64,000 nt of DNA from Cyanobacterium aponinum PCC 10605. Lineage in GTDB: Bacteria; Cyanobacteriota; Cyanobacteriia; Cyanobacteriales; Cyanobacteriaceae. The notes under the pieces are model-generated. The model was not told the DNA's origin. It saw only the letters and a program-made list of their open reading frames with translations, and did no database searches. Numbering within the stretch: the stretch's first letter is position 1; each line of letters opens with the position of its first letter. Where the stretch lies: the NCBI RefSeq assembly GCF_000317675.1, contig NC_019776.1, forward strand, positions 682,001 to 746,000, given 5' to 3'. The position numbers and the translations under genes were made by a program. Positions 1-64,000 of the stretch are shown one piece after another.

Positions 1-523
1 GGCTTTACGCAGTGCTAGTTATGGCTCTTTGAAAGTATTTAATCAAGAATTGATAAATGCTCCTGAAAAACTGCTTATTAATATTAGAAAAAATATTGGT
101 TATATCTTCCAAGCTCATAATTTATTAAACTCTCTCACCGCCCGACAAAATGTACAAATGTCTTTAGAGTTGCATTCTCAATTTAGCCATGAAGAAGTAA
201 AACAAAAATCAATCGAAATGTTGAATGCTGTTGGTTTAGGAGATCGTATTAACTACTATCCTGAAAATCTTTCTGGTGGTCAAAAACAAAGAGTTGCGAT
301 CGCACGTGCTTTAGTCTCTCATCCAAAAATGGTACTAGCAGATGAACCCACTGCCGCTTTAGACAGTAAATCAGGGCGAGATGTGGTGGATATTATGCAA
401 AAGTTGGCTAGACAGCAAGGCTGTACTATTCTCATCGTTAGCCATGATGATCGCATTTTGGATGTAGCAGATCGTATTATTGAGTTAGAAGATGGAAAAC
501 TATTGACAGAATCCCAAGTGTAA
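1..523 (+). CDS. DevA-family ABC transporter ATP-binding protein, 5' truncated
   Basis: The open frame runs in from the window edge (first full codon at base 2), so the N-terminus and the Walker A motif lie outside. Visible motifs are the Q-loop (YIFQAHNLL), the ABC signature LSGGQKQRVAIARAL, Walker B (MVLADEPTAALD) and the H-loop (IVSHD). The sequence resembles DevA, the ATPase of DevBCA exporters, which in heterocystous cyanobacteria export glycolipids; unicellular species carry homologues of unclear substrate. The permease and membrane-fusion partners would be expected upstream, outside the window. The TAA at 521-523 is followed by a GC-rich hairpin. Assignment to the MacB/DevA/LolD-type branch is firm; the substrate is unknown. 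Confidence 0.85.
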   Translation, partial: ALRSASYGSLKVFNQELINAPEKLLINIRKNIGYIFQAHNLLNSLTARQNVQMSLELHSQFSHEEVKQKSIEMLNAVGLGDRINYYPENLSGGQKQRVAIARALVSHPKMVLADEPTAALDSKSGRDVVDIMQKLARQQGCTILIVSHDDRILDVADRIIELEDGKLLTESQV

Positions 524-573
524 CGACTAGGACTATATTTTTGAAAAATAAAAACCTTCTCCGAAAAAGGGGA

Positions 574-591
574 CCCCCCCAGGAGGGGGGG
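574..591. terminator. GC-rich hairpin after the ABC gene
   Basis: A run of seven C and a run of G can form a stem around an AGGA loop, about 50 bases after the ABC ATPase stop. No T-run follows on the plus strand, so this may be a decayed repeat rather than a classical intrinsic terminator. It lies between convergent genes. Confidence 0.3.
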
Positions 592-641
592 GAATTAGGA
601 ATTAGGAATATATATTATTATTAAACAAAAATTTATTGTTG

Positions 642-1895
642 TCAATAATTACAGAGGATTTTACCTTTTATTTCCTTTTCCAACCAGTAAGTATTGTAAG
701 AAAGAGATTTTAGTTGATTCGGAGTTATTTGCCATGGCTGTTGGGGGGCAAAAACGATAAACTCTGCCCTTTGTCCAATTTGTATTTTTAATGGTTCTTG
801 GTATAGACATTTCAAGGCATTAACACTTAAGGCTTTCCATAATTGTGAAGCGGATAATTCACCAGTAATCACAAGATTTTGCCATAGTAAAGGTAAAGCT
901 AATTCTAAGCCAATTGAGCCTGATGGAGCATCTGCAAAGGCAACGGTTTTTTCTTCGTAAGTATAAGGAGTATGATTAATAGAAATAGCATCAATCACAC
1001 CTGTTTTTATCCCTTCCAATAAGCCCAAACGATCAATTTCAGTACCCAAGGGGGGATCAAAACGTAAATGAGGATTATAACTAGCAATGGTTTCAATATT
1101 GAGGATAAGATGATGCCAATTAACACTCCCAGTAACAGGTAATTGTTCTTCTTTTGCCCTTTTAATTAAATCCACGCCCCTAGCTGTCGAAATATTCATT
1201 AAGTGAATGGGGGTTTTTGTTAATGCCACTATTTCCAACAAAGAAGCAATAGCAACCGTTTCCGCTATCTCTGGATTTCCGATTAAACCAAGACGAATGG
1301 AAGTGCGACACTCTCTAACTACCCCTTTTCCTTTTAGTTGTAGATTTGTAGGACAAAGGGCAATAGGTAAATGAAAAGGTTGAGCATATTCTAATAACTT
1401 ACGTACTAACTGTAAATTGCTATGGGGACGATTATCTGTAAAACCAACTACTCCTGACTCTGCTAAATCTGCTAACTCGGCAATGGTATTGCCCTCTAAA
1501 TTTTTGGTTAAACTACCCCAACAATCAAAGTTTGTTTCTAGGGATTTAGTTTTATTTTGAATCCATGTCACCGTATTGGGATTATCTACAACTGGCAAAG
1601 TATTGGGTAAAATCGCCACCCTTGACACTCCCCCTGCTTTTGCAGAAGCATTAAGGGTTTGTAGAGTTTCTCTTTCTTCGTATCCCGGTTCACCACTATG
1701 ACAAAATAAATCTACTAGGGCAGGGGCTAATATTAAGCCATTACCATCAATTATTTTCGCTGAATCGTCTGTTAATTCAATCTTTGGGCTGATTTCTTGA
1801 ATCTTATTATCATCAATTAAGATGTCAGTTACTTGGTCAAATCCAGATACAGGATCTAAAGTTCTAATTTGTTGAAAAAGCAGTGTTTGATTCAC
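642..1895 (-). CDS. Dihydroorotase-like amidohydrolase, metal ligands lost
   Basis: This 417-residue protein has the length and layout of class I dihydroorotase, the third step of pyrimidine synthesis, including the EPG..E turn after strand 1, the HLMNISTA segment and the C-terminal GS.GLELALPLL block. The residues that bind the binuclear metal centre are changed: the family HxH reads FCH, the HCEE-type His segment reads ALCPTN, HxxHxSTA reads HLMNISTA, and TDHAPH reads INHTPY. Catalytic dihydroorotase activity is therefore unlikely (inference). Inactive dihydroorotase homologues are known as structural partners of aspartate transcarbamoylase, which is one possible role. It lies 46 bases downstream of a small gene on the same strand, so the two may be co-transcribed. 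Confidence 0.8.
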   Translation of the reverse strand: MNQTLLFQQIRTLDPVSGFDQVTDILIDDNKIQEISPKIELTDDSAKIIDGNGLILAPALVDLFCHSGEPGYEERETLQTLNASAKAGGVSRVAILPNTLPVVDNPNTVTWIQNKTKSLETNFDCWGSLTKNLEGNTIAELADLAESGVVGFTDNRPHSNLQLVRKLLEYAQPFHLPIALCPTNLQLKGKGVVRECRTSIRLGLIGNPEIAETVAIASLLEIVALTKTPIHLMNISTARGVDLIKRAKEEQLPVTGSVNWHHLILNIETIASYNPHLRFDPPLGTEIDRLGLLEGIKTGVIDAISINHTPYTYEEKTVAFADAPSGSIGLELALPLLWQNLVITGELSASQLWKALSVNALKCLYQEPLKIQIGQRAEFIVFAPQQPWQITPNQLKSLSYNTYWLEKEIKGKILCNY

Positions 1896-1941
1896 CTTGG
1901 TTCCTATTTACAACTCAATAACGGTGAAAAAGTATCTACCT

Positions 1942-2178
1942 TTAATCGGTTAAACTTTTCCATGCCTGAGTTACTATTTTACTCAACCATCGTCTTTGTA
2001 CTTGATCTAATATTTGATCTTCTGCCAATACTTCTTTGATTAGGTCTTCTAAAGATTTTCCTTCATAGTGGGTTTTTTCCACTAAAGATGCGATCGCCTC
2101 TGCGACTATTTCTGCGGACACTTTTTCGCTACAAGGATAATCGAGCTGATTGGAGTCACAAGTTAAACAAGAAATCAT
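1942..2178 (-). CDS. Small conserved hypothetical protein (78 aa)
   Basis: The function is not recognised. The N-terminus has three cysteines (CLTCDSNQLDYPC), followed by a helical, acidic region (SLEDLIKEVLAED) and a basic Trp-containing C-terminus (RRWLSKIV). A HIP1 site falls inside the gene, which suggests long residence in this genome. It sits upstream of the dihydroorotase-like gene on the same strand with a 46-base gap, so a shared transcript is likely. A pyrimidine-rich stretch just upstream on the plus strand reads as a purine-rich ribosome binding site (GAGGGGGG) on the coding strand. Confidence 0.6.
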   Translation of the reverse strand: MISCLTCDSNQLDYPCSEKVSAEIVAEAIASLVEKTHYEGKSLEDLIKEVLAEDQILDQVQRRWLSKIVTQAWKSLTD

Positions 2179-2449
2179 ATTTTTTACCCCCCTCGACTTT
2201 TATTAACAATTGTAAACACTTTTTCATTTTTTAGGATGTTCAGAAGTTTAACCCATTCAAAAACAAAAAGGGTGATAAATACTGTTTTTCTTAACATTTC
2301 ACTTTACATAGTATGCAAATCTCGATTTCACAAATTGATAAAACCTCATAAAAATTCTCAGGTAAATTTTTGTAAAAAGTTATCTATTTTGTAAAATTTT
2401 ATACAGAAATATGCTTAAATAGAGTTAAGAAAGTAAAGGAGAGAAGAAA

Positions 2450-2650
2450 ATGAGTGCAGAAAGTCAAGCCCGTAGTTTAATGATGCGTCATCATAAATTT
2501 ATCAAAAATCGTCAACAGTCAATGTTAGGACGCACCGCTTCAGAAATTGGGATGGATATAAACGGTTCAGAATACTGGAATCCTGTTCAGGGAAAACCTA
2601 ATTCTAGTTTCCGTGTTAGTTATGATCGCTCCCATGCTTCTTTAAGTTAG
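2450..2650 (+). CDS. Small basic hypothetical protein (66 aa)
   Basis: A strong ribosome binding site (AAAGGAGAG) stands 8-10 bases before the ATG, supporting a real gene. The product is basic and hydrophilic, with an Arg/His-rich N-terminal half (LMMRHHKFIKNRQQS) and no membrane segment or recognisable domain. About 270 AT-rich bases without genes precede it and probably hold its promoter. The function is unknown; small conserved cyanobacterial proteins of this kind are common, but I cannot name a family. Confidence 0.65.
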   Translation: MSAESQARSLMMRHHKFIKNRQQSMLGRTASEIGMDINGSEYWNPVQGKPNSSFRVSYDRSHASLS

Positions 2651-2845
2651 ATAATAGGTTTTAGGTTTGATAAAAATAATTAAAGTAAAAGTTATTGTGA
2701 TTTGACAGCATGGCGATAATAAATAAACTTAGGGAAGATGTCTTCGTCTAACTGATCGGTTTTTTATTTTTTAATACTATAATTCCGACACCTGACACCC
2801 GACACCTTCCTAAAATAATTAATATTTCATTGTGCGTAACATAAA

Positions 2846-3055
2846 TTATCTATACCTAATATATGCGATCGCCTGAATCCAAACAAGGATTTTTTCTTGG
2901 CTGGTAGTTACTAAAGAAAGACAATTTTGATCTTGCCATTTTACCACCCCTTCCAGAGTCTTATTGGTCATTAAGCCAATCTCGATAGGGGTTTTGTTTT
3001 TGATGAAAGATTGAATTTGACGAACGCTAGGAAATCCTGTATCAAATGCGGTCAT
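2846..3055 (-). CDS. hfq: RNA chaperone Hfq, cyanobacterial type
   Basis: The 69-residue product matches the short cyanobacterial Hfq: an N-terminal helix (SVRQIQSFIKNKTPIEIGLM), Sm1 strands (EGVVKWQDQNCLSLV) and a divergent Sm2 ending (ILVWIQAIAYIRYR). In Synechocystis this protein forms a hexamer that binds PilB1 and is needed for motility and natural transformation rather than acting as a classical sRNA chaperone. It is divergent from dapF with only 40 bases between the start codons, an arrangement conserved in cyanobacteria. Confidence 0.9.
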   Translation of the reverse strand: MTAFDTGFPSVRQIQSFIKNKTPIEIGLMTNKTLEGVVKWQDQNCLSLVTTSQEKILVWIQAIAYIRYR

Positions 3056-3095
3056 AATTAATTATTGTTAACTAAAAATTGGGAATATTTAGACT

Positions 3096-3938
3096 ATGAC
3101 ACTGAAGTTTAGCAAATATCACGGACTCGGCAATGATTTTATTTTGATAGATAATCGTCACCAGTCTCAACCCCTCGTTTCTCAGGAAGATGCTGTAAAA
3201 ATGTGCGATCGCCATTTTGGCATTGGAGCGGATGGAGTGATTTTTGTTTTAGCAGGAGAGGGAGATACTGACTATACTATGAGAATTTTTAACTCTGATG
3301 GCTCAGAACCAGAAATGTGTGGTAACGGCATTCGTTGCTTTGCTCAGTTTATCACTGAATTGGAAGGAAAAGAAGAAATCGGCAAAACCTATCGTATTCA
3401 TACCCTAGCAGGTTTAATCTGCCCCACTATTATGGGTAATGGACAAGTTAAGGTGGATATGGGAGAACCCCAATTAGAAGCGGAGAAAATTCCTACTACC
3501 CTTGGCAAAACTGGGGAAAAAGTAGTCAATGAATCATTAATAGTAGGCGATCGCACTTATCATGTTAGTTGTGTGAGTATGGGTAATCCTCATTGTTTAG
3601 TTTTTGTTGAAGATATTGAGCAAATCAATCTCAATGAAATTGGATCAAAATTTGAAAATCATCCCGTGTTTCCTCAAAAAACCAATACAGAATTCATCCA
3701 AATCATTAGTCATAATTATCTAAAAATGAAAGTTTGGGAAAGAGGTGCGGGAATTACCCTTGCTTGTGGTACGGGTGCTTGTGCTACCGTGGTGGCGGGT
3801 GTCTTAAATGAAAGATGCGATCGCATCTCTACCGTAGAATTACCCGGAGGATGTCTTGAAATAGAATGGTCAGAAAAAGATAACCATGTCTATATGACTG
3901 GCCCCGCAACCAAAGTATTTTCAGGACAAATTGCTTAA
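3096..3938 (+). CDS. dapF: Diaminopimelate epimerase
   Basis: This 280-residue protein converts LL- to meso-diaminopimelate for peptidoglycan and lysine synthesis. The two catalytic cysteines lie in their expected motifs: [12 protein letters not shown] in the first half and [10 protein letters not shown] in the second. The N-terminal [14 protein letters not shown] and the FNSDGSEPE loop are also typical. The length equals the family norm. It is divergently transcribed from hfq. Three HIP1 sites inside the gene indicate native sequence. A long dispersed repeat begins about 95 bases after the stop. Confidence 0.97.
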
Positions 3939-4032
3939 GCTAATAATTAGACATCTTCAGAAAATATTAATATAGGCTCGTAGTTAGGGCTTGGTTCCCT
4001 TATTTTGAGGATTGTTGGAGATGTCTATTAAG

Positions 4033-4230
4033 TAACCTCAGTTCGGTTTAAGAATATTGGATAAGGGTAGGTGTCAGGTTTCAGGTTGCAGGAACAGCAG
4101 GTGTTGAGAGAAAGTAATGAGTAACAAATAATGAGTGTTCGGGGTTTTTAATTCCTAATTCTTAATTTTTCCTTTGCCCTCCCCCCTCAAGAGGGCTGAT
4201 AAAGGGGGGTTTGCCCTTTGCCCTTTTTAC
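4033..4230 (+). repeat. Dispersed repeat family A, copy 1
   Basis: It begins TAACCTCAGTTCGGTTTAAG and continues through GGTGTCAGGTTTCAGG, a block of GAGTAACAAATAATGAG type, and a GC-rich palindrome (CCCCCCTCAAGAGGG). It matches a copy in inverted orientation at 42533-42750 over nearly its full length. It occupies most of the dapF to DUF1830 gap (3939-4501), in which no gene is visible. Confidence 0.85.
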
Positions 4231-4501
4231 TTTGCCATCAAAGAAAATTGAAGATAATATAAACAAAACAGCGTGAAATAGAGGAAATAATTACTAAACT
4301 CAATTCAATTCTATGTCATTATTTTTGATTTAACTAACACAATTTTAATAATTTTTTAATAATTTGCCGAAAATATCATGAAAAAAAGACAAAGAAGAAA
4401 ATTAAATGAAATTAGTAATCATCTTTACAACTAATTGGGATCAAGGAATGTTAGTTTAGATAGTGTCAAGATAAAAGAAAATAAAAAAATTAATGGTTAT
4501 T

Positions 4502-4852
4502 ATGGCTCAAATACTGGACGCAATTCCCAACAATGAAAATGATAGTATTCTCTGTTGTTACGTCAATGCGACTAGCCAAATTCAAGTAGCAAGAATTACA
4601 AATATCGAAAATTGGTATTTTGAGAGAGTAGTATTCCCCGGACAAAGATTAATGTTTGAAACATTACCAGAAGCTCTCTTAGAAATTCATTCAGGAATGA
4701 TGGCTAGTGCAATTTTGTCGGATACAATTCCTTGCAAACGTTTATGTATTAGTGAAGAAAAAATTGAGGAAAAAAAAGAAGATGAAGATAGTAGTTTGTA
4801 CAATAAAAGAAAGGAAGATGAATCAGAAAAATTAGAAGTCGTTTTAACTTGA
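4502..4852 (+). CDS. DUF1830 family protein
   Basis: The 116-residue product carries the signature of the cyanobacteria-restricted DUF1830 family: ILCCYVNATSQIQVARITN, then WYFERVVFPGQRLMFE, and a C-terminal DTIPCKRL. The function is unknown. The ATG at 4502 (MAQIL) is preferred because family members start there; an ATG three codons upstream is in frame. The last 30 residues are a charged Glu/Lys tail beyond the conserved domain. It is flanked on both sides by 300-550 bases of AT-rich sequence without genes. Confidence 0.85.
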   Translation: MAQILDAIPNNENDSILCCYVNATSQIQVARITNIENWYFERVVFPGQRLMFETLPEALLEIHSGMMASAILSDTIPCKRLCISEEKIEEKKEDEDSSLYNKRKEDESEKLEVVLT

Positions 4853-5185
4853 AATAATTTAATTACAACTCATTATTAACAATAATTTAATTATATAAAA
4901 AACCCTAAATATACTAGACAATAACCGAATTTAGGAAATAATCTCTAACCGAATAAAAAATAAAAATGATGCTTTATCTACTAAACTTGATTTAACTTTT
5001 TATTTTCGGAAAAGTCTATTAATGAAAAACAGAATTTGGGATCATTTAACAGTGAAATAGAGGGGCATAATGAAATATTTATTGCCTCTTTCTTAGCTTG
5101 ATAATCAAATCTATTCAATCAATAATTGTGACGTAGCTTTTTTTCATCAATCTGTAAAATGCCCTTGCTAAATATATTGATAGTA
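4853..5185. other. AT-rich intergenic stretch, no feature seen
   Basis: These 333 bases lie between convergent genes. No open reading frame with a credible start, no clear hairpin and no copy of the dispersed repeats was found. Confidence 0.6.
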
Positions 5186-5758
5186 TTACCAAGTTTTTGG
5201 CTGAAAATCATCACCATTGACAATAACTACATTTTCTCCAGACTGAGTTAAAACAAATAAACCTTGACGATAAGCATATTTATCCGCTCCTTCCTCGATT
5301 TCAATTCCTGCCACTGCACCATATACTCTTTTTTGACTATATTCAGGGAAAAACTCCCTAAATTCTTGTAAATCTTCCATCAATTCTTTAACATTCTCAA
5401 CCCCTAAGCTACTTTTAACCTCTACGACTAAAACATGATCTTGATTAGTCACTAAAATATCTATTTCTAAAACCCTACCATCGAGCTTCTTTTTCACCCG
5501 TTGACTAACTTGATGGACAGGAATACCACGACTGATAAACAATGTTTCACAGGCAGGAGCAACCATATTTTCCACAAAACGCCCCCATTTTCCCCCTAAA
5601 TTACCGATTTCTTTGCTTAATCTCGTAATTTGGCGATCGGTTTCTAAGGATTTTTCTTTGAGAATACGCTCTATTTCTTGTAAACGATGATCACTTTCTT
5701 TTTGTGACTCTGCTAATTCGGCTAAAATTTTCCAGACATCATCGGCAGTGGTTGTCAT
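5186..5758 (-). CDS. DUF3782-like PD-(D/E)XK nuclease-fold protein
   Basis: This 190-residue protein has an N-terminal coiled coil (about residues 5-55) followed by a restriction-nuclease-like core: EIDILVTNQDHVLVVEVKS carries the D...ExK catalytic triad of the PD-(D/E)XK fold. Such coiled-coil plus nuclease-fold proteins are abundant in cyanobacteria and often multicopy; their biological role is undetermined. It stands alone, 45 bases downstream of the regulator gene on the same strand, so weak co-transcription is possible. No methyltransferase partner is nearby. Confidence 0.75.
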   Translation of the reverse strand: MTTTADDVWKILAELAESQKESDHRLQEIERILKEKSLETDRQITRLSKEIGNLGGKWGRFVENMVAPACETLFISRGIPVHQVSQRVKKKLDGRVLEIDILVTNQDHVLVVEVKSSLGVENVKELMEDLQEFREFFPEYSQKRVYGAVAGIEIEEGADKYAYRQGLFVLTQSGENVVIVNGDDFQPKTW

Positions 5759-5803
5759 GATTATTTGTTTTCTGGTTAATTGCTTACATAAGATAATTGT
5801 ATA

Positions 5804-6523
5804 TTAACTTTCTTTTTCTAAGCCAAACCAATAGCCCTTACCGTAAATAGTATGAATTAAGGGAGGCTCTTGATTAGACTCAATTTTTTTTCGTAAAAGT
5901 CTCACCATTGCCGCTACGACATTACTACTAGGAGCTTCTTCTGTTGTCCAAAGATAGTTATAGATTTCTTCTTGAGTAACTAACTGATGAAGGTTTTGGC
6001 TGAAAAATTGTAGTAATTTAACCTCTTTTTCTGACAACTTAATCATTTTGCCGTTACGATAGGCAATTTGACTTTCAACCTCTATTTCTAAATCGGCTAC
6101 TTTGATTCTTGTTTCGAGCTTATTTTGTTCTTCTTGACTATCAGTAATTGTGCTAACTCTCCTCAATAAAGCCCTCACCCTAGCCAACAATTCCCTTAAT
6201 TCAAAGGGTTTCACTAAATAATCATCTGCTCCTGCATCTAATCCCAAAACCCGATCATCTAAAGTATCTTTTGCGGTTAAAAATAATACAGGAGTTTTAA
6301 TAAAAAAAGGTTGATGACGTATTTGCTGACAAATTTCTAAACCGCTTTTATGAGGTAACATCCAATCGAGAATCAGTAAATCATAGTTTTGTTTTAGGGC
6401 TAAATTTAAACCTTGTTCCCCATCATGGGATATTTCTACGTGATAACCTTCTTGTTGTAAAATCCCTTGTAAAGTTGTAGCTAACTCGATTTCATCTTCT
6501 ACTAACAAAATCCTCATTGACAT
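5804..6523 (-). CDS. OmpR-family response regulator (RppA-like)
   Basis: The receiver domain (residues 1-120) has the acidic pair in LLVEDE, the phospho-acceptor Asp in LLILDWMLP and the conserved Lys in YLVKPFE. A winged-helix DNA-binding domain follows (KLSEKEVKLLQFF to GKGYWFGLE). It resembles cyanobacterial RppA/NrsR regulators, which respond to redox or metal signals, but the usual adjacent histidine kinase is absent, so it is an orphan here. It is divergent from hisG with only about 50 bases between them, so its promoter overlaps the hisG control region. Confidence 0.88.
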   Translation of the reverse strand: MSMRILLVEDEIELATTLQGILQQEGYHVEISHDGEQGLNLALKQNYDLLILDWMLPHKSGLEICQQIRHQPFFIKTPVLFLTAKDTLDDRVLGLDAGADDYLVKPFELRELLARVRALLRRVSTITDSQEEQNKLETRIKVADLEIEVESQIAYRNGKMIKLSEKEVKLLQFFSQNLHQLVTQEEIYNYLWTTEEAPSSNVVAAMVRLLRKKIESNQEPPLIHTIYGKGYWFGLEKES

Positions 6524-6574
6524 GACTGCTTTTAACTGATATTTAATAATTAATTGTCAAACTACTAACCACTT

Positions 6575-7204
6575 ATGTTAACCATTGCATTGCCGAAAGG
6601 GGCTCTTTTAAAAGATAGTATTAAACTTTGTCAACAAGCGGGATTAGATTTTAGCTTATTTTTGGAAGAAAGTAACCGTCAATTACAAATAGAAGATCCT
6701 CAAGGTTTAGCAAAGGCTTTATTGGTAAGGGCTCAAGATGTACCTGTTTATGTGGAATATGGTCAAGCTCACTTAGGTATTGTTGGTTATGATGTCTTAA
6801 AGGAAAAACAAGCTGATGTTGCACAGATTGCTGATTTAGGGTTTGGTTATTGTCGTATGTCTGTGGCTGTTCCTTCTGCTAGTTCTTATCGTAGTTCCAG
6901 TGATTTACCTGCTCATGGGATTGTTGCTTCTAAGTTTGTTAATTGTGCTAAGGAGCATTTTCGGGCTTTAGATTTACCTGTGGAAATTGTTCCCCTTTAT
7001 GGTTCAGTAGAATTAGGTCCGATTACAGGTATGTCAGAAGCGATCGTGGATTTAGTTTCTACGGGCAAAACCTTGAGGGAAAATGGTTTAATTGAAATAG
7101 ATATTTTATTTGAAAGCAGTGCTTATTTAGTGGCAAATCCTCTTACCTATCGTCTCAATAGTTATCAACTTAGTGAATGGGTGAAGAAAATCATTAGAAA
7201 TTAA
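6575..7204 (+). CDS. hisG: ATP phosphoribosyltransferase, short form
   Basis: The protein starts histidine synthesis by joining ATP and PRPP. At 209 residues it is the short form, which needs the HisZ regulatory subunit (not in this window). Seen: the N-terminal [14 protein letters not shown] and the PRPP-binding [16 protein letters not shown] near residue 155-170. It is followed after 57 bases by an ABC exporter gene on the same strand. Confidence 0.96.
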
Positions 7205-7261
7205 GAATTGGTAGAATAGAGAAATGCTTTTGCCTTTCACTCACTACTCATTGCTGAAAAT

Positions 7262-9052
7262 ATGTTTTCAAAAACTAAAGAAAATGACTGGGGATTAATC
7301 TTAAAAATTGTCCCCTATGCAAAACGAAATTCATCTATTTTATTATTATCTTTAATCTTATTAATTCCCCTTGCCGCTTCTGGTGCAATTCAGCCTTTGA
7401 TTGTGGGACAAGCTATTTCTTTATTAAGAAAAGAGCCTACATGGTCTTTTTTAGACTCTAATTCAATATCTAGTGGTTTAAATTTATTAGCAATTATTTT
7501 ACTTTCTACAATTATTATTCGCACTCTTTTTCAAGCGTGGCAGGGTTTTTTAGTTCAAAAAGTTGGGCAGGAAATTACTGCTTTTATTCGTCAAGATTTA
7601 TTTGATCATGTTACTTCTTTATCCTCTAATTTTTTCCATAAAACCCCTGTGGGTAAATTAGTTACTCGTATCACTAACGATGTGGAGGCTTTAGGAGACG
7701 TATTCGCCACAGGTGCGATCGGAATTTTAAGCGATGTGGTCTATATTTTGGCAATTATCGTCACTATCTTTACTTTACAGTGGCAATTAGCCTCCTTATT
7801 AGTTTTCCTCTTGATTCCTGTCACTGGCTTAATTATTTACTTTCAAAAACAGTATCGCAAAGCTAACTACACTGCAAGGGAGGAATTATCTGTTCTCAAC
7901 TCCATGTTGCAGGAAAATGTTATGGGGATTAATGTAGTTCAACTATTTCAAAGAGAAAAGTATAATAGTGAACTGTTTCGCACTGTAAATGAACGTTATC
8001 GTATTGCTATTGATAAAACCATTTTTCATGATTCCGCAGTATCAGCAACCCTAGAGTGGATTTCTTTAGTTGCGATCGCAGCCGTTTTATGGATCGGGGG
8101 AATTTTTATTCTTCAGGATAGCTTAACTTTTGGGATTTTGTCGGCTTTTATTCTCTACGCTCAACGATTATTTGATCCCCTACGCCAGTTTGCGGATAAA
8201 TTTACAATGTTTCAGTCAGGATTCACTGCTATTGAGAGAATTAGCGAATTGATGAATATTCCTGTGGAAATTCAAGATCGCCATGATAATATTAGCTTTG
8301 ATGAAAATGCAGATCAAGGAAAAGTCGGGGAAATTAGATTTGAAAACGTGAGTTTTGCTTACAAACCCGATGAATATATTTTGAAAAACCTCAACTTTAC
8401 CATTAACCCGGGCGAAAAAATTGCCATTGTGGGGCCAACTGGAGCAGGAAAGAGTTCCATAATTCGCCTTCTATGCCGTTTATACGAGCCAAATCAAGGG
8501 CGAATTTTAGTAGATGGGATAGACATTCGTGACATAACCCAAGCGGAGTTACGCCGTCATATCGGGGTGATTTTACAAGAAAGTTTTATCTTTGCAGGGG
8601 ATGTGAGAAGAAATATCACTCTTGGAGAAGAATATTCTCTCACAGAAATTGAAGAAGCGGCAAAAGTAACCAACGTAGATCGCTTCATTCGCCAATTACC
8701 TGATGGTTATGATACCATTTTGAGAGAAAGAGGAGCGAACCTTTCTGGAGGACAAAAACAACTTCTTGCCTTTGCTAGGGTTGCCATTCGTAACCCCAAC
8801 ATTCTTGTTTTAGATGAAGCCACCTCCAGCCTTGACGTTGCGACAGAAGCAGACACTCAAGAGGCGTTGGAAAAACTATTAGTGGGTAAAACGGCTATTA
8901 TCATTGCTCACCGTTTATCAACTATCCGTAACGTAGATAAAATCCTCGTGCTGAAACAGGGAGAATTAATTGAGTCTGGTAGCCATGATCAACTTTTAGC
9001 GCAAAATGGCATTTATGCAGGACTTTATAAACTACAAATGTTGGGCAGTTGA
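7262..9052 (+). CDS. ABC exporter, fused permease-ATPase
   Basis: The 596-residue half-transporter has six N-terminal membrane segments (about residues 25-310) and a C-terminal nucleotide-binding domain: Walker A GPTGAGKSS, Q-loop VILQES, signature LSGGQKQL, Walker B ILVLDEATSSLD and switch IAHR. It belongs to the MsbA/LmrA-like group acting as dimers on lipids or hydrophobic compounds; the substrate cannot be read from sequence. It may share a transcript with hisG. Two HIP1-type sites lie inside the gene. Confidence 0.92.
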   Translation: MFSKTKENDWGLILKIVPYAKRNSSILLLSLILLIPLAASGAIQPLIVGQAISLLRKEPTWSFLDSNSISSGLNLLAIILLSTIIIRTLFQAWQGFLVQKVGQEITAFIRQDLFDHVTSLSSNFFHKTPVGKLVTRITNDVEALGDVFATGAIGILSDVVYILAIIVTIFTLQWQLASLLVFLLIPVTGLIIYFQKQYRKANYTAREELSVLNSMLQENVMGINVVQLFQREKYNSELFRTVNERYRIAIDKTIFHDSAVSATLEWISLVAIAAVLWIGGIFILQDSLTFGILSAFILYAQRLFDPLRQFADKFTMFQSGFTAIERISELMNIPVEIQDRHDNISFDENADQGKVGEIRFENVSFAYKPDEYILKNLNFTINPGEKIAIVGPTGAGKSSIIRLLCRLYEPNQGRILVDGIDIRDITQAELRRHIGVILQESFIFAGDVRRNITLGEEYSLTEIEEAAKVTNVDRFIRQLPDGYDTILRERGANLSGGQKQLLAFARVAIRNPNILVLDEATSSLDVATEADTQEALEKLLVGKTAIIIAHRLSTIRNVDKILVLKQGELIESGSHDQLLAQNGIYAGLYKLQMLGS

Positions 9053-9059
9053 TAGATAA

Positions 9060-9157
9060 TAGGTGTCAGGTTTTAGAAGAAAGTAATGAGTAACGAGTAA
9101 TTATCAACCATTCACTATTCACTATTCACTATTCACTATTTACTATTCACTATTCAC
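9060..9157 (+). repeat. Tandem heptamer repeat tract, copy 1
   Basis: A segment shared with family A (AGGTGTCAGG, GAGTAACGAGTAA) runs into about seven tandem copies of the heptamer TATTCAC. The same composite occurs at 11135-11246. Short tandemly repeated heptamers of this kind are typical intergenic elements in cyanobacteria. Confidence 0.8.
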
Positions 9158-9178
9158 CTTTGCTTTTTTGGAATCCAT

Positions 9179-9817
9179 TTATTGCAGTTTTTCCAGATTT
9201 TCTAATAGTTTCTTTGTCCGATTTGTAATTTCTTGCCAGTTATCCTCCATTATTAAATCAGTGGGAAATAAATCACTGGCTAGTCCGATTGCGATCGCAC
9301 CTGCTTTGATATAATCAACAGCATTACTGATATTTACCCCCCCTGTGGGAATAAGAGGAATATGGGGTAAAGGGGCAAGAATATTTTTCAGATAAGTAAC
9401 ACCCCCCACCGACTGAATGGGGAAAACTTTAACGGTTTTTGCTCCATAATTAAAAGCTGTGATAATTTCTGTGGGAGACAAAGCACCCGGTATCATCGGG
9501 ATATTATGATAATGAGCTAAAGCTAATAAATCTGGATCAAAATGAGGAGTAAAACAAAACTGTATTCCAGATGCGATCGCATTTGTCAAAAAATCATGAC
9601 TTAAAATTGTACCAGCACCGATATAACAAGAAGGTAACTCATCTCTTAAAGTGGAAATTAACTCCAATGGTTGATAACTATTTCCCGTCACCTCAATTAA
9701 CTTAACTCCTGCTTTTGCCATAGCATGAGCCTGTTTTTTGCCTAACTCCAAATTGTTACACCTAATCACCGCAATCAAACGATTTTTTTGTAAAACAGAC
9801 AGCCAACGATCTAACAT
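9179..9817 (-). CDS. eda: KDPG/KHG aldolase
   Basis: The 212-residue protein is a 2-keto-3-deoxy-6-phosphogluconate / 4-hydroxy-2-oxoglutarate aldolase of the Entner-Doudoroff pathway. Seen: the N-terminal LIAVIR, the general-base Glu in KLIEVTGN, FCFTPH, and the Schiff-base Lys in TVKVFPIQSVGG. The start at 9817 (MLDRWLSVLQ) is chosen because it gives the family length; the open frame extends upstream but that extension would overlap the divergent glycosyltransferase gene and is not family-like. The ribosome binding site is weak. Confidence 0.9.
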   Translation of the reverse strand: MLDRWLSVLQKNRLIAVIRCNNLELGKKQAHAMAKAGVKLIEVTGNSYQPLELISTLRDELPSCYIGAGTILSHDFLTNAIASGIQFCFTPHFDPDLLALAHYHNIPMIPGALSPTEIITAFNYGAKTVKVFPIQSVGGVTYLKNILAPLPHIPLIPTGGVNISNAVDYIKAGAIAIGLASDLFPTDLIMEDNWQEITNRTKKLLENLEKLQ

Positions 9818-9908
9818 AGGTAATAAAGAGAAAATAAAATTGATAATTATTCGTTCATAACTAATAATGAATAATTGATTAGTAGTTATTGGTTTAGGGA
9901 CAACAAAA

Positions 9909-11099
9909 GTGAGAATACTGGTATTATCATGGGAGTTTCCACCGAGAATTGTGGGGGGCATTGCTCGTCATGTTGCTGAATTATACCCTGAAATCGTTAA
10001 GTTAGGTCATGAAGTTCATTTAATTACGGTTAGATCAGGAGATTCTCCCATTTTAGAACAAGTCGAGGGCATAAATGTACATCGTTTAGAGGTTATTCCA
10101 GAGGATGATTTTTTTCGTTGGATTACCTACATGAATAATGTCATGCGTAGCTACGCTGAAGATTTAATTTCCCAGATGGGGGGTTTTGATTTAATTCATG
10201 CCCATGATTGGCTTGTAGCAGATAGTGCCATTCCCCTGAAACATCGCTTTAAAATTCCCTTGATTACTACTATTCATGCTACAGAATACGGTCGTCATAA
10301 TGGTATTCACAATGAAACTCAAGCCTATATTGCCAGTAAAGAAGGTACATTAATTTACGAATCATGGCGCGTCATCGTCTGTAGTGATTATATGCGTTTT
10401 GAGGTTCATCGAGCGCTTGGATGTCCCAAAGATAAAATAGATATTATTTATAATGGCATTCGCCCTGAAAAAAAAGCTAGATTACCCCTATTTGATTCTC
10501 AAAAATTTAGGCGTAAGTTTGCTCAAGATGATGAAAAAATCATTTACTATGTGGGCAGAATGACTTATGAAAAAGGAATCCATGTCTTATTAAAGGCGGC
10601 GGGAAAAGTATTACAAGATTTAAACGGTAAAGTAAAGTTAGTTATTATCGGTGGGGGTAATACTGATTTTTATCAAGATTTAGCCCATAGTTTAGGTATC
10701 TGGCAACATTGCAATTTTACGGGTTTTATGTCAGAAGAAGACTTAAATAAATTTACAACCATTGCTGATTGTGCCGTTTTTCCCAGTTTATATGAACCTT
10801 TTGGTATCGTTGTCTTAGAAAGTTTTGCTTCTTGTGTGCCTGTAGTTGTCTCAGATGCAGGAGGACTTCCAGAAGTAGTAAGACACACTAATACGGGAAT
10901 TGTCACTCAAGTGAATAACCCTCACTCTCTGGCGTGGGGAATATTGGAAATATTAAAAAATCCTGACTATGCCCAATCTATGGTAAAAAATGCTTATCAA
11001 GATTTATTTACCCGTTTTCAATGGTCAAAATTAGCTCAACAAACTATTAATACTTATCATATTGTTGCCAAAGAAAGACAATTGACTATTTGGGAATAA
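9909..11099 (+). CDS. Family 4 glycosyltransferase (glycogen-synthase-like)
   Basis: This GT-B fold protein of 396 residues begins with a GTG codon (RILVLSWEFPPRIVGGIARHV, with the nucleotide-sugar-binding glycine loop). The C-terminal domain has YYVGRMTYEKG and the donor-binding EPFGIVVLESFASCVPVV motif. Related cyanobacterial proteins are annotated as glycosyltransferase or glycogen-synthase-like; the acceptor is not evident. The start lies 91 bases from the divergent aldolase start. Confidence 0.9.
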   Translation: MRILVLSWEFPPRIVGGIARHVAELYPEIVKLGHEVHLITVRSGDSPILEQVEGINVHRLEVIPEDDFFRWITYMNNVMRSYAEDLISQMGGFDLIHAHDWLVADSAIPLKHRFKIPLITTIHATEYGRHNGIHNETQAYIASKEGTLIYESWRVIVCSDYMRFEVHRALGCPKDKIDIIYNGIRPEKKARLPLFDSQKFRRKFAQDDEKIIYYVGRMTYEKGIHVLLKAAGKVLQDLNGKVKLVIIGGGNTDFYQDLAHSLGIWQHCNFTGFMSEEDLNKFTTIADCAVFPSLYEPFGIVVLESFASCVPVVVSDAGGLPEVVRHTNTGIVTQVNNPHSLAWGILEILKNPDYAQSMVKNAYQDLFTRFQWSKLAQQTINTYHIVAKERQLTIWE

Positions 11100-11134
11100 G
11101 TGGAATCATCACCATTTAAGCTAGGGATGCACTA

Positions 11135-11246
11135 AGGTGTCGGGTTTCAGGTTTCAGGTTTTAGAAGAAAGTAATGAGTAACGAGTAACGAGTAACGAGT
11201 AATTATCAACTATTCACTATTCACTATTCACTATTCACTATTCATT
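11135..11246 (+). repeat. Tandem heptamer repeat tract, copy 2
   Basis: GGTGTCGGGTTTCAGGTTTC is followed by three GAGTAAC units and about five TATTCAC heptamers, matching the tract at 9060-9157. It fills most of the gap between the glycosyltransferase and the RND gene. Confidence 0.8.
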
Positions 11247-11364
11247 AAATTGTCCTTTTCGCCATCACTCTTAGATGAAAATTTATCCCGAAATCAGGTT
11301 AAATGCCTCTTAGCTTGGTTAGAATATCCAAAAGAATCTTTTTGTCGAGGAGAAATGCTATTTC

Positions 11365-14109
11365 ATGAATTTTTCATGGCGTCAACGGTTGAATATTTCC
11401 CGCTTTGCAATTCATCATCCCCGTTTGACTATTAGTTTTTGGTTAGGAATTGCCATTGCTGGTATATTAGCTTTTTCTTCTCTTAAATATGCTCTTTTTC
11501 CCGATGTTACTTTTCCCGTGGTTATTATTCGGGCTAGTAGTGATATAGTTAATCCTATCGAAAATAGCGATCGCATCACCACTATTTTAGAAAAACCATT
11601 ATTATCCCTTGAGGGAGTAGAATCCGTTACTTCTACAACATATCCCCGTGAAATAATCATTAATACTCTTTTCTTTGCGGGAAAAACTTTAGAGAAAACC
11701 ACAAACATTGTCAAAGAAACCATAGCCGAGGTTGATTTACCTGCTAACACTAAATTAGAAATCATCCCCTACAATCTCAATGAATCCACTGCCATTAGCT
11801 ATGCTTTAACCAGTGAAAATCAAAATTTAGAAGAAATTGCCACCATTGCCATAGAAGAAATTATCCCCAACTTAGAAAAAATAGATGGTATTCTCAATGT
11901 TAATCTTTTGGGTTTAAGTGAAGATAGCCAAGAAATTAAACAAGATATTAACCCTAGTATTGTTAATTTTAATGGAGAGTCCGCATTAGCGTTACAAATA
12001 ATTAAAAAAGGTACTGGTAATACCTTAGAAGTAGTAAAGAAAGTTAAAACAGTAATTAATCAGTTACAAAATCAGTTTGCAGATATTCAGTTTAATATTG
12101 CCCAAACGGAAGCAAATTATATTCAAGAGGCGACTCAAGCAACTATCGATAGTCTAATTCTCGCCATTATTTTAGCAATCTTGGTGATTTTCCCCTTTCT
12201 AAATAGTTTTAAAGCCACTTTTATTACAGCTTTAGCCATACCTCTTTCATTATTAGGTACTTTTATTGTCATGGCAACGGCTTCTTTTAATTTAGAAACA
12301 ATTACCTTATTGGCTTTAGCTTTAGTCATCGGCATAGTGGTAGATGATGCCATTGTCGAGGTAGAAAATATTAGCCGTCATATTTCTGAGGGAGAAACCC
12401 CTAAACAAGCGGCCTTAAAAGGTAGTGATGAAATCGGTTTAACTGTGTCTGCCTCTACTCTTACTATTGTGGCTGTGTTTTTACCTGTTGCTTTCACTAC
12501 TGGTAATGTCAAACAATTTTTTCTCCCCTTTGCTTTAACTGTCTCTACTGCCGTCATGGTTTCCCTGTTGGTGGCTCGAACTCTTACGCCCGTACTTTGT
12601 ATGTATTGGTTAAAATCTGTTCCCAAACAGGGGTTAGATAACTTAGATATATTCAATGGGGGGATAAAAGATAGCAGTGAAGTTAAGGAAGAGAAAAACC
12701 CCTCTCTACATAGGGAGGAGGGAAAGAGGAAAAATAAATTTCTGAAAAGCTATCAAAAAATATTACATTGGTCATTACTACATCGAAAAGTAGTAATTAT
12801 TTTTGCTTTACTTAGTTTTATTATTGGTATTGCTTTAATACCTCTCATTCCCCAAGGTTTTATTCCTCAATTAGACAGGGGAGAATTTAATGTTATTTAC
12901 ACCACTGAGTTGCCAAAACTTTCTCTAAATCTTGAGAATAATTCAGAAGCAAACACCATAGAAAATCAATCTAATTCTCCTTTTAATTGGATAGGTGATA
13001 TTGCACAGAATCCCGATGGTTTTATTTTAAGACGAACTCGTCGGGCAGGGGATAAAATTCAAGAAGCTATCTTGGCTAATCCAGATGTGGAAACTGTATT
13101 TAATATGGTGGGATTGCGATCGCAGCCGAATAGAGGTAGAATTTATGTTAAATTAAAATCTGGTAGACAAACTGACACCATTACGATTCAAAATCAAATT
13201 AGAGATAGTCTTCCCTCTCTCAAAGGAGTCAATATAAGCGTTGAAGATATAAAATTCATCGACACAGGAGACGCTAAACCTTTCTCTTTTTCTCTAATTA
13301 GTGAAAATGTCACTTCTCTTTATTCTGGTGCAGAAAAAATAAAGCCTGTTTTAGAACAAATATCTGGTTTACAAGACTTAAGTATATCTCCCACAGACAT
13401 TAGCATTTCTGCCGAGCAAAATCCCCAAATAATTGAACATCAGCAAGGCAAACCATCTGTAACTTTTACCGCCAATTTAGGAGAAGGAGAAGCATTGGGA
13501 GATTTAACAAAAAAAATAGTAAACACCATTCAACCTTTTTTACCTGCTGATATTACCTTATCCATTGGCGGTGACTCTGCCAGAATGTGGGAAGTATTAA
13601 GGCAATTTAGTTTTGTATTAGGTTTTTCTATTTTATTAATGTTAGGAGTTTTATGGCTACTTTTTGGTAGTCTAAGAGAGCCTTTAGTAGTAGGATTATC
13701 TCTACCTTTATCTATTGTAGGGGCAATGTTGGCTCTTTTAATCACTCAAAGTGACTTTGGGATGATTTCTCTAATTGGTTTTATCTTTTTATTAGGATTA
13801 TTAGACAAAAATACTTTACTGTTAGTTGATTATATTAATCAATTGCGTCAACAAGGTATGAATCGACAAGAAGCAATTATCAAAGGTTGTACAATCAGGT
13901 TACGTCCGATTCTAATGACAACCCTTTCCACGATACTAGGAATGCTACCCATTGCCATCGGCTTGGGGGCAGGTGCGGAATTAAGACAACCAATGGCAGT
14001 AGCAATTATTGGCGGTTTAATCACGTCTTCTCTTCTCAGTTTGATATTTGTACCAGTTTTTTATAGCATTATGGAAGATATTTGGTTTAAAGCTAAAACC
14101 GATACTTAA
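11365..14109 (+). CDS. RND-family efflux permease
   Basis: The 914-residue inner-membrane pump has the HAE-type layout: TM1 near residues 20-40, a periplasmic loop, TM2-6 (about 255-400) with the proton-relay pair in VVDDAIVEVENI, a central cytoplasmic loop, a second periplasmic loop, and TM7-12 (about 755-905) with the relay Lys in GLLDKNTLLLVDY. It is about 100-130 residues shorter than usual because both porter loops are reduced. No membrane-fusion or outer-membrane partner is adjacent. The start at 11365 has an AGGAG 11 bases upstream. A Pro/Arg/Glu-rich insert near residues 435-455 coincides with a GC-rich palindrome in the DNA. Confidence 0.88.
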   Translation: MNFSWRQRLNISRFAIHHPRLTISFWLGIAIAGILAFSSLKYALFPDVTFPVVIIRASSDIVNPIENSDRITTILEKPLLSLEGVESVTSTTYPREIIINTLFFAGKTLEKTTNIVKETIAEVDLPANTKLEIIPYNLNESTAISYALTSENQNLEEIATIAIEEIIPNLEKIDGILNVNLLGLSEDSQEIKQDINPSIVNFNGESALALQIIKKGTGNTLEVVKKVKTVINQLQNQFADIQFNIAQTEANYIQEATQATIDSLILAIILAILVIFPFLNSFKATFITALAIPLSLLGTFIVMATASFNLETITLLALALVIGIVVDDAIVEVENISRHISEGETPKQAALKGSDEIGLTVSASTLTIVAVFLPVAFTTGNVKQFFLPFALTVSTAVMVSLLVARTLTPVLCMYWLKSVPKQGLDNLDIFNGGIKDSSEVKEEKNPSLHREEGKRKNKFLKSYQKILHWSLLHRKVVIIFALLSFIIGIALIPLIPQGFIPQLDRGEFNVIYTTELPKLSLNLENNSEANTIENQSNSPFNWIGDIAQNPDGFILRRTRRAGDKIQEAILANPDVETVFNMVGLRSQPNRGRIYVKLKSGRQTDTITIQNQIRDSLPSLKGVNISVEDIKFIDTGDAKPFSFSLISENVTSLYSGAEKIKPVLEQISGLQDLSISPTDISISAEQNPQIIEHQQGKPSVTFTANLGEGEALGDLTKKIVNTIQPFLPADITLSIGGDSARMWEVLRQFSFVLGFSILLMLGVLWLLFGSLREPLVVGLSLPLSIVGAMLALLITQSDFGMISLIGFIFLLGLLDKNTLLLVDYINQLRQQGMNRQEAIIKGCTIRLRPILMTTLSTILGMLPIAIGLGAGAELRQPMAVAIIGGLITSSLLSLIFVPVFYSIMEDIWFKAKTDT
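12696..12729. repeat. GC-rich palindrome inside the RND gene
   Basis: ACCCCTCTCTACATAGGGAG forms an imperfect hairpin within the coding region and encodes the hydrophilic stretch NPSLHREEGKRK between TM6 and TM7. It resembles the in-frame palindromic repeats at 20851-20893 and 23297-23340. Confidence 0.5.
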
Positions 14110-14726
14110 TAAGTAACCCCACGATAAGTTCTAGGTTTTCTTTTCGGTGTGGCAGAAGGTTTATTCTGGGGGGTGTTAACAACTTCTGTTGGGGGCTGAT
14201 TAACAACCACGCCACGATACTTTACTAAATCTTCAGAAGTATCTAGGGAAATTGATGCTGTTTGATTTTTTCTAGCTTTTAAATGATCGAAACCATCGCC
14301 TTTAGAAGAATATTGAAAGATATTATATTCTGTTTTTGAGTAATTTTCTTGGGAAGAAGATTTAGATTTACCTACTCGGTTATTATCCTTAGATTTATTG
14401 TTATCGAGTGCCGAAATTTGAGAAGACTGAATATTAATATTTGCTTCTACAGGGGAGACACTATTCAGATTTTTGACTTCTACATTGGCGACTTTTTCCT
14501 CTTCCCATACGGTGTAAGAATAACTGGTTTCGATAACAAAACTTTCTTTTCCTAAACCTTCTATTTCTGCACAAAGATTTAAGGCTTTATCCCTAAACTT
14601 TTTTGGTAAATCAGATTTACGCCTAAAGTTTTTGGTAAGGTAAGTCATGGTTAGGGATTTTTGAACATCAGCAAGAGAGATTCCTTGTTGGGTCAACTCA
14701 TGGGCTGTCAGTATTTTCATGGTCAA
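14106..14726 (-). CDS. Hypothetical protein with C-terminal YRG motifs
   Basis: This 206-residue protein has no recognised enzyme domain. Residues 1-70 form an ordered-looking part (LTAHELTQQGISLADVQ, FRRKSDLPKKFRDKALNLC), then a Ser/Asn-rich linker follows. The motif KYRGVVV near residue 170 recurs as TYRGVTY at the C-terminus. YRG motifs of this type occur in the cyanobacterial DUF4278 family, so a distant relation is possible (inference). It is convergent with the RND gene and overlaps its stop by four bases. A plus-strand open frame in the same region is a shadow. Confidence 0.6.
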   Translation of the reverse strand: MTMKILTAHELTQQGISLADVQKSLTMTYLTKNFRRKSDLPKKFRDKALNLCAEIEGLGKESFVIETSYSYTVWEEEKVANVEVKNLNSVSPVEANINIQSSQISALDNNKSKDNNRVGKSKSSSQENYSKTEYNIFQYSSKGDGFDHLKARKNQTASISLDTSEDLVKYRGVVVNQPPTEVVNTPQNKPSATPKRKPRTYRGVTY

Positions 14727-15093
14727 ATATATTTTTAAATAAAGGACTTGTTGATGAAGATAGTTTTACTTAACCATTAATATTAGAGTAATTAAATAGG
14801 GGAAATAGTAATCTAAAATACACTTTAACTAATTTATTTAGAACAATTACCTTTTCTAAAATTTAGTATCTAATTTGACTTATTTTATGAATATAGTGTA
14901 GTTAAAATAACAAAAAAATATAGATTCAGATCAATAATTACCGTTTTATATTTTGTGCAGTATTGTAGAGGATAATTATAAAAAAAGGGACTGGACTCTT
15001 GAGTTAGAATATATCAGAGGACAATAAGTATAAAACCCTTACTTTTGTCTTTCGCCTACCTTCACCTAAACATTTTTAGTACTCCTCACTTAT
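14727..15093. other. AT-rich intergenic stretch, no feature seen
   Basis: These 367 bases lie between two minus-strand genes. No open frame, tRNA-like fold or dispersed repeat was found; it probably holds the promoter of the upstream-facing gene. Confidence 0.5.
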
Positions 15094-15528
15094 CTATGGT
15101 ATTTGATAACTAAAATACTTATCCGACGAAGAGTTTGTATCAGGTAAAAGTAAACGCCATGTTTTTCCTGCATTCTGCCTTTGCAAATTTAAGGTGAAAC
15201 TATTTTTAATTTTTTTTCCTTTATTTTTGTTGTTTTTTGTGACTACTAAATAATCTCCTGTTAAGTGGTACGTAGGTAAGTTAAATTTGTTGCTAGGTTC
15301 AATTTTTCTAATATTGATTTTTTCTATTTCTATAGTAGGCTTTTGAGTACCTAGGTGTGTGCTTAAAACCCCATATTTTTTGTTTATTTGTAGTGCGATC
15401 GCTTTTTCAATTGTAGTGGCATCAGGAGCAAATTCTAAGGGCGGGGGATTAACCGAGCAACCAGTCATGATAAAATAAAGGGCGAAGCAAATAAGTATTC
15501 TGGCTATTTTCAACATTTTTTTATTCAA
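15094..15528 (-). CDS. Putative lipoprotein (144 aa)
   Basis: The N-terminus is a lipoprotein signal: basic MNKKMLK, hydrophobic IARILICFALYFIM, then a lipobox-like MTGC with the modified Cys at about residue 24. The mature part is small, basic and predicted beta-rich (YHLTGDYLVVTKNNK). The function is unknown. It is divergent from the next gene across about 107 bases. Confidence 0.65.
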   Translation of the reverse strand: MNKKMLKIARILICFALYFIMTGCSVNPPPLEFAPDATTIEKAIALQINKKYGVLSTHLGTQKPTIEIEKINIRKIEPSNKFNLPTYHLTGDYLVVTKNNKNKGKKIKNSFTLNLQRQNAGKTWRLLLPDTNSSSDKYFSYQIP

Positions 15529-15635
15529 CCTCTATCCATTACAAAAAAGAAAATAGAAATAAGAAGAATTTAATTAATAAAATATAAGGTTTATTCTTTA
15601 CAAAATATTATAATTATCCTCGCACTTATAAGAAA

Positions 15636-16763
15636 ATGACTGATAACTCCGAGAAAAATATTTACTCTGTAATTGAGTTAAAAAAATCTCTTAAGAGAAC
15701 GATGATTCAATTACAAAAAGCGATCGATATTCTCAATCAAAATTCTCCTGATGATCTACCAAATTTAACTGTTGTAGAAAATCTAGTTAAATCTAGCAAT
15801 GCTTTAGTGGACTATCTTCAACTGAAAAATTCTTCTGGCGAGGCTGACATAAATACAATTCAAAGTCAAGAGGAAAAAACAGAAACTTCAGAACCTAAAA
15901 AAGTCAGAACTAGCAATAAAAAACAAAAATCTTTTGTTAAAATTAATCAAAATTTTTTGCTGGTATTAGTGTTAATTATTAGTATATCCTTTAACATTAT
16001 TGCATTAACAAATAATTCTATTTTTCCCAAAAAAAACGTATCTGTAGCCAGTAATGTAAAAGATGAAGAAATAATTTCTCAAACAGATAATGATGAGAAT
16101 ATAAACATAGGAGACAATATATTTTTAGAGCCTCAAATAGAAGAAAAAGTAGAACAGAAAAACGATGAAACAGAGGAACAAGAAGCCTATCAAATAGGAG
16201 AAAATATTTTTCAAGAAGAAGAAAACAATCAAGAATTAGACACACCAGTATCAGAGAAAAATGATAATAATAATGAGCAAAATAACAATAATCCATCAGA
16301 ACCAGAAATTATCTCATCTGAGGATGAAACTGATTTAATTAAAGAAAATCAAATAGATACTCCAAAATCATCTAATTTAAACTCAACAGAATCTCAAGAA
16401 ACATCTGAACCAAAACAACAGATAGAAGAAAACGATCAAGAGGATGAAGGAATTTCTCTTCTAACCCTAAATCCAGAACAATATATTATCAAAAACATCG
16501 AAAATCAAATAGAAAATATTACCCAAAAATATGGAGAGAATTTAATTGTCAGAGTAAAAGCTAATTTTTCTAATAATAGCTTAATTATTACCGTTGGAGA
16601 AAAGTGGTATGAACTTAGTAGCAATAAACAAAATAACTTTGCTGAGGAAGTCTTTAAACAAGTTAAATCCTTAGATTTTTATAAATTTAAATTAGAAAAT
16701 ACAGAGGGCAAAATATTAGCCAGAAATGCAGTAGTAGGAGAAGGCATCATATTGATTCCGTAA
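15636..16763 (+). CDS. Single-pass membrane protein with acidic linker and conserved C-terminal domain
   Basis: The 375-residue product has an N-terminal helical region (1-75), one membrane segment near residues 105-128 (FLLVLVLIISISFNIIALT), a long low-complexity Glu/Asn/Gln linker (about 140-275), and an ordered C-terminal domain (about 280-375: NSLIITVGEKWYEL, ILARNAVVGEGIILIP). This C-terminal domain resembles one seen in other cyanobacterial proteins of unknown function. It lies next to the psbN/psbH block but on the opposite strand to psbN. Confidence 0.65.
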   Translation: MTDNSEKNIYSVIELKKSLKRTMIQLQKAIDILNQNSPDDLPNLTVVENLVKSSNALVDYLQLKNSSGEADINTIQSQEEKTETSEPKKVRTSNKKQKSFVKINQNFLLVLVLIISISFNIIALTNNSIFPKKNVSVASNVKDEEIISQTDNDENINIGDNIFLEPQIEEKVEQKNDETEEQEAYQIGENIFQEEENNQELDTPVSEKNDNNNEQNNNNPSEPEIISSEDETDLIKENQIDTPKSSNLNSTESQETSEPKQQIEENDQEDEGISLLTLNPEQYIIKNIENQIENITQKYGENLIVRVKANFSNNSLIITVGEKWYELSSNKQNNFAEEVFKQVKSLDFYKFKLENTEGKILARNAVVGEGIILIP

Positions 16764-16787
16764 GGCTAATAATTCCTTCCTCATCAC

Positions 16788-16861
16788 CTTAACACCTGCA
16801 ACCTGCAACCTGCAACCTGACACCTAACCTTATCAGATATTCTTAAACCGAACTGAGGTTA
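16788..16861 (-). repeat. Dispersed repeat family A, copy 3
   Basis: Read on the minus strand it starts AACCTCAGTTCGGTTTAAGA and ends in repeated GGTTGCAGGTTGCAGGT. It stands about 50 bases after the psbN stop. Confidence 0.8.
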
Positions 16862-16912
16862 TCTTAACTCTTAACTCCGAACTCAAATTGCCCCTTGCCC
16901 TTTTAATTAATA

Positions 16913-17044
16913 TTAGTCTTCATGATCCTCAAAAGGATCACCTAATTCTGCGGATGGAGGTCCAAAAGCAGTATAAATTGAAACACCAGTAATGGCGATT
17001 AAAACCGCCGCTATGCCAAAACCGATTAATGTAGCAGTATCCAT
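16913..17044 (-). CDS. psbN: Photosystem II protein PsbN
   Basis: A 43-residue reading frame encodes MDTATLIGFGIAAVLIAITG followed by VSIYTAFGPPSAELGDPFED, matching PsbN in length, its single membrane span and its invariant YTAFGPPS motif. PsbN is an assembly factor for the photosystem II reaction centre rather than a stable subunit. It is transcribed opposite to psbH, as in other cyanobacteria and in chloroplasts. The gene is too short for most automatic ORF cut-offs. Confidence 0.95.
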   Translation of the reverse strand: MDTATLIGFGIAAVLIAITGVSIYTAFGPPSAELGDPFEDHED

Positions 17045-17394
17045 AATTTGATATTTTTAATAGCGAGACTTAATGATTATATTTTCGGGGTAAGAGTCCC
17101 CTTATGTTATACTGATTTTAACGGCATTCGTGCCGAAGTTGCTATAGACTCAAAAAAAACTAATTTTAAGTCAAATTTGATGAGTTTCTGTAGTTTTTAG
17201 CGGTGTGGCACATCGTTATAGCTTCTTAAAGCATCTTAGTACTATAATCTTTTGTGGTTATGGGGTTTGCTGAAAAGGAGAATCACCTTAAATAATCTTT
17301 TTTGACTCGGAAACAAGAGAATTTAAAGATTTAACGGGGTGAGTTGTCATATAATATTCGCTAGATAAAACATTATTATATAAATAGGTTGAAT
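17045..17394. promoter_or_regulatory. psbN/psbH divergent control region
   Basis: These 350 bases separate the start codons of the divergent psbN and psbH genes and must contain both promoters. An ATATAAT-like segment near 17349-17356 is a candidate -10 element for psbH. No open frame or repeat is visible. The promoter call rests on position and is not proven. Confidence 0.4.
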
Positions 17395-17595
17395 ATGGCA
17401 CAACGTACTGGTTTAGGTAACTTGCTCAGACCTTTAAACTCCGAGTATGGTAAAGTTGTACCCGGTTGGGGAACTACTCCTTTAATGGCAGTTTTCATGG
17501 TCTTATTTTTAGTTTTCTTATTAATTATTTTACAAATTTACAACTCCTCTATCTTATTAGAAGGTATTGATGTTGATTGGAGAAGTTTAGGTTAA
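17395..17595 (+). CDS. psbH: Photosystem II phosphoprotein-type subunit PsbH
   Basis: The 66-residue product ([20 protein letters not shown], then [18 protein letters not shown]) has the conserved N-terminal region and a single membrane span ending in [14 protein letters not shown]. It is a low-molecular-mass PSII subunit near CP47. The ATG at 17395 is chosen over an in-frame TTG two codons upstream because it gives the family N-terminus. Confidence 0.96.
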
Positions 17596-17728
17596 AATAC
17601 CAAATTTTTTTCCTTGTTAATGGTTGATTGTTGATTATTTTTTCATACCTTTAATCTACGGAATTAGTGTTTATTAAGTTTGGTATGAAATAGATAATAA
17701 ATGAATAGTAAATAAATATTTTATTCCC

Positions 17729-17998
17729 ATGAATGTATTTGGCATTGGCTTACCCGAAATGATTTTGATTTTTGTGGTGGCTCTGTTAATTTTTGGTCCG
17801 AAAAAGTTACCAGAAATTGGAAAAAGCCTAGGCAAAACTCTTAAAGGCTTTCAAGAGGCTTCTAAAGAATTTCAAGAGGAATTTAAGAAGGAGGCGGAGA
17901 AAATTGAAGAAACCGTTTCGATGAAAGCACAATTGGAGTCTAGTAAAGAAACAGAGGAAAATGTTGTCAATTCTAGCTCAACAGAAAAAAACTCTTAG
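17729..17998 (+). CDS. tatA: Twin-arginine translocase subunit TatA/E
   Basis: The 89-residue protein has an N-terminal membrane segment ([19 protein letters not shown]), the [10 protein letters not shown] hinge, an amphipathic helix and a charged tail. It forms the pore-forming oligomer of the Tat export system in thylakoid and plasma membranes. The psbH-tatA order is a common cyanobacterial arrangement. Confidence 0.93.
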
Positions 17999-18035
17999 AT
18001 TCTTCTTTTGTTAACCTTGTTTTTTACTTTTATTC

Positions 18036-19019
18036 ATGTTAATTTCTCGCTCTCCTGTTAGGATTAGTTTCTTTGGTGGTGGCACTGATTATCCAGAGTA
18101 TTTTCTTCGTCATGGAGGGGCAGTATTAGCAACGGCAATAGATAAGTTTTGTTATTTAACGGCTAGTCCTTTTCCTAGTCAGTTATTTGACTATAAGATT
18201 CGCCTTTCTTATCGACAGGTTGAGTTAGTAAAAAATGTTGAGCAAATACAACACAATGTTTATCGTGAGTGTTTGAAATTTTGCGGTTTGGAAGGGGATA
18301 TAGAGTTACATAATGTAGCGGATTTACCTGCTTTTACTGGGTTGGGTTCGTCTTCTACTTTTACGGTGGCATTGCTTCAGGCTTTACATAGTTTTAAGGG
18401 GGAGTTTGTTCGCCCTTTGGATTTAGCTTATGAGGCTATTTATGTGGAAAGACAGTTACTAAAGGATAAGGTAGGTTGTCAGGATCAATTAATGGCGGCG
18501 GTGGGAGGATTTAATCTCGTTGAGTTTCGTACGGAAACAGATATTTTAGTCCATAAAGTGCCGATTTCTCCTCAAAGGTTGGCAGAGTTTGAAAAGCATT
18601 TATTTATTGTTTTTACGGGCATCAAGAGACGGGCGGCGCAGGTTGTTGCCCATCAGTTGGAAAAAGTTGTGGATAATACTGATACTTTAAAGATGATGCG
18701 TTTAATGGTGGATGAGGGATGGGATATTTTAACTAGCAATAAGCCTTTTTCGGCTTTTGGAGAATTGTTACATAAAGCATGGATGGCAAAACGCAGTCTT
18801 GCTTCGGCGATTTCTAATCCTCAGATTGATGAGATATACAGTTTAGGAATTGATGCAGGGGCATGGGGTGGTAAGTTATTGGGGGCTGGTGCTGGAGGTT
18901 TTATTTTGTTTTTTGCTCCTCCAGAGGTTCATCCTGCGTTAAAATCGGTTTTTGGCGATCGCCAAGTTTTAGATATAAAGGTAAATGCACCGGGTTCAGA
19001 AATTATTTTTTCTTCTTAG
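18036..19019 (+). CDS. GHMP-family sugar kinase
   Basis: This 327-residue kinase has the GHMP motifs: the N-terminal [17 protein letters not shown], the ATP-binding [18 protein letters not shown], and the C-terminal [14 protein letters not shown]. It resembles D-glycero-D-manno-heptose-7-phosphate kinase and L-fucose/glucuronate kinases, suggesting nucleotide-sugar or exopolysaccharide precursor synthesis; the exact sugar cannot be called. It follows tatA by 37 bases and overlaps the convergent rsmH stop by four bases. Confidence 0.85.
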
Positions 19020-19894
19020 GTGGCTTCTCGATAAGCAATTCTTAGTTTAGCTGATCGCGCTCTGGGATTTACTTTTTGTTCTTCTATACTAGGTATGATG
19101 GGCTTTTTAGTGACTATTTTTAATAAAGGATGCGATCGAAACTGATTTTTTACGATACGATCTTCTAAGCTATGAAAACTGATGATCGCAATTCTTGCTT
19201 CTGGTTTTAACCATGTGGGTGCTATTTGTAAAAATTTTTCCAACGAATTTAATTCTTCATTGACTTTGATTCTTAGGGCTTGAAAAGTCCTTGTGGCAGG
19301 GTGAATTTTACCATAACGATATTTACTAGGAACACAAGATGCGATCGCATCTGCAAGGGCGGTAGTAGTGTAAAAAGGACGTTTTTGAATAATCATTCGG
19401 GCAATACGGCGGGATAATCTTTCTTCTCCATAGAGAAAAATTAAATCTGCTAACTGCTTTTCTTGCCAGTGATTAACAATATCCTTAGCACTTAGAGATT
19501 GACTTTGATTCATACGCATATCTAAATCCCCTTCTAAGCGAAAACTAAAGCCCCTTTCCGGATTATCTAATTGGGGGGAGCTAACCCCTAAATCAGCTAT
19601 AATTCCATCAAAAAGAGTATTAAAAGGTTTAAAATCCGCAAAATTTCCTTGAAAAAAAGAGATTTTATCCTGATAATTTTTGAGTTTTTCTTGGGCAAAA
19701 TTAATGGCATTTATATCTTGATCAATAGCAGTTATTTTTACATTTTCTCCCTGTTTTAGAATTAATTCTGTATGCCCCCCTGCTCCTAAAGTTGCATCTA
19801 AGTAATGACCATTATTAATAATATTTAAAGAGTCTATAATTTCTTGAGGTAAAACGGATTGATGATAAAATTGTGCATTATTTTCTGTTGTCAT
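19016..19894 (-). CDS. rsmH: 16S rRNA (cytosine-1402-N4)-methyltransferase
   Basis: The 292-residue protein matches RsmH (MraW): [10 protein letters not shown] at the N-terminus, the SAM-binding [34 protein letters not shown], and the C-terminal [15 protein letters not shown]. It methylates C1402 in the ribosomal P site. In many bacteria it sits in the division cluster; here it stands alone, as is usual in cyanobacteria. Confidence 0.96.
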
Positions 19895-20272
19895 TTTTGC
19901 TTAAATCGAAAGGTTGAATATCATAAAAATTAAACATTTTATCGTAACTAATAATGGAGATATTTTCAACAGTTGATCGAGTTATATTTATTTACTCAAA
20001 AGGATTACAGTAATAAAATGGCTACTTTATAACTTGTTTAAATCATTCAAAACAAAATAAATTAAGATTTAATATTTTTAGATAACTTACTATAATTTAT
20101 TTTTCTATCTAATACTATGATTAAGAAAGAAATATATTTATAATAATTATTAATAAACAAAATTAAAAGACGATAAAAACAAGATTAATTCTTTATAAAT
20201 CCCATAAAACAGGCATCTTACCTGTAAAATCTTACCGCAAAAATTATCAACCATGTCAATAGTATATCAATT
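19895..20272. other. AT-rich intergenic stretch before the methyltransferase gene
   Basis: These 378 bases separate divergent genes. Near 20205-20231 TAAATCCCATAAAACAGG and a following CTTACCTGTAAAATC stretch form a weak imperfect repeat, but no strong motif is seen. It presumably holds the promoter for the restriction-modification gene. Confidence 0.4.
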
Positions 20273-22924
20273 ATGTCAAAAACTCTGATCCATCAATATC
20301 GCCGAGACTTAGAAAGCCGAAAAAGATACGGTGGTAGCCGTAATGAAAGTTCCATTCGCTACGCTTTTGCAACCCTTCTCAACGGTTATTGTAAGCCGAA
20401 GGATTTTTTATTGGTGGAGGAGTTAAGCATTAACAGTCGTTTTAACAAGCCGATTCGTCTTGATGGTATTGTTAAAGATGCCTTGCGTCTCGATTGGGGA
20501 TATTGGGAGGCAAAAGACGAAAAAGACTCTTTAGATGCTGAAATTGAAGCAAAATTTAATAAAGGTTATCCTAACGATAATATTCTCTTTGAAGATAGCC
20601 AAACCGCCGTTTTAATTCAAAATGGCAACGAATCCCTCCGCATTAATATGGAGGATGATGACGCATTAGATACTTTACTTAACCAATTTTTAGACTATGA
20701 AAGGGCAGAGGTTAAAGACTTTCGACAGGCTATCAGTAATTTTAGTCAAGACTTACCCATCATAATTGATACTCTCAGAAAACTGATCGATAGTCAATCA
20801 CCTTTTCCTAAAGTCGAGAGGGAAGTAATATCCACTCCCTCTAATTCTAATTCCCCTCTCCCAGTGGGAGGGGGGTTAGGGGTGAGGGTAAATCAAAACT
20901 TCATCAATGCGAGAGATAAATTTTTAAAAATCTGTCAAGAATCCATCAATCCAGACATCACCATTGACGATGTAAGAGAGATGATTATTCAGCATATTTT
21001 GACAGAGGATATATTTACAAATATTTTTAGTGATGCCCAATTTCACCAAGAAAATAACATCGCTCGACAATTAAATGAAGTTATCAAAACATTTTTTACA
21101 GGTAGCGTAAAAAAGAACACTTTTAAAACCATTCAAAGTTATTATAATGCTATCATTCGCACTGCTTCTAGTATCGTTAATCATCAAGAAAAACAAAAGT
21201 TTTTGAAAGTAGTTTACGAAAATTTCTATAAAGCCTATAACCCGAAAGAAGCAGACAGATTAGGCATAGTTTATACTCCTAATGAGATAGTTAAATTCAT
21301 GGTACAAAGTACCGATTATTTATTAGAAAAACACTTTCATAAGACATTAGGGGATAAAGGAGTAGAAATATTAGATCCTTGTACTGGCACTGGCACATTT
21401 ATAACAGAAATATTAGATTATTTATTAACAAGAGATATTGAATATAAATATCAAAAAGAGATTCACTGCAATGAGATGTCGATTTTGCCCTATTACATAG
21501 CAAATCTCAATATTGAATATACTTATCAACAAAAAACAGGAGAATATTTAGAGTTTAATAATATCTGTTTAGTGGATACTTTAAATCCTACCGATACGGG
21601 AGAAAAACAGATGGATTTATTCTCGATGAATGAGGAAAATACAGACAGAATTAAAAGGCAAAATAAGAAAAAAATCTCAGTTATTATTGGTAATCCTCCT
21701 TATAATGCAAAACAAGAAAATTTTAATGATAATAATGCCAATCGTAAGTATGAAACTATCGACAAAAGAATAAAAGATAGTTATATCAAAGAAGGCACAG
21801 CCCAAAATCAAATCGTTGTTTATGATATGTACACCCGTTTTATTCGTTGGGCAACGGATAGGTTAAATGATGAGGGAATTATTGCTTTTATTACTAATTC
21901 TTCCTTGATTGATGCAAGAGCTTTTGATGGTTTTAGAAAGTGTTTAGAAAATGAATTTGACTATATTTATATTATTGATTTAGGAGGAAATATTAGGGCA
22001 AATCCGAAGTTATCAGGCACAACTCATAATATTTTTGGTATTCAAACAGGAGTAACTATTAGTTTCTTAATTAAGTCAAAAAAAGAAGTCAAATCACCAT
22101 GTAAAATTTATTATAGTCGTCGCCCAGAATTTGAAACTAATAAAGAAAAACTAGATTTTATTAGTAAAAATGCTTTAGAAAATATTGAGTTTGAAACGAT
22201 TAAACCTGATAAAAAACATAATTGGATTAATCAAACGGATAATGATTTTGATGATTTAATTCCTTTAATTAATAAGGATGTAAAAGCTGGAAAAACTAAA
22301 GCAGTTAAAAATGAGGAAACGGGAGAGTTAGAAAACAAGATTTGTGAGGAGGCAATTTTTCAATTATTCTCTATAGGGGTACAAACTTCAAGAGATGAAT
22401 GGGTATATGACTATAGTTACAAAAATCTGGCTAATAAAATGAAATTTTTTACAGATATTTATTGTCAAAGTATTGATAGTAACTCAATAGATTTTACCAT
22501 TAAATGGAGTTCATCATTAGAGAATTATTTTCAAAGAAAACTCAAAATAAAATTTGATAAAAAGCTGATTATTACAAGTCTTTATCGTCCTTTTTTCAAA
22601 TTAAATCATTATATAGAAAAACTATTTAATCATAGATTAACCTCAAATCATTATCAATTTTTTGGGGAAGACTTAAAACAAAAGAATATTTTAATTGCAA
22701 TTTCTGGTGTAGGATTTAATAAAAATTTTCAATGTTTAGCATCTGATTTATTAATTGGTGGTGATACATTAGAAAAAACTCAATGTTTGCCATTATATAG
22801 ATATGAAGAAGGAGAGAGAATAGAGAATATAACTGATTGGGCATTGGAGAAATTTAGAGAATATTACCAACCCTCACCCCCCAACCCCCCTCTCCCAAAG
22901 GCGAGGGGGGAGAAGAGGGAGTAA
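20273..22924 (+). CDS. Adenine-specific restriction-modification methyltransferase, 5' part of a split gene
   Basis: The 883-residue product carries an N6-adenine methyltransferase core: SAM motif LDPCTGTGTFITEILDYLL and catalytic IIGNPPYNAKQ. Residues 50-115 contain a possible PD-(D/E)XK nuclease (LDGIVKDALRLDWGYWEAKD). The layout resembles single-chain type IIG/ISP enzymes. The natural C-terminus is missing: after ITDWALEKFREYYQ the frame enters a GC-rich repeat encoding PSPPNPPLPKARGEKRE and stops. The expected continuation (EDIFHYVYGVLHNPEYREKY) is in the next gene, in another frame, behind a DUF559 nuclease. A second copy of the repeat is in frame near residues 194-207 (SPLPVGGGLGVRVN). 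Confidence 0.85.
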   Translation: MSKTLIHQYRRDLESRKRYGGSRNESSIRYAFATLLNGYCKPKDFLLVEELSINSRFNKPIRLDGIVKDALRLDWGYWEAKDEKDSLDAEIEAKFNKGYPNDNILFEDSQTAVLIQNGNESLRINMEDDDALDTLLNQFLDYERAEVKDFRQAISNFSQDLPIIIDTLRKLIDSQSPFPKVEREVISTPSNSNSPLPVGGGLGVRVNQNFINARDKFLKICQESINPDITIDDVREMIIQHILTEDIFTNIFSDAQFHQENNIARQLNEVIKTFFTGSVKKNTFKTIQSYYNAIIRTASSIVNHQEKQKFLKVVYENFYKAYNPKEADRLGIVYTPNEIVKFMVQSTDYLLEKHFHKTLGDKGVEILDPCTGTGTFITEILDYLLTRDIEYKYQKEIHCNEMSILPYYIANLNIEYTYQQKTGEYLEFNNICLVDTLNPTDTGEKQMDLFSMNEENTDRIKRQNKKKISVIIGNPPYNAKQENFNDNNANRKYETIDKRIKDSYIKEGTAQNQIVVYDMYTRFIRWATDRLNDEGIIAFITNSSLIDARAFDGFRKCLENEFDYIYIIDLGGNIRANPKLSGTTHNIFGIQTGVTISFLIKSKKEVKSPCKIYYSRRPEFETNKEKLDFISKNALENIEFETIKPDKKHNWINQTDNDFDDLIPLINKDVKAGKTKAVKNEETGELENKICEEAIFQLFSIGVQTSRDEWVYDYSYKNLANKMKFFTDIYCQSIDSNSIDFTIKWSSSLENYFQRKLKIKFDKKLIITSLYRPFFKLNHYIEKLFNHRLTSNHYQFFGEDLKQKNILIAISGVGFNKNFQCLASDLLIGGDTLEKTQCLPLYRYEEGERIENITDWALEKFREYYQPSPPNPPLPKARGEKRE
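20851..20893 (+). repeat. GC-rich palindromic repeat family E, in frame in the methyltransferase
   Basis: CCCCTCTCCCAGTGGGAGGG followed by GTTAGGGGTGAGGGTAAAT encodes the linker SPLPVGGGLGVRVN. It has the same orientation as the copy at 23297-23340 and the reverse orientation to the one at 22869-22923. Confidence 0.75.
22869..22923 (-). repeat. Family E repeat, left border of the DUF559 cassette
   Basis: It runs CCCTCACCCCCCAACCCC, then a CTCTCCC...GGGGGGAG hairpin. It is the reverse complement of the copy at 23297-23340, so the DUF559 reading frame is bounded by inverted repeats. It contributes the last 16 or so codons and the stop of the upstream methyltransferase frame. Confidence 0.75.
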
Positions 22925-22932
22925 ATATAAAT

Positions 22933-23952
22933 GTGTCAGAAATAATGGGGGCGAAACGTCAAATACTACGAGAATTATTGGAAAAGGCTAGAGAGTTAAG
23001 AAAAAAACAAACTTCCACAGAGAAAATTTTATGGGAATGTTTACGAGGAAATAGATTTTTTGGTTTTGAATTCCGTCGTCAACATAATATTGCTTCATTT
23101 ATTGTCGATTTTTATTGTCATGGTGCAAAATTAGTTATTGAAATTGATGGGAAAATTCACGATGAGAAAAATCAAGAAAGTAACGATAAAAACAGAGATG
23201 AGTGGTTAAAAAGTCAGGGATTAAAAGTCTTAAGAATCAAAAATGAAATAATAATCAATAACCTAGAAGAAGCCTTAGACATAATTGCAGAAAACTTACT
23301 CCCCTCTACCACAGGAGAGGGGTTGGGGGTGAGGGTAAATAATATTACCAAAGAGGATATTTTTCATTATGTTTATGGGGTTTTACATAATCCAGAATAT
23401 AGAGAAAAGTATGAGTTAAATTTAAAAAGAGAATTTCCCAGAATACCTTTTTATGACGATTTTTGGCAATGGGCAAATTGGGGTAAAAAATTGATGAATT
23501 TACATCTTAATTATGAGGAAATAGAGCCTTATAATTTAAAAAGAATTGATATACCCCTTAAATCTCAATCCCCGTTAATTTCTGTTAATAATGATGAGGA
23601 AAGATCCCCCCTAACCCCCCTTCATAAGGGGGGAAATGTGCCTAAGGTTAAGTTAAAAGCGGATAAAGTTAACCATAAAATTATTATTGATGAGGTGACT
23701 ATTTTAGAACAAATACCACCGTTAGCATGGGAATATAAGTTAGGAAATCGCAGTGCTTTAGAATGGATTTTAGATCAATATAAGGAGAAAAAACCAAGGG
23801 ATAAAACCATAGCAGAAAAGTTTAATAATTATCGTTTTGCTGACTATAAAGAGCAAGTAATTGATTTATTAATGAGGGTGACAACTGTTAGTGTTGAGAC
23901 AATGAATATTATTAATCAGATGAACAATTCAAGGGAATTGAAGTCTAATTAA
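22933..23952 (+). CDS. DUF559 endonuclease domain fused to the C-terminal part of the methyltransferase
   Basis: Residues 5-125 are a DUF559 (Vsr-like) nuclease domain: RKKQTSTEKILWECLRGNRF, FRRQHNIASFIVDFYC and KLVIEIDGKIHD, with the D and ExD acidic residues intact. After a repeat-encoded linker (LLPSTTGEGLGVRVN) the sequence becomes the missing end of a type IIG/ISP enzyme (EDIFHYVYGVLHNPEYREKY, FPRIPFYDDFWQWANWGKKL, LGNRSALEWILDQY, the probable target-recognition region). A second, different palindromic repeat encodes RSPLTPLHKGG near residue 225-235. The start is a GTG at 22933; an ATG at 22945 gives a DUF559-typical N-terminus and is equally possible. Eight bases separate it from the upstream stop. 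Confidence 0.8.
   Translation: MSEIMGAKRQILRELLEKARELRKKQTSTEKILWECLRGNRFFGFEFRRQHNIASFIVDFYCHGAKLVIEIDGKIHDEKNQESNDKNRDEWLKSQGLKVLRIKNEIIINNLEEALDIIAENLLPSTTGEGLGVRVNNITKEDIFHYVYGVLHNPEYREKYELNLKREFPRIPFYDDFWQWANWGKKLMNLHLNYEEIEPYNLKRIDIPLKSQSPLISVNNDEERSPLTPLHKGGNVPKVKLKADKVNHKIIIDEVTILEQIPPLAWEYKLGNRSALEWILDQYKEKKPRDKTIAEKFNNYRFADYKEQVIDLLMRVTTVSVETMNIINQMNNSRELKSN
23297..23340 (+). repeat. Family E repeat, right border of the DUF559 cassette
   Basis: CTCCCCTCTACCACAGGAG is followed by AGGGGTTGGGGGTGAGGG. It is the inverted partner of 22869-22923. Immediately outside each border the 11-mer AATATTACCAA occurs (22860-22870 and 23341-23351). Confidence 0.75.
23603..23634. repeat. GC-rich palindromic repeat within the fused gene
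   Basis: GATCCCCCCTAACCCCCCTT pairs with AAGGGGGG to form a hairpin. It lies in frame and encodes RSPLTPLHKGG. A related sequence (GATCCCCCTAAATCCCCC) stands between two genes at 30845-30873. Confidence 0.7.
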
Positions 23953-24812
23953 TTGAGAATCTGCAATAAACTTTCCCTCATGACGGCAACGGGGGCGGGG
24001 TGATGAGTCCAAATTTCAAAGGCAACTGCCCCTTGTTGTACTAACATTTCACTACCATCAATAATTTTTGCTCCTTGTTTTTCTGCTTGTTGTAAGAAAA
24101 GAGTCGGACGAGGGTTATAAATTAAATCATATGCGATCGCATCTTCACAAATCAACTGTGCTTGAGAGGAAGTTAGGGGAGATTGAGAAATATGGGGATA
24201 CATTCCCATGGGAGTGGTGTTAACAATAAGTTGACTATGGGGAATTAAATCGGTAAGCTCATCCCAAGTATAAATTGAAATTTCGGCTTTAAGAGTTGTA
24301 TTAGCGAAACTAGCTTTAAATTGCTTTAATTTATCTAAATTACGCCCAACAATTTTGATTTCCCTGCATCCTAACTCACTGCAACCGACAATTACCGCCC
24401 GACTAGCGCCACCATTACCTAAAACCAAAGGGGTAATATTTGCCCAATTTTTATCCAATGACTTTAAAGGAGAGATAAACCCGTCAATATCCGTATTTGT
24501 GCCGTGCCATTGATTATTTTCTGTTAACCAAACGGTGTTAACCGCACCAATTATTTTCGCTGTTTCAGTAATATAATCTAAAAAAGGTAAGACATTTTCT
24601 TTATGAGGAATAGTTACATTAAATCCTCTTATTTTTACTGCTTTAAAAGTGTTAAATAATTCCTGTAAATTTTCTTTTTCTACGGCAAAAGGAACATAAA
24701 TATAATCTAAATTTAAAGATGCGATCGCACTATTTTGAAATACTGGAGACATAGAATGTTCAATAGGATTACCAATAATTCCTAATAATTTTGTTTTGCC
24801 TGTAATTTGCAT
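23949..24812 (-). CDS. aroE: Shikimate dehydrogenase
   Basis: The 287-residue enzyme reduces 3-dehydroshikimate with NADPH in the shikimate pathway. Seen: IIGNPIEHSMSPVFQN (substrate-binding Ser residues), NVTIPHKENV (catalytic Lys), NTDIDGF (catalytic Asp), the dinucleotide-binding VLGNGGASRAV, and the C-terminal GSEMLVQQGAVAFEIWT. It overlaps the convergent nuclease-fusion gene by four bases. Confidence 0.96.
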   Translation of the reverse strand: MQITGKTKLLGIIGNPIEHSMSPVFQNSAIASLNLDYIYVPFAVEKENLQELFNTFKAVKIRGFNVTIPHKENVLPFLDYITETAKIIGAVNTVWLTENNQWHGTNTDIDGFISPLKSLDKNWANITPLVLGNGGASRAVIVGCSELGCREIKIVGRNLDKLKQFKASFANTTLKAEISIYTWDELTDLIPHSQLIVNTTPMGMYPHISQSPLTSSQAQLICEDAIAYDLIYNPRPTLFLQQAEKQGAKIIDGSEMLVQQGAVAFEIWTHHPAPVAVMRESLLQILN

Positions 24813-24973
24813 AAAAATAACGACTCTCTTAGTTTCAGAATGATCAATTATTGCTTAAAAAAGGTGTTCGGTTTCAGACTTTAATTAATTATTAATTACT
24901 AATTATCTTTGTCTGTGTCTTTTATTCTCTTACGAAGTATAATCAAAACCAAGAATCAAAAAACTTTGAGAAG

Positions 24974-26068
24974 ATGAATAAAAATTTAATTTTCGGTATT
25001 TTACTTATCTTTATTCCCATATCCATCGCTGGTCATTTTTTACATTGGGGAGAGGTTGTCATTTTTCTTAGTGCCGCCCTAGCTATTGTACCATTAGCGG
25101 CATTTATGGGGGAAGCTACGGAAAATATTGCGGTTGTCGTGGGGCCTAATTTAGGGGGATTACTTAATGCTACTTTTGGTAACGCTACAGAATTAATTTT
25201 AGCTTTTATCGCTTTAAAAAGTGGTTTTGTGCAAGTAGTAAAAGCAACTTTGACAGGTTCGATAATTGGTAATTTACTATTAGTTATGGGATTTGCCATG
25301 TTTTTGGGGGGTTTACGTTTCAAAGAGCAAAATTTCCAACCGGCTACTGCCCGTTTAAATGCCTCTGCCATGAATTTAGCTGTTATCGCTATTTTACTGC
25401 CCACTGCGGTGCAATACACTTCAAAAGGCATTCCTACCACTACTATGCAAACCCTTTCTGTGGCGGTGGCGGTAGTTTTGATTAGTGTTTATCTGTTGAC
25501 TCTCCTTTTCTCCATGAAAACCCATTCCTATCTTTATGATGTTGGCATGGCAGAAAATGAAACGGAGGAAGAATCAGAATCTCCCCATCAACCTAATATC
25601 CTATTTTGGATCTCCATATTACTTGTTGTTACAATCGGAGTTGCGATCGAATCTGAGTTATTAGTGGATTCTTTAGAAGAAGCTACCGCCGATTTAGGTT
25701 TACCTGCACTATTTACAGGGGTGATATTTTTACCCATTATTGGCAATGCGGCGGAACACGCTACGGCTGTAACCGTTGCGATTAAAAATAAAATGGATTT
25801 ATCTGTTTCTGTGGCTGTAGGTTCAAGTTTACAAATTGCTTTATTTGTTGCTCCAGTTTTAGTGATTATTGGTTGGTTTATTGGGCAACCGATGGATTTA
25901 AACTTTAATCCCTTTGAATTGGTAGCAGTGGCAGTATCAGTATTAATTGCGAATTCTATTAGCTCCGATGGTAACTCTAATTGGTTAGAAGGTATATTAT
26001 TATTGGCTACCTATGTGGTAATCGGACTAGCTTTCTATTTTCACCCAGTAATCGAAGGATTAGCCTAA
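24974..26068 (+). CDS. cax: Calcium/proton antiporter (CaCA family)
   Basis: The 364-residue protein has about 11 membrane segments and the two inverted repeat motifs of Cax exchangers: GEATENIAVVVGPNLGGLLN followed by ATFGNATELIL in the first half, and IIGNAAEHATAV in the second half. An acidic hydrophilic loop (ENETEEESESPH) separates the halves. It moves Ca2+ out of the cytosol against protons. Confidence 0.94.
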   Translation: MNKNLIFGILLIFIPISIAGHFLHWGEVVIFLSAALAIVPLAAFMGEATENIAVVVGPNLGGLLNATFGNATELILAFIALKSGFVQVVKATLTGSIIGNLLLVMGFAMFLGGLRFKEQNFQPATARLNASAMNLAVIAILLPTAVQYTSKGIPTTTMQTLSVAVAVVLISVYLLTLLFSMKTHSYLYDVGMAENETEEESESPHQPNILFWISILLVVTIGVAIESELLVDSLEEATADLGLPALFTGVIFLPIIGNAAEHATAVTVAIKNKMDLSVSVAVGSSLQIALFVAPVLVIIGWFIGQPMDLNFNPFELVAVAVSVLIANSISSDGNSNWLEGILLLATYVVIGLAFYFHPVIEGLA

Positions 26069-26188
26069 GCTAAAAAATTTTTAATTACCATTTTCATTCA
26101 GTACTCAGATTAACTTAAAAATGGAAACAAGGGTTAATGTGTGGCACAATTTGTTATTGCCCACAAACTAACTCATTTAATTATAGGG

Positions 26189-27526
26189 ATGAACATTGTA
26201 GAGCGTTTACGATTAGGTTTAGCGGTAGCTACTGCCAAAATAGTTACAGGATTAGTAAAGACTTTTAAATTAGGGGCGGCTAGTGTTTTACCCGGGGAAA
26301 TATCCCGCCGTCTCTATCCTCGTTTACTACAACTTTTATCTCAACAGTTTCGAGGAGGATTAATTTTGGTTGTCGGCACTAACGGAAAAACAACCACTTC
26401 CCTACTGCTTAAAGATATTTTAGTCCACAAGGGCTATAAAGTTATCCATAATTCTACAGGGGCAAATTTAATTAATGGTTTAATTACTTGTTTAGTCACC
26501 AATAGTAACTTATGGGGAATTTTGTCCGCAGATTATGGCATTTTAGAAGTAGATGAAAATGTTTTACCCCTAGTATTAAAAGAATGCCAACCTAGTCATA
26601 TTTTAGCTCTTAATTTATTCCGAGATCAGTTAGATAGATATGGAGAAGTTGATACCATTAGTTACCGTTGGCAAAATGCAATTACTCCTTTAAATAAAGA
26701 TACTTATATTATTATTAATGGGGATGATCCTACCCTGTGTTATTTAGGGCAAAATTTACCACAAAAAGTATGTTATTTTGGCTTAAATGAACCTGAATTA
26801 TATTTAGATGAAATTCCCCACGCTGTTGATTCTATTTACTGTCCTAAATGTGGCACATCCCTTCAATATAAAGGAGTTTATATTTCTCATTTAGGGGATT
26901 ATGATTGTCCTAGTTGTGATTTTACTAAGAGTAAATTGTCAGTAAATAGCAAAGAATGGCCACAAATTTTAATCGGAGTTTACAATAAATATAATACTTT
27001 AGCGGCTGGTTTAACTGCTGAAACCATTGGCATTGAAAGAGACATAATTAACGATACTATTCACAACTTTAAAGCCGCATTCGGAAGGGCAGAAGAATTA
27101 ACAATTCAAGACAAAAATATTCGCATCTTACTCTCTAAAAATCCTGTGGGGATGAATGAAACCATTAGGGCAGTAAATGACATCAGAGAAATTAATCCTC
27201 AAAGCACTATTTTAATGGTTTTAAACGATCGCACTCCTGATGGTACAGATGTTTCATGGATTTGGGATGTAGATACAGAAAAGTTAGTTGCGGGTGGAGG
27301 AAATATTGTAGTGAGTGGCGATCGCCTCTATGATATGGCATTAAGATTAAAGTATAGTCTGGATACTCTTAACTCTAATTTGAATTTAATCATAGAAGAG
27401 AAATTATCCCAAGCTATTAATAAAGCCCTTGAATTAACAGCAGTGGGTGAAACTTTGTATATTATTCCCACCTATTCAGCCATGTTAGAAGTCAGAAAAA
27501 TATTATTAGGGCGAGAAATTCTTTAG
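26189..27526 (+). CDS. murT: MurT-like Mur ligase (lipid II isoglutaminyl synthase ligase subunit)
   Basis: Residues 1-250 form a Mur ligase core with the P-loop VVGTNGKTTTSLLLKDIL and LNLFRDQLDRYGE. A four-Cys zinc ribbon (CPKCG...CPSC, about residues 225-265) and the C-terminal MurT domain (NPVGMNETIRAV, LNDRTPDGTDVSWIWDVD) complete the family. MurT works with the glutaminase GatD to amidate D-Glu in lipid II. GatD is often adjacent but is not next to it here. The ATG at 26189 gives the family N-terminus (MNIVERLRLGLAVATAK); a GTG at 26141 is in frame upstream. Confidence 0.88.
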   Translation: MNIVERLRLGLAVATAKIVTGLVKTFKLGAASVLPGEISRRLYPRLLQLLSQQFRGGLILVVGTNGKTTTSLLLKDILVHKGYKVIHNSTGANLINGLITCLVTNSNLWGILSADYGILEVDENVLPLVLKECQPSHILALNLFRDQLDRYGEVDTISYRWQNAITPLNKDTYIIINGDDPTLCYLGQNLPQKVCYFGLNEPELYLDEIPHAVDSIYCPKCGTSLQYKGVYISHLGDYDCPSCDFTKSKLSVNSKEWPQILIGVYNKYNTLAAGLTAETIGIERDIINDTIHNFKAAFGRAEELTIQDKNIRILLSKNPVGMNETIRAVNDIREINPQSTILMVLNDRTPDGTDVSWIWDVDTEKLVAGGGNIVVSGDRLYDMALRLKYSLDTLNSNLNLIIEEKLSQAINKALELTAVGETLYIIPTYSAMLEVRKILLGREIL

Positions 27527-27640
27527 ATGGAAAAACGAGGAATTAGGAATTAAGAATTAAGGCGTTGGTGAATTAAGCGATGATGTTTTATTTCATAATT
27601 AAGCAACCCCAGAATTAACAATCAGTAATTAGATTAACCG

Positions 27641-27740
27641 GAGTTTTGGATAAGCTGAAAGCATCCCAACTCGTAGTCAGAAAACCTTATAGCTTCTTAG
27701 AAATAACGATAAAATTGCCTTAATGCAAACTGACTTAAAC
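27641..27740 (+). repeat. Dispersed repeat family B, copy 1
   Basis: GAGTTTTGGATAAGCTGAAA, then TAGTCAGAAAACCTTATAGC and ATAAAATTGCCTTAA. It is nearly identical to 49480-49578 in the same orientation. Confidence 0.8.
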
Positions 27741-27849
27741 AAGGGGCTTAAGCCCCTTGCTAAAAACCCCTACCACCTGCAACCTGCAACCTGCAACCTG
27801 ACACCTGACACCTAACCTTATCGGGTATTCTTAAACCAAACTGAGGTTA
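27738..27849 (-). repeat. Dispersed repeat family A, copy 4, reaching into csx2
   Basis: On the minus strand it begins TTAACCTCAGTTTGGTTTAAG and continues through GGTTGCAGG units into a GGCTTAAGCC palindrome (around 27743-27760). Its first 32 or so bases are the last codons and stop of the csx2 gene. Together with family B it fills the murT-csx2 gap (27527-27817). Confidence 0.85.
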
Positions 27850-29065
27850 GATTAAGTTGAGGGAATAAATTCGCCAGAATTTGAGGTAATTCTTGAGTAT
27901 ATCTTTGTAAAACTTTACTAGAGAATTGCTCACTATTCATTTGACAATGGGCGATATTATTTCTATTTCTTCCTAATTGTGACCAAGTATCATCTAATTG
28001 TTTTACATCTTCAATGTGTTTAGTTATTTCCTGCTCATAAAATTTTATTCTTTCAGGATTATTTCCACTCATAGCATTTAACTGATTTTCTATATTTTTA
28101 CGGGCTTCTTTATCTAAATAATTATCATTTTCTAAAATTGCTAAAGTTGTGACAAGCCATTCTCTTGCTAATAAAATTGCTTGAGTACCTAAACCTTTTT
28201 CCACATACCATTTAATTAATAAATAGTGTTTTTTAATAATAAGTTTAGGATCTGCTTTATCTTGATTTTCAAGGGCAAATTGAGCGTAATCTTGTTCAAT
28301 TTTATCAATAATTAATTCAAAAGGCTTGGCAAAAATACCAACTTCTTCTCTAATTTCTTCTCCAGAATATTTTGTTAAATGATGGGCTGAAGTTAATAAT
28401 TCAACTGGTCTAATAAACTCAATATTTTCTGATATTGTACTTATAGTTGACCCTAAATTTCTTAACTTATTAGGCTTAATTTCTTCGGTTTTGGCTTTAC
28501 CTGATCTGAAAAAATCAATCTGAATATCTGCTAATAATTGCCCTAATTTTTGAGATGAACCAGTATTAATAAATGTGTCGGTAGCAGTTAACCAATCTAA
28601 TAATTTAATAGCTGGAGTTAAGTCAAATATAGATGCTCGATTGTTTTTTGGGTCATATTGTCCATAATAAACCCCTTTTATTTTTACATTTCTTGCTTTT
28701 TCTAAGAAAGCTGAAGCTAATAAAACAATCACAGGAATAGAGCGAAAAGCATGGGTAATGTCAAATATAATTTCGCTATTTTCTGGTACTGATTCCACTA
28801 CTTTATCAAATAATTTCCATATATCATCTTCATCTGTTCCTGATGGTATATCAATATAAGATAAATCAAATTTATTATCTATTTTATCTCTTAGATGATT
28901 TCCGTGAATTTTTATTGCTTCTTTGGTGGTAAAAACTTTTATTTCTTGGGCATTGAAAAAATGTGCGATCGCTTCTATTACATATTCAGTTTCATATTGT
29001 TGATTTTGCCATGTATAGGAGGTTAATTTATAATCACCAGTACCGATAAAACTTAGTAAAATCAT
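27818..29065 (-). CDS. csx2: Csx2/TIGR02221-family CARF-HEPN ribonuclease
   Basis: The 415-residue protein has an N-terminal CARF domain (residues 1-165: ILLSFIGTGDYK, FDITHAFRSIPV) and a C-terminal helical HEPN domain with the RNase motif R368-x4-H373 (RNRNNIAH). Family members are ancillary effectors of type III CRISPR systems; their CARF domains bind cyclic oligoadenylate made by Cas10 and activate the HEPN nuclease to cut RNA non-specifically. It ends the CRISPR operon. The last ten codons and the stop come from a dispersed repeat, giving the ending LTSVWFKNTR. Confidence 0.88.
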   Translation of the reverse strand: MILLSFIGTGDYKLTSYTWQNQQYETEYVIEAIAHFFNAQEIKVFTTKEAIKIHGNHLRDKIDNKFDLSYIDIPSGTDEDDIWKLFDKVVESVPENSEIIFDITHAFRSIPVIVLLASAFLEKARNVKIKGVYYGQYDPKNNRASIFDLTPAIKLLDWLTATDTFINTGSSQKLGQLLADIQIDFFRSGKAKTEEIKPNKLRNLGSTISTISENIEFIRPVELLTSAHHLTKYSGEEIREEVGIFAKPFELIIDKIEQDYAQFALENQDKADPKLIIKKHYLLIKWYVEKGLGTQAILLAREWLVTTLAILENDNYLDKEARKNIENQLNAMSGNNPERIKFYEQEITKHIEDVKQLDDTWSQLGRNRNNIAHCQMNSEQFSSKVLQRYTQELPQILANLFPQLNLTSVWFKNTR

Positions 29066-29080
29066 AATTAAAAATTGGTT

Positions 29081-29303
29081 TTAAATAGAGAAAATTTGTT
29101 GAGTGGTTAATTTTAATTCAGGAAAAATAGCTGAAATAATAGGGGTATTATCTTGATAGGATTTAACCTGATAATTATTATTTTCATCAAGATTATACAC
29201 AAAAATTGTGGGCTGTTTTGGATTGCTTAAATAACTGCGAGAAGCAACGGCTAAATAATAAATAATCTAATTTTTGTTGCATTTTTAAAGATGCGATCGT
29301 CAT
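29081..29303 (-). pseudogene. Uma2-family remnant with frameshift
   Basis: The ATG at 29303 opens MTIASLKMQQKLDYLLFS and then meets stops. In another frame the downstream part reads SNPKQPTIFVYNLDENNNYQ and IISAIFPELKLTTQQIFS, which matches the usual end of Uma2 (DUF820) proteins. At least one frameshift and a large missing middle mean it cannot make a full protein. It lies between csx2 and the CARF gene. Confidence 0.5.
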
Positions 29304-29319
29304 AACTGCTAATATCTCC

Positions 29320-30249
29320 TTAGAATAAATGTCCTAAACGTTCTCTCAACTCTCGCATGGCTTCTTCTAAATGCTTTTCATTATAGCCTGTAGTTTCAAT
29401 AGATACACCAATTTTATGTTTTTCACCTTCGTATAAATAAAGCCAAAAAATATAACAATTATCTTTTGTTTTATAATTAGACAATTTAAAATTATTGATA
29501 GGAGCGGAAAAGGCTTTTTTATCAAAATAAATTTTCTCTATCCAAGGTATTTCTGAGAGAATTTTTTGAGCTTTTTTCCATGTTTTGGGGCGGTGATGTT
29601 CTGTCCCTTCTTGAAGATTAAAAATATCTTTTCTATCCCTTGTAGAATGAGGTAATTCTGCTTTGTAATTACCATAACTAACTTTACCATCAGACGATAA
29701 AAAAGGGAGATAAATTAAGCTCTTATACTGTTCATGAATATAACAAACAGGCACTTGATAAATATTTCCAGACAATGCCATAATCATTGATTGTGCTTTA
29801 AAACCACCTGTTGCCGCAAGGGTTACATTTCCTTTAGCATTTTTGATTAATTCTGCTAATAAATTAGCCATTTTTTCTAAAATACTACCATTAACATCTA
29901 TCTCATAATTAACCTCTGGTATTTGTTTAATGGTGACATCTTCTTGACCTAATTCTGTGAAAAATAATTTTAAAATTTTTGCACATTCTTCTCCTGATTT
30001 AGTGGCAGAGTATAGCAAAATTATCTCATCTTTTTCTCGTAAATTTAGATGGTAAAATGTTTTAGTTTCTGCACTAATTAATTCTAAATCTGTAGCTTTC
30101 ATCCATGCGATCGCACTTTCAATATTATCAATTAATGATTGATCAAGAGATTTTGGTTTGTTATGCCAAGGACGTTTTTTTTCTGGTGGTAATGTGTCAT
30201 CTTTATTAGTTCTTAAAGATGTGCCTACAGTCATGATTATAGTTTCCAT
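29320..30249 (-). CDS. CARF-domain CRISPR ancillary protein, TIGR02619 (APE2256) family
   Basis: The 309-residue protein begins with the CARF signature IIMTVGTSLRTN and contains ILLYSATKSGEE and VTLAATGGFKAQSMIMALSG, which form the nucleotide-binding fold (residues 1-190). The last 90 residues (KKAQKILSEIPWIEKIYFDK, YIFWLYLYEGEKHKIGVSIE) are a separate alpha/beta domain. Some proteins of this family fuse a RelE-like toxin here; that identity is an inference and is not established. By position it should sense cyclic oligoadenylate. It lies 17 bases downstream of the Uma2 gene. Confidence 0.8.
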   Translation of the reverse strand: METIIMTVGTSLRTNKDDTLPPEKKRPWHNKPKSLDQSLIDNIESAIAWMKATDLELISAETKTFYHLNLREKDEIILLYSATKSGEECAKILKLFFTELGQEDVTIKQIPEVNYEIDVNGSILEKMANLLAELIKNAKGNVTLAATGGFKAQSMIMALSGNIYQVPVCYIHEQYKSLIYLPFLSSDGKVSYGNYKAELPHSTRDRKDIFNLQEGTEHHRPKTWKKAQKILSEIPWIEKIYFDKKAFSAPINNFKLSNYKTKDNCYIFWLYLYEGEKHKIGVSIETTGYNEKHLEEAMRELRERLGHLF

Positions 30250-30266
30250 AAAATCAAAATTAATAA

Positions 30267-30830
30267 TTAAATAAAAGTTAAATAGTTAAAAATTTCTTGA
30301 GGACAAATTTGCCAATGAGAAAGAGAAGATAGCACGGGTAATAAATCTTGATTTTGTTTTATTTGAGGTTGTTGATTAGGTAAAAAAGTCATGATAATTC
30401 TTTCTTGAGGATCAATTAACCAACCTATTTGACTACCATGATTAAGGGCAAATAAAATGTTATCAATTACCCGAATTGAACTTTGTTGAGGAGATAAAAT
30501 TTCAATAATCCAATCAGGGGCAATTTCGATAATATTGGCAATTTCTCCCTGTTCATCTTTAGGTATTTTCTCCCAATTAATTATACTTATATCAGGTACG
30601 ATCGAGCGTTCATCAAAATTACAACGGAGTTCGGTAAAAGCACAACATTTTTTATTAATAAAACCCTGTTGATTAATGGCAGTAGTTAAAAAAGTTTGAA
30701 TGGTGCTATGTTTTCCTTTAGGCATTGGTTTTTCATAAACATAACCATTAATAAACTCTTTAATTGGTTTTGTTTCTGGTAATTGTAAAAAATCCTTTAA
30801 ACTGATTCTTTTTTCTGCTTGAGTAAACAT
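30267..30830 (-). CDS. Uma2-family PD-(D/E)XK endonuclease-like protein
   Basis: The 187-residue product has the Uma2 (DUF820) layout: YVYEKPMPKGKHS, then the nuclease-like acidic residues in IVPDISII and APDWIIEILSP. Cyanobacteria have tens of such genes, and their function is unknown. Its placement between Cas7-insertion and the CARF gene on the same strand, with gaps of 60 and 17 bases, makes it part of the operon by position. It may still be a passenger. Confidence 0.82.
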   Translation of the reverse strand: MFTQAEKRISLKDFLQLPETKPIKEFINGYVYEKPMPKGKHSTIQTFLTTAINQQGFINKKCCAFTELRCNFDERSIVPDISIINWEKIPKDEQGEIANIIEIAPDWIIEILSPQQSSIRVIDNILFALNHGSQIGWLIDPQERIIMTFLPNQQPQIKQNQDLLPVLSSLSHWQICPQEIFNYLTFI

Positions 30831-30890
30831 AATTTTAATTTTTGATCCCCCTAAATCCCCCTTAATAAGGGGTACTTTTTGTAATTAATT

Positions 30891-33173
30891 TTAACTAGGA
30901 TTTCTGGGTAAACCACCATCATTTGCTAACATAGGTAAAGCAACTTTTAAACCTCCACTATTGCCTGTGCGTTCATTTTCCACAAACCATTTAAAGGCTT
31001 CTCCGTTGGGGTTGGGTTGTATGTCTAAACGGGGATAATGAATAGGTAATTTATCGCTATAACCTTGAGTGGCAACTAATAAGGCTTTGATAAAGGATAC
31101 TTCCTCAAATTTTCCGTTATAGGATGTCTCTACCGCTTGTTTAAATTCCCCAATAGATGCTTTGGCAACAGTGGCATCGGGTTTATCAACTTTGAGAAGG
31201 CTACTATAGTATTCTTTCCAGTCTTCTCCCTTTCTCAAGTCGGTTTTATCCCAATCGATAGTTAATTTCACACTACCAAAGCCGAAGGGTTTACCTCCTC
31301 CAAGGCGATGATAATGATTTTTGGGTAAGTCTAAGATGAGTAGCAATGCACCCAATTCTACGGTAGAAAGGTTAGTTATATCAATGTTAAAGGTAAATTC
31401 GGTATTAGGTTTTACCCATCCAAGAATCGATCGATTCTGATCATCTCTTTCACTTCCCGGTCTATAATATTCTTGATAATGTCCATTATTATCTTGTTGG
31501 GTGCGATCTTGATTAGCATTATCCCAGTGATTTGCAGGTAAATTTTGATGGGGATATACTTTTCTTCCTCTTAAACCTTGATTGGAGTTACTGTAACCTT
31601 TTCCTTTCTCACTACCGTTATCTAAAGGAGTGCCTTTTTTATCTTGTGCCTGATAAAATCTTGCTTGGGATGGTTGGGGTTGTCCTAATATATTTAATGG
31701 TAAGCCTTTATTGCCGAAATTTTCAATACAATTATCAGTGATGCAAGTTAAGGCATTAATACGCAGATTACCTTTGTATGAACCTTTGCCGTTTTGATTT
31801 ACCCAACCAAATACCCTGTCAACGGGAGATAATTGTTCCATTTTTTGAGCTGGTTTCAAGCTATCATCGAGTAAATCATCAGGGGGATATTTATACAAAC
31901 GGCGAGAAATCGTAACAGGTTGAATAGCAGTTATTTTTCCTCGGTTATTCAATTCGACATAGCATAAAGTGCCTTCTTGAAATTGTAACTCTTTTTCATC
32001 CCAAATGTGTTTTGACCATCCCGTTTCTCCCGGTTTACCACCTAAATAGGCGGTAGGAGATTGATTTTTTGACTTACGTTTTTCTAAATCTTTAACGTGG
32101 GTTTGTTGATAATTTCTGATTAACTCTTCCCATAAAGATTTAATTTCAGGAGTAACGGGTATTAAATCATTATTGTTTTGTTCAATAAACACCCTTTCAT
32201 TCATTTTACCGTTAATATTCGCACCTGTTACACATACCCATCCTTTTTTCCAAGAAGTATTACTGGGATTTTGATCACGAGGTATAATTTCTTCTACTTT
32301 ACCTCTGCTTAATTTTACCCAGACGGCATCACCATGTATAGGTAATCGATTTTTACTCTTATATTTAGTGGCAACATGGCTTTCCCCTTTATCTTTATTT
32401 TTACTATTTTTTTCATAACGTTTGAGTCTGGCGGTTTCTCCCACTAAACCCGTATCATCCATGATTCTTAAAAAGAGTTTCCCGTCTTTACTTTCCACTC
32501 TTGCAGGTACAACCGTAATTCTTGCAGGAGTACGATAGGCTAATCTGTCTTCGTGTTTCTCAAAGATGGAATAACGGGAGTTTGTCACTATTTCGTAGGC
32601 TAAACGCAATGCTCCTTTAACGGAAGTAATGGGTAACAAGGGTTTACCATCTGCTCCTATTCTGAGAGGATAGGTTTTATGTCCATTATTATCTTCAGTG
32701 GCGTTACCTGCATCAGGAATTAATAGAGGGGTTTTTGTTTTTAATTTTACGGTTATATTGCCACTCCAATAGTCTTGATGATATTTTCCATGACCAACGG
32801 GGGCTCGATCAAACAGTTCTGAGTTATCATTTTTACGAGGGGGAGTAGGGATAAAGTTATAAGGGTTGTGAAAGTCTCCTGTCACTTCAATGGAAGATGT
32901 TAAGACGGTTGCAGGTTTTGACTGTTTAGCTTCCGCTTGAGCTGAAATTTCCCAAGATTTTCCTTTTTCTCTTATTTTTTGAGCTTTTCCATCCACTAAA
33001 TCAAATTCTATCTCCATATCTTTTAGACTTTTGACAGAAGTTTTTTTGATTTCTAAAATTGATGCGGATAACTCATCATTAGGAGGGCTTATTTTTTTTT
33101 CTTTATTGTCTTTGTCTTTATCAATATAAACAATCGTTAAATTTCCCTTTTGAATCTTAAATTTTCCTTCCAT
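30891..33173 (-). CDS. Type III-Dv Cas7-insertion subunit (TIGR03986 RAMP protein)
   Basis: The 760-residue RAMP protein has the family hallmarks PYNFIPTPPRK, GHGKYHQDYWSGNITVKLKT, TPLLIPDAGNA, PITSVKGALRLAYE and the C-terminal glycine loop RLGGGKPFGFGSVKL. In the Synechocystis III-Dv complex the equivalent subunit is a Cas7 with a large insertion that caps the crRNA 3' region of the filament. The ATG at 33173 is preferred over the TTG at 33182. It starts 17 bases after the small broken ORF. Confidence 0.87.
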   Translation of the reverse strand: MEGKFKIQKGNLTIVYIDKDKDNKEKKISPPNDELSASILEIKKTSVKSLKDMEIEFDLVDGKAQKIREKGKSWEISAQAEAKQSKPATVLTSSIEVTGDFHNPYNFIPTPPRKNDNSELFDRAPVGHGKYHQDYWSGNITVKLKTKTPLLIPDAGNATEDNNGHKTYPLRIGADGKPLLPITSVKGALRLAYEIVTNSRYSIFEKHEDRLAYRTPARITVVPARVESKDGKLFLRIMDDTGLVGETARLKRYEKNSKNKDKGESHVATKYKSKNRLPIHGDAVWVKLSRGKVEEIIPRDQNPSNTSWKKGWVCVTGANINGKMNERVFIEQNNNDLIPVTPEIKSLWEELIRNYQQTHVKDLEKRKSKNQSPTAYLGGKPGETGWSKHIWDEKELQFQEGTLCYVELNNRGKITAIQPVTISRRLYKYPPDDLLDDSLKPAQKMEQLSPVDRVFGWVNQNGKGSYKGNLRINALTCITDNCIENFGNKGLPLNILGQPQPSQARFYQAQDKKGTPLDNGSEKGKGYSNSNQGLRGRKVYPHQNLPANHWDNANQDRTQQDNNGHYQEYYRPGSERDDQNRSILGWVKPNTEFTFNIDITNLSTVELGALLLILDLPKNHYHRLGGGKPFGFGSVKLTIDWDKTDLRKGEDWKEYYSSLLKVDKPDATVAKASIGEFKQAVETSYNGKFEEVSFIKALLVATQGYSDKLPIHYPRLDIQPNPNGEAFKWFVENERTGNSGGLKVALPMLANDGGLPRNPS

Positions 33174-33189
33174 AATTTTCAACCTTTTG

Positions 33190-33372
33190 TTAACTATTTA
33201 TTTGTAACTGTTTTTCAATTTTGTTTAAATTAATTTCAATTAAATGCTGTCTATTTTCAACATTTTTAATAGCCTATAAAAGTCTATTTTTATTCGCTTC
33301 AGATTGAAGTAAGTATTCAGTTTCATCAGTTAGCTTTTGTAAATCGTTTAAAACTTTTTTTTGTGAAGTCAT
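33190..33372 (-). pseudogene. Small coiled-coil ORF of the III-Dv operon with in-frame TAG
   Basis: A 60-codon frame starts one base after the csx19 stop and ends 17 bases before the Cas7-insertion start, as expected for a coupled operon gene. It reads MTSQKKVLNDLQKLTDETEY, LLQSEANKNRLL, then TAG (33274-33276), then AIKNVENRQHLIEINLNKIE and KQLQINS. Both sides of the TAG are amphipathic helix with the same composition, so the ancestor was probably a 60-residue coiled-coil protein. The product today would be 32 residues unless the TAG is read through. The family is unknown. Confidence 0.55.
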
Positions 33373-33373
33373 T

Positions 33374-33946
33374 TTATTTAACCTCTAAATTAATTAAACG
33401 TTCTTCAATGACCCGAACATTGCCAAAATTATCCATAACTTTGAGATATTCACGGGTGTTCAAATAAACTCTTTTTTCCTGTGATAAGGATTGAGAAAGA
33501 GGAATATCTAGGCTACCAATTCGGGAGGCAGATAGTCTTTGCCAACCCTCATTTAATGTAGTTTTCGCTTTTTCTCCCCAGAGTAAATATTGTTGCTTAA
33601 TGGTATCTATTACTTCTATAGAATCTAGTTTTTTTGCTAAACAATTATCAAAATCATTTTCAGAGATGATAACTGCTGTACCTTTTCCTTCATCCTCATT
33701 TAACCATCTTAACTCATAGTTTTGGTTAAAAATACGGGCTTCAAAGATATAGTTATCTTGATAATTTGTATTGATAATCTCCCCTTTACTATTAGATAAA
33801 TTGCCGTCTTTTTCTAACTTTAAAACTTGACAAGAGTTAGGAGAATACAAGAGTGCGATCGCATCTTCTAATTGATTAAGACATTGATTAATTGCTTCAG
33901 ATAAAGTGATATTCACTGATGATTGAGCGTGTAAAAAAGTAGTCAT
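33374..33946 (-). CDS. csx19: Type III-D CRISPR protein Csx19 (TIGR03984)
   Basis: The 190-residue product matches Csx19: EARIFNQNYELRWLNEDEGK followed by GTAVIISE, and LLWGEKAKTTLNEGWQRLSASRIGSLDIPL. Csx19 is found only with type III-D effectors; in the III-Dv structure it binds at the Cas10 end of the complex, with a role that is still unclear. Its ATG overlaps the Cas7-2x stop by one base (TAATG), so translation is coupled. Confidence 0.85.
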   Translation of the reverse strand: MTTFLHAQSSVNITLSEAINQCLNQLEDAIALLYSPNSCQVLKLEKDGNLSNSKGEIINTNYQDNYIFEARIFNQNYELRWLNEDEGKGTAVIISENDFDNCLAKKLDSIEVIDTIKQQYLLWGEKAKTTLNEGWQRLSASRIGSLDIPLSQSLSQEKRVYLNTREYLKVMDNFGNVRVIEERLINLEVK

Positions 33947-35574
33947 TATTTACCTCCATTTAACCATGATTTCCAGTGAGAATTAAGATTAGTTAATAAA
34001 TTATTATCTAAGTCATAAAAACTTGTTAAAGTCGCTTGAGAAAGAGCTTTTAAATCATCATTATCGATACCCTTACCATTAATTTCTACCTTCTCCACTT
34101 GAATCGCACCCATACCTCGATTAACTCCAAAACCAATGGGAATTTTGGACTCCATAAAGTCTCTTAAAACTAACAAAAATAACGCCAAAGTTGGTAAATA
34201 TGAATTTTTTGGTGGTAAGTTTTCTTTCTTTAACCTTTCATTTTCTAATTTTTCATACTGTTTTAAACGGTGTAAATTTAAGCTAATTTCAATGTTTTCC
34301 CAATTCACCCCAAAAGGTTCAAGGGTGGTATATAAAAAGCCTTCTGCCCCACTACCAGTCCAACGATCAATCCCAACGTGGTATCCTAGTTGAGTATCCT
34401 TTAAACCCATATTATTCAAACAATTACGCAAACTGCTGTCACTGGTAGCCTCAGTAATACTTGCCCATTGATGGGATGTCATTAAATATTCATCTTTTCC
34501 ATTATTTTCTGATTTTTGTGTAGCATCAGTAATACTTACTGAGCTATTTGAAGTCATGGGTTTTTTTGCAAAACAGTCATCTACTGCCAGACAACTTAAA
34601 TAACCTAACTGGTTTTGATTCTCGTCTAACTCTGCTGGTGCTCCAAAAAGGGTTTTAATTAACTCTAATTTCACTTGTTGATCGAATTTGTCTTTATCCT
34701 CATAATTAAGAGAGTGATTACAGACAGTGCGAATAATTCTTTCTGCTTGGCTACGCCATACTCCTTTCAAGCTACTTCCAGGGATAACAAAGGTTAAGCC
34801 ACCACTTACTCCACTGACAAGGGGTAATATATCCACTGCCATACCATCCCCCTCTGATTTAACCATCACAGACCCTATAGGACTCCATTTAATGGTTATA
34901 TCGAGCTTATTTTGACAATTTTGACCTGAAGCATAAACCTTGCCCCAATTAACGGTTTTTTCCTGATTTTTCAGGATATTTAAAATTCCAGCAGGGGAGA
35001 GTAAATCTTCTTCAATGATTCTCGTGTCATATAATTTAACTCTCCCTAAACCTCGACTTTTTGCACCACCGAGATAGATTTCCCCTTCTTCTAAAGCAGT
35101 GATAAGTTGGGCGAAGGCATTTTGACATTCTTGCCATTCACTATCACTTAATTTTGCGTCTCTTTCCAAGATAAGGCTTATGGGAATTTTAACACCTTTG
35201 GGTAAAATGGCGCGATCGAACTTCATACCTTCGGCCGCAGTGCCAGAATATCTATCAATGGCGACACCGTCACGGATTTCCACAATGGCAGAATTGATAA
35301 CCGCATCTTCCACAATGACAAAACTAGCATGGCCATTATCTCCTTCTTTCTCTTGAAAACCCCAAATTTTATTAGTTATCTTAGAATTAAGAGTGGCCAT
35401 ATAAGCGCGTAATGCACCAGCTAAACTGGTGGCGGGAAGGTAAAATTTTCCTTCACCGTTGACAGCTAAAGCCATATCTGTATCTGCATTACCACCAACT
35501 CCGCCGATATGAATAGGGCTAATAGTGGTAAGATTACCTGTAATTTTATATCGAGAACGAATTTTTCTTGCCAT
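33946..35574 (-). CDS. Type III-Dv Cas7-2x (double Csm3-like RAMP)
   Basis: The 542-residue protein contains two Cas7 (Csm3-like) domains in one chain. Domain 1 (about 1-210) has TTISPIHIGGVGG, candidate catalytic aspartates D31/D33, PATSLAGALR and GGAKSRGLGRVKL. Domain 2 (about 225-535) has TFVIPGSSLKGVWR, YHVGIDRWTGSGAEG and GFGVNRGMGAIQVE. Such a fusion is diagnostic of the III-Dv variant, where Cas7 domains bind crRNA and cut target RNA at regular spacing. It overlaps csx19 by one base. A 272-base repeat-containing gap separates it from the upstream Cas7-5-11. Confidence 0.87.
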   Translation of the reverse strand: MARKIRSRYKITGNLTTISPIHIGGVGGNADTDMALAVNGEGKFYLPATSLAGALRAYMATLNSKITNKIWGFQEKEGDNGHASFVIVEDAVINSAIVEIRDGVAIDRYSGTAAEGMKFDRAILPKGVKIPISLILERDAKLSDSEWQECQNAFAQLITALEEGEIYLGGAKSRGLGRVKLYDTRIIEEDLLSPAGILNILKNQEKTVNWGKVYASGQNCQNKLDITIKWSPIGSVMVKSEGDGMAVDILPLVSGVSGGLTFVIPGSSLKGVWRSQAERIIRTVCNHSLNYEDKDKFDQQVKLELIKTLFGAPAELDENQNQLGYLSCLAVDDCFAKKPMTSNSSVSITDATQKSENNGKDEYLMTSHQWASITEATSDSSLRNCLNNMGLKDTQLGYHVGIDRWTGSGAEGFLYTTLEPFGVNWENIEISLNLHRLKQYEKLENERLKKENLPPKNSYLPTLALFLLVLRDFMESKIPIGFGVNRGMGAIQVEKVEINGKGIDNDDLKALSQATLTSFYDLDNNLLTNLNSHWKSWLNGGK

Positions 35575-35654
35575 ATTTTTAATGTGTGCTAGTAATTAAT
35601 TAGTCGGAAATAAGGCTAAAGCCTTGACTACAAACCGATAAGTTAAGAATGCAT

Positions 35655-35850
35655 TTAACTTACATTTTTTCCTAACAAAGGGTTTAACCCCTTGCCTAAA
35701 TGACTTTACCTCTTAACTTTTCCCTCTTCCCTCTCCCCCTATCTCCCGCTCTTTTTTCTTTCTCGAAAATCAAACAGCCCTGTCGTAAAAGGGGGGAAAT
35801 AGGAGGCTTTCCCTACCCTCACCAGTAAACTTAGATGCAAACTAGCTTAT
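35655..35850 (-). repeat. Dispersed repeat family C, copy 1, inside the CRISPR operon
   Basis: On the minus strand it starts TAAGCTAGTTTGCATCTAAG and ends in a segment rich in AGTTAAATGCATTC. The first TAA is the stop codon of the Cas7-5-11 gene. A copy with the same start abuts the anti-sigma gene at 45322-45427. A GC-rich hairpin (AAAAGGGGGG) lies in the middle. No gene is seen in this gap. Confidence 0.7.
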
Positions 35851-38153
35851 TGGGTTTTTTCCCAGTCTCGTTTATGCGCCCGAATCATCGCATCAATGAA
35901 GGTGCGTATCGCTTCCGCCCAAAGTTGCATTTTTAACTCGGTTTCGGCATTATGAGTGATGTTTAAATCCTTGGGTAAATGGAGATATTCCCAGATTTTT
36001 CTCTCATCATTGATTAAACTACGAATCAGCTTTAAGCTATCTCCTACCCATTTTTCTTTACGATTAGGCACAGATTCTAAGGCTTTAATCCAATTAGTCA
36101 CTTGCTGTTTGTCATTTTGTGATTGTAGTTTACTAACAACTGAGCGTAAAGCACCTAGCTGAGTCATGGGAGGTTTACTTTCCTCTCCTTGAATCTCTAA
36201 ACCTAGATATTGTTTTCTTGTCTGTCTATCGGAAGCTAAATCTAAGGCTTGTTGTTGGATTGCTTCTCGCCATGCTTCTCTTTCTATAATTCGGGCGTAT
36301 TCAAAACTCGAATCATTATTTTTAATAAGATTGACATTAACATTATCATTGCTAGTGTCAACTTCGGTGACTGATGGTGTTAGTTTAGATAATTCCATCG
36401 TTAATAAAGGATCATTAAAGCACATTTGCCCATAACCTTCAACTCTTCTTTCTCCGATGCCAGACATTTGGATTTGAGATAGTTGATTGATGTCTAATTC
36501 TCCCTCTGTCACTTCATAAACGATACAACTTCCTGCTTGAATGCCCACTAAAGATGGGCGGGATAAACCCCAACGCACTTGCCATGATTCTGTGCGTCTT
36601 TGACGGATAATTTTTTGTTTTTCTTCTAGCGTGACTCCTAATGTTTTTTCTAGGGTTTCTTTGAGAATATTTAAGTCGGCAGTGGGATTGAGTCTTTTAT
36701 CTCTTAACAGCAAGTCGGATAATAACCATACACTGAGGTTGTTATTGTCGAGTTGAATTTTTCCTTGATGAAGTTGCGGTTGTTGAGCTATTGTTACTTT
36801 TATCGTGCCATAATCATCTTTTTTAGATTGCCCAATGGAATAACTACCTTCTAAATTTTTCCACCATTCTTTTTTCTGGTTGCTAAGATGGTTGAATAAA
36901 TCTGATTTTAAACGAATTTCCGCTCTAAATGTGGTTTTCGGGGCAATAGCGGAATAACTATAAACCCCTCCCACATCACTACTAGGGCGTTGAAGTTCAT
37001 CTTCGATGGTATTGTGAGTATAAACGTTAATGGCGACTTTACGGTAAATAGGTAAATGATTATGGGTAACTTCTCCCACATAACCGCCTCTAATTCCTTT
37101 TAATTGTAAATCTTTGGGATTATCTTCAACTAAACGATTATAGACATTTCCTTTATCTAAGCCTCCTTTGAGTTTATCTGCAAAAAGACAAAAAGGCACA
37201 GGGCGACTGGGTTGATTCTTACTGCTGACGGTGGCATTAGTAATCACTAAACTCTCCTCACTAATAGCTTGAGAAATGTTTAACCATTGCCCTAGTTTAC
37301 GATGCAAGTTTCTTAAAATATATTTACCGGGGATATAGTCGAGGGTTTCCACCACGTTACCGACAGTGCGACTATTGATAATAAGAGGGGATTTAGCGGT
37401 AATTTCCAACGGTAAAATATACCAGTCTGACTCTTTTATCTCTGGATATTGAAAAGTAACGGGGGGATTTATTTCTTGATAAACTGGAGGAGAAGAAGGA
37501 GTTTGACTTAAATAGTCTAAATAATTATCATTTTTTACTTTTAGAAACTCAATTTTACATTTTCCTGCACCTCTACGTCTTTTCCCGCCGATTCTCTCCG
37601 TTAATTTTGCTCCTGCTAATAATAATGCTTCGACTCTCTTTTTGTCATCGTCACTTATATCCGCAGGATAGTTAATTTGACAGTCTTTTGCGTCTAAAAT
37701 TGCCCCTTTTCTTATCATCTCCTCGAATCTTAAAAAGTCTGTTTTGGCACATCCTGTGTCGTTGTCTATGCTTATACCCGGTTTAATAAATGCGATCGCA
37801 TCTTTAACTTTTGTATTGACACTAAGGGCATTTTTAAGACTATCAGGAAAATGAGCGGAGCGTAAAGAGATTATAGCAGGTTGAGGGGAAGATTCGATCG
37901 CTCCTTCTTCTAATGCAGGTTGAGTGCCAAAGAGAAAATCAACCCATTGACTCCAAACGCCTTTTTCGTTGCCATTATCCAAACCTAAAGCCGCCAACTC
38001 GCAACTATCCCGTAAAATACCCGTCAAAGTTTTCCCAGGAATATAAGGTAAACCATCTCTATCCCTTTGCACGATAGCATCAACATCACCTTTCGACTGC
38101 CCCAAACCAATATGCCAATCACTCAGCATAGTTACTCTCATCGTAAAAAGCAT
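35847..38153 (-). CDS. Type III-Dv Cas7-5-11 fusion subunit
   Basis: The 768-residue chain joins three functions. Residues 1-205 are a Cas7 (Csm3-like) domain with SDWHIGLGQSKGDVDAIV (candidate catalytic Asp 25), LPYIPGKTLTGILRD and the glycine loop GGKRRRGAGKC. Residues about 240-590 are a Cas5/Csx10-like RAMP (IYRKVAINVYTHNTIEDELQ, IQAGSCIVYEV, SGIGERRVEGYGQM). The last 130 or so residues are all-helical, as in Cas11. The start at 38153 has a strong AAGGAG five bases upstream of the ATG spacer. The gene stops at the edge of a dispersed repeat. Confidence 0.87.
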   Translation of the reverse strand: MLFTMRVTMLSDWHIGLGQSKGDVDAIVQRDRDGLPYIPGKTLTGILRDSCELAALGLDNGNEKGVWSQWVDFLFGTQPALEEGAIESSPQPAIISLRSAHFPDSLKNALSVNTKVKDAIAFIKPGISIDNDTGCAKTDFLRFEEMIRKGAILDAKDCQINYPADISDDDKKRVEALLLAGAKLTERIGGKRRRGAGKCKIEFLKVKNDNYLDYLSQTPSSPPVYQEINPPVTFQYPEIKESDWYILPLEITAKSPLIINSRTVGNVVETLDYIPGKYILRNLHRKLGQWLNISQAISEESLVITNATVSSKNQPSRPVPFCLFADKLKGGLDKGNVYNRLVEDNPKDLQLKGIRGGYVGEVTHNHLPIYRKVAINVYTHNTIEDELQRPSSDVGGVYSYSAIAPKTTFRAEIRLKSDLFNHLSNQKKEWWKNLEGSYSIGQSKKDDYGTIKVTIAQQPQLHQGKIQLDNNNLSVWLLSDLLLRDKRLNPTADLNILKETLEKTLGVTLEEKQKIIRQRRTESWQVRWGLSRPSLVGIQAGSCIVYEVTEGELDINQLSQIQMSGIGERRVEGYGQMCFNDPLLTMELSKLTPSVTEVDTSNDNVNVNLIKNNDSSFEYARIIEREAWREAIQQQALDLASDRQTRKQYLGLEIQGEESKPPMTQLGALRSVVSKLQSQNDKQQVTNWIKALESVPNRKEKWVGDSLKLIRSLINDERKIWEYLHLPKDLNITHNAETELKMQLWAEAIRTFIDAMIRAHKRDWEKTQ

Positions 38154-38226
38154 AGACTCTCCTTTTTTTTCATAAGTTTGTAGTAAAGGCTTTAGCCTTT
38201 TATTTTGATGATTAATTATTTAATTA

Positions 38227-39990
38227 TTAGAGAAAATCAGTAGCATCTAAAGCATCTAAAAAACTGGTAGTATAAACAGTCTTTTTGTTATTTTCTTTAG
38301 AATTAATAGGGGTTATTTGAAATAAAGATTTATCACTTTCTGCTAATTCTATAGTAATATTTTCATAGCGCTTATAAATCAACTGAAACTGAGCATCCCC
38401 TGATTCTTTTCCCCTAAATAAAGCACTCCTTAATTTATTGGATTGATTAGGAGGCAGATATTTTTTTTCATCATTTTCATTCTGAGAATTTCGCTTATTT
38501 TTAGTGAATAATTTCACCTTATTTTTAAATTCATTCCAGTCGTAAAATTTCGCCCATTTTTGACTAAATTCTGTTGCCTCTTTTAATTTATTGGAAGGAG
38601 TAACAACAAAAGGACGTTTATATAACTTTGTGTGAATGTTTTCATTTTCTTTTAACTCCAAACGCCCTCTAATTAACTCTAAATCAACCCCACTAGAATC
38701 ATAGACAATATGAAAATCTAAAGCCGAACAAGAGACGGTTTTATTATCATTATTTTGTACATTATTTTTAACAGTTTTCGCAGATTTTAACAAAGATTCA
38801 GCTAAATCATAACCCACAGAAAAAGGAAAATGAGGTTTAACAATCGCAACCCCTGCACAAGAAGATAAACCATCAGATTTTAGTGCTTTTCGACTGACTT
38901 CATTAATGATATTACCCACATCTTCTAAATCATTTCTTGCAGTTTCTTCCTCAAAAGTTAACAAAAATTTTTCCGTAAATTCTAAGGCTTTTTTCCCATC
39001 ACAAACAACTGTTAAATCATCCCCTCCCAACACTAAAGGAATAATTGGTAATATTTCATTCGTTTTGTTTTCATTGATGCTTATTTTTCCGTTATCTTTA
39101 AATACCTTAATTGCTTCTTTAAAAGCATTTTGGGTACATAAATCTAAAGCTAAAGAAAACTTCCTTAATTTATTAATGTAGTCTCGATTTTTTTCAGAAA
39201 AACTTTTTAAATCATTATCAATAAACTGTTCAAATTTAAAAAATATTTGCCCCAAACCGTTCCCATCTGCGTGAACAATTCCTAACCAGTTTAATTTTTC
39301 TTCAAAATTCTTTTCTAAATCATTAGTGTTTTCAGGGAATTTAAAATTACTTTTTTGGACTAATTTATCCATTCTTTTTAGAGAATCATTAGCACTATTT
39401 CTTTTAGTAAAACTCACCTGAGATATAGGAATTTTATCGTTTTCTGGATTAATTTCTATCTGAGAAGCGGGTAAACCGCTAGTATCACAATGAGATAAAA
39501 TGGGTAGTTTTAAGAAACGAAATTCAGAAGAAAAAAGATTAGATTGAGCAATCTCAATTTTACGGTAAACTTGTTTAACAGCATCTTGAATCGGTTTATT
39601 CCAATCAAACTCTACATAAACTCCTGTCACGTTAATCCCAGGAGCTTCTTTTAAACATTTTGTGGTAAGTTGAGTAATAATATCTTGGGCTATTTCCTTA
39701 TCTTTTGTAATTAATAAAGCCTTTCCCGATACCGCAATAATAATTTCTATTGATTGCTTGTCATCTTCAATGGGGGGATTATGATTAGAATTCAAAAGAT
39801 TTTGTCTTAATAAATCACTATCCTGCCATAATTTGAGGTTAGGATTTTTGACAATATCACCTATTATTTCTAATAACCATTGTGTACCGACTCGATAAGT
39901 TAATTCTGACGCCCCAATATTTTCTTTTAATTTATTAGTGGCAAAAATGAAATTCTGATTACCTGATGTTTCTATTAGGACTAAAAACAT
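38227..39990 (-). CDS. cas10: Cas10 of type III-Dv, cyclase-type, no HD domain
   Basis: The 587-residue protein is the large subunit. It starts directly with a palm-like domain (FLVLIETSGNQNFIFATNKL), so the N-terminal HD DNase found in many Cas10 proteins is missing. The first palm carries HADGNGLG at 240-247 and the second carries LVLGGDDLTVVC with the intact GGDD at 322-325, the active site for cyclic oligoadenylate synthesis. It is the first gene of the operon; the 234 bases upstream contain no CRISPR repeat. Confidence 0.88.
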   Translation of the reverse strand: MFLVLIETSGNQNFIFATNKLKENIGASELTYRVGTQWLLEIIGDIVKNPNLKLWQDSDLLRQNLLNSNHNPPIEDDKQSIEIIIAVSGKALLITKDKEIAQDIITQLTTKCLKEAPGINVTGVYVEFDWNKPIQDAVKQVYRKIEIAQSNLFSSEFRFLKLPILSHCDTSGLPASQIEINPENDKIPISQVSFTKRNSANDSLKRMDKLVQKSNFKFPENTNDLEKNFEEKLNWLGIVHADGNGLGQIFFKFEQFIDNDLKSFSEKNRDYINKLRKFSLALDLCTQNAFKEAIKVFKDNGKISINENKTNEILPIIPLVLGGDDLTVVCDGKKALEFTEKFLLTFEEETARNDLEDVGNIINEVSRKALKSDGLSSCAGVAIVKPHFPFSVGYDLAESLLKSAKTVKNNVQNNDNKTVSCSALDFHIVYDSSGVDLELIRGRLELKENENIHTKLYKRPFVVTPSNKLKEATEFSQKWAKFYDWNEFKNKVKLFTKNKRNSQNENDEKKYLPPNQSNKLRSALFRGKESGDAQFQLIYKRYENITIELAESDKSLFQITPINSKENNKKTVYTTSFLDALDATDFL

Positions 39991-40224
39991 TATTTTTCTC
40001 TAGTCGACCCATAAAAATGTAAAGGAGGCGAAGTTTATGCTTTCTTAAGAAGTTGAATCTATTGAAAGAATAACAATACTACTAGGATATTAATTGATAA
40101 GTCCTTTACATAGAAGACAAGTGTAATATTTCTTAAAATTTGCTCTTACCCCTTGCCTTTTGAAATCTATTCACCCCAAAACTAATTGCCCTTCATCTAG
40201 TGTAACCACAAATCTCACACTGAA

Positions 40225-42426
40225 TTATAGTTGAATGTTTAAGTCTCCCTCTTGTTTGGTAATTCGACAAATGGTTTGTTGGTCTATTTTTTCTAAAACT
40301 AAATCAATCAGATTATTTCCTATTCTCAAATTTTCTAGGGATAAACGGTTAATAAAGTCTGGTAAACGGGGATTTTTGATCAGTAAACGATTATTTTTCA
40401 TATCGGGAAGTAAATTAATCATCATTTGTAGTAACTGAAAAATTGTTCCTGTTGCCCATGCTTGAGGAAAACAAGCTACAGGATATTTAACGGGATTTTG
40501 GGAGGATTTTCGTTCAAAACCGCAAAATAATTCGGGAGGTCGATGATTTGCTTGAGAAATGGTCATTTCAATTAAACTTTGAGCGATAGTCATTGCATCG
40601 TCTATTTTGCCAATATGACGTAAACCTAATGCACTGATAGCTGTATCATGATGCCATACTGAACCTAAGTGATAACCCATGGGATTATAAGCGGGGGAAA
40701 AACTGCTTAAGGTACGAATACCCCAACCACTGTATAAGTCTTCTGCCATCAAACGTTGAGCCACTAAATTAGCTTTTTCTGGGGGGTAAATACCTAAAGA
40801 AAGACAATGGCCCGGGTTGGAGGTAATACTATCAATGGGTTTACCATTTTCATCTAAGGCAAGGGCATAGTATTGTTCTGATTCTAACCAAAAATCACGA
40901 TTAAACCGCTCTTTTAGCTCTTCTGCTTCTTTTTGCCATTTTTGGGCTAATTTTTCTTCTCCTAATATCTTCGCTATATGACTTAGTTTTACTTTGGCAT
41001 AATAAACATATCCTTGTACTTCACAAAGTGCGATCGCACCTTCTACTAATTCTCCTTTACTATTGACGATACAATCCCCCGAATCTTTCCAACCCTGATT
41101 ACGAAGTCCCCCTTCTGCCTGACGTAAATAATAAATATACCCTGTTTTTTGCCGTTGATGATCTATCCAATCCATAGCCCGAAGAACATTTGACCATAAT
41201 TTTTCGGCGAAAGCGCGATCGCCACTCCAGTCATAGTAGTCCGCATATAGGATTAACCATAAAGGGGTAGCATCCACCGTGCCATAATAAGGAGTATGGG
41301 GAATTTCCTGACAACGGGCTAACTCTCCTAAACGCAATTCGTGCAAAATTTTACCCGGAGACTCATCATGCCAATCACTATGATTTTTTCCTTGATATTC
41401 CGCTAAAGTCAATAGGGTATTGCGGGTAATTTGGCTATCAAATATCAAAGTTTGTCGGGCGGCAATTAAAGAATCTCGCCCAAATAGAGTAGAAAACCAA
41501 GGTATTCCTGCCACTAAAATCTTACCTTGACCAAAAGACTGTAACAATAAATAAATATCATTTTCCGCCTGAGTAATGACTTGATTAACCGCCTCAGAAT
41601 CAGTACGAATCTTGGTTGTATTTTGATACCAACTATCTTTTTCCCTTTGGGCAATTTTAACTCCTTCTGTCAATGATTTCGGGAAAAGAATACTAGAATT
41701 AGCCTTATTATTAATCTTAGTTTGTAAAGCATAACCAATACGGCAACTAGCCTGACTTTGGAGAGTTATATTCCAGATAACTGTATTTCCTTGAATTTTT
41801 GTAGGTTTAAGATGATTAAATGTGATTAAAGATTCCATTAAGGAATGATCTAATCCTTCATAGGCAAAGTTTAGACTATTATCCGATTGATTTAGGGCTT
41901 GCAAACTTTGTCCCCGTTGAGAGCGGATGCGATCGCTTTTAACTTCAAATAAATCCTTAAAATCTGCTTGGAAACTCAGAGTTATAGGTATTTCCACAGG
42001 ATGAATCGTATAGTTGCGTAGAGTAATTTCTTCAAATAAACCACCTCGCAAAACGATTTTACGCTCAATACCGATGGTTTCCCGCTTCAATAAATTATCG
42101 ATGGCGGGATTGGTACAATTAACCGTAATTTGATAGCCCGACTCCGCACAACTACTCAGCAATACGGGAGATTGACCAGCTATTTGTAACTCCGAGCGAC
42201 TCAAAAATCTCGTATCATGGCAAAACAAACCTGTAACGGTACGTTTTTGATTCTTAGCCCCTGCAACGATGTTACCTAGTTGATCTGTAATCAAAAACAA
42301 GTCATTATCCTTAATAACTAAAGTCGGTTGACTTTGAAAATCAATCGCATAGGGTAATTCTGAGTCTTCGGATAGAGATATGGGAATAAAAGTTTTACCG
42401 TATAGATTTTTCGCTACCTGTATCAT
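40225..42426 (-). CDS. Amylo-alpha-1,6-glucosidase (glycogen debranching type)
   Basis: The 733-residue protein has an N-terminal beta-domain of the glycogen-debranching type (TGLFCHDTRFLSRSELQIAG) and a C-terminal (alpha/alpha)6 barrel (GIPWFSTLFGRDSLIAARQT, TPLWLILYADYYDWSGD, PMGYHLGSVWHHDTAISALG). Acidic residues in FGRDS and DATPLW fit the catalytic region. It probably acts on alpha-1,6 branches or related oligosaccharides in the cytoplasm. It is not linked functionally to the CRISPR operon upstream of it. Confidence 0.88.
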   Translation of the reverse strand: MIQVAKNLYGKTFIPISLSEDSELPYAIDFQSQPTLVIKDNDLFLITDQLGNIVAGAKNQKRTVTGLFCHDTRFLSRSELQIAGQSPVLLSSCAESGYQITVNCTNPAIDNLLKRETIGIERKIVLRGGLFEEITLRNYTIHPVEIPITLSFQADFKDLFEVKSDRIRSQRGQSLQALNQSDNSLNFAYEGLDHSLMESLITFNHLKPTKIQGNTVIWNITLQSQASCRIGYALQTKINNKANSSILFPKSLTEGVKIAQREKDSWYQNTTKIRTDSEAVNQVITQAENDIYLLLQSFGQGKILVAGIPWFSTLFGRDSLIAARQTLIFDSQITRNTLLTLAEYQGKNHSDWHDESPGKILHELRLGELARCQEIPHTPYYGTVDATPLWLILYADYYDWSGDRAFAEKLWSNVLRAMDWIDHQRQKTGYIYYLRQAEGGLRNQGWKDSGDCIVNSKGELVEGAIALCEVQGYVYYAKVKLSHIAKILGEEKLAQKWQKEAEELKERFNRDFWLESEQYYALALDENGKPIDSITSNPGHCLSLGIYPPEKANLVAQRLMAEDLYSGWGIRTLSSFSPAYNPMGYHLGSVWHHDTAISALGLRHIGKIDDAMTIAQSLIEMTISQANHRPPELFCGFERKSSQNPVKYPVACFPQAWATGTIFQLLQMMINLLPDMKNNRLLIKNPRLPDFINRLSLENLRIGNNLIDLVLEKIDQQTICRITKQEGDLNIQL

Positions 42427-42532
42427 TTGTAATATGCTTGGATGTCAGAACTTAGGGAGAGAAGAGCAAGAATTAAAAGTTACTTTAACCTGAGTTCGGG
42501 ATAAATTTTCATCTATGAATGATGGAGAAAAA

Positions 42533-42750
42533 AAGGCAAAAGGCAAGAGTCAAGAGGCGAACCCCCCTTTATCCCCCCTCGAGAGGGGGGAGGGCAAAGG
42601 AAAAATTAAGAATTAGGAATTAAAAACCCCGAACACTCATTATTTGTTACTCATTACTCGTTATTTATTACTTTCTCTCAACACCTGCAACCTGCAACCT
42701 GAAACCTGACACCTACCCTTATCCAATATTCTTAAACCGAACTGAGGTTA
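42533..42750 (-). repeat. Dispersed repeat family A, copy 2 (full length)
   Basis: It is the inverted counterpart of 4033-4230, sharing the TAACCTCAG end, the GGTTGCAGGTTGCAGG core, the GAGTAACAAATAATGAG block and the CCCCCCTCGAGAGGGGGG palindrome. It fills most of the 400-base gap between two minus-strand genes. Confidence 0.85.
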
Positions 42751-42826
42751 CTTTAAACCTAACACCTGATACCTGACACCTCAAAACAACAACTAATTAT
42801 CTTTTTGCGTAACATCAGTTACAATG

Positions 42827-43915
42827 TTAAGCAACGGTGGCTAAGTCGATATGGCTATCAATTAAATGTCCATTAATATTATTAAAACGTTGAGCTAAAA
42901 CTTGACGGTAAACTTCTTCATAACTATCAACCATGCGAGATACTCCAAAGTTTTTCAGTACATGATTACGGCAATCATAACGATTGACTTGAGATATTTT
43001 ATCCACCGCTAGGATCATTTCTTCAATGTTGTGACATAAAAAGCCGGTTTTTCCATCGGCAATTACTTCTGGAGCTGACCCCAGACTCATAGCAATTACA
43101 GGAGTACCACTAGCCATGGATTCTGCCATCACTAAGCCAAAGGGTTCACGCCACGTAATAGGAAATAGGGTTGCTCTTGCACCGCCAATTAATTTATTTT
43201 TCTCCTTACTGTCAACTTCACCTAGTAATTGAATTTGTTGACCATCCACATGGGGTAATACTTGGGTCTCAAAAAATTCTTGATCTACAGGATCAACTTT
43301 GCAAGCCATTTTCAGTTTCCAGCCTGTTTTTTTGGCAATTTGGATGGCTAAATGAGGTCCTTTTTGGGGTGAAACCCGCCCTAGGAAAGCTAAATAAGGT
43401 TCATCATCAGGTTGGGGGAAAAATTGATAGCTATTAACATCAATGCCATTATAAACATTTCCCACATAGTTAAGATCGGGCAAAGGTTCTCTTTGAGACT
43501 GAGAAATACTTACATAATTTTGATGTTTTGATTGACTAAATAATAGTTTATTTTCCTGTGTAAATTCTCCGTGTAGAGTGTGAATTGTGGGGGTTTTGAC
43601 AAAGTTAGCATAGGGTAAGGCATGATAGTCAACATGACTATGAATCAAATCAAATTCATTGGCACGACTATATACTTTTTGTAATTGTAGGGTTAAATAA
43701 GCGTTATAGTCTTTAACTTGTTTGTCAGTACGAATAGCTCGAGGATAAACAGACTCTAACTTAGCCAAAGTTTGGGAGTCACCAGAAGCAAAAAGAGTTA
43801 CATCATGACCACGACGGACTAATTCATCAGTCAATAAAGCAACTACTAATTCAATGCCACCATAACGATTAGGGGGGACTGATTCCCATAAGGGAGCAAC
43901 TTGAGCAATCTTCAT
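42827..43915 (-). CDS. Family 4 glycosyltransferase
   Basis: This GT-B enzyme of 362 residues has the N-terminal glycine loop (WESVPPNRYGGIELVVALLT), AFLGRVSPQKGPHLAI in the second domain and the donor-binding EPFGLVMAESMASGTPVIA. Similar genes are widespread in cyanobacteria and plant-associated bacteria, annotated as glycosyltransferase family 4; the sugar and acceptor are unknown. It is monocistronic. Confidence 0.9.
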   Translation of the reverse strand: MKIAQVAPLWESVPPNRYGGIELVVALLTDELVRRGHDVTLFASGDSQTLAKLESVYPRAIRTDKQVKDYNAYLTLQLQKVYSRANEFDLIHSHVDYHALPYANFVKTPTIHTLHGEFTQENKLLFSQSKHQNYVSISQSQREPLPDLNYVGNVYNGIDVNSYQFFPQPDDEPYLAFLGRVSPQKGPHLAIQIAKKTGWKLKMACKVDPVDQEFFETQVLPHVDGQQIQLLGEVDSKEKNKLIGGARATLFPITWREPFGLVMAESMASGTPVIAMSLGSAPEVIADGKTGFLCHNIEEMILAVDKISQVNRYDCRNHVLKNFGVSRMVDSYEEVYRQVLAQRFNNINGHLIDSHIDLATVA

Positions 43916-44105
43916 TTAACAACCTCCTAGATTTTAAAGGTAAGTAAAGTAAGAAGTATTGTTTTATAATAAAAATTTACTCAGCTACAGGAGCGTATTT
44001 AATTGACCATTAAATTATAGTTATTTGAGTCCAATATTACATAAACCCGTTTTAAGTTGCCCAGTTCGGTTTTACATGATATGGGGGGGTGAAAACCGAA
44101 TTTTT

Positions 44106-45209
44106 TTAACTTCTTTTATAAAAAGGTTTTTTTACTATCTTCGCAGGATAAAGTTTCCCCCTAATTTCAATTTCTAATTTTTGCCCTATTTTACTGTAAT
44201 TGGAAGATACATAACCAAGCGCGATCGCATCTTCTAAGGTAGGGGATAGAGTTCCACTGGTAATTTCTCCTATTACTTCTCCATTCACCAAAATGGGATA
44301 ACCATGACGGGCGATATATTTACCTTCCATCACTAAAGCAACTAACTTTTTCTTAACCCCTTCTTGTTTCTGTTGTGCAATAACATCTTTGCCAATAAAG
44401 TCATGATCCAAATTGATTAACCATCCTAAACCTGCTTCTATAGGGGTAATTTCTTCATTCATATCTTGACCATAAAGACACATAGCCGCCTCTAAACGAA
44501 GAGTATCCCTAGCCCCTAAACCGCAAGGAATAACACCATTATCAAGGAAATAATACCACAATTTCTGTGCTACATTAGGAGTTGTCATAATCTCAAAACC
44601 ATCTTCTCCCGTATATCCTGTTCGAGCAATAAAAACAGGTTCTTCATAGAGGGTGGTATACAAGTGAGAAAAGCTAGGAAATTGACTTAAATCTTCGTTA
44701 ATCAAATGGTTGAGGATTTTAAACCCATTTTTGCCCTGTAAAGCAATTAAGGCTAATTCAGAGGATTTATCGGTAAGTGTGACATTTTTTGCGGTGAGAT
44801 TTTTCGTTAACCATTGCCAATCTTTATTTTTCGTAGCGGCATTAACAATTAAGATGGCAGATTCAATCTCTAGCTCGTTTGTACCTTGATAGTAAAAAAT
44901 AATGTCATCAATGATGCCTCCATGATGATTTAATAAGACTGTATATTGAGCCTTTCCTGCTTCTAAATTTTTTAAGTCTGTAGGCACAAGATAGGTGAAT
45001 TTTTCCCGTAATTGTTTCCCTTCGAGAAAGAATTTCCCCATGTGAGAAATATCAAACATTCCTACGGATTCCCTAACAGCTTGATGTTCTTTTTTTAAGC
45101 CACTATATTGCAAAGCCATTTCCCAACCCGCAAAATCGGTAAATTTCGCCTTACATTCATGGGATAAGGAATATAGAGGGGTACGTAGAAGTTTAGATGA
45201 TTGTGTCAC
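44106..45209 (-). CDS. gcvT: Aminomethyltransferase (glycine cleavage T protein)
   Basis: The 367-residue protein transfers the methylene group from the H-protein lipoamide to tetrahydrofolate in photorespiratory glycine breakdown. Seen: the N-terminal FTDFAGWEMALQY, MFDISHMGKF, YTVLLNHHGGIIDDIIFY, ARTGYTGEDGFEI, GLGARDTLRLEAAMCLYG and the C-terminal EITSGTLSPTLEDAIALGYV. Length is typical. The other gcv genes are not in the window. Confidence 0.96.
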   Translation of the reverse strand: MTQSSKLLRTPLYSLSHECKAKFTDFAGWEMALQYSGLKKEHQAVRESVGMFDISHMGKFFLEGKQLREKFTYLVPTDLKNLEAGKAQYTVLLNHHGGIIDDIIFYYQGTNELEIESAILIVNAATKNKDWQWLTKNLTAKNVTLTDKSSELALIALQGKNGFKILNHLINEDLSQFPSFSHLYTTLYEEPVFIARTGYTGEDGFEIMTTPNVAQKLWYYFLDNGVIPCGLGARDTLRLEAAMCLYGQDMNEEITPIEAGLGWLINLDHDFIGKDVIAQQKQEGVKKKLVALVMEGKYIARHGYPILVNGEVIGEITSGTLSPTLEDAIALGYVSSNYSKIGQKLEIEIRGKLYPAKIVKKPFYKRS

Positions 45210-45321
45210 AGGTAATTGTTAAGGATATATAATTTTGATAACGATTAATCAGTATAGCATTGACTTGAGTTTGGAAATAGGTTTCGGGTTTCAGGTATTT
45301 TTCAGTGTCAATGAGAAGCGA

Positions 45322-45427
45322 AGGTGCATTTAACTTACACTTTTTCTTAGTTCTTGAAAATAACTAAAGTGCTTGCCTATTGCCTCTTGCCTACCTCAAC
45401 CAGCAGACTTAGACGCAAACTACCTTA
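45322..45427 (-). repeat. Dispersed repeat family C, copy 2
   Basis: On the minus strand it starts TAAGGTAGTTTGCGTCTAAG and ends with AAGTGTAAGTTAAATGCACC. The leading TAA is the stop codon of the anti-sigma gene, exactly as copy 1 supplies the stop of Cas7-5-11. Confidence 0.7.
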
Positions 45428-45925
45428 TTTATTCTCAATAATATCCATAAGAGATTGATCTAAAGGTATCATCAAAGACTCTTCTGTGTTGGCGGGAAGG
45501 GCTATAACAGGTTCATTTAAGGCAATGACTAAGTTTTCATCTGAATTGAGTTGAGAGTCTCTGTTTGCCATTTGTAGTAAGAGAGTCCTATTACCATTGA
45601 GAATACCTCCAAGAGTAGCCAAAATCACGGCTGCGATCGCACCTCCACCCCAAACATAGGTTTTACATCTTCTATTTTCTTGATCAACCTTGGCAAATAC
45701 GGTAGATGATAATTCTTGAGGGCTATATTCAGGCTGGGGAGTAGGTAAATTTTGAAACTCGTCTCTCAAATAAAGTAATCGACGATATAGAGATTGTATT
45801 TCAGGATCATTTGCTAATAAATCTTGTACTTCTTCTCTTTGTTGAGCTGTAACTTCTCCATCTAAATAGGCACTTAAAAGCTCGAAAGTACATTTGTCGG
45901 GGGGATAAGAGTGATTAGTCATCAT
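45425..45925 (-). CDS. Anti-sigma factor with N-terminal cytoplasmic domain
   Basis: The 166-residue protein has an N-terminal anti-sigma-like helical domain (FELLSAYLDGEVTAQQREEV, LANDPEIQSLYRRLLYL), then one membrane segment (about residues 90-110, VWGGGAIAAVILATLGGIL) and a periplasmic tail. It lacks the His-x3-Cys-x2-Cys zinc motif of many ZAS proteins. Its place 36 bases downstream of an ECF sigma gene, as with SigG in other cyanobacteria, indicates that it binds that sigma factor. The last codons are encoded at the border of a dispersed repeat. Confidence 0.85.
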   Translation of the reverse strand: MMTNHSYPPDKCTFELLSAYLDGEVTAQQREEVQDLLANDPEIQSLYRRLLYLRDEFQNLPTPQPEYSPQELSSTVFAKVDQENRRCKTYVWGGGAIAAVILATLGGILNGNRTLLLQMANRDSQLNSDENLVIALNEPVIALPANTEESLMIPLDQSLMDIIENK

Positions 45926-45961
45926 ATTTTCTATCTCCAGTTTTTGGTGAGGAATTAACTA

Positions 45962-46624
45962 TTATACTTGATTGTCTAAATAGGGTTTTAGGAGTAATTG
46001 CAGTCTATTTCTAGCTCTTGCTATTCTCGATTTTACCGTACCCAGAGAAACTTGGGTAATTTCTGCTATCTCTTCATAACTTAAGCCCTGTATCTCTCTC
46101 AACACAATGGTTGTTCTAAAAGTATCTGGTAAAGATGCGATCGCATCTCTTAATTGAGCGTAAAATTCCACGGTGGTGAGATTCTCTTCAGGTAAAGGCA
46201 AATCCGAGGGCAATTCCCAAGAGAATTCATCATCATCGGTAGTAATAGAGGCATCAAGAGAAATAGGAGTAGCAAAACGCTTTTTCTTACGTAACTGATC
46301 ATAAAATAAGTTCGTTGTAATTCTGCCTAACCACCCCTTAAATTTAGTAGGATCTTGTAAAGTATTAATTTTACGATAAACCTTAATCCAGATTTCCTGA
46401 GCCAAATCCCCTCTATCTTGCCAATCAGGAGCTAAATTATAAAGGATTTTATCCACATAGCCCTGATAGCGGCGCAATAATTCCGCAAAGGCCACCCTAT
46501 CAGGCTGTTTACCCTCCTGACAACGCAAAATTAAATCAGTATTTGATAATTGCTCTATTTTCACTCTTTGTTGTGGAAATGGAATCGATAAATTAGACCA
46601 AGATAGGGATATAGATAAAACCAT
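45962..46624 (-). CDS. sigG: ECF (group 3) RNA polymerase sigma factor, SigG/RpoE type
   Basis: The 220-residue sigma factor has region 2 (FAELLRRYQGYVDKILYNLA, DLAQEIWIKVYRKI, GWLGRITTNLFYDQLRKKKR) and region 4 (LPDTFRTTIVLREIQGLSYE, VSLGTVKSRIARARNRL). It lacks regions 1 and 3, as usual for the class. SigG-type factors in cyanobacteria respond to envelope or light/redox stress. It forms an operon with the membrane anti-sigma gene. Confidence 0.9.
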   Translation of the reverse strand: MVLSISLSWSNLSIPFPQQRVKIEQLSNTDLILRCQEGKQPDRVAFAELLRRYQGYVDKILYNLAPDWQDRGDLAQEIWIKVYRKINTLQDPTKFKGWLGRITTNLFYDQLRKKKRFATPISLDASITTDDDEFSWELPSDLPLPEENLTTVEFYAQLRDAIASLPDTFRTTIVLREIQGLSYEEIAEITQVSLGTVKSRIARARNRLQLLLKPYLDNQV

Positions 46625-47181
46625 AATATATTCTATATATTCTATGCAGTTTTAACCACAGTTATATTTTCCTTGACTATCTTTGGCTTGTCTATGTTCC
46701 CTTTGCCAATTTATTTGCTAAGATTTTTTTTATAATTAAGTTATCAATATAACCTCACCTCAGTTTTTCAGTAAGAATATCGGGTAAGGGCAAGTTTTAG
46801 AGGTTGAACAATTAATTTTCAACTCTCATGATTGTGGGCTTTAGGTTTGATGGTTCTATTTTTTTTATATTGACTCATCAGTCACTCATATTGAAAATAA
46901 GGTGGTTGGTGAATTAAACCATGATTTTTAATTTAGACCGAGGATGAGGAATAAACACTATTGTAGTGGCAACAATATTTTTTTATATTTCCGTAGTTCT
47001 TTGCACTGCAATCAAGCAACCACAAAAATAAGAAAATCACTTTATCGGGAGAATTCGCTGAGTCAAAATTTGGAATTGTTATTACAATGCAATTTCAGTG
47101 TTTTTATGCTTATACAATTTCTTATAAATGATTGCTGATTGGTATATTTTATGAAAATAATATAAGTTAATATTTTTATCT
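46625..47181. other. Intergenic stretch with a decayed family A repeat
   Basis: These 557 bases between divergent genes contain a weak family A copy at about 46752-46800 (CCTCAGTTTTTCAGTAAGAA, ATCGGGTAAGGG). A 64-codon open frame at 46944-47138 has no ribosome binding site and no protein-like pattern, and was not called as a gene. Confidence 0.5.
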
Positions 47182-49341
47182 ATGAATGATAATGTTGACA
47201 ACAACGAAAATAAAATAGTGATTTCTGAAATAGAATTAGAAACACTAGAAGATCTCAATAAATATATTTCCGAAAGTTTAATAAATCATTATTTAATACT
47301 AGAAGAAAGCACGTCTATTCAAAAATTAATTAAAACCTTTCTCCTAGAAGAAAATATCCTTACCATTGGCAGAAGTGATAAAAATAATATTCAATTATCA
47401 TCCCTAGAAGTATCCCGTTTTCATGCGCACCTAAAAAAGTTTTCTCATCCCGAAACCCACGAAATATATTATGAAGTAATAGACGGTAGTGTTGAAGGGA
47501 AAAAAAGCAATAATGGCTTAAATATTAACGGGAAAAAGGTATCAAGGGCAAAACTAAAACATGGAGATATTATTAATATTGGCTCTGAAGTAATTTTTAA
47601 TTATTTTATTGATCATGAGGGAAAATTTGAGAAGCAAAAAACCACTATTTTAGAACAAAAGAACTTGGTAATAGATACAGTTGCTAATGATGAAGATGAA
47701 AAAACAAAAATAATAAAAAACTCAACTATTAGTAGTGGTATTGATCAACTTTTAAAATTTGCTTCTATTGTTAATCTTTCTCCTTATCCCATTATTGAAA
47801 TTGACACCACAGGTAAAATAAACTTTCTTAATAACTCCGCAAAAATTAACTTCCCCACTCTCTTAACAGAAAATAAAAATCATCTTATTTTTAAAGACAT
47901 TCTAGCTATTCCTGAAAATTTAGAAACAGATTTATTTAAAAGAGAAATAAAAATTGATACAACATATTTTGAGCAGTATGTTCACTATATCAAAGACCAA
48001 AAAATTATCAGAACATATCTTCTAAATATAACTAGCAGAAAAAAACAACAAGATAGTATTAAAAAACTTCTTGATTATGATTTAAAAACCAAACTTCCTA
48101 ATTATAGATTTTTCATTAAAACTCTGCAAACAAGTATTCCTAGACATCAAAGAATACAGCAAAATCTAGCTGTTATGTTGATTGAACTAGACCAAATAGA
48201 TTTAGGAAAAGAAACATTAACTCCTCAAAAAGAGCAGAATATTTATATTTATTGTGCTGATAAATTAAGTAAGTTGTTTAGGGTAGGAGATACGATCGCA
48301 TATTGGAAAAATTATCAATTCATCATCTTACTATCAAATATACAAGAAAATAATCAAATTGGTTTAATTTCGCAAAGAGTAATAGACTCGTTAAAAACCC
48401 CTTTTGAAAATCAAAATATTAAAACAGAATTAAAAATTAATATTGGTATTTCAGTTTATCCTTATGATGCAGATAATTCATCAGATTTAATTAGAAAAGC
48501 AGATCAAGCCTTAAGTAATAGTAAAAAACTCGGCTCTAATACTTATGCTTTTTTCAGTGCAAAAATTAACTTTGATAATCAGGTTTTTTCCTTACTCAGT
48601 AATCACCTTAATAAGGCACTACAGAATCAGGAATTTATCATCTATTATCAACCAATAGTTAACAGAGAACATCAAATTATTGCATTAGAAAGTTTATTGC
48701 GTTGGCAACACCCCACCAAAGGTATATTATCCCCCGATGAATTTTTAAGTATTGCCGAAAACCAAAAGATTATTAATGACATAACTATATGGATGATAGA
48801 AGATATTATTGCCAAAAAACGCTCATATTCAGAAAGTGTTTTTAGGGATATTCCCATTGCAATGAATATTTCTCGTAAACTAATTGAAGACCAAAAACAT
48901 AGTCAAAGATTTATCAAAATAATAGAAGATAATATTGCCTATACTCATAATCTAATCATAGAAATTAGAGACAATATTTGGTTAGAAAATCCAGAAGGAA
49001 AAGCAATTTTAAAAAAACTATTATCTTTAGGTTTAAAAATAGCATTAGATGATTTCGGTCATCAGGATACACTTTTTACAAGTATTAAAAAATTTCCCTT
49101 TCACTATCTAAAAATATCTCAAGACTTTGTCAAAAACATCAAAGATAACTATCAAGACAAAGCCATTGTTTCAGCAATTTCTACTATGGCAAAAGGACTT
49201 AATATGGAAGTAATTGTCGAAGGTATTGAAAATGAAATACAGTGGATTATTGTTTTAGAGCTAGATTGTCAGTATGCCCAAGGATACCTATTTACTAAAG
49301 CGTTGCCTTTTGAAGAAATCATGGCTATTTTAGAATACTAA
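47182..49341 (+). CDS. FHA-PAS-GGDEF-EAL signalling protein, degenerate catalytic motifs
   Basis: The 719-residue protein carries an FHA domain (about 45-140: LTIGRSDKNNIQLSSLEVSR, then FHAHL) that binds phosphothreonine, a PAS domain (about 190-270), a GGDEF domain (about 295-455) and an EAL domain (about 465-715). The GGDEF motif is replaced by YWKNYQF, so it should not make cyclic-di-GMP. EAL reads ESL and the family KID reads KIS, while the DDFG and EGIE motifs remain, so phosphodiesterase activity is doubtful. It may work as a c-di-GMP or phospho-protein sensor (inference). Confidence 0.85.
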   Translation: MNDNVDNNENKIVISEIELETLEDLNKYISESLINHYLILEESTSIQKLIKTFLLEENILTIGRSDKNNIQLSSLEVSRFHAHLKKFSHPETHEIYYEVIDGSVEGKKSNNGLNINGKKVSRAKLKHGDIINIGSEVIFNYFIDHEGKFEKQKTTILEQKNLVIDTVANDEDEKTKIIKNSTISSGIDQLLKFASIVNLSPYPIIEIDTTGKINFLNNSAKINFPTLLTENKNHLIFKDILAIPENLETDLFKREIKIDTTYFEQYVHYIKDQKIIRTYLLNITSRKKQQDSIKKLLDYDLKTKLPNYRFFIKTLQTSIPRHQRIQQNLAVMLIELDQIDLGKETLTPQKEQNIYIYCADKLSKLFRVGDTIAYWKNYQFIILLSNIQENNQIGLISQRVIDSLKTPFENQNIKTELKINIGISVYPYDADNSSDLIRKADQALSNSKKLGSNTYAFFSAKINFDNQVFSLLSNHLNKALQNQEFIIYYQPIVNREHQIIALESLLRWQHPTKGILSPDEFLSIAENQKIINDITIWMIEDIIAKKRSYSESVFRDIPIAMNISRKLIEDQKHSQRFIKIIEDNIAYTHNLIIEIRDNIWLENPEGKAILKKLLSLGLKIALDDFGHQDTLFTSIKKFPFHYLKISQDFVKNIKDNYQDKAIVSAISTMAKGLNMEVIVEGIENEIQWIIVLELDCQYAQGYLFTKALPFEEIMAILEY

Positions 49342-49354
49342 ATAAGGGTTGAGA

Positions 49355-49430
49355 GCGGGTAAGGTTCGAGAGTCATCTCTCCCCCTCCCTTTAAAACCGT
49401 GCGTAACTGTTACTAATCATATGACTCAAG
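49355..49430 (-). ncRNA. Group II intron 3'-end remnant (domains V-VI)
   Basis: On the minus strand 49426-49392 reads GAGTCATATGATTAGTAACA then GTTACGCACGGTTTT, which matches a bacterial group II intron domain V with a few mutations. It is followed by AAAGGGAGGGGGAG, a GAGAG-ATGA-CTCTC hairpin like domain VI (49368-49381) and ACCTTACCC, the usual 3' end. No reverse transcriptase or other intron domain is visible upstream, so it is a relic. Confidence 0.5.
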
Positions 49431-49479
49431 TCTTACTTCAAGCCTTTAAATTGGATTTTGAGTGTACCTGATTTCACAT

Positions 49480-49578
49480 GAGTTTTGGATAAGCTGAAAG
49501 CATTATTTTCTCCTAGTCAGAAAACCTTATAGCTTCTTAAAAATAAGAATAAAATTGCCTTAACTCGAACTGAAGTTA
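49480..49578 (+). repeat. Dispersed repeat family B, copy 2
   Basis: It matches 27641-27740 almost base for base, in the same orientation (GAGTTTTGGATAAGCTGAAA, TAGTCAGAAAACCTTATAGC). Downstream, near 49660-49680, AGGGCTGAAGCCCT forms another short palindrome, with the flank GGAGATGTCTA shared with 4014-4029. No gene is present in 49342-49851. Confidence 0.8.
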
Positions 49579-49851
49579 AAAATATATTCAATTTGCTCTC
49601 CTAGGTTGTTTAATCATGGTATGAAATAGACCTCTCCATAAATTATTTTTCGTTGGCTCGTAGTAAGGGCTGAAGCCCTTAAAATGTCTATTATTGGAGA
49701 TGTCTAATGTAATAAAATTATGCCAAAAGTTGGGAAATCAAAATATTATCACTATTGCAAGAATACCCATTCTTTCTTTATTCCCTATTTTCTAACCTCA
49801 ATCAAAGTCGCCCTAGAAGGGCGAGGCTTTAAACCCAATTTTTTGGTAAAT

Positions 49852-50322
49852 TTAATAGAGAAAAATTGCTCCTGTTGGTTGTAAGTTGAAAGTGCGATTA
49901 CCCTTACCAACATCTTCTATCTGTTTCACTGTTAAGTTAATCATATTATTTTCGGTTACCTCCACTAAGTATTGAAGGTTAATACGAGAGGCATTAGGAA
50001 TATTCAAATCGGGGTAAATAACTAAATATATTGAATCTTCTGGGTTAAGGCTCTTGATTGTAACATTATCGTCTGCTCTTAAAACAGTGGGGGTTAGGGT
50101 TTCGTCTGTAAAAGAATAGTCGAGGGCAATTCCCGTTTCGTTAATAATTTTTAAACTAATGGGCTTTTCAGTATTAACTCTAGCGACAGGTTGCCAAAAA
50201 CCGGGTTGATAAGTTGAAGCTGGGGGATTATTGGTTTCTGTCTGGGCTTGCACTGAATAGGGCAATAAACTTAAGTTAGCACTAGCGATTAATAAAGAGG
50301 AATATACAAGGGTTTTCCACAT
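49852..50322 (-). CDS. Secreted hypothetical protein (about 156 aa)
   Basis: It starts with a signal peptide (MWKTLVYSSLLIASANLSLL, PYSVQAQ) probably cleaved after AQA-like residues near 27. The mature domain is small and beta-rich (ISLKIINETGIALDYSFTDE, YLVIYPDLNIPNASRINLQY). The start at 50322 is chosen because it gives a canonical signal peptide; a start seven codons upstream is in frame. No family is recognised. It is followed upstream by hemJ on the same strand after about 80 bases. Confidence 0.65.
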   Translation of the reverse strand: MWKTLVYSSLLIASANLSLLPYSVQAQTETNNPPASTYQPGFWQPVARVNTEKPISLKIINETGIALDYSFTDETLTPTVLRADDNVTIKSLNPEDSIYLVIYPDLNIPNASRINLQYLVEVTENNMINLTVKQIEDVGKGNRTFNLQPTGAIFLY

Positions 50323-50402
50323 AATTTTCCATAAAAAAATCATTAAATATCGCTAGTATTCTAACCTAAAAAAATATTAAGAATTAAAAATTTTTAATTT
50401 GA

Positions 50403-50978
50403 TTAACTATTAACTAAATTTTCTGATTGATTTAATTTTTCTTCATTCTGACGGCGAATCTTCGCATAATATTGAATACTTGCCGCCATAAAAACCACTA
50501 AACCAACAATTAGCCAGGTGGTAATATCTAAAGGTAAATTATTTTTAAAGATAGCCAACAACACAATTACTACTAATAATAAAGTAGGAGCTTCATTTAA
50601 CGCTCTAAATTTCTGTCCATTCCAGTTATTTTCACCTTTTTCTAACTGTTTCATAATCCTACCGCACCAGAAATGATAAATAAGCAATAAAGCAACAAAA
50701 AGCAATTTTATGTGTAACCATCCTGATTTAAGAATTTCTGGTTCAGTGGAAATTAAACCTATAGCCATTGCCACAGTAACAACCATACCGGGGGTGGTGA
50801 TGATATTGTAGAGCCTTTTTTCCATCAACTCATATTGTTTTTTGAGGATAGATTGGGCTGGTTCAGGTTTTTCTTGAGCTTCTGCATGATAAACAAATAA
50901 GCGCACTAAGTAAAATAGTCCTGCAAACCATACAACTATACCGATGATGTGAAATGCTTTAAACCAATAATAAGCCAT
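50403..50978 (-). CDS. hemJ: Protoporphyrinogen IX oxidase HemJ
   Basis: The 191-residue membrane protein has four spans and the conserved heme-ligand-type His residues in KAFHIIGIVVWFAGLFYLVR and WLHIKLLFVALLLIYHFW. HemJ is the oxidase for the last common step of heme and chlorophyll synthesis in most cyanobacteria. The YxxMEKRLYNIITTPGM segment is also typical. The C-terminal tail after the fourth span is charged. Confidence 0.92.
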   Translation of the reverse strand: MAYYWFKAFHIIGIVVWFAGLFYLVRLFVYHAEAQEKPEPAQSILKKQYELMEKRLYNIITTPGMVVTVAMAIGLISTEPEILKSGWLHIKLLFVALLLIYHFWCGRIMKQLEKGENNWNGQKFRALNEAPTLLLVVIVLLAIFKNNLPLDITTWLIVGLVVFMAASIQYYAKIRRQNEEKLNQSENLVNS

Positions 50979-51200
50979 AATTTTAAGTAAAGTTTGTGAA
51001 TACCTAATTTATTTTAAGGTTAATTTGGTTAATTCTCTGTGAGTTCAATATCACGAGTTTCATTTTGTATTTTACTCGGATCTTGCGTCTGGCTAAAAAT
51101 GGACTGGGAAAGCTGAAGAATAAGAGAAAAAGGCAATGGGCAAACCCCTCTGTGTCTCCCCTTTTAAGGGGAGAAGGGCAACTGACGTTAAATATATTCA

Positions 51201-51336
51201 ACCCCTACCACCCCAAAACCCTAAGCCCCTACTTCCCCCTCTCATCCTCTCCCCTCATCTCCTCATCACCCTAACACCTGCAACCTGAAATCTGACACCT
51301 ACCCTCATCCAATATTGTTAAACCAAACTGAGGTTA
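51201..51336 (-). repeat. Dispersed repeat family A, copy 5
   Basis: On the minus strand it begins AACCTCAGTTTGGTTTAACA, then GGGTAGGTGTCAGATTTCAG, and ends with tandem ATGAGGAGATGAGG units and GGGGTGGTAGGGG. It shares this second half with copy 6 at the end of the window. Together with a GC-rich palindrome at 51150-51180 it fills the gap 50979-51445. Confidence 0.8.
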
Positions 51337-51445
51337 TTTATTTGTATGGTTAATCACTGAATAATCGAAAAAAGTTAGATAAGCTGGAAAAAATCTCATC
51401 AACATAGTAATATTTAACATTCGTTTACAAAAATTAATAGTAGTC

Positions 51446-52810
51446 ATGTCTAATTTAGAAAAAAGATCATCCTTACCCCATGTGGTAATTGTGGGCGGTG
51501 GATTTGCTGGATTGTATGCCGCCAAGGAATTAGGTAATGCCCCCGTAAAAGTAACTCTGATTGACAAGCGTAATTTTCACCTTTTTCAACCTCTCCTTTA
51601 TCAAGTGGCAACGGGTAGTTTATCTCCTGCAGAAATTTGTTCTCCTTTACGTTTAATTGTGGGGAGAAATAAGAATACTCATGTCGTACTAGATGAAGTG
51701 GTTGACATTAATCCTGAGCAAAAACAGGTAATTATGAGGGAAGGGGTGGTAAATTATGATTATTTAGTCATTGGTACTGGAGTTAGTCATCACTATTTCG
51801 GAAATGATCATTGGGAACAAGATGCCCCCGGTTTAAAGAGTATTGAAAATGCCCTTGATATTCGTCGTAGAATCTTCCTCGCTTTTGAAGAAGCTGAAAA
51901 ATTATCTTCTCCTCAAGAAAAACAGGAATGGTTAACTTTTGCTATTGTCGGTGGAGGCCCTACGGGGGTTGAGTTGGCAGGTGCGATCGCAGAAATTGCT
52001 CATAAAAGTATCAAAAAGGATTTCAAAGAAATTGACACAACAAAAGCAAGGATTGTCTTAATTGAAGGGATGAATCGAGTATTACCTCCCTATCCCGAAG
52101 ATTTATCTGCAAAAGCTCAAGCCTCTTTAGAGGAATTGGGGGTTGAGGTATTAACCAACCGTATGGTAACAAATATTGATAAAAATACCCTGAATATTCG
52201 TCATGGAGAACAAGAAGAAACCATCAAAGCTAGAACTATTTTATGGGCGGCAGGAGTTAAGGCATCTGGTTTATCCGAGATAATTGCCGATCGCACTTCA
52301 GCCGAGACCGATCGAGCTGGTAGAATAATGGTAGAACCTGATTTAAGTATCAAAAATCATCCCAATATTTTCGTGGTGGGAGACTTAGCCCATTTTGCTC
52401 ATCAAGACAATAAACCTCTGCCCGGTATTGCCCCCGTAGCAATGGAAGAAGGTAGGTATGTAGCCGGATTAATTGTGGCTAAAGAAAAAGGAAGGCAAAT
52501 AGAATCTTTTAGCTATGTGGATAAAGGTAGTTTGGCAGTCATCGGTAATAATCATGCGGTTGCTAACTTAGGTTTTGTGAAATTATCTGGTATTTCTGCA
52601 TGGCTTGTGTGGGTATTTGCTCATATTTATTACCTGATTGAATTTGACAATAAACTTTTGGTAATGCTGCAATGGGGATGGAATTACTTTACCCGTGGTA
52701 GAGGCGCTCGTTTAATCACAGGGGAAATCAGCGAGAAAAATCTTGTTTCTCAATCTTTTAATCATGGTAACTCTGTCTCTAATTCGGAAAAAGAATTAAT
52801 CAAAAGTTAG
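51446..52810 (+). CDS. Type II NADH dehydrogenase (NDH-2)
   Basis: The 454-residue flavoprotein has two dinucleotide-binding folds: VVIVGGGFAGLYAAKELG for FAD and FAIVGGGPTGVELAGAIAEI for NAD(P)H. The FAD-closing motif VVGDLAHFAHQDNKPLPGIA is intact. The C-terminal membrane-anchoring helix (SAWLVWVFAHIYYLIEFDNK) is typical. It resembles cyanobacterial NdbA/B-type enzymes that oxidise NAD(P)H to reduce quinones without pumping protons. An integrated element begins about 90 bases after its stop. Confidence 0.9.
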   Translation: MSNLEKRSSLPHVVIVGGGFAGLYAAKELGNAPVKVTLIDKRNFHLFQPLLYQVATGSLSPAEICSPLRLIVGRNKNTHVVLDEVVDINPEQKQVIMREGVVNYDYLVIGTGVSHHYFGNDHWEQDAPGLKSIENALDIRRRIFLAFEEAEKLSSPQEKQEWLTFAIVGGGPTGVELAGAIAEIAHKSIKKDFKEIDTTKARIVLIEGMNRVLPPYPEDLSAKAQASLEELGVEVLTNRMVTNIDKNTLNIRHGEQEETIKARTILWAAGVKASGLSEIIADRTSAETDRAGRIMVEPDLSIKNHPNIFVVGDLAHFAHQDNKPLPGIAPVAMEEGRYVAGLIVAKEKGRQIESFSYVDKGSLAVIGNNHAVANLGFVKLSGISAWLVWVFAHIYYLIEFDNKLLVMLQWGWNYFTRGRGARLITGEISEKNLVSQSFNHGNSVSNSEKELIKS

Positions 52811-52897
52811 TTGAAATCAAAGCAGGATGGGAGTAAATTTACTCTTATCCCCTTTCAATATTTACTGTACATTTAAACAAGTGTACATGAATTTTAA

Positions 52898-52942
52898 AAA
52901 TGGACGTAACTGGATTCGAACCAGTGACCCCATCGATGTCAA
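52898..52942. repeat. attL: left copy of the 45-bp attachment repeat
   Basis: It holds the tRNA-Val acceptor 3' strand, T arm, variable loop and anticodon stem-loop as far as TGTCAA, then diverges (TGAGAATAAA) from the intact gene. The 5' half of a tRNA is missing, so this copy is not a functional tRNA. Confidence 0.9.
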
Positions 52943-53016
52943 TGAGAATAAATGCTATTATTAAGTCTTAGATTCTTAATTTTTGGTTTTTTTTATTCCT
53001 TTTTTATTGGCAAAAG

Positions 53017-53034
53017 TGATCCAAAAATGATCCA
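53017..53034 (+). promoter_or_regulatory. Paired TGATCCA sites, left end (candidate integrase arm sites)
   Basis: TGATCCA occurs at 53017-53023 and again at 53028-53034, 11 bases apart. The same pair with identical 11-base spacing occurs twice near the right end. Their position, 75-90 bases inside attL, fits arm-type binding sites of the integrase or its directionality factor. Confidence 0.55.
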
Positions 53035-53039
53035 GTGTT

Positions 53040-53055
53040 AGAAATCTGGATTTCT
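53040..53055. promoter_or_regulatory. Inverted repeat before the integrase gene
   Basis: AGAAATC-TG-GATTTCT is a perfect seven-base inverted repeat 24 bases before the integrase ATG; it may be an operator or part of the recombination region. Confidence 0.4.
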
Positions 53056-53078
53056 ATTTTTAGTTAAATATCATTTCT

Positions 53079-54254
53079 ATGATCCCTGATAAAAGTTTTC
53101 GTCCTCATGGAATCAAAGTCACTATTCAAAATAGAAGTGGCTTAATTCGTTTACTTTATACATATAAGGGTAAGCGAGAAATTATTAGCTATCCTCTTAA
53201 TTATTTTGATCCCCAAAACCAACAAATTGCGATCGCAAAAGCAACAGAAATTCATAATGATATTTACCTTTACCAGAAATATGATGAAACTAAAGAAAAA
53301 TATCAACTAAAGCCAAAACTTATTAAGCATGATTTTGGACAAAAAGAAATTACTATCAGAGAAATTTGGGAATTTTATAAGGAATTAAAGAAAGAAGAAA
53401 TAGCCACTAATACCCAAAAAAATAACTGGTCAAAAATAGATAAAACTTTAGATGATAATTTAACCGTTGATCAAATACCAAATTATGTAATTTTACTTTT
53501 AAATAAATATGCTAAAACTACTGTAAAAAGAATTTTACAAGACTTATCAGCAAGTATTGGTTTATCTATTTCTTTTGGTAAATTTAGAGGTGATAATCCT
53601 ATATTGAAGATAATTGAATCTTTAGAAGTAAATAAGAAAAAAACTATTAAATCATTTACTAAAAATGAGGTTATTACTATATTAGATGTGTTTAAAAATG
53701 ATAAGTATTTACCAGAAAAGGCATTATATAACTATAGCTATTATTATAATTTTGTTGCGTTTAGGTTTTTAACAGGAACTAGACCTAGTGAAGCTATTGC
53801 TGTTACTTGGAATGATATTTTTGAGAAACATAAAAAAACTTGGTTAAGAATTAATAAACGTTATGTTAGCAATGAAATTATTTTAGGAACTAAAAATGGT
53901 GTCGATATTAGAATGTTTCCAGTTAATGATCAATTAAAAGATTTAATAGATTCTATCCCTAAAATTGATAATCCTAATAATTTGCTTTTTCCTAGTATTA
54001 ACAAAACCTATATTGATAGGAAAAACTTTAGTACAAGAATCTGGAAACCATTAATTTTAAAGTTAGTTAATGAGGGTTTAGTTAAAGAATATTTAACCTT
54101 TTATGATGTTCGACATACTTTTATTACTCATCTGTGTAGATCTGGTAAAGCTGATTTACAAACTATTGCGAATATTGTTGGTAACTCTGTTCCTACTCTC
54201 ATAAAAAATTATTTAGCAGTAGATGATTCTTTAGAATTACCTGAATTATTTTAG
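53079..54254 (+). CDS. int: Tyrosine recombinase (site-specific integrase)
   Basis: The 391-residue integrase has an N-terminal arm-binding region (about 1-80), a core-binding SAM-like domain (about 85-185, ITIREIWEFYKELKKEEIAT) and a catalytic domain (about 195-391). Catalytic residues seen: R235 in FLTGTRPSEA, the YDVRHTFITH box with R345 (the family His is Tyr here), and nucleophile Y378 in LIKNYLAV. The usual second His of the GH motif is Asn (IVGNSV), a variation to note. It lies next to attL and presumably recombines the tRNA-Val site. The coding sequence is very AT-rich. Confidence 0.92.
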   Translation: MIPDKSFRPHGIKVTIQNRSGLIRLLYTYKGKREIISYPLNYFDPQNQQIAIAKATEIHNDIYLYQKYDETKEKYQLKPKLIKHDFGQKEITIREIWEFYKELKKEEIATNTQKNNWSKIDKTLDDNLTVDQIPNYVILLLNKYAKTTVKRILQDLSASIGLSISFGKFRGDNPILKIIESLEVNKKKTIKSFTKNEVITILDVFKNDKYLPEKALYNYSYYYNFVAFRFLTGTRPSEAIAVTWNDIFEKHKKTWLRINKRYVSNEIILGTKNGVDIRMFPVNDQLKDLIDSIPKIDNPNNLLFPSINKTYIDRKNFSTRIWKPLILKLVNEGLVKEYLTFYDVRHTFITHLCRSGKADLQTIANIVGNSVPTLIKNYLAVDDSLELPELF

Positions 54255-54453
54255 ATGCAAATAGTTATTTTTATCTAAAATGAAACATTCAATTTAAGAT
54301 ACCTATAAGGCTTAAATTTCACACTACATTACCTTAAGGATTAATCATAAAGCCTATACTGTAAACATTGCAAATAAGCGTATATATATTAAGAGTTAAT
54401 CACAGCAATAATTTTAAGATTAAAACCTACAAAGTAAACATAATACCTTAATC

Positions 54454-54469
54454 TCACTTGTTACAGTGA
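54454..54469 (+). promoter_or_regulatory. TCACTTGTTACAGTGA site 1
   Basis: Imperfect palindrome with arms TCACT/AGTGA. Identical copies stand at 54521-54536 and 54695-54710, and an inverted exact copy at 56235-56250. Confidence 0.6.
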
Positions 54470-54520
54470 AAAGATAGCTATTAATTATGTTATAATCTAA
54501 TCGTCAATAATAATGAAAAG

Positions 54521-54536
54521 TCACTTGTTACAGTGA
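54521..54536 (+). promoter_or_regulatory. TCACTTGTTACAGTGA site 2
   Basis: It overlaps the GTG at 54533 and ends 12 bases before the ATG at 54548, so a bound protein could block transcription or the transcript leader. Confidence 0.6.
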
Positions 54537-54547
54537 TTATTGCACCC

Positions 54548-54820
54548 ATGCACAATTATAAATTAAATAATCTAACACCATTTAAAAGTAAATGGAAAAA
54601 TACACCTACTAAGTTAATTAGAATACCTGAAATATTAGAAAGTAAAATATTAGCTTATGCTCATAGTTTAGACAACAATCAAAATGCTGATAATTCACTT
54701 GTTACAGTGAAACTCAAAGAAATCATTGTCAAGATTGATAATAAAGAAAAAGGCTATAAAAATAATTCTGCAAGTCAATTAATCAAAGATTTAAAAGAGT
54801 TAATTAATGGAGATAAATAA
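54548..54820 (+). CDS. Small element protein 1 (90 aa)
   Basis: It starts MHNYKLNNLTPFKSKWKNTP and has a strand-helix pattern (TKLIRIPEILESKILAYAHS) like small plasmid-borne DNA-binding proteins of the ribbon-helix-helix type, though this is an inference. The ATG at 54548 is preferred over the GTG at 54533 that lies within operator 2. Operator 3 lies inside the gene and encodes SLVTVK. It ends directly before the next start codon (TAA ATG), so the two are coupled. Confidence 0.6.
   Translation: MHNYKLNNLTPFKSKWKNTPTKLIRIPEILESKILAYAHSLDNNQNADNSLVTVKLKEIIVKIDNKEKGYKNNSASQLIKDLKELINGDK
54695..54710 (+). promoter_or_regulatory. TCACTTGTTACAGTGA site 3, intragenic
   Basis: Exact third copy, within the small gene. 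Confidence 0.55.
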
Positions 54821-55129
54821 ATGAGCGAAAAAAGACGTAAAATCAGAAAAAGTATATATTTTGAACCTAATCTCAATAAAGCATTAACACTTTTTGCTAA
54901 TGAATATAACATTCCTACAAGTGAGGTTGTAGCTTTATTATTAGCAGGTTTTCTTATTAGTAAAAAGGATATATTTTCATCAGAATTAAGAGAAATAGTA
55001 GAAAAAATTAAGCCGTTTTTGGTATATGGACGTTCAATTCCTTATCTTGAGAATAAAGAAGAACCTTTTGTAACACTAAAAGAAATTATTGATCTTGTTG
55101 AGAAAAACTATGATAACAGTAGTGGATGA
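54821..55129 (+). CDS. Small element protein 2, ribbon-helix-helix-like (102 aa)
   Basis: The N-terminus RRKIRKSIYFEPNLNKALTL followed by FANEYNIPTSEVVALLLAGF fits a ribbon-helix-helix (CopG-like) fold: one basic beta strand, two helices. The C-terminal half is acidic and helical. It begins directly after the stop of the preceding small gene. A role as repressor of the palindromic sites around it is a reasonable guess but is not shown. Confidence 0.6.
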   Translation: MSEKRRKIRKSIYFEPNLNKALTLFANEYNIPTSEVVALLLAGFLISKKDIFSSELREIVEKIKPFLVYGRSIPYLENKEEPFVTLKEIIDLVEKNYDNSSG

Positions 55130-55153
55130 CCATTGTTAATGTACAATATAAAA

Positions 55154-55180
55154 ATCCTTTCAGTAATTACCTGAAAGGAT
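55154..55180. terminator. Hairpin after the small genes
   Basis: ATCCTTTCAG and CTGAAAGGAT form a perfect ten-base stem around TAATTAC. No T-run follows on the plus strand, but a TTTTT run follows on the minus strand. It can act as a terminator or attenuator before the primase gene. Confidence 0.5.
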
Positions 55181-55288
55181 AGGTTAAAAAACACAAAAAG
55201 GTGTTTTGACGGGTACACCTTACCAAAACCCGTTTCACTGTTGTAAGCAGTGAATTATTAAACACTTTATAAAATTTAATATGTTGTT
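55181..55288 (+). promoter_or_regulatory. Structured leader of the primase gene
   Basis: Three further inverted repeats lie in 108 bases: AAAACAC/GTGTTTT around 55190-55207, ACGGGT/ACCCGT at about 55209-55233, and TCACTG/CAGTGA with a seven-base spacer at 55235-55253, the last being a variant of the 16-base operator. The region may fold as a leader RNA or bind a regulator. Confidence 0.45.
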
Positions 55289-57976
55289 ATGATACCATCA
55301 ATTGACTATACAAACCAGTGTTTATCTATACTTGGATATTCTGAAGGTGAAAAAGTTTTTATCAGAAATCTTTATTGCGATCGCACACTCAAGGATAAAT
55401 TTCCACCAGTATTAAAGACATTAGCTTATCCGATCAAAGAAAACCAAATAACTCAAGATGAAGGTTATGGGGTTTACTTTGTTGTCAATGGCGGCGGCAG
55501 AAAAGCAAAAGACGTTACCCATGCTAAGGCTTTATTTTGTGAATTTGATAACTTGTCAGAATCAGAACAATTTAGAGTAATAACTAAAACTGAAGGCTTA
55601 CCCGTACCAACTTTTTATATTAAATCTGGTGGTAAATCAGTTCATTTTTATTGGGTATTTGATGAACCTGTACCGATCGCACAATGGCAAGAATTAATTA
55701 AAGATTTGATTGATTTTTTAGGTTCAGATCCAGCAATAAAAGATCCATCAAGAATCATGAGATTACCAGAATTTTATCATTATTCAGTAGTTGATAATGA
55801 GATTAAACAAAATAATAAATCTGAGTTTAATTTACTTTCTGGAGAAAAATATAGTTATCAATATCTAAGAGATTCTATTCCTCATAAATTACCAAAAGAT
55901 ATAAAAGAATATACCCTTACTCAAATACCAGATCATAAAATAATTGACTTTTTATACGAACACATAAAACCACATCAAAAGGGTACGAATACTTACCAGA
56001 ATTATCGTGAGTTATTTGGAGCAATTAAAAATCTATATGGAGAAGATTTAGCTTTAAAATTTGGGCAAGAATCAACTTTTAATGATGGATATAATTGGGA
56101 ACAGATAATTAAATCAACTAATGGAAATTTTAACTTAGGTACGATTTATTATCAATTAATAGAGTTAGGATTTATCACTAAACAAGATTGGATAAAATTA
56201 TGCAATTATAGCTCTAATAAAAAGAATACAAAGTTCACTGTAACAAGTGAAACTAAAAAGGAAGTTAATACCAATAATAAAAGAGTAGCCAAATTAGATA
56301 ATATTGCTGAAACAAGAGAAATATTAATAAATCAATACTCATCAAGACTCAAATTTAATGAACTAAAAAAATGTGTTGAACTTGATGATGAAGAAGCATT
56401 TTTGGATGACCTTTATTTAAAAATTCATGAAGATCATGGAATAAAAATAAGTAAGCAAATCGCTTATGATTTAGCGGTAATGATTGCCAAAAGAAATAGT
56501 TATCATCCTGTCAAAAATTACCTTGATAACTGCAATGAAGAATCAGAAGAAATAGACATCAGAAATTTATCTAGTTTTGTATTTGGAACAACAGATAAAC
56601 TCCATGATGAAATGCTATTCAGACACCTAATTGGTAGTGTGGCAAGAGTTTATAAATCTGGTTGTAAATTAGATACAGCTCTAATTCTTCAAGGTAGTCA
56701 AGGAATTGGAAAAAGTAGCTTTTTTAAAGTTCTTTATGGGGATAATTTTTTTACTGATTCAGTAACAGGTACTGATAAGGATAATTTGCTAATTCTTCAT
56801 CAACATTGGTGTGCTGAATTAGCTGAGTTTGAAACCATAACCAGTAAAAAAGCAAGTGGTGAACTAAAAGCATTTCTCAGTAAATCTGTAGATACTTTTC
56901 GTGAACCTTATGCTAGATCTAGTCGTACAATAAAACGTCAATCAATAATTGTTGGATCTGTTAATGAATGTGAGTTTTTAGTAGATGCAACGGGAAACAG
57001 AAGATTTTGGGTTATTCCTGTTAAAACTCAAATTGACTTAGAAAAAGTATCGAAGTTTCGTGATGTAATTTGGTCTCAAGCAAAAAAAGCATTTTTTGAA
57101 GGTGAGTTTTGGCATTTGAGCTATGAATCTCAGAAATATAGCGAGGAGTTAAATAAACAATACTTACATACTGATTCTTGGGATAGTGTAGATCTTGATA
57201 ATTATCTATCAGGTTTTGAAGATTTAGGAATAACAATTAGAGAAATATTAATTAATCATCTTGGTTTTGAGGAAAGTCAAATTAAAAGATCAGATGAAAT
57301 GAGAATGAGCAAAATTTTAACCTCTAAATCATGGTTCAAAAAACAGAAATATATTGATGGTAAAAAATATAATAAGTGGTTTTTTGCAAAGTTTGAAGAA
57401 AAGGTTGGTATGGTTGGTATGGTTGGTATAACTCATATAGAGCAAGACTTTCAGACCTACCAACCTCCTACCAACCTCAATGAGGTTGGTATAAATGAAA
57501 AAGTGAATAATTTTGAAAAAAATAGCAACCTACCAACCTCAAATAAAGAATATACCAACCTCAATGATAAGGTTGGTAGCCTTGAAACCATTGATAATAA
57601 AGGGATATACCAACCTCCTATACCATACCAACCTTTTTCTGATCTTTTACAAAAATTAGACACAAAAAAAGAAAAAAGCGAATCAAATGATACATCTAAA
57701 ACTAATGAAGCAAAAAATCAACTAAGTAAAAAAGATACTAATAATTGTCAAATAAAAAGCGAAAATGAAGAAGCGAATGAGTTAGATTTTAAAGATGCAA
57801 AAAGAGAGATAAATAGCTTGTTTATTCAGCTAGGTTATAACAGCAAGGAACAGAGGTTGAATTATGTAAATAATCTATATAAAAACCAGATAAATAACTT
57901 TTTTGATTTATCTGATGAGCAAATAGCTGAACTCTTTATGAAGCTACAAGAGGATTTATGGCAAAAGCAAAAATAA
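55289..57976 (+). CDS. Primase-helicase (RepB-like primase plus VapE SF3-like ATPase)
   Basis: Residues 1-165 resemble RepB-type primases of cyanobacterial plasmids (TLAYPIKENQITQDEGYGVYF, ALFCEFDNLSES, SGGKSVHFYWVFDEPV, DPSRIMRLPEFYHY). A linker follows, then a virulence-associated-E ATPase (about 425-640) with Walker A GSQGIGKSS at 469-477, CAELAEFETI, FREPYARSSRTIKRQSIIVG and GNRRFWVIPV. The last third is low complexity (YQPPTNLNEVG). This pairing is used for self-priming replication in phage satellites and integrative plasmids, so it is the likely replication initiator. An exact inverted operator is inside the gene at 56235-56250, and an iteron cluster is in the 3' part. Confidence 0.85.
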   Translation: MIPSIDYTNQCLSILGYSEGEKVFIRNLYCDRTLKDKFPPVLKTLAYPIKENQITQDEGYGVYFVVNGGGRKAKDVTHAKALFCEFDNLSESEQFRVITKTEGLPVPTFYIKSGGKSVHFYWVFDEPVPIAQWQELIKDLIDFLGSDPAIKDPSRIMRLPEFYHYSVVDNEIKQNNKSEFNLLSGEKYSYQYLRDSIPHKLPKDIKEYTLTQIPDHKIIDFLYEHIKPHQKGTNTYQNYRELFGAIKNLYGEDLALKFGQESTFNDGYNWEQIIKSTNGNFNLGTIYYQLIELGFITKQDWIKLCNYSSNKKNTKFTVTSETKKEVNTNNKRVAKLDNIAETREILINQYSSRLKFNELKKCVELDDEEAFLDDLYLKIHEDHGIKISKQIAYDLAVMIAKRNSYHPVKNYLDNCNEESEEIDIRNLSSFVFGTTDKLHDEMLFRHLIGSVARVYKSGCKLDTALILQGSQGIGKSSFFKVLYGDNFFTDSVTGTDKDNLLILHQHWCAELAEFETITSKKASGELKAFLSKSVDTFREPYARSSRTIKRQSIIVGSVNECEFLVDATGNRRFWVIPVKTQIDLEKVSKFRDVIWSQAKKAFFEGEFWHLSYESQKYSEELNKQYLHTDSWDSVDLDNYLSGFEDLGITIREILINHLGFEESQIKRSDEMRMSKILTSKSWFKKQKYIDGKKYNKWFFAKFEEKVGMVGMVGITHIEQDFQTYQPPTNLNEVGINEKVNNFEKNSNLPTSNKEYTNLNDKVGSLETIDNKGIYQPPIPYQPFSDLLQKLDTKKEKSESNDTSKTNEAKNQLSKKDTNNCQIKSENEEANELDFKDAKREINSLFIQLGYNSKEQRLNYVNNLYKNQINNFFDLSDEQIAELFMKLQEDLWQKQK
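56235..56250 (-). promoter_or_regulatory. TCACTTGTTACAGTGA site 4, inverted, intragenic
   Basis: The plus strand reads TCACTGTAACAAGTGA, the exact reverse complement of sites 1-3, inside the primase-helicase gene about 950 bases after its start. Confidence 0.55.
57403..57633. repeat. TACCAACC iteron cluster (candidate replication origin)
   Basis: Eleven exact copies of the 8-mer TACCAACC or its reverse complement GGTTGGTA occur in 231 bases. Forward copies start at 57458, 57469, 57531, 57553, 57608 and 57626; reverse copies at 57403, 57412, 57421, 57484 and 57571. Forward copies fall in all three reading frames of the host gene, so the repetition is not explained by a repeated peptide. In staphylococcal pathogenicity islands the iterons lie at the 3' end of the helicase gene, a matching location. 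Confidence 0.65.
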
Positions 57977-58059
57977 AGCCAATCTAAACTGAAGTGAACA
58001 AATACTCAAAACTTTTATTCTGACTAGGTTTTAAGTGTTCCTTTGGTGTCAGGTTAGTC

Positions 58060-58083
58060 GATCCGCCCTTTAAAGGGCGGATC
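58060..58083. terminator. Perfect 24-base palindrome after the primase gene
   Basis: Twelve-base arms GATCCGCCCTTT and AAAGGGCGGATC meet without a loop, 84 bases after the primase stop; the GC-rich stem would act as a strong hairpin in RNA. Confidence 0.5.
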
Positions 58084-58446
58084 AATTATCGGTCATCCAA
58101 ACCAAACCGATTTTTGGTGAAAAATCTTGTAACACTAAAACCCTTATTTTCAGTGTGTTTTGGGTTCGCTTTGGTCGCGCGGAGATCCTAAGCACGTCCG
58201 CAACACTAACTGAACAACAAGGTGCATTCTGACACAACCATAATTCAAGAGAAGAAAATAGTAGTTTTTCATCATGGTATGTACCATGATGTGCCGATGA
58301 TATTTTGCTCTTATTTGGGTCTTATCCCTCTTGTTCAATCCTCATAGGGTTGCATTTAGTTTGATAGCCTTAAAACGTCTAAGAGAGCTTCCAAACCTTT
58401 AAGAGTTGGTTACATGGAAAACCTCCTAGTATAAATTTTTAAAGAT

Positions 58447-58539
58447 TGATCCAGAATTGATCCAGATTAAATAGTTATTATTTGTTACAAAAACAATCTA
58501 TCCTAGATAATTCTCCGAAAATGATCCAAAAATGATCCA
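58447..58539 (+). promoter_or_regulatory. Two pairs of TGATCCA sites, right end
   Basis: TGATCCA at 58447-58453 and 58458-58464, then at 58522-58528 and 58533-58539. In both pairs the spacing is 11 bases, identical to the left-end pair. They lie 80-175 bases inside attR. Confidence 0.55.
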
Positions 58540-58619
58540 CTTTTCTCATAAAATCAAATAAATAGAACAAAAACTCAGAATAAAAAAGTCTGAAATGAAG
58601 ATATAGACTAGGTTTAAAG

Positions 58620-58664
58620 AAATGGACGTAACTGGATTCGAACCAGTGACCCCATCGATGTCAA
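58620..58664. repeat. attR: right copy of the 45-bp attachment repeat
   Basis: It is identical to 52898-52942 and is part of the intact tRNA-Val gene. Identity ends at CAA; the next bases (CGATGTACTC) belong only to the tRNA. Confidence 0.9.
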
Positions 58665-58696
58665 CGATGTACTCTAACCAACTGAGCTATACGTCC
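58623..58696 (-). tRNA. trnV: tRNA-Val (anticodon GAC)
   Basis: The 74-base gene folds as a cloverleaf: acceptor GGACGTA/TACGTCC with discriminator A, D stem GCTC/GAGT, anticodon stem CATCG/CGATG with loop TTGACAT (anticodon GAC), T arm with GGTTCGAATCC. CCA is not encoded. The 3' half is the attachment site of the neighbouring element, which leaves the gene intact after integration. Confidence 0.95.
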
Positions 58697-58836
58697 TAGC
58701 AATATAACATTATACTCAGGAACTATAGATAATGCAAGTAAAAAAAGGAAAAAAGGAAATTATCCGTAGAATATTAGGATTAAGCACAATCATTTGTTAG
58801 AATAACAAGGAAAATTTAAAGATCAATTAACAGTCT

Positions 58837-59340
58837 TTGAGTCAATCACTAGAAATTCCAAAACTTGATACTCTGGCACAAGAATTAGCGGCTATCCAGC
58901 AAACTGGCTCAAAAAAAATAGCCCTTTTAGGTTCTCGTCATGTGCCAATTACTCATCAACATTTAATCGAAATGATGAGTTATGCCCTCGTGCTAGAAGG
59001 AAACAGAATCATTACCTCTGGGGCGGCTGGTACTAATTCCGCAGCTATAAAAGGGGCAATGCGTGCTGATCCTAATCTGCTCACTGTTATTCTACCCCAA
59101 AGTCTAGCTCGTCAACCTAAAGAATCTCAAGAACAGTTAAAACAAGTAATTCATCTTGTAGAAAATCCTGACTATGATAATCTTTCTTTAGGAGAAGCTA
59201 GTGCTATTTGCAATCGAGATATTATCTCTCGCTGTCAACAATTAATATGCTTTGCTTTTCATGATAGTCACACTCTCATTCAAACTTGTAAAGAAGCAGA
59301 CGAACAACGAAAAGTTGTGACTCGATTTTATTTTGACTAA
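58837..59340 (+). CDS. DprA/Smf-like Rossmann-fold protein
   Basis: The 167-residue protein starts with TTG (SQSLEIPKLDTLAQEL) and has the DprA-type nucleotide-binding pattern KIALLGSRHVPITHQHLIEM and RIITSGAAGTNSAAIKGAM, and VILPQSLARQPKESQ. It is much shorter than full DprA and lacks its C-terminal winged helix; cyanobacterial genomes annotate such proteins as DNA recombination-mediator protein A. Its role in DNA uptake or recombination is not established. Confidence 0.75.
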   Translation: MSQSLEIPKLDTLAQELAAIQQTGSKKIALLGSRHVPITHQHLIEMMSYALVLEGNRIITSGAAGTNSAAIKGAMRADPNLLTVILPQSLARQPKESQEQLKQVIHLVENPDYDNLSLGEASAICNRDIISRCQQLICFAFHDSHTLIQTCKEADEQRKVVTRFYFD

Positions 59341-59369
59341 GGGGGTTAATGGTTATAAAGCAAGAGGCT

Positions 59370-59389
59370 CAAGACAATTTTTTGTCTTG
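59370..59389. terminator. Hairpin between the DprA-like gene and menC
   Basis: CAAGACAA and TTGTCTTG form an eight-base stem around TTTT, about 30 bases after the DprA-like stop and 24 before the menC start. It may terminate or attenuate read-through. Confidence 0.4.
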
Positions 59390-59412
59390 TCTCAAGCTGT
59401 ATGGGCTTGTTT

Positions 59413-60522
59413 ATGAAGATAGAAGAAATACAACTTTATCAATTATCAATTCCTTTTATTCGTCCTTTTCAATTTAGTAATGGTGAATTGTGTAATCATG
59501 ATTGTCTAATTGTTGCGGTTAAAAGTGAAGGAATAATTGGTTGGGGAGAATGTCCTGTATTTCCCATTCCTTATTACACTTATGAGACAATTGCCACAGC
59601 ATCTCATATTCTTAAAGACTTTCTTATTCCTCAACTCCTCGGCAAAAGTATTGATTCTCTTGTGGCACTGAATAAAGTATTTTCTCGTGTTCGTGGTCAC
59701 AATATGGCTAAATCTTGTTTAGATGCCGCTATTTGCGATTTATTAGCGAGGGTTAATTCTGTGTCGCTATCTCAATTTTTGGGGGGAGAGAAAAAGCGGA
59801 TTCAGGTGGGGGTTAGTGTTTCAATGCAAGATAATTTGATTTACTTATTACAACGCATAGAAGATTATATTCAACAAGGTTATCAAAGAATTAAGTTAAA
59901 AATCGCCCCTAATTATGCCATACAACCTTTAAAAACTATTCGGGAAAAATATCCTTATTTGACGTTAATGGCGGATGCTAATTCGTCTTTTTCTCTTAAT
60001 GATATAGATTTGCTCAAAGCCTTAGATGAGTTCGATTTGTTGATGATTGAACAACCTTTAGCTCACGATGATTTATTAGATCATGCTTATTTACAAACTT
60101 TAATTAAAACCCCTATCTGCCTAGATGAAAGTATTAATAATTTACATGATACACGAGTTGCGATCGCACTTCAAGCGGGGAAGATAATTAATCTTAAACC
60201 CTCAAGAGTGGGAGGTATTAGTAATGCTTTACAAATTCATGATCTATGTCAGAAAGCAGGAATTAAATTATGGTGTGGAGGTATGCTAGAATCAGGCATT
60301 GGTAGGGCAACAAACTTACATTTAGCCAGTCTTAGTAATTTTACCCTTCCTGCTGATATTTCAGCTACTAACCGCTATTTCTATGAAGATATAATTCATC
60401 AGGTTTTCTCTCTTAACAGTTCTGATTCTACTATTGATGTACCCCAAGGATTTGGTATCGGGGTTGACATCAATCAAGAAAGTTTTAATAAATTTGTACA
60501 GACTTGTGATACTTATCGTTAA
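59413..60522 (+). CDS. menC: o-Succinylbenzoate synthase
   Basis: The 369-residue enolase-superfamily enzyme makes o-succinylbenzoate in phylloquinone (photosystem I quinone) synthesis. Seen: the catalytic Lys in RIKLKIAPNY, metal ligands in LMADANSSF, MIEQPL and CLDESI, the second Lys in IINLKPSRVGG, and GGMLESGIGRATNLHLA. This is the type 2 MenC/N-acylamino-acid racemase-like form. The ATG at 59413 gives the family N-terminus (MKIEEIQLYQL); a start four codons upstream is in frame. Confidence 0.9.
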   Translation: MKIEEIQLYQLSIPFIRPFQFSNGELCNHDCLIVAVKSEGIIGWGECPVFPIPYYTYETIATASHILKDFLIPQLLGKSIDSLVALNKVFSRVRGHNMAKSCLDAAICDLLARVNSVSLSQFLGGEKKRIQVGVSVSMQDNLIYLLQRIEDYIQQGYQRIKLKIAPNYAIQPLKTIREKYPYLTLMADANSSFSLNDIDLLKALDEFDLLMIEQPLAHDDLLDHAYLQTLIKTPICLDESINNLHDTRVAIALQAGKIINLKPSRVGGISNALQIHDLCQKAGIKLWCGGMLESGIGRATNLHLASLSNFTLPADISATNRYFYEDIIHQVFSLNSSDSTIDVPQGFGIGVDINQESFNKFVQTCDTYR

Positions 60523-60537
60523 AAGTTATTGAAAAAT

Positions 60538-61119
60538 CTATTTTGATAAAAATTTAGTGGGGGTTAGAGTAAATAAACTAATAATTTTTTCTTGTTCTCT
60601 ATACTCAGAAAATCGTATCTGTTTTAACTCTTCTTCTCCCAAAATGATACGGTAATTAAAGACTTTATAAAAAGTCATTAAATTTGGATAACTAGGAGAT
60701 ATTTTTTCCCACACTGTTTCCCTCATAAGATTTAATTTTTTCTCAGTTTTTAATCCTATTTCTTCTTCTAAACCTCTATATGCACCTTGGAGAGAATTTT
60801 CTCCTCCTTTTATTTTTTCTGTGATGAAATTTTGTTCTCTTCTTCTTACTATTCCAGTCAAAAATATTTGCTTATCTTCAATCAGTTGAAAATAATTATT
60901 TCCTAAATTAAAAATAACTTCGATCGCACTTACTTTCATCAGTCTAACTAGCTTTCCTTGAATTAATTTTAATTGTGATTCTCCTTCTTTTATTTCCTGA
61001 TATAATTCTTCAATAGTTTTGTTTCCTTGTTGATGATTCCATTGATTGATGTCAATATTATTTGTTTTTAAAACACTATTTAAGTCATCTAAATTATCTA
61101 TTTTTAAGTTATCATTCAT
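60538..61119 (-). CDS. Nudix-like hypothetical protein (193 aa)
   Basis: The region KGGENSLQGAYRGLEEEIGL resembles a Nudix box with the REUxEExGU part recognisable as RGLEEEIGL, but the first Glu of the box is not in its usual place. The N-terminal 60 residues are helical and acidic, and the C-terminal part has ILGEEELKQIRFSEYREQEK. Hydrolysis of nucleotide diphosphates is uncertain. It is convergent with menC, with only 15 bases between the stops. Confidence 0.6.
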   Translation of the reverse strand: MNDNLKIDNLDDLNSVLKTNNIDINQWNHQQGNKTIEELYQEIKEGESQLKLIQGKLVRLMKVSAIEVIFNLGNNYFQLIEDKQIFLTGIVRRREQNFITEKIKGGENSLQGAYRGLEEEIGLKTEKKLNLMRETVWEKISPSYPNLMTFYKVFNYRIILGEEELKQIRFSEYREQEKIISLFTLTPTKFLSK

Positions 61120-61368
61120 AGTAATAGGGATTCTTGTGCTGATAGAATAAAGACAGTTATTTAATATTAATTATTTTAGAGTAATTATAAAACTTATGAT
61201 AGTAATAAAAACTAAAAAAATATAAAATTTGACCATCTTTTTATGTAAATACTAGGATTAAGAATAATTATTTAAAATAACGCTTGAAGGAATTTTCAGG
61301 AAAATTTAAAATCAAAAACAATTGTTTAAGATTCATTAAAATTTATTTAATATTATTAGAATATTGTT

Positions 61369-62778
61369 ATGGGAATAATCATTGCTGGTGAAAGAAGTGG
61401 AGTTGGCAAAACGACAATTACTTTAGCGTTATTATCATGGTTAACTCGTCTAGGGAAATCTATACAATCTTTTAAAGTGGGTCCTGATTATATTGATCCT
61501 ATGTTTCACACTGCAATTACTGGTAATGGGTGTCGTAATCTCGACCCAATTTTAACCTCCCCAGACTATGTTAAATGGTGCTTTGATTATTATACTCAGG
61601 ACAAAGATATTGCCATTGTCGAAGGCGTAATGGGTTTATTTGATGGAGTACCTAACTCTCAGAATGCCCACTATGGTAGCACAGCCTATATTGCTAAACT
61701 ATTAAATTTATCTGTAATTTTAACTCTTGATTGTAGTAAAATAAGTTCAAGTATAAGTGCGATCGCATCTGGATATATAAATTTTGATCGAGAAGTAAAA
61801 ATAGTAGGGGTAATTCTAAATAAAGTTGCTAGTGAAAAACATTTATCTTTATTAAGAATAGGACTAGAAAAACTAAATATTCCCATCATGGGGGTATGGT
61901 TTAAACATCAAAAAATCGAGTTACCATCAAGACACTTAGGTTTAATTCCTACCGAAGAAGTAACTCAACATCAAAAGATATTTCAGCAGTTAGGTGAATT
62001 GGCAAAACAAAATATTAATTGGCAATTATTAAATAAGTATTTATATAGTGAGAAATCGATGAAAAAAGTTGATTATTTTTTAGGGAATAATTATCATAAA
62101 TATCCCCTCAAAATTGCCATCGCTAAAGACAAAAGTTTTAATTTTTACTATCAAGATAATTTAGATATATTAAAATATTTAGGTATCGAATTAATTGAAG
62201 TTAGTCCTTTAGAAGATAAAAACTTACCATCAGATATTGATGGTATTTATTTAGGAGGAGGATTTCCTGAAATATTCGCGCTTCAGTTATCCGAAAATAA
62301 ATCCTTTCAGATGAATATTAAAAAGAAAATTGAAAATGGTATCCCTACTTATGCCGAGTGTGGTGGAATGATGTATTTATCGGCAGGAATTGAAGATTTT
62401 AGAGGAGATAAATGGGAAATGGTGGGTGTTTTACCTCATTTTACTGTTATGAGCAATAAATTAACTATCGGCTATAGACAAGTAAAAACACTAATTACCA
62501 ATGATTTTATCAATATTAATCAAACATTAATGGGTCATGAATTTCATCGAGCAGTAGATAGTTTTCAACCGATACCCTATCAAATAGATAAATTATCTGC
62601 TCCCATGTTAGAATTTCAAGACTATTATAGTCAGAAAATTATTTCCTATCAAGGATGGCAAAGATACAATGTTTTTGCTTCTTATTTACACCTTCATTTT
62701 GGCAAATTAATACCCCAATTAGAAACATTTTTACAGGGTTGTTTAAGTTGGCGAAATAGAGCAAAAAGTAAATTATAA
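61369..62778 (+). CDS. cobB: Cobyrinate a,c-diamide synthase
   Basis: The 469-residue enzyme amidates cobyrinate (or hydrogenobyrinate) in B12 synthesis. The N-terminal P-loop domain has IIAGERSGVGKTTITLALLS, SFKVGPDYIDPMFH and IVEGVMGLFDG. The C-terminal class I glutamine amidotransferase domain has YLGGGFPEIFA and the nucleophile Cys in TYAECGGMMYLS, with HEFHRA near the end. Pseudo-B12 is made by most cyanobacteria, so its presence is expected. Confidence 0.92.
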   Translation: MGIIIAGERSGVGKTTITLALLSWLTRLGKSIQSFKVGPDYIDPMFHTAITGNGCRNLDPILTSPDYVKWCFDYYTQDKDIAIVEGVMGLFDGVPNSQNAHYGSTAYIAKLLNLSVILTLDCSKISSSISAIASGYINFDREVKIVGVILNKVASEKHLSLLRIGLEKLNIPIMGVWFKHQKIELPSRHLGLIPTEEVTQHQKIFQQLGELAKQNINWQLLNKYLYSEKSMKKVDYFLGNNYHKYPLKIAIAKDKSFNFYYQDNLDILKYLGIELIEVSPLEDKNLPSDIDGIYLGGGFPEIFALQLSENKSFQMNIKKKIENGIPTYAECGGMMYLSAGIEDFRGDKWEMVGVLPHFTVMSNKLTIGYRQVKTLITNDFININQTLMGHEFHRAVDSFQPIPYQIDKLSAPMLEFQDYYSQKIISYQGWQRYNVFASYLHLHFGKLIPQLETFLQGCLSWRNRAKSKL

Positions 62779-62791
62779 ATGTTTTTCTTCG

Positions 62792-63604
62792 CTAACTTCT
62801 CATTACCTTATCATGAAAAACCCGACCATTATTATTATAAGAATAGTGACTATTATGATTTAGAGAATGATGATTATTATTAGAAGGGGTGATATTTTCT
62901 GGTGGTAAATAATAACTTTGTTTTTGCAGTGCTTCTAAGTTAAAACGATAACCCACATTTCTGACTGTTTGAATTACATTTGGTTGGCGAGGATCTAATT
63001 CTATCTTTTTCCTCAATGATAACACATGAGTGTCAATAGTTCTTTGATTTTCGATCGCCTCTGGCCATGCTTTTCTCAATAATTCCGAGCGACTGAGGGG
63101 AATTCCCTGTGCCTGAGAAAGAACATATAAAAGACTAAATTCTTGAGGTGTTAAATCAATAAATTGTCCTCGAAACTCCACTCTTCTTTGTACTAAATCT
63201 ATTTTTAAATCACCGAAATCAAGACTTAAAGGAGCGTTATTAGTCCGAAAACGACGTAATAAAGATTCGACTCGGGCTAAAAACTCTTGCATTCCAAAAG
63301 GTTTTTTCAGATAATCATCTGCCCCTGCTTTTAATCCTTTCACAACATCTTTTTCTGTGGTTTGTGCTGACAACATAAGAATTAAAGGTTGATGACACTG
63401 ACATAACCATTGACAAAACTCAAATCCGTCGCCGTCGGGTAAATCTGAATCTAAAACAACTAAAGTTGGTGATTGATTTGCTAAATTTTGTTTTGCCTGT
63501 TGAATACTTCCACACTGGTTGATTATATAGCCGACTTGCTGTAAATGCCATCCTAAGAGCGATCGCAAATGAGGATTACCTTCTATAATTGCTATACAAA
63601 CCAC
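62792..63604 (-). CDS. OmpR-family response regulator with unusual acidic pocket
   Basis: The 270-residue regulator has a receiver domain (1-118) with the phospho-acceptor in LVVLDSDLPDGDGFE and Lys in YLKKPFG, but the acidic pair after strand 1 reads IIEGNP rather than the usual two acids. The winged helix (about 130-225) has DLTPQEFSLLYVLSQAQGIP, TIDTHVLSLRKKI and VRNVGYRF. The last 40 residues are Asn/His/Ser-rich and disordered. No kinase lies nearby. It is convergent with cobB. Confidence 0.87.
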   Translation of the reverse strand: MVCIAIIEGNPHLRSLLGWHLQQVGYIINQCGSIQQAKQNLANQSPTLVVLDSDLPDGDGFEFCQWLCQCHQPLILMLSAQTTEKDVVKGLKAGADDYLKKPFGMQEFLARVESLLRRFRTNNAPLSLDFGDLKIDLVQRRVEFRGQFIDLTPQEFSLLYVLSQAQGIPLSRSELLRKAWPEAIENQRTIDTHVLSLRKKIELDPRQPNVIQTVRNVGYRFNLEALQKQSYYLPPENITPSNNNHHSLNHNSHYSYNNNGRVFHDKVMRS

Positions 63605-63832
63605 TTTTACCCATCCATTAACTAAATTTGATAACTAAGCATAATCAATCTATTGTCAGGATACTGTTACATAGAATACTTATTTTCTATCAGCACGTTA
63701 GTACAAAGAAACATAATAAGTAGTTTTTTAGCAAAACAAAAAGCCCCTACAAATAATGTGGGACTATACAACACCTCAGTTGAACATAAAATCTTTAGTA
63801 GTAGAAATTTGTCAAGTATAGACTTTATATGT

Positions 63833-64000
63833 TAACCTCAGTTCGGTTTAAAAATATCCGATAAGGTTAGATGTCAGGTTGCAGGTTGCAGGTGTTAGGG
63901 CGATGAGGAGATGAGGGGAGAGGGTGATGAGGAGATGAGGGACTTAGGGTTTTGGGGTGGTAGGGGTTTTTAGCAAGGGGCTTAAGCCCCTTGTTTAAGT
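63833..64000 (+). repeat. Dispersed repeat family A, copy 6
   Basis: It begins TAACCTCAGTTCGGTTTAAA, followed by GGTTGCAGGTTGCAGGTGTT, two ATGAGGAGATGAGG units, GGGGTGGTAGGGG and GGGGCTTAAGCCCC, running to the window edge. It combines the parts seen separately in copies 4 and 5. The stretch 63605-63832 holds no gene. Confidence 0.8.

Follow-up and report, generated by a model that had tools for sequence, protein, structure and literature searches.

A DUF559 nuclease gene bordered by inverted palindromic repeats inside a restriction-modification gene of Cyanobacterium aponinum PCC 10605: a putative mobile unit without a transposase

The window, that is the whole stretch of DNA analysed here, covers 64 kb of Cyanobacterium aponinum PCC 10605 (NC_019776.1, 682,001-746,000, forward strand), and all positions are given in its own numbering. 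It contains a restriction-modification (R-M) gene that is distributed over two plus-strand reading frames. The first (20273..22924) encodes the 5' part, namely a coupler, an N6 methyltransferase and the first half of the specificity domain, with Pfam matches to ISP_coupler, N6_Mtase, Eco57I and positions 1-183 of Type_ISP_C; the second (22921..23952, with the downstream ORF at 22933..23952) encodes a DUF559 nuclease and then the remainder of the specificity domain, matching positions 182-342 of the same profile (23329..23868, +, E=1.6e-50). Since profile positions 1-183 lie in one ORF and 182-342 in the next, the specificity domain is broken at a single point; the initial annotation had indeed described a methyltransferase frame that is split and resumes its C-terminal part in the DUF559 frame.

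The host had been regarded at first as a bare methyltransferase; its sequence identifies it instead as a bifunctional R-M enzyme of the DrdV/LlaBIII group (Pfam Type ISP), with a PD-(D/E)XK-like motif of its own. Like the Type IIG/ISP single-chain R-M enzymes (DrdV-like 7lo5, LlaBIII), it aligns across the domain set, and its coupler, N6 methyltransferase and specificity domain have the expected order and are homologous to solved enzymes; unlike them, it is not encoded by a single uninterrupted ORF, being split and having its specificity domain broken up by the nuclease cassette. L004, a homologue without the interruption, can be aligned over its full length with PDB 7lo5 (a single-chain adenine methyltransferase/R-M enzyme, presumably DrdV), and it also aligns with LlaBIII and LlaGI. 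The motif, LDGIVK...WEAKDEK (20453..20527, +, read in the translation), falls in a region conserved in the aligned L004 and 7lo5 and may be catalytic; as the window protein has this motif near its N-terminus, the host is probably complete as an R-M enzyme and DUF559 would represent a second nuclease.

The nuclease occupies a variable loop of the host specificity domain, with GC-rich palindromic repeats in inverted orientation at both borders. Its Vsr/EDxHD-like DUF559 domain (22975..23295, +) matches PF04480 with E=4.6e-34 and keeps the invariant E...E-x-D-G-x-x-H residues; a single-sequence AlphaFold prediction of the region gave a pLDDT of 43 and was therefore left unused. The borders were scored with repeat model R1, built from 31 sequences among which is the window 5' border copy: the 5' border (22869..22919, +) reaches 48 bits and the 3' border (23291..23337, -) 40.1 bits. 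The two form an inverted repeat (I1) of 28 nt, 82% complementary, in agreement with their first description as inverted copies. A solo copy of the same family is found in frame within the R-M ORF (20842..20890, -, R1, 49.1 bits), and a weak, degenerate match within the ORF (23607..23640, +, R1, 10.9 bits, E=0.14) is an uncertain further copy.

The two reading frames overlap at 22858..22924 (+), as given by the stop positions: frame B, with its last stop at 22855, can be read from 22858 onwards, and frame A ends at a stop at 22922, so that the frame break is inside the 5' repeat. This repeat includes a run of six C (22877..22882, +), which sequence comparison shows as C7 in six S06 homologues; one added base, e.g. 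C6 to C7, joins both ORFs into 1226 residues (1227 codons including the stop). At the sequence level, the split in the window is explained by one base in this C-run, whose loss, either true, phase-variable or due to a sequencing error, would have divided an originally fused ORF. The nuclease-specificity fusion proposed in the initial annotation is literal for the split ORF, but in relatives such as L021 the whole host contains the nuclease inside one continuous ORF.

The same annotation reported a copy of the 11-mer AATATTACCAA beside each border. Both are present, the first (22860..22870, +) encoding the conserved (E)YYQ and the second (23341..23351, +) the conserved (N)ITK in the homologue alignment; however, the window has the 11-mer at a third place too, and the codon phases of the two flanking copies differ. 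Their different phases, the ancestral residues on both sides, which uninterrupted homologues also have, and the lack of signal in 48 loci rule out the 11-mer as a target duplication. In those 48 loci the sequence shared by the flanks outside the repeats has a length of 3.90 versus 3.77 in shuffled pairs, the window being the sole outlier, and the target-site duplication outside terminal repeats that defines DDE-type IS or MITE elements is absent. Intein splicing blocks (an N-terminal Cys, a C-terminal His-Asn before Cys) are also absent at the window insertion, whose junctions, YYQ/PSPP and VRVN/NITK, differ from those of the inteins at L102, L107, L108 and L110.

Alignment with uninterrupted homologues, the check suggested at the outset, places the insertion point in a variable loop flanked by FREYYQ and ITKEDIF; in most of the homologues spanning it, this loop is a short linker. 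The loop can be empty, repeat-only or nuclease-bearing: seven S06 paralogues contain GC-rich repeats alone, without nuclease; L021 has DUF559 and repeats in one continuous ORF, and DUF559 is found here also in L073, L074, L075 and L079, while L103 has a different nuclease lineage and a different repeat, indicating at least two origins at the loop. In all these other cyanobacteria (L021, L073, L074, L075, L079 and L103) the nuclease has flanking repeats; the same arrangement lacking repeats, named initially as evidence against a mobile cassette, was not among them. In L001, L005 and L009 the loop (host residue ~866) is filled by a second, unrelated repeat, NVKRASSPSEDNRQDAC, and the loop is thus an insertion hot spot. 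In the host tree L011 and L020, both empty, are the partners of the window (83/94 support) and of L021 (99/99), respectively; four changes are needed and at least three are forced. Separate gains and several losses both fit this pattern of sequences, and for the group of the window a single ancestral insertion followed by repeated loss is possible. No empty/filled pair was found among near-identical strains, so that the ends of the element lack base-level definition. In L041 and L058 a further interruption of several hundred bases is found in the same R-M family at another point (host residue ~608).

DUF559 is present in 91 of 145 genomes of the class. Inverted palindromic repeats bracket 64 of 84 cyanobacterial DUF559 loci, with about one expected, if bracketing is defined as an inverted repeat in the 300-nt flanks above the control 99th percentile; about a quarter of the loci have no significant flanking repeats. 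Using the same cut-off, a flank score >27, borders of this kind were found at 34 of 52 further loci, mainly from Alphaproteobacteria, Chloroflexota and Bacteroidota. Borders of the same kind in other DUF559 genes were the second check suggested at the outset. Nuclease clades extend over several host families; one well-supported clade of 13 members includes Eco57I, DUF1156 and MmeI hosts and one solo nuclease. Repeat similarity tracks nuclease similarity (Mantel r=0.49, p<0.001, 0/2000 permutations as high, without same-host pairs). Where host sequence adjoins the nuclease at both ends (about 31 loci), nuclease and host share strand and frame, the exceptions being the window and L084, where the host gene is also broken; these loci are not all independent, because some share descent. 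Together, the insertion point, the shared border type and a nuclease lineage that crosses host families give good support to the original proposal that the nuclease was inserted as a mobile cassette. Few DUF559 matches were found on plasmids and one partial relative on viral contigs. A decayed DUF559 fragment near a TnpB-like gene and a Y1 transposase was seen at L069/L071 (G000:C1:1699320), and Halobeggiatoa (G149) has 19 distant DUF559-like matches, mostly in frames of ~375 residues.

The nuclease family has relatives among homing enzymes. A DUF559 profile of 32 sequences, aligned to PDB 3hrl with E=1.6e-31, also gives a weak, sequence-only match to the mobile-intron protein 3r3p (E=8.4e-4, 68 positions), presumably I-Bth0305I, which is the homology to a proven EDxHD homing endonuclease. 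In addition, DUF559 fills the intein endonuclease slot at the DNA methyltransferase motif DPTCGSGTT in four cyanobacterial loci (L102, L107, L108 and L110), and L261 is a fifth, similar case; in these inteins (DPT-C...HN-CGSGTT) a GC-rich repeat-like peptide is seen near the intein start. Unlike the EDxHD/Vsr-like homing endonucleases, the window copy is outside any intein, translated within its host and bracketed by palindromes.

The organisation of the unit resembles that of RAYT/REPIN systems, in which few enzyme genes per genome each adjoin their own palindromic repeats (PMC3116915, PMC3733652). As in a REPtron, the gene has palindromic repeats on either side; these are scattered in many copies, frequently as inverted doublets, and their type tracks the enzyme lineage. 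The gene between them, however, encodes DUF559 and not the Y1 tyrosine transposase of RAYT, the repeat consensus (GCCCTCACCCCYAGCCCCTCTCCC-loop-GGGAGAGGGG) has no GTAG/CGTC tag, and the units lie in frame within R-M genes. The palindromic elements within ORFs of Rickettsia (RPE; CGTC REPs in PMC3733652) are likewise translated in frame within genes, whereas no dedicated enzyme is reported for them (PMC3733652) and the DUF559 repeats travel with a nuclease gene. A literature search, mostly outside subscription journals, found no report linking DUF559 with palindromic repeats.

The best reading is that of a mobile nuclease with its repeats, of RAYT/REPIN-like organisation and having no transposase, for which we infer movement and cleavage. 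With a probability of about 0.6, the DUF559 nuclease gene and the palindromes at its ends constitute one mobile unit, which landed in a tolerant loop of the DrdV-like R-M enzyme and spreads by homing. The nuclease would cut in or close to the palindromes or the host gene, and the unit would be copied during repair or gene conversion, so that its spread would be a form of homing and not DDE-type transposition; surviving insertions would be those that leave a needed modification gene readable.

The strong bias towards R-M hosts is unaccounted for by simple homing. A beneficial fusion is a serious rival, although we consider it rather unlikely: DUF559 could be a useful domain, kept in DNA methyltransferases for restriction, repair or addiction, with the repeats as recombination debris or as a vehicle. 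In Cyanobacteria its identified hosts are Type ISP, MmeI-family, Eco57I, DUF1156 and N6_N4 methyltransferases, one HsdR and one HsdM (host families were carried over to cluster members by BLAST, the host of L111 was assigned by motif, and L105 consists of repeats only); nearly all in-frame hosts are DNA methyltransferase/R-M genes. Solo repeats are found in diverse genes (polA, ligA, mfd, gltB, a UvrD-type helicase, NRPS, GH94, nSTAND and others), as well as in two further R-M genes of the window genome; in this small sample of solo hosts, repeats outside nuclease-bearing genes are mostly in unrelated genes, and the idea that the bias arises merely because R-M genes tolerate any repeat was rejected. 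Also in favour of a useful domain are the catalytic residues, which are invariant (twelve residues of the DUF559 alignment are invariant, window copy included), and the Caulobacter DUF559 protein VsrA, which is functionally tied to a methyltransferase and causes the DNA damage response that follows the absence of a cytosine methyltransferase (PMC12907096). Conversely, a nuclease is already present in the families of many of the hosts (DrdV-like, MmeI family, HsdR), insertion sites vary between and within families, and DUF559 is also found in inteins, where splicing would remove it. In Bacteroidota, moreover, it lies in frame inside LeuRS and IleRS (L183 and L188), with GC-rich repeats nearby, and the R-M preference is therefore strong but not absolute.

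A passive hitch-hiking of DUF559, trapped between two copies of ordinary REP-like palindromes moved by another enzyme, appears improbable. It would suit the copy numbers, since DUF559 genes are few per genome versus tens to more than 100 dispersed repeats (at least 61 copies of the repeat model in the window genome, from at least 27 to 141 in four others, with no more than 150 candidates scored), as well as the S06 homologues with repeats but no nuclease in the loop; however, the repeat type follows the DUF559 lineage across genomes, and the window genome, with three other DUF559 copies, has three nuclease lineages with three repeat types. Y1 transposases were ruled out as the mobilising enzyme of the repeats, as none of 18 genes checked in five genomes is bracketed by repeats of the DUF559 type. 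In intergenic regions of the window genome (G000, L164-L181) there are also at least 18 near-identical, MITE-like 46-nt copies of the repeat family found at the window borders. That the locus is just a decayed R-M pseudogene or an assembly artefact is very improbable: the ORF is split, a single base of the C-run would account for it, and some relatives, such as L084, have broken hosts too, but several genomes share this combination of loop, cassette and borders, the ORF is continuous in L021, and a second cassette of the window genome (L070) is fully in frame within an MmeI-family enzyme, just ahead of its NPPF motif.

The reading as a mobile nuclease-repeat unit has wider implications: the unit recurs in many bacteria, usually in frame in DNA-modification genes, suggesting an overlooked mobile element. 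A broader proposal, which we advance tentatively and at somewhat less than even odds, is that DUF559 and lineage-specific GC-rich palindromes are widespread, unrecognised, transposase-free replicators driven by a nuclease, which seed REP-like repeats in several phyla and preferentially settle in frame in DNA methyltransferase genes. If so, common palindromic repeats of the GGGTGAGGG type would have a candidate mobilising enzyme, and DUF559, a large family of "unknown function", would acquire a function; nuclease genes would be able to spread in frame inside host proteins without introns or inteins. The preference for DNA methyltransferase homes would become testable, with a bearing on how R-M enzymes gain domains.

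Apart from the R-M locus, the window also contains an ORF at 27818-29065 whose product presumably resembles a CRISPR-associated CARF protein (Csx2/TIGR02221-like, putative).
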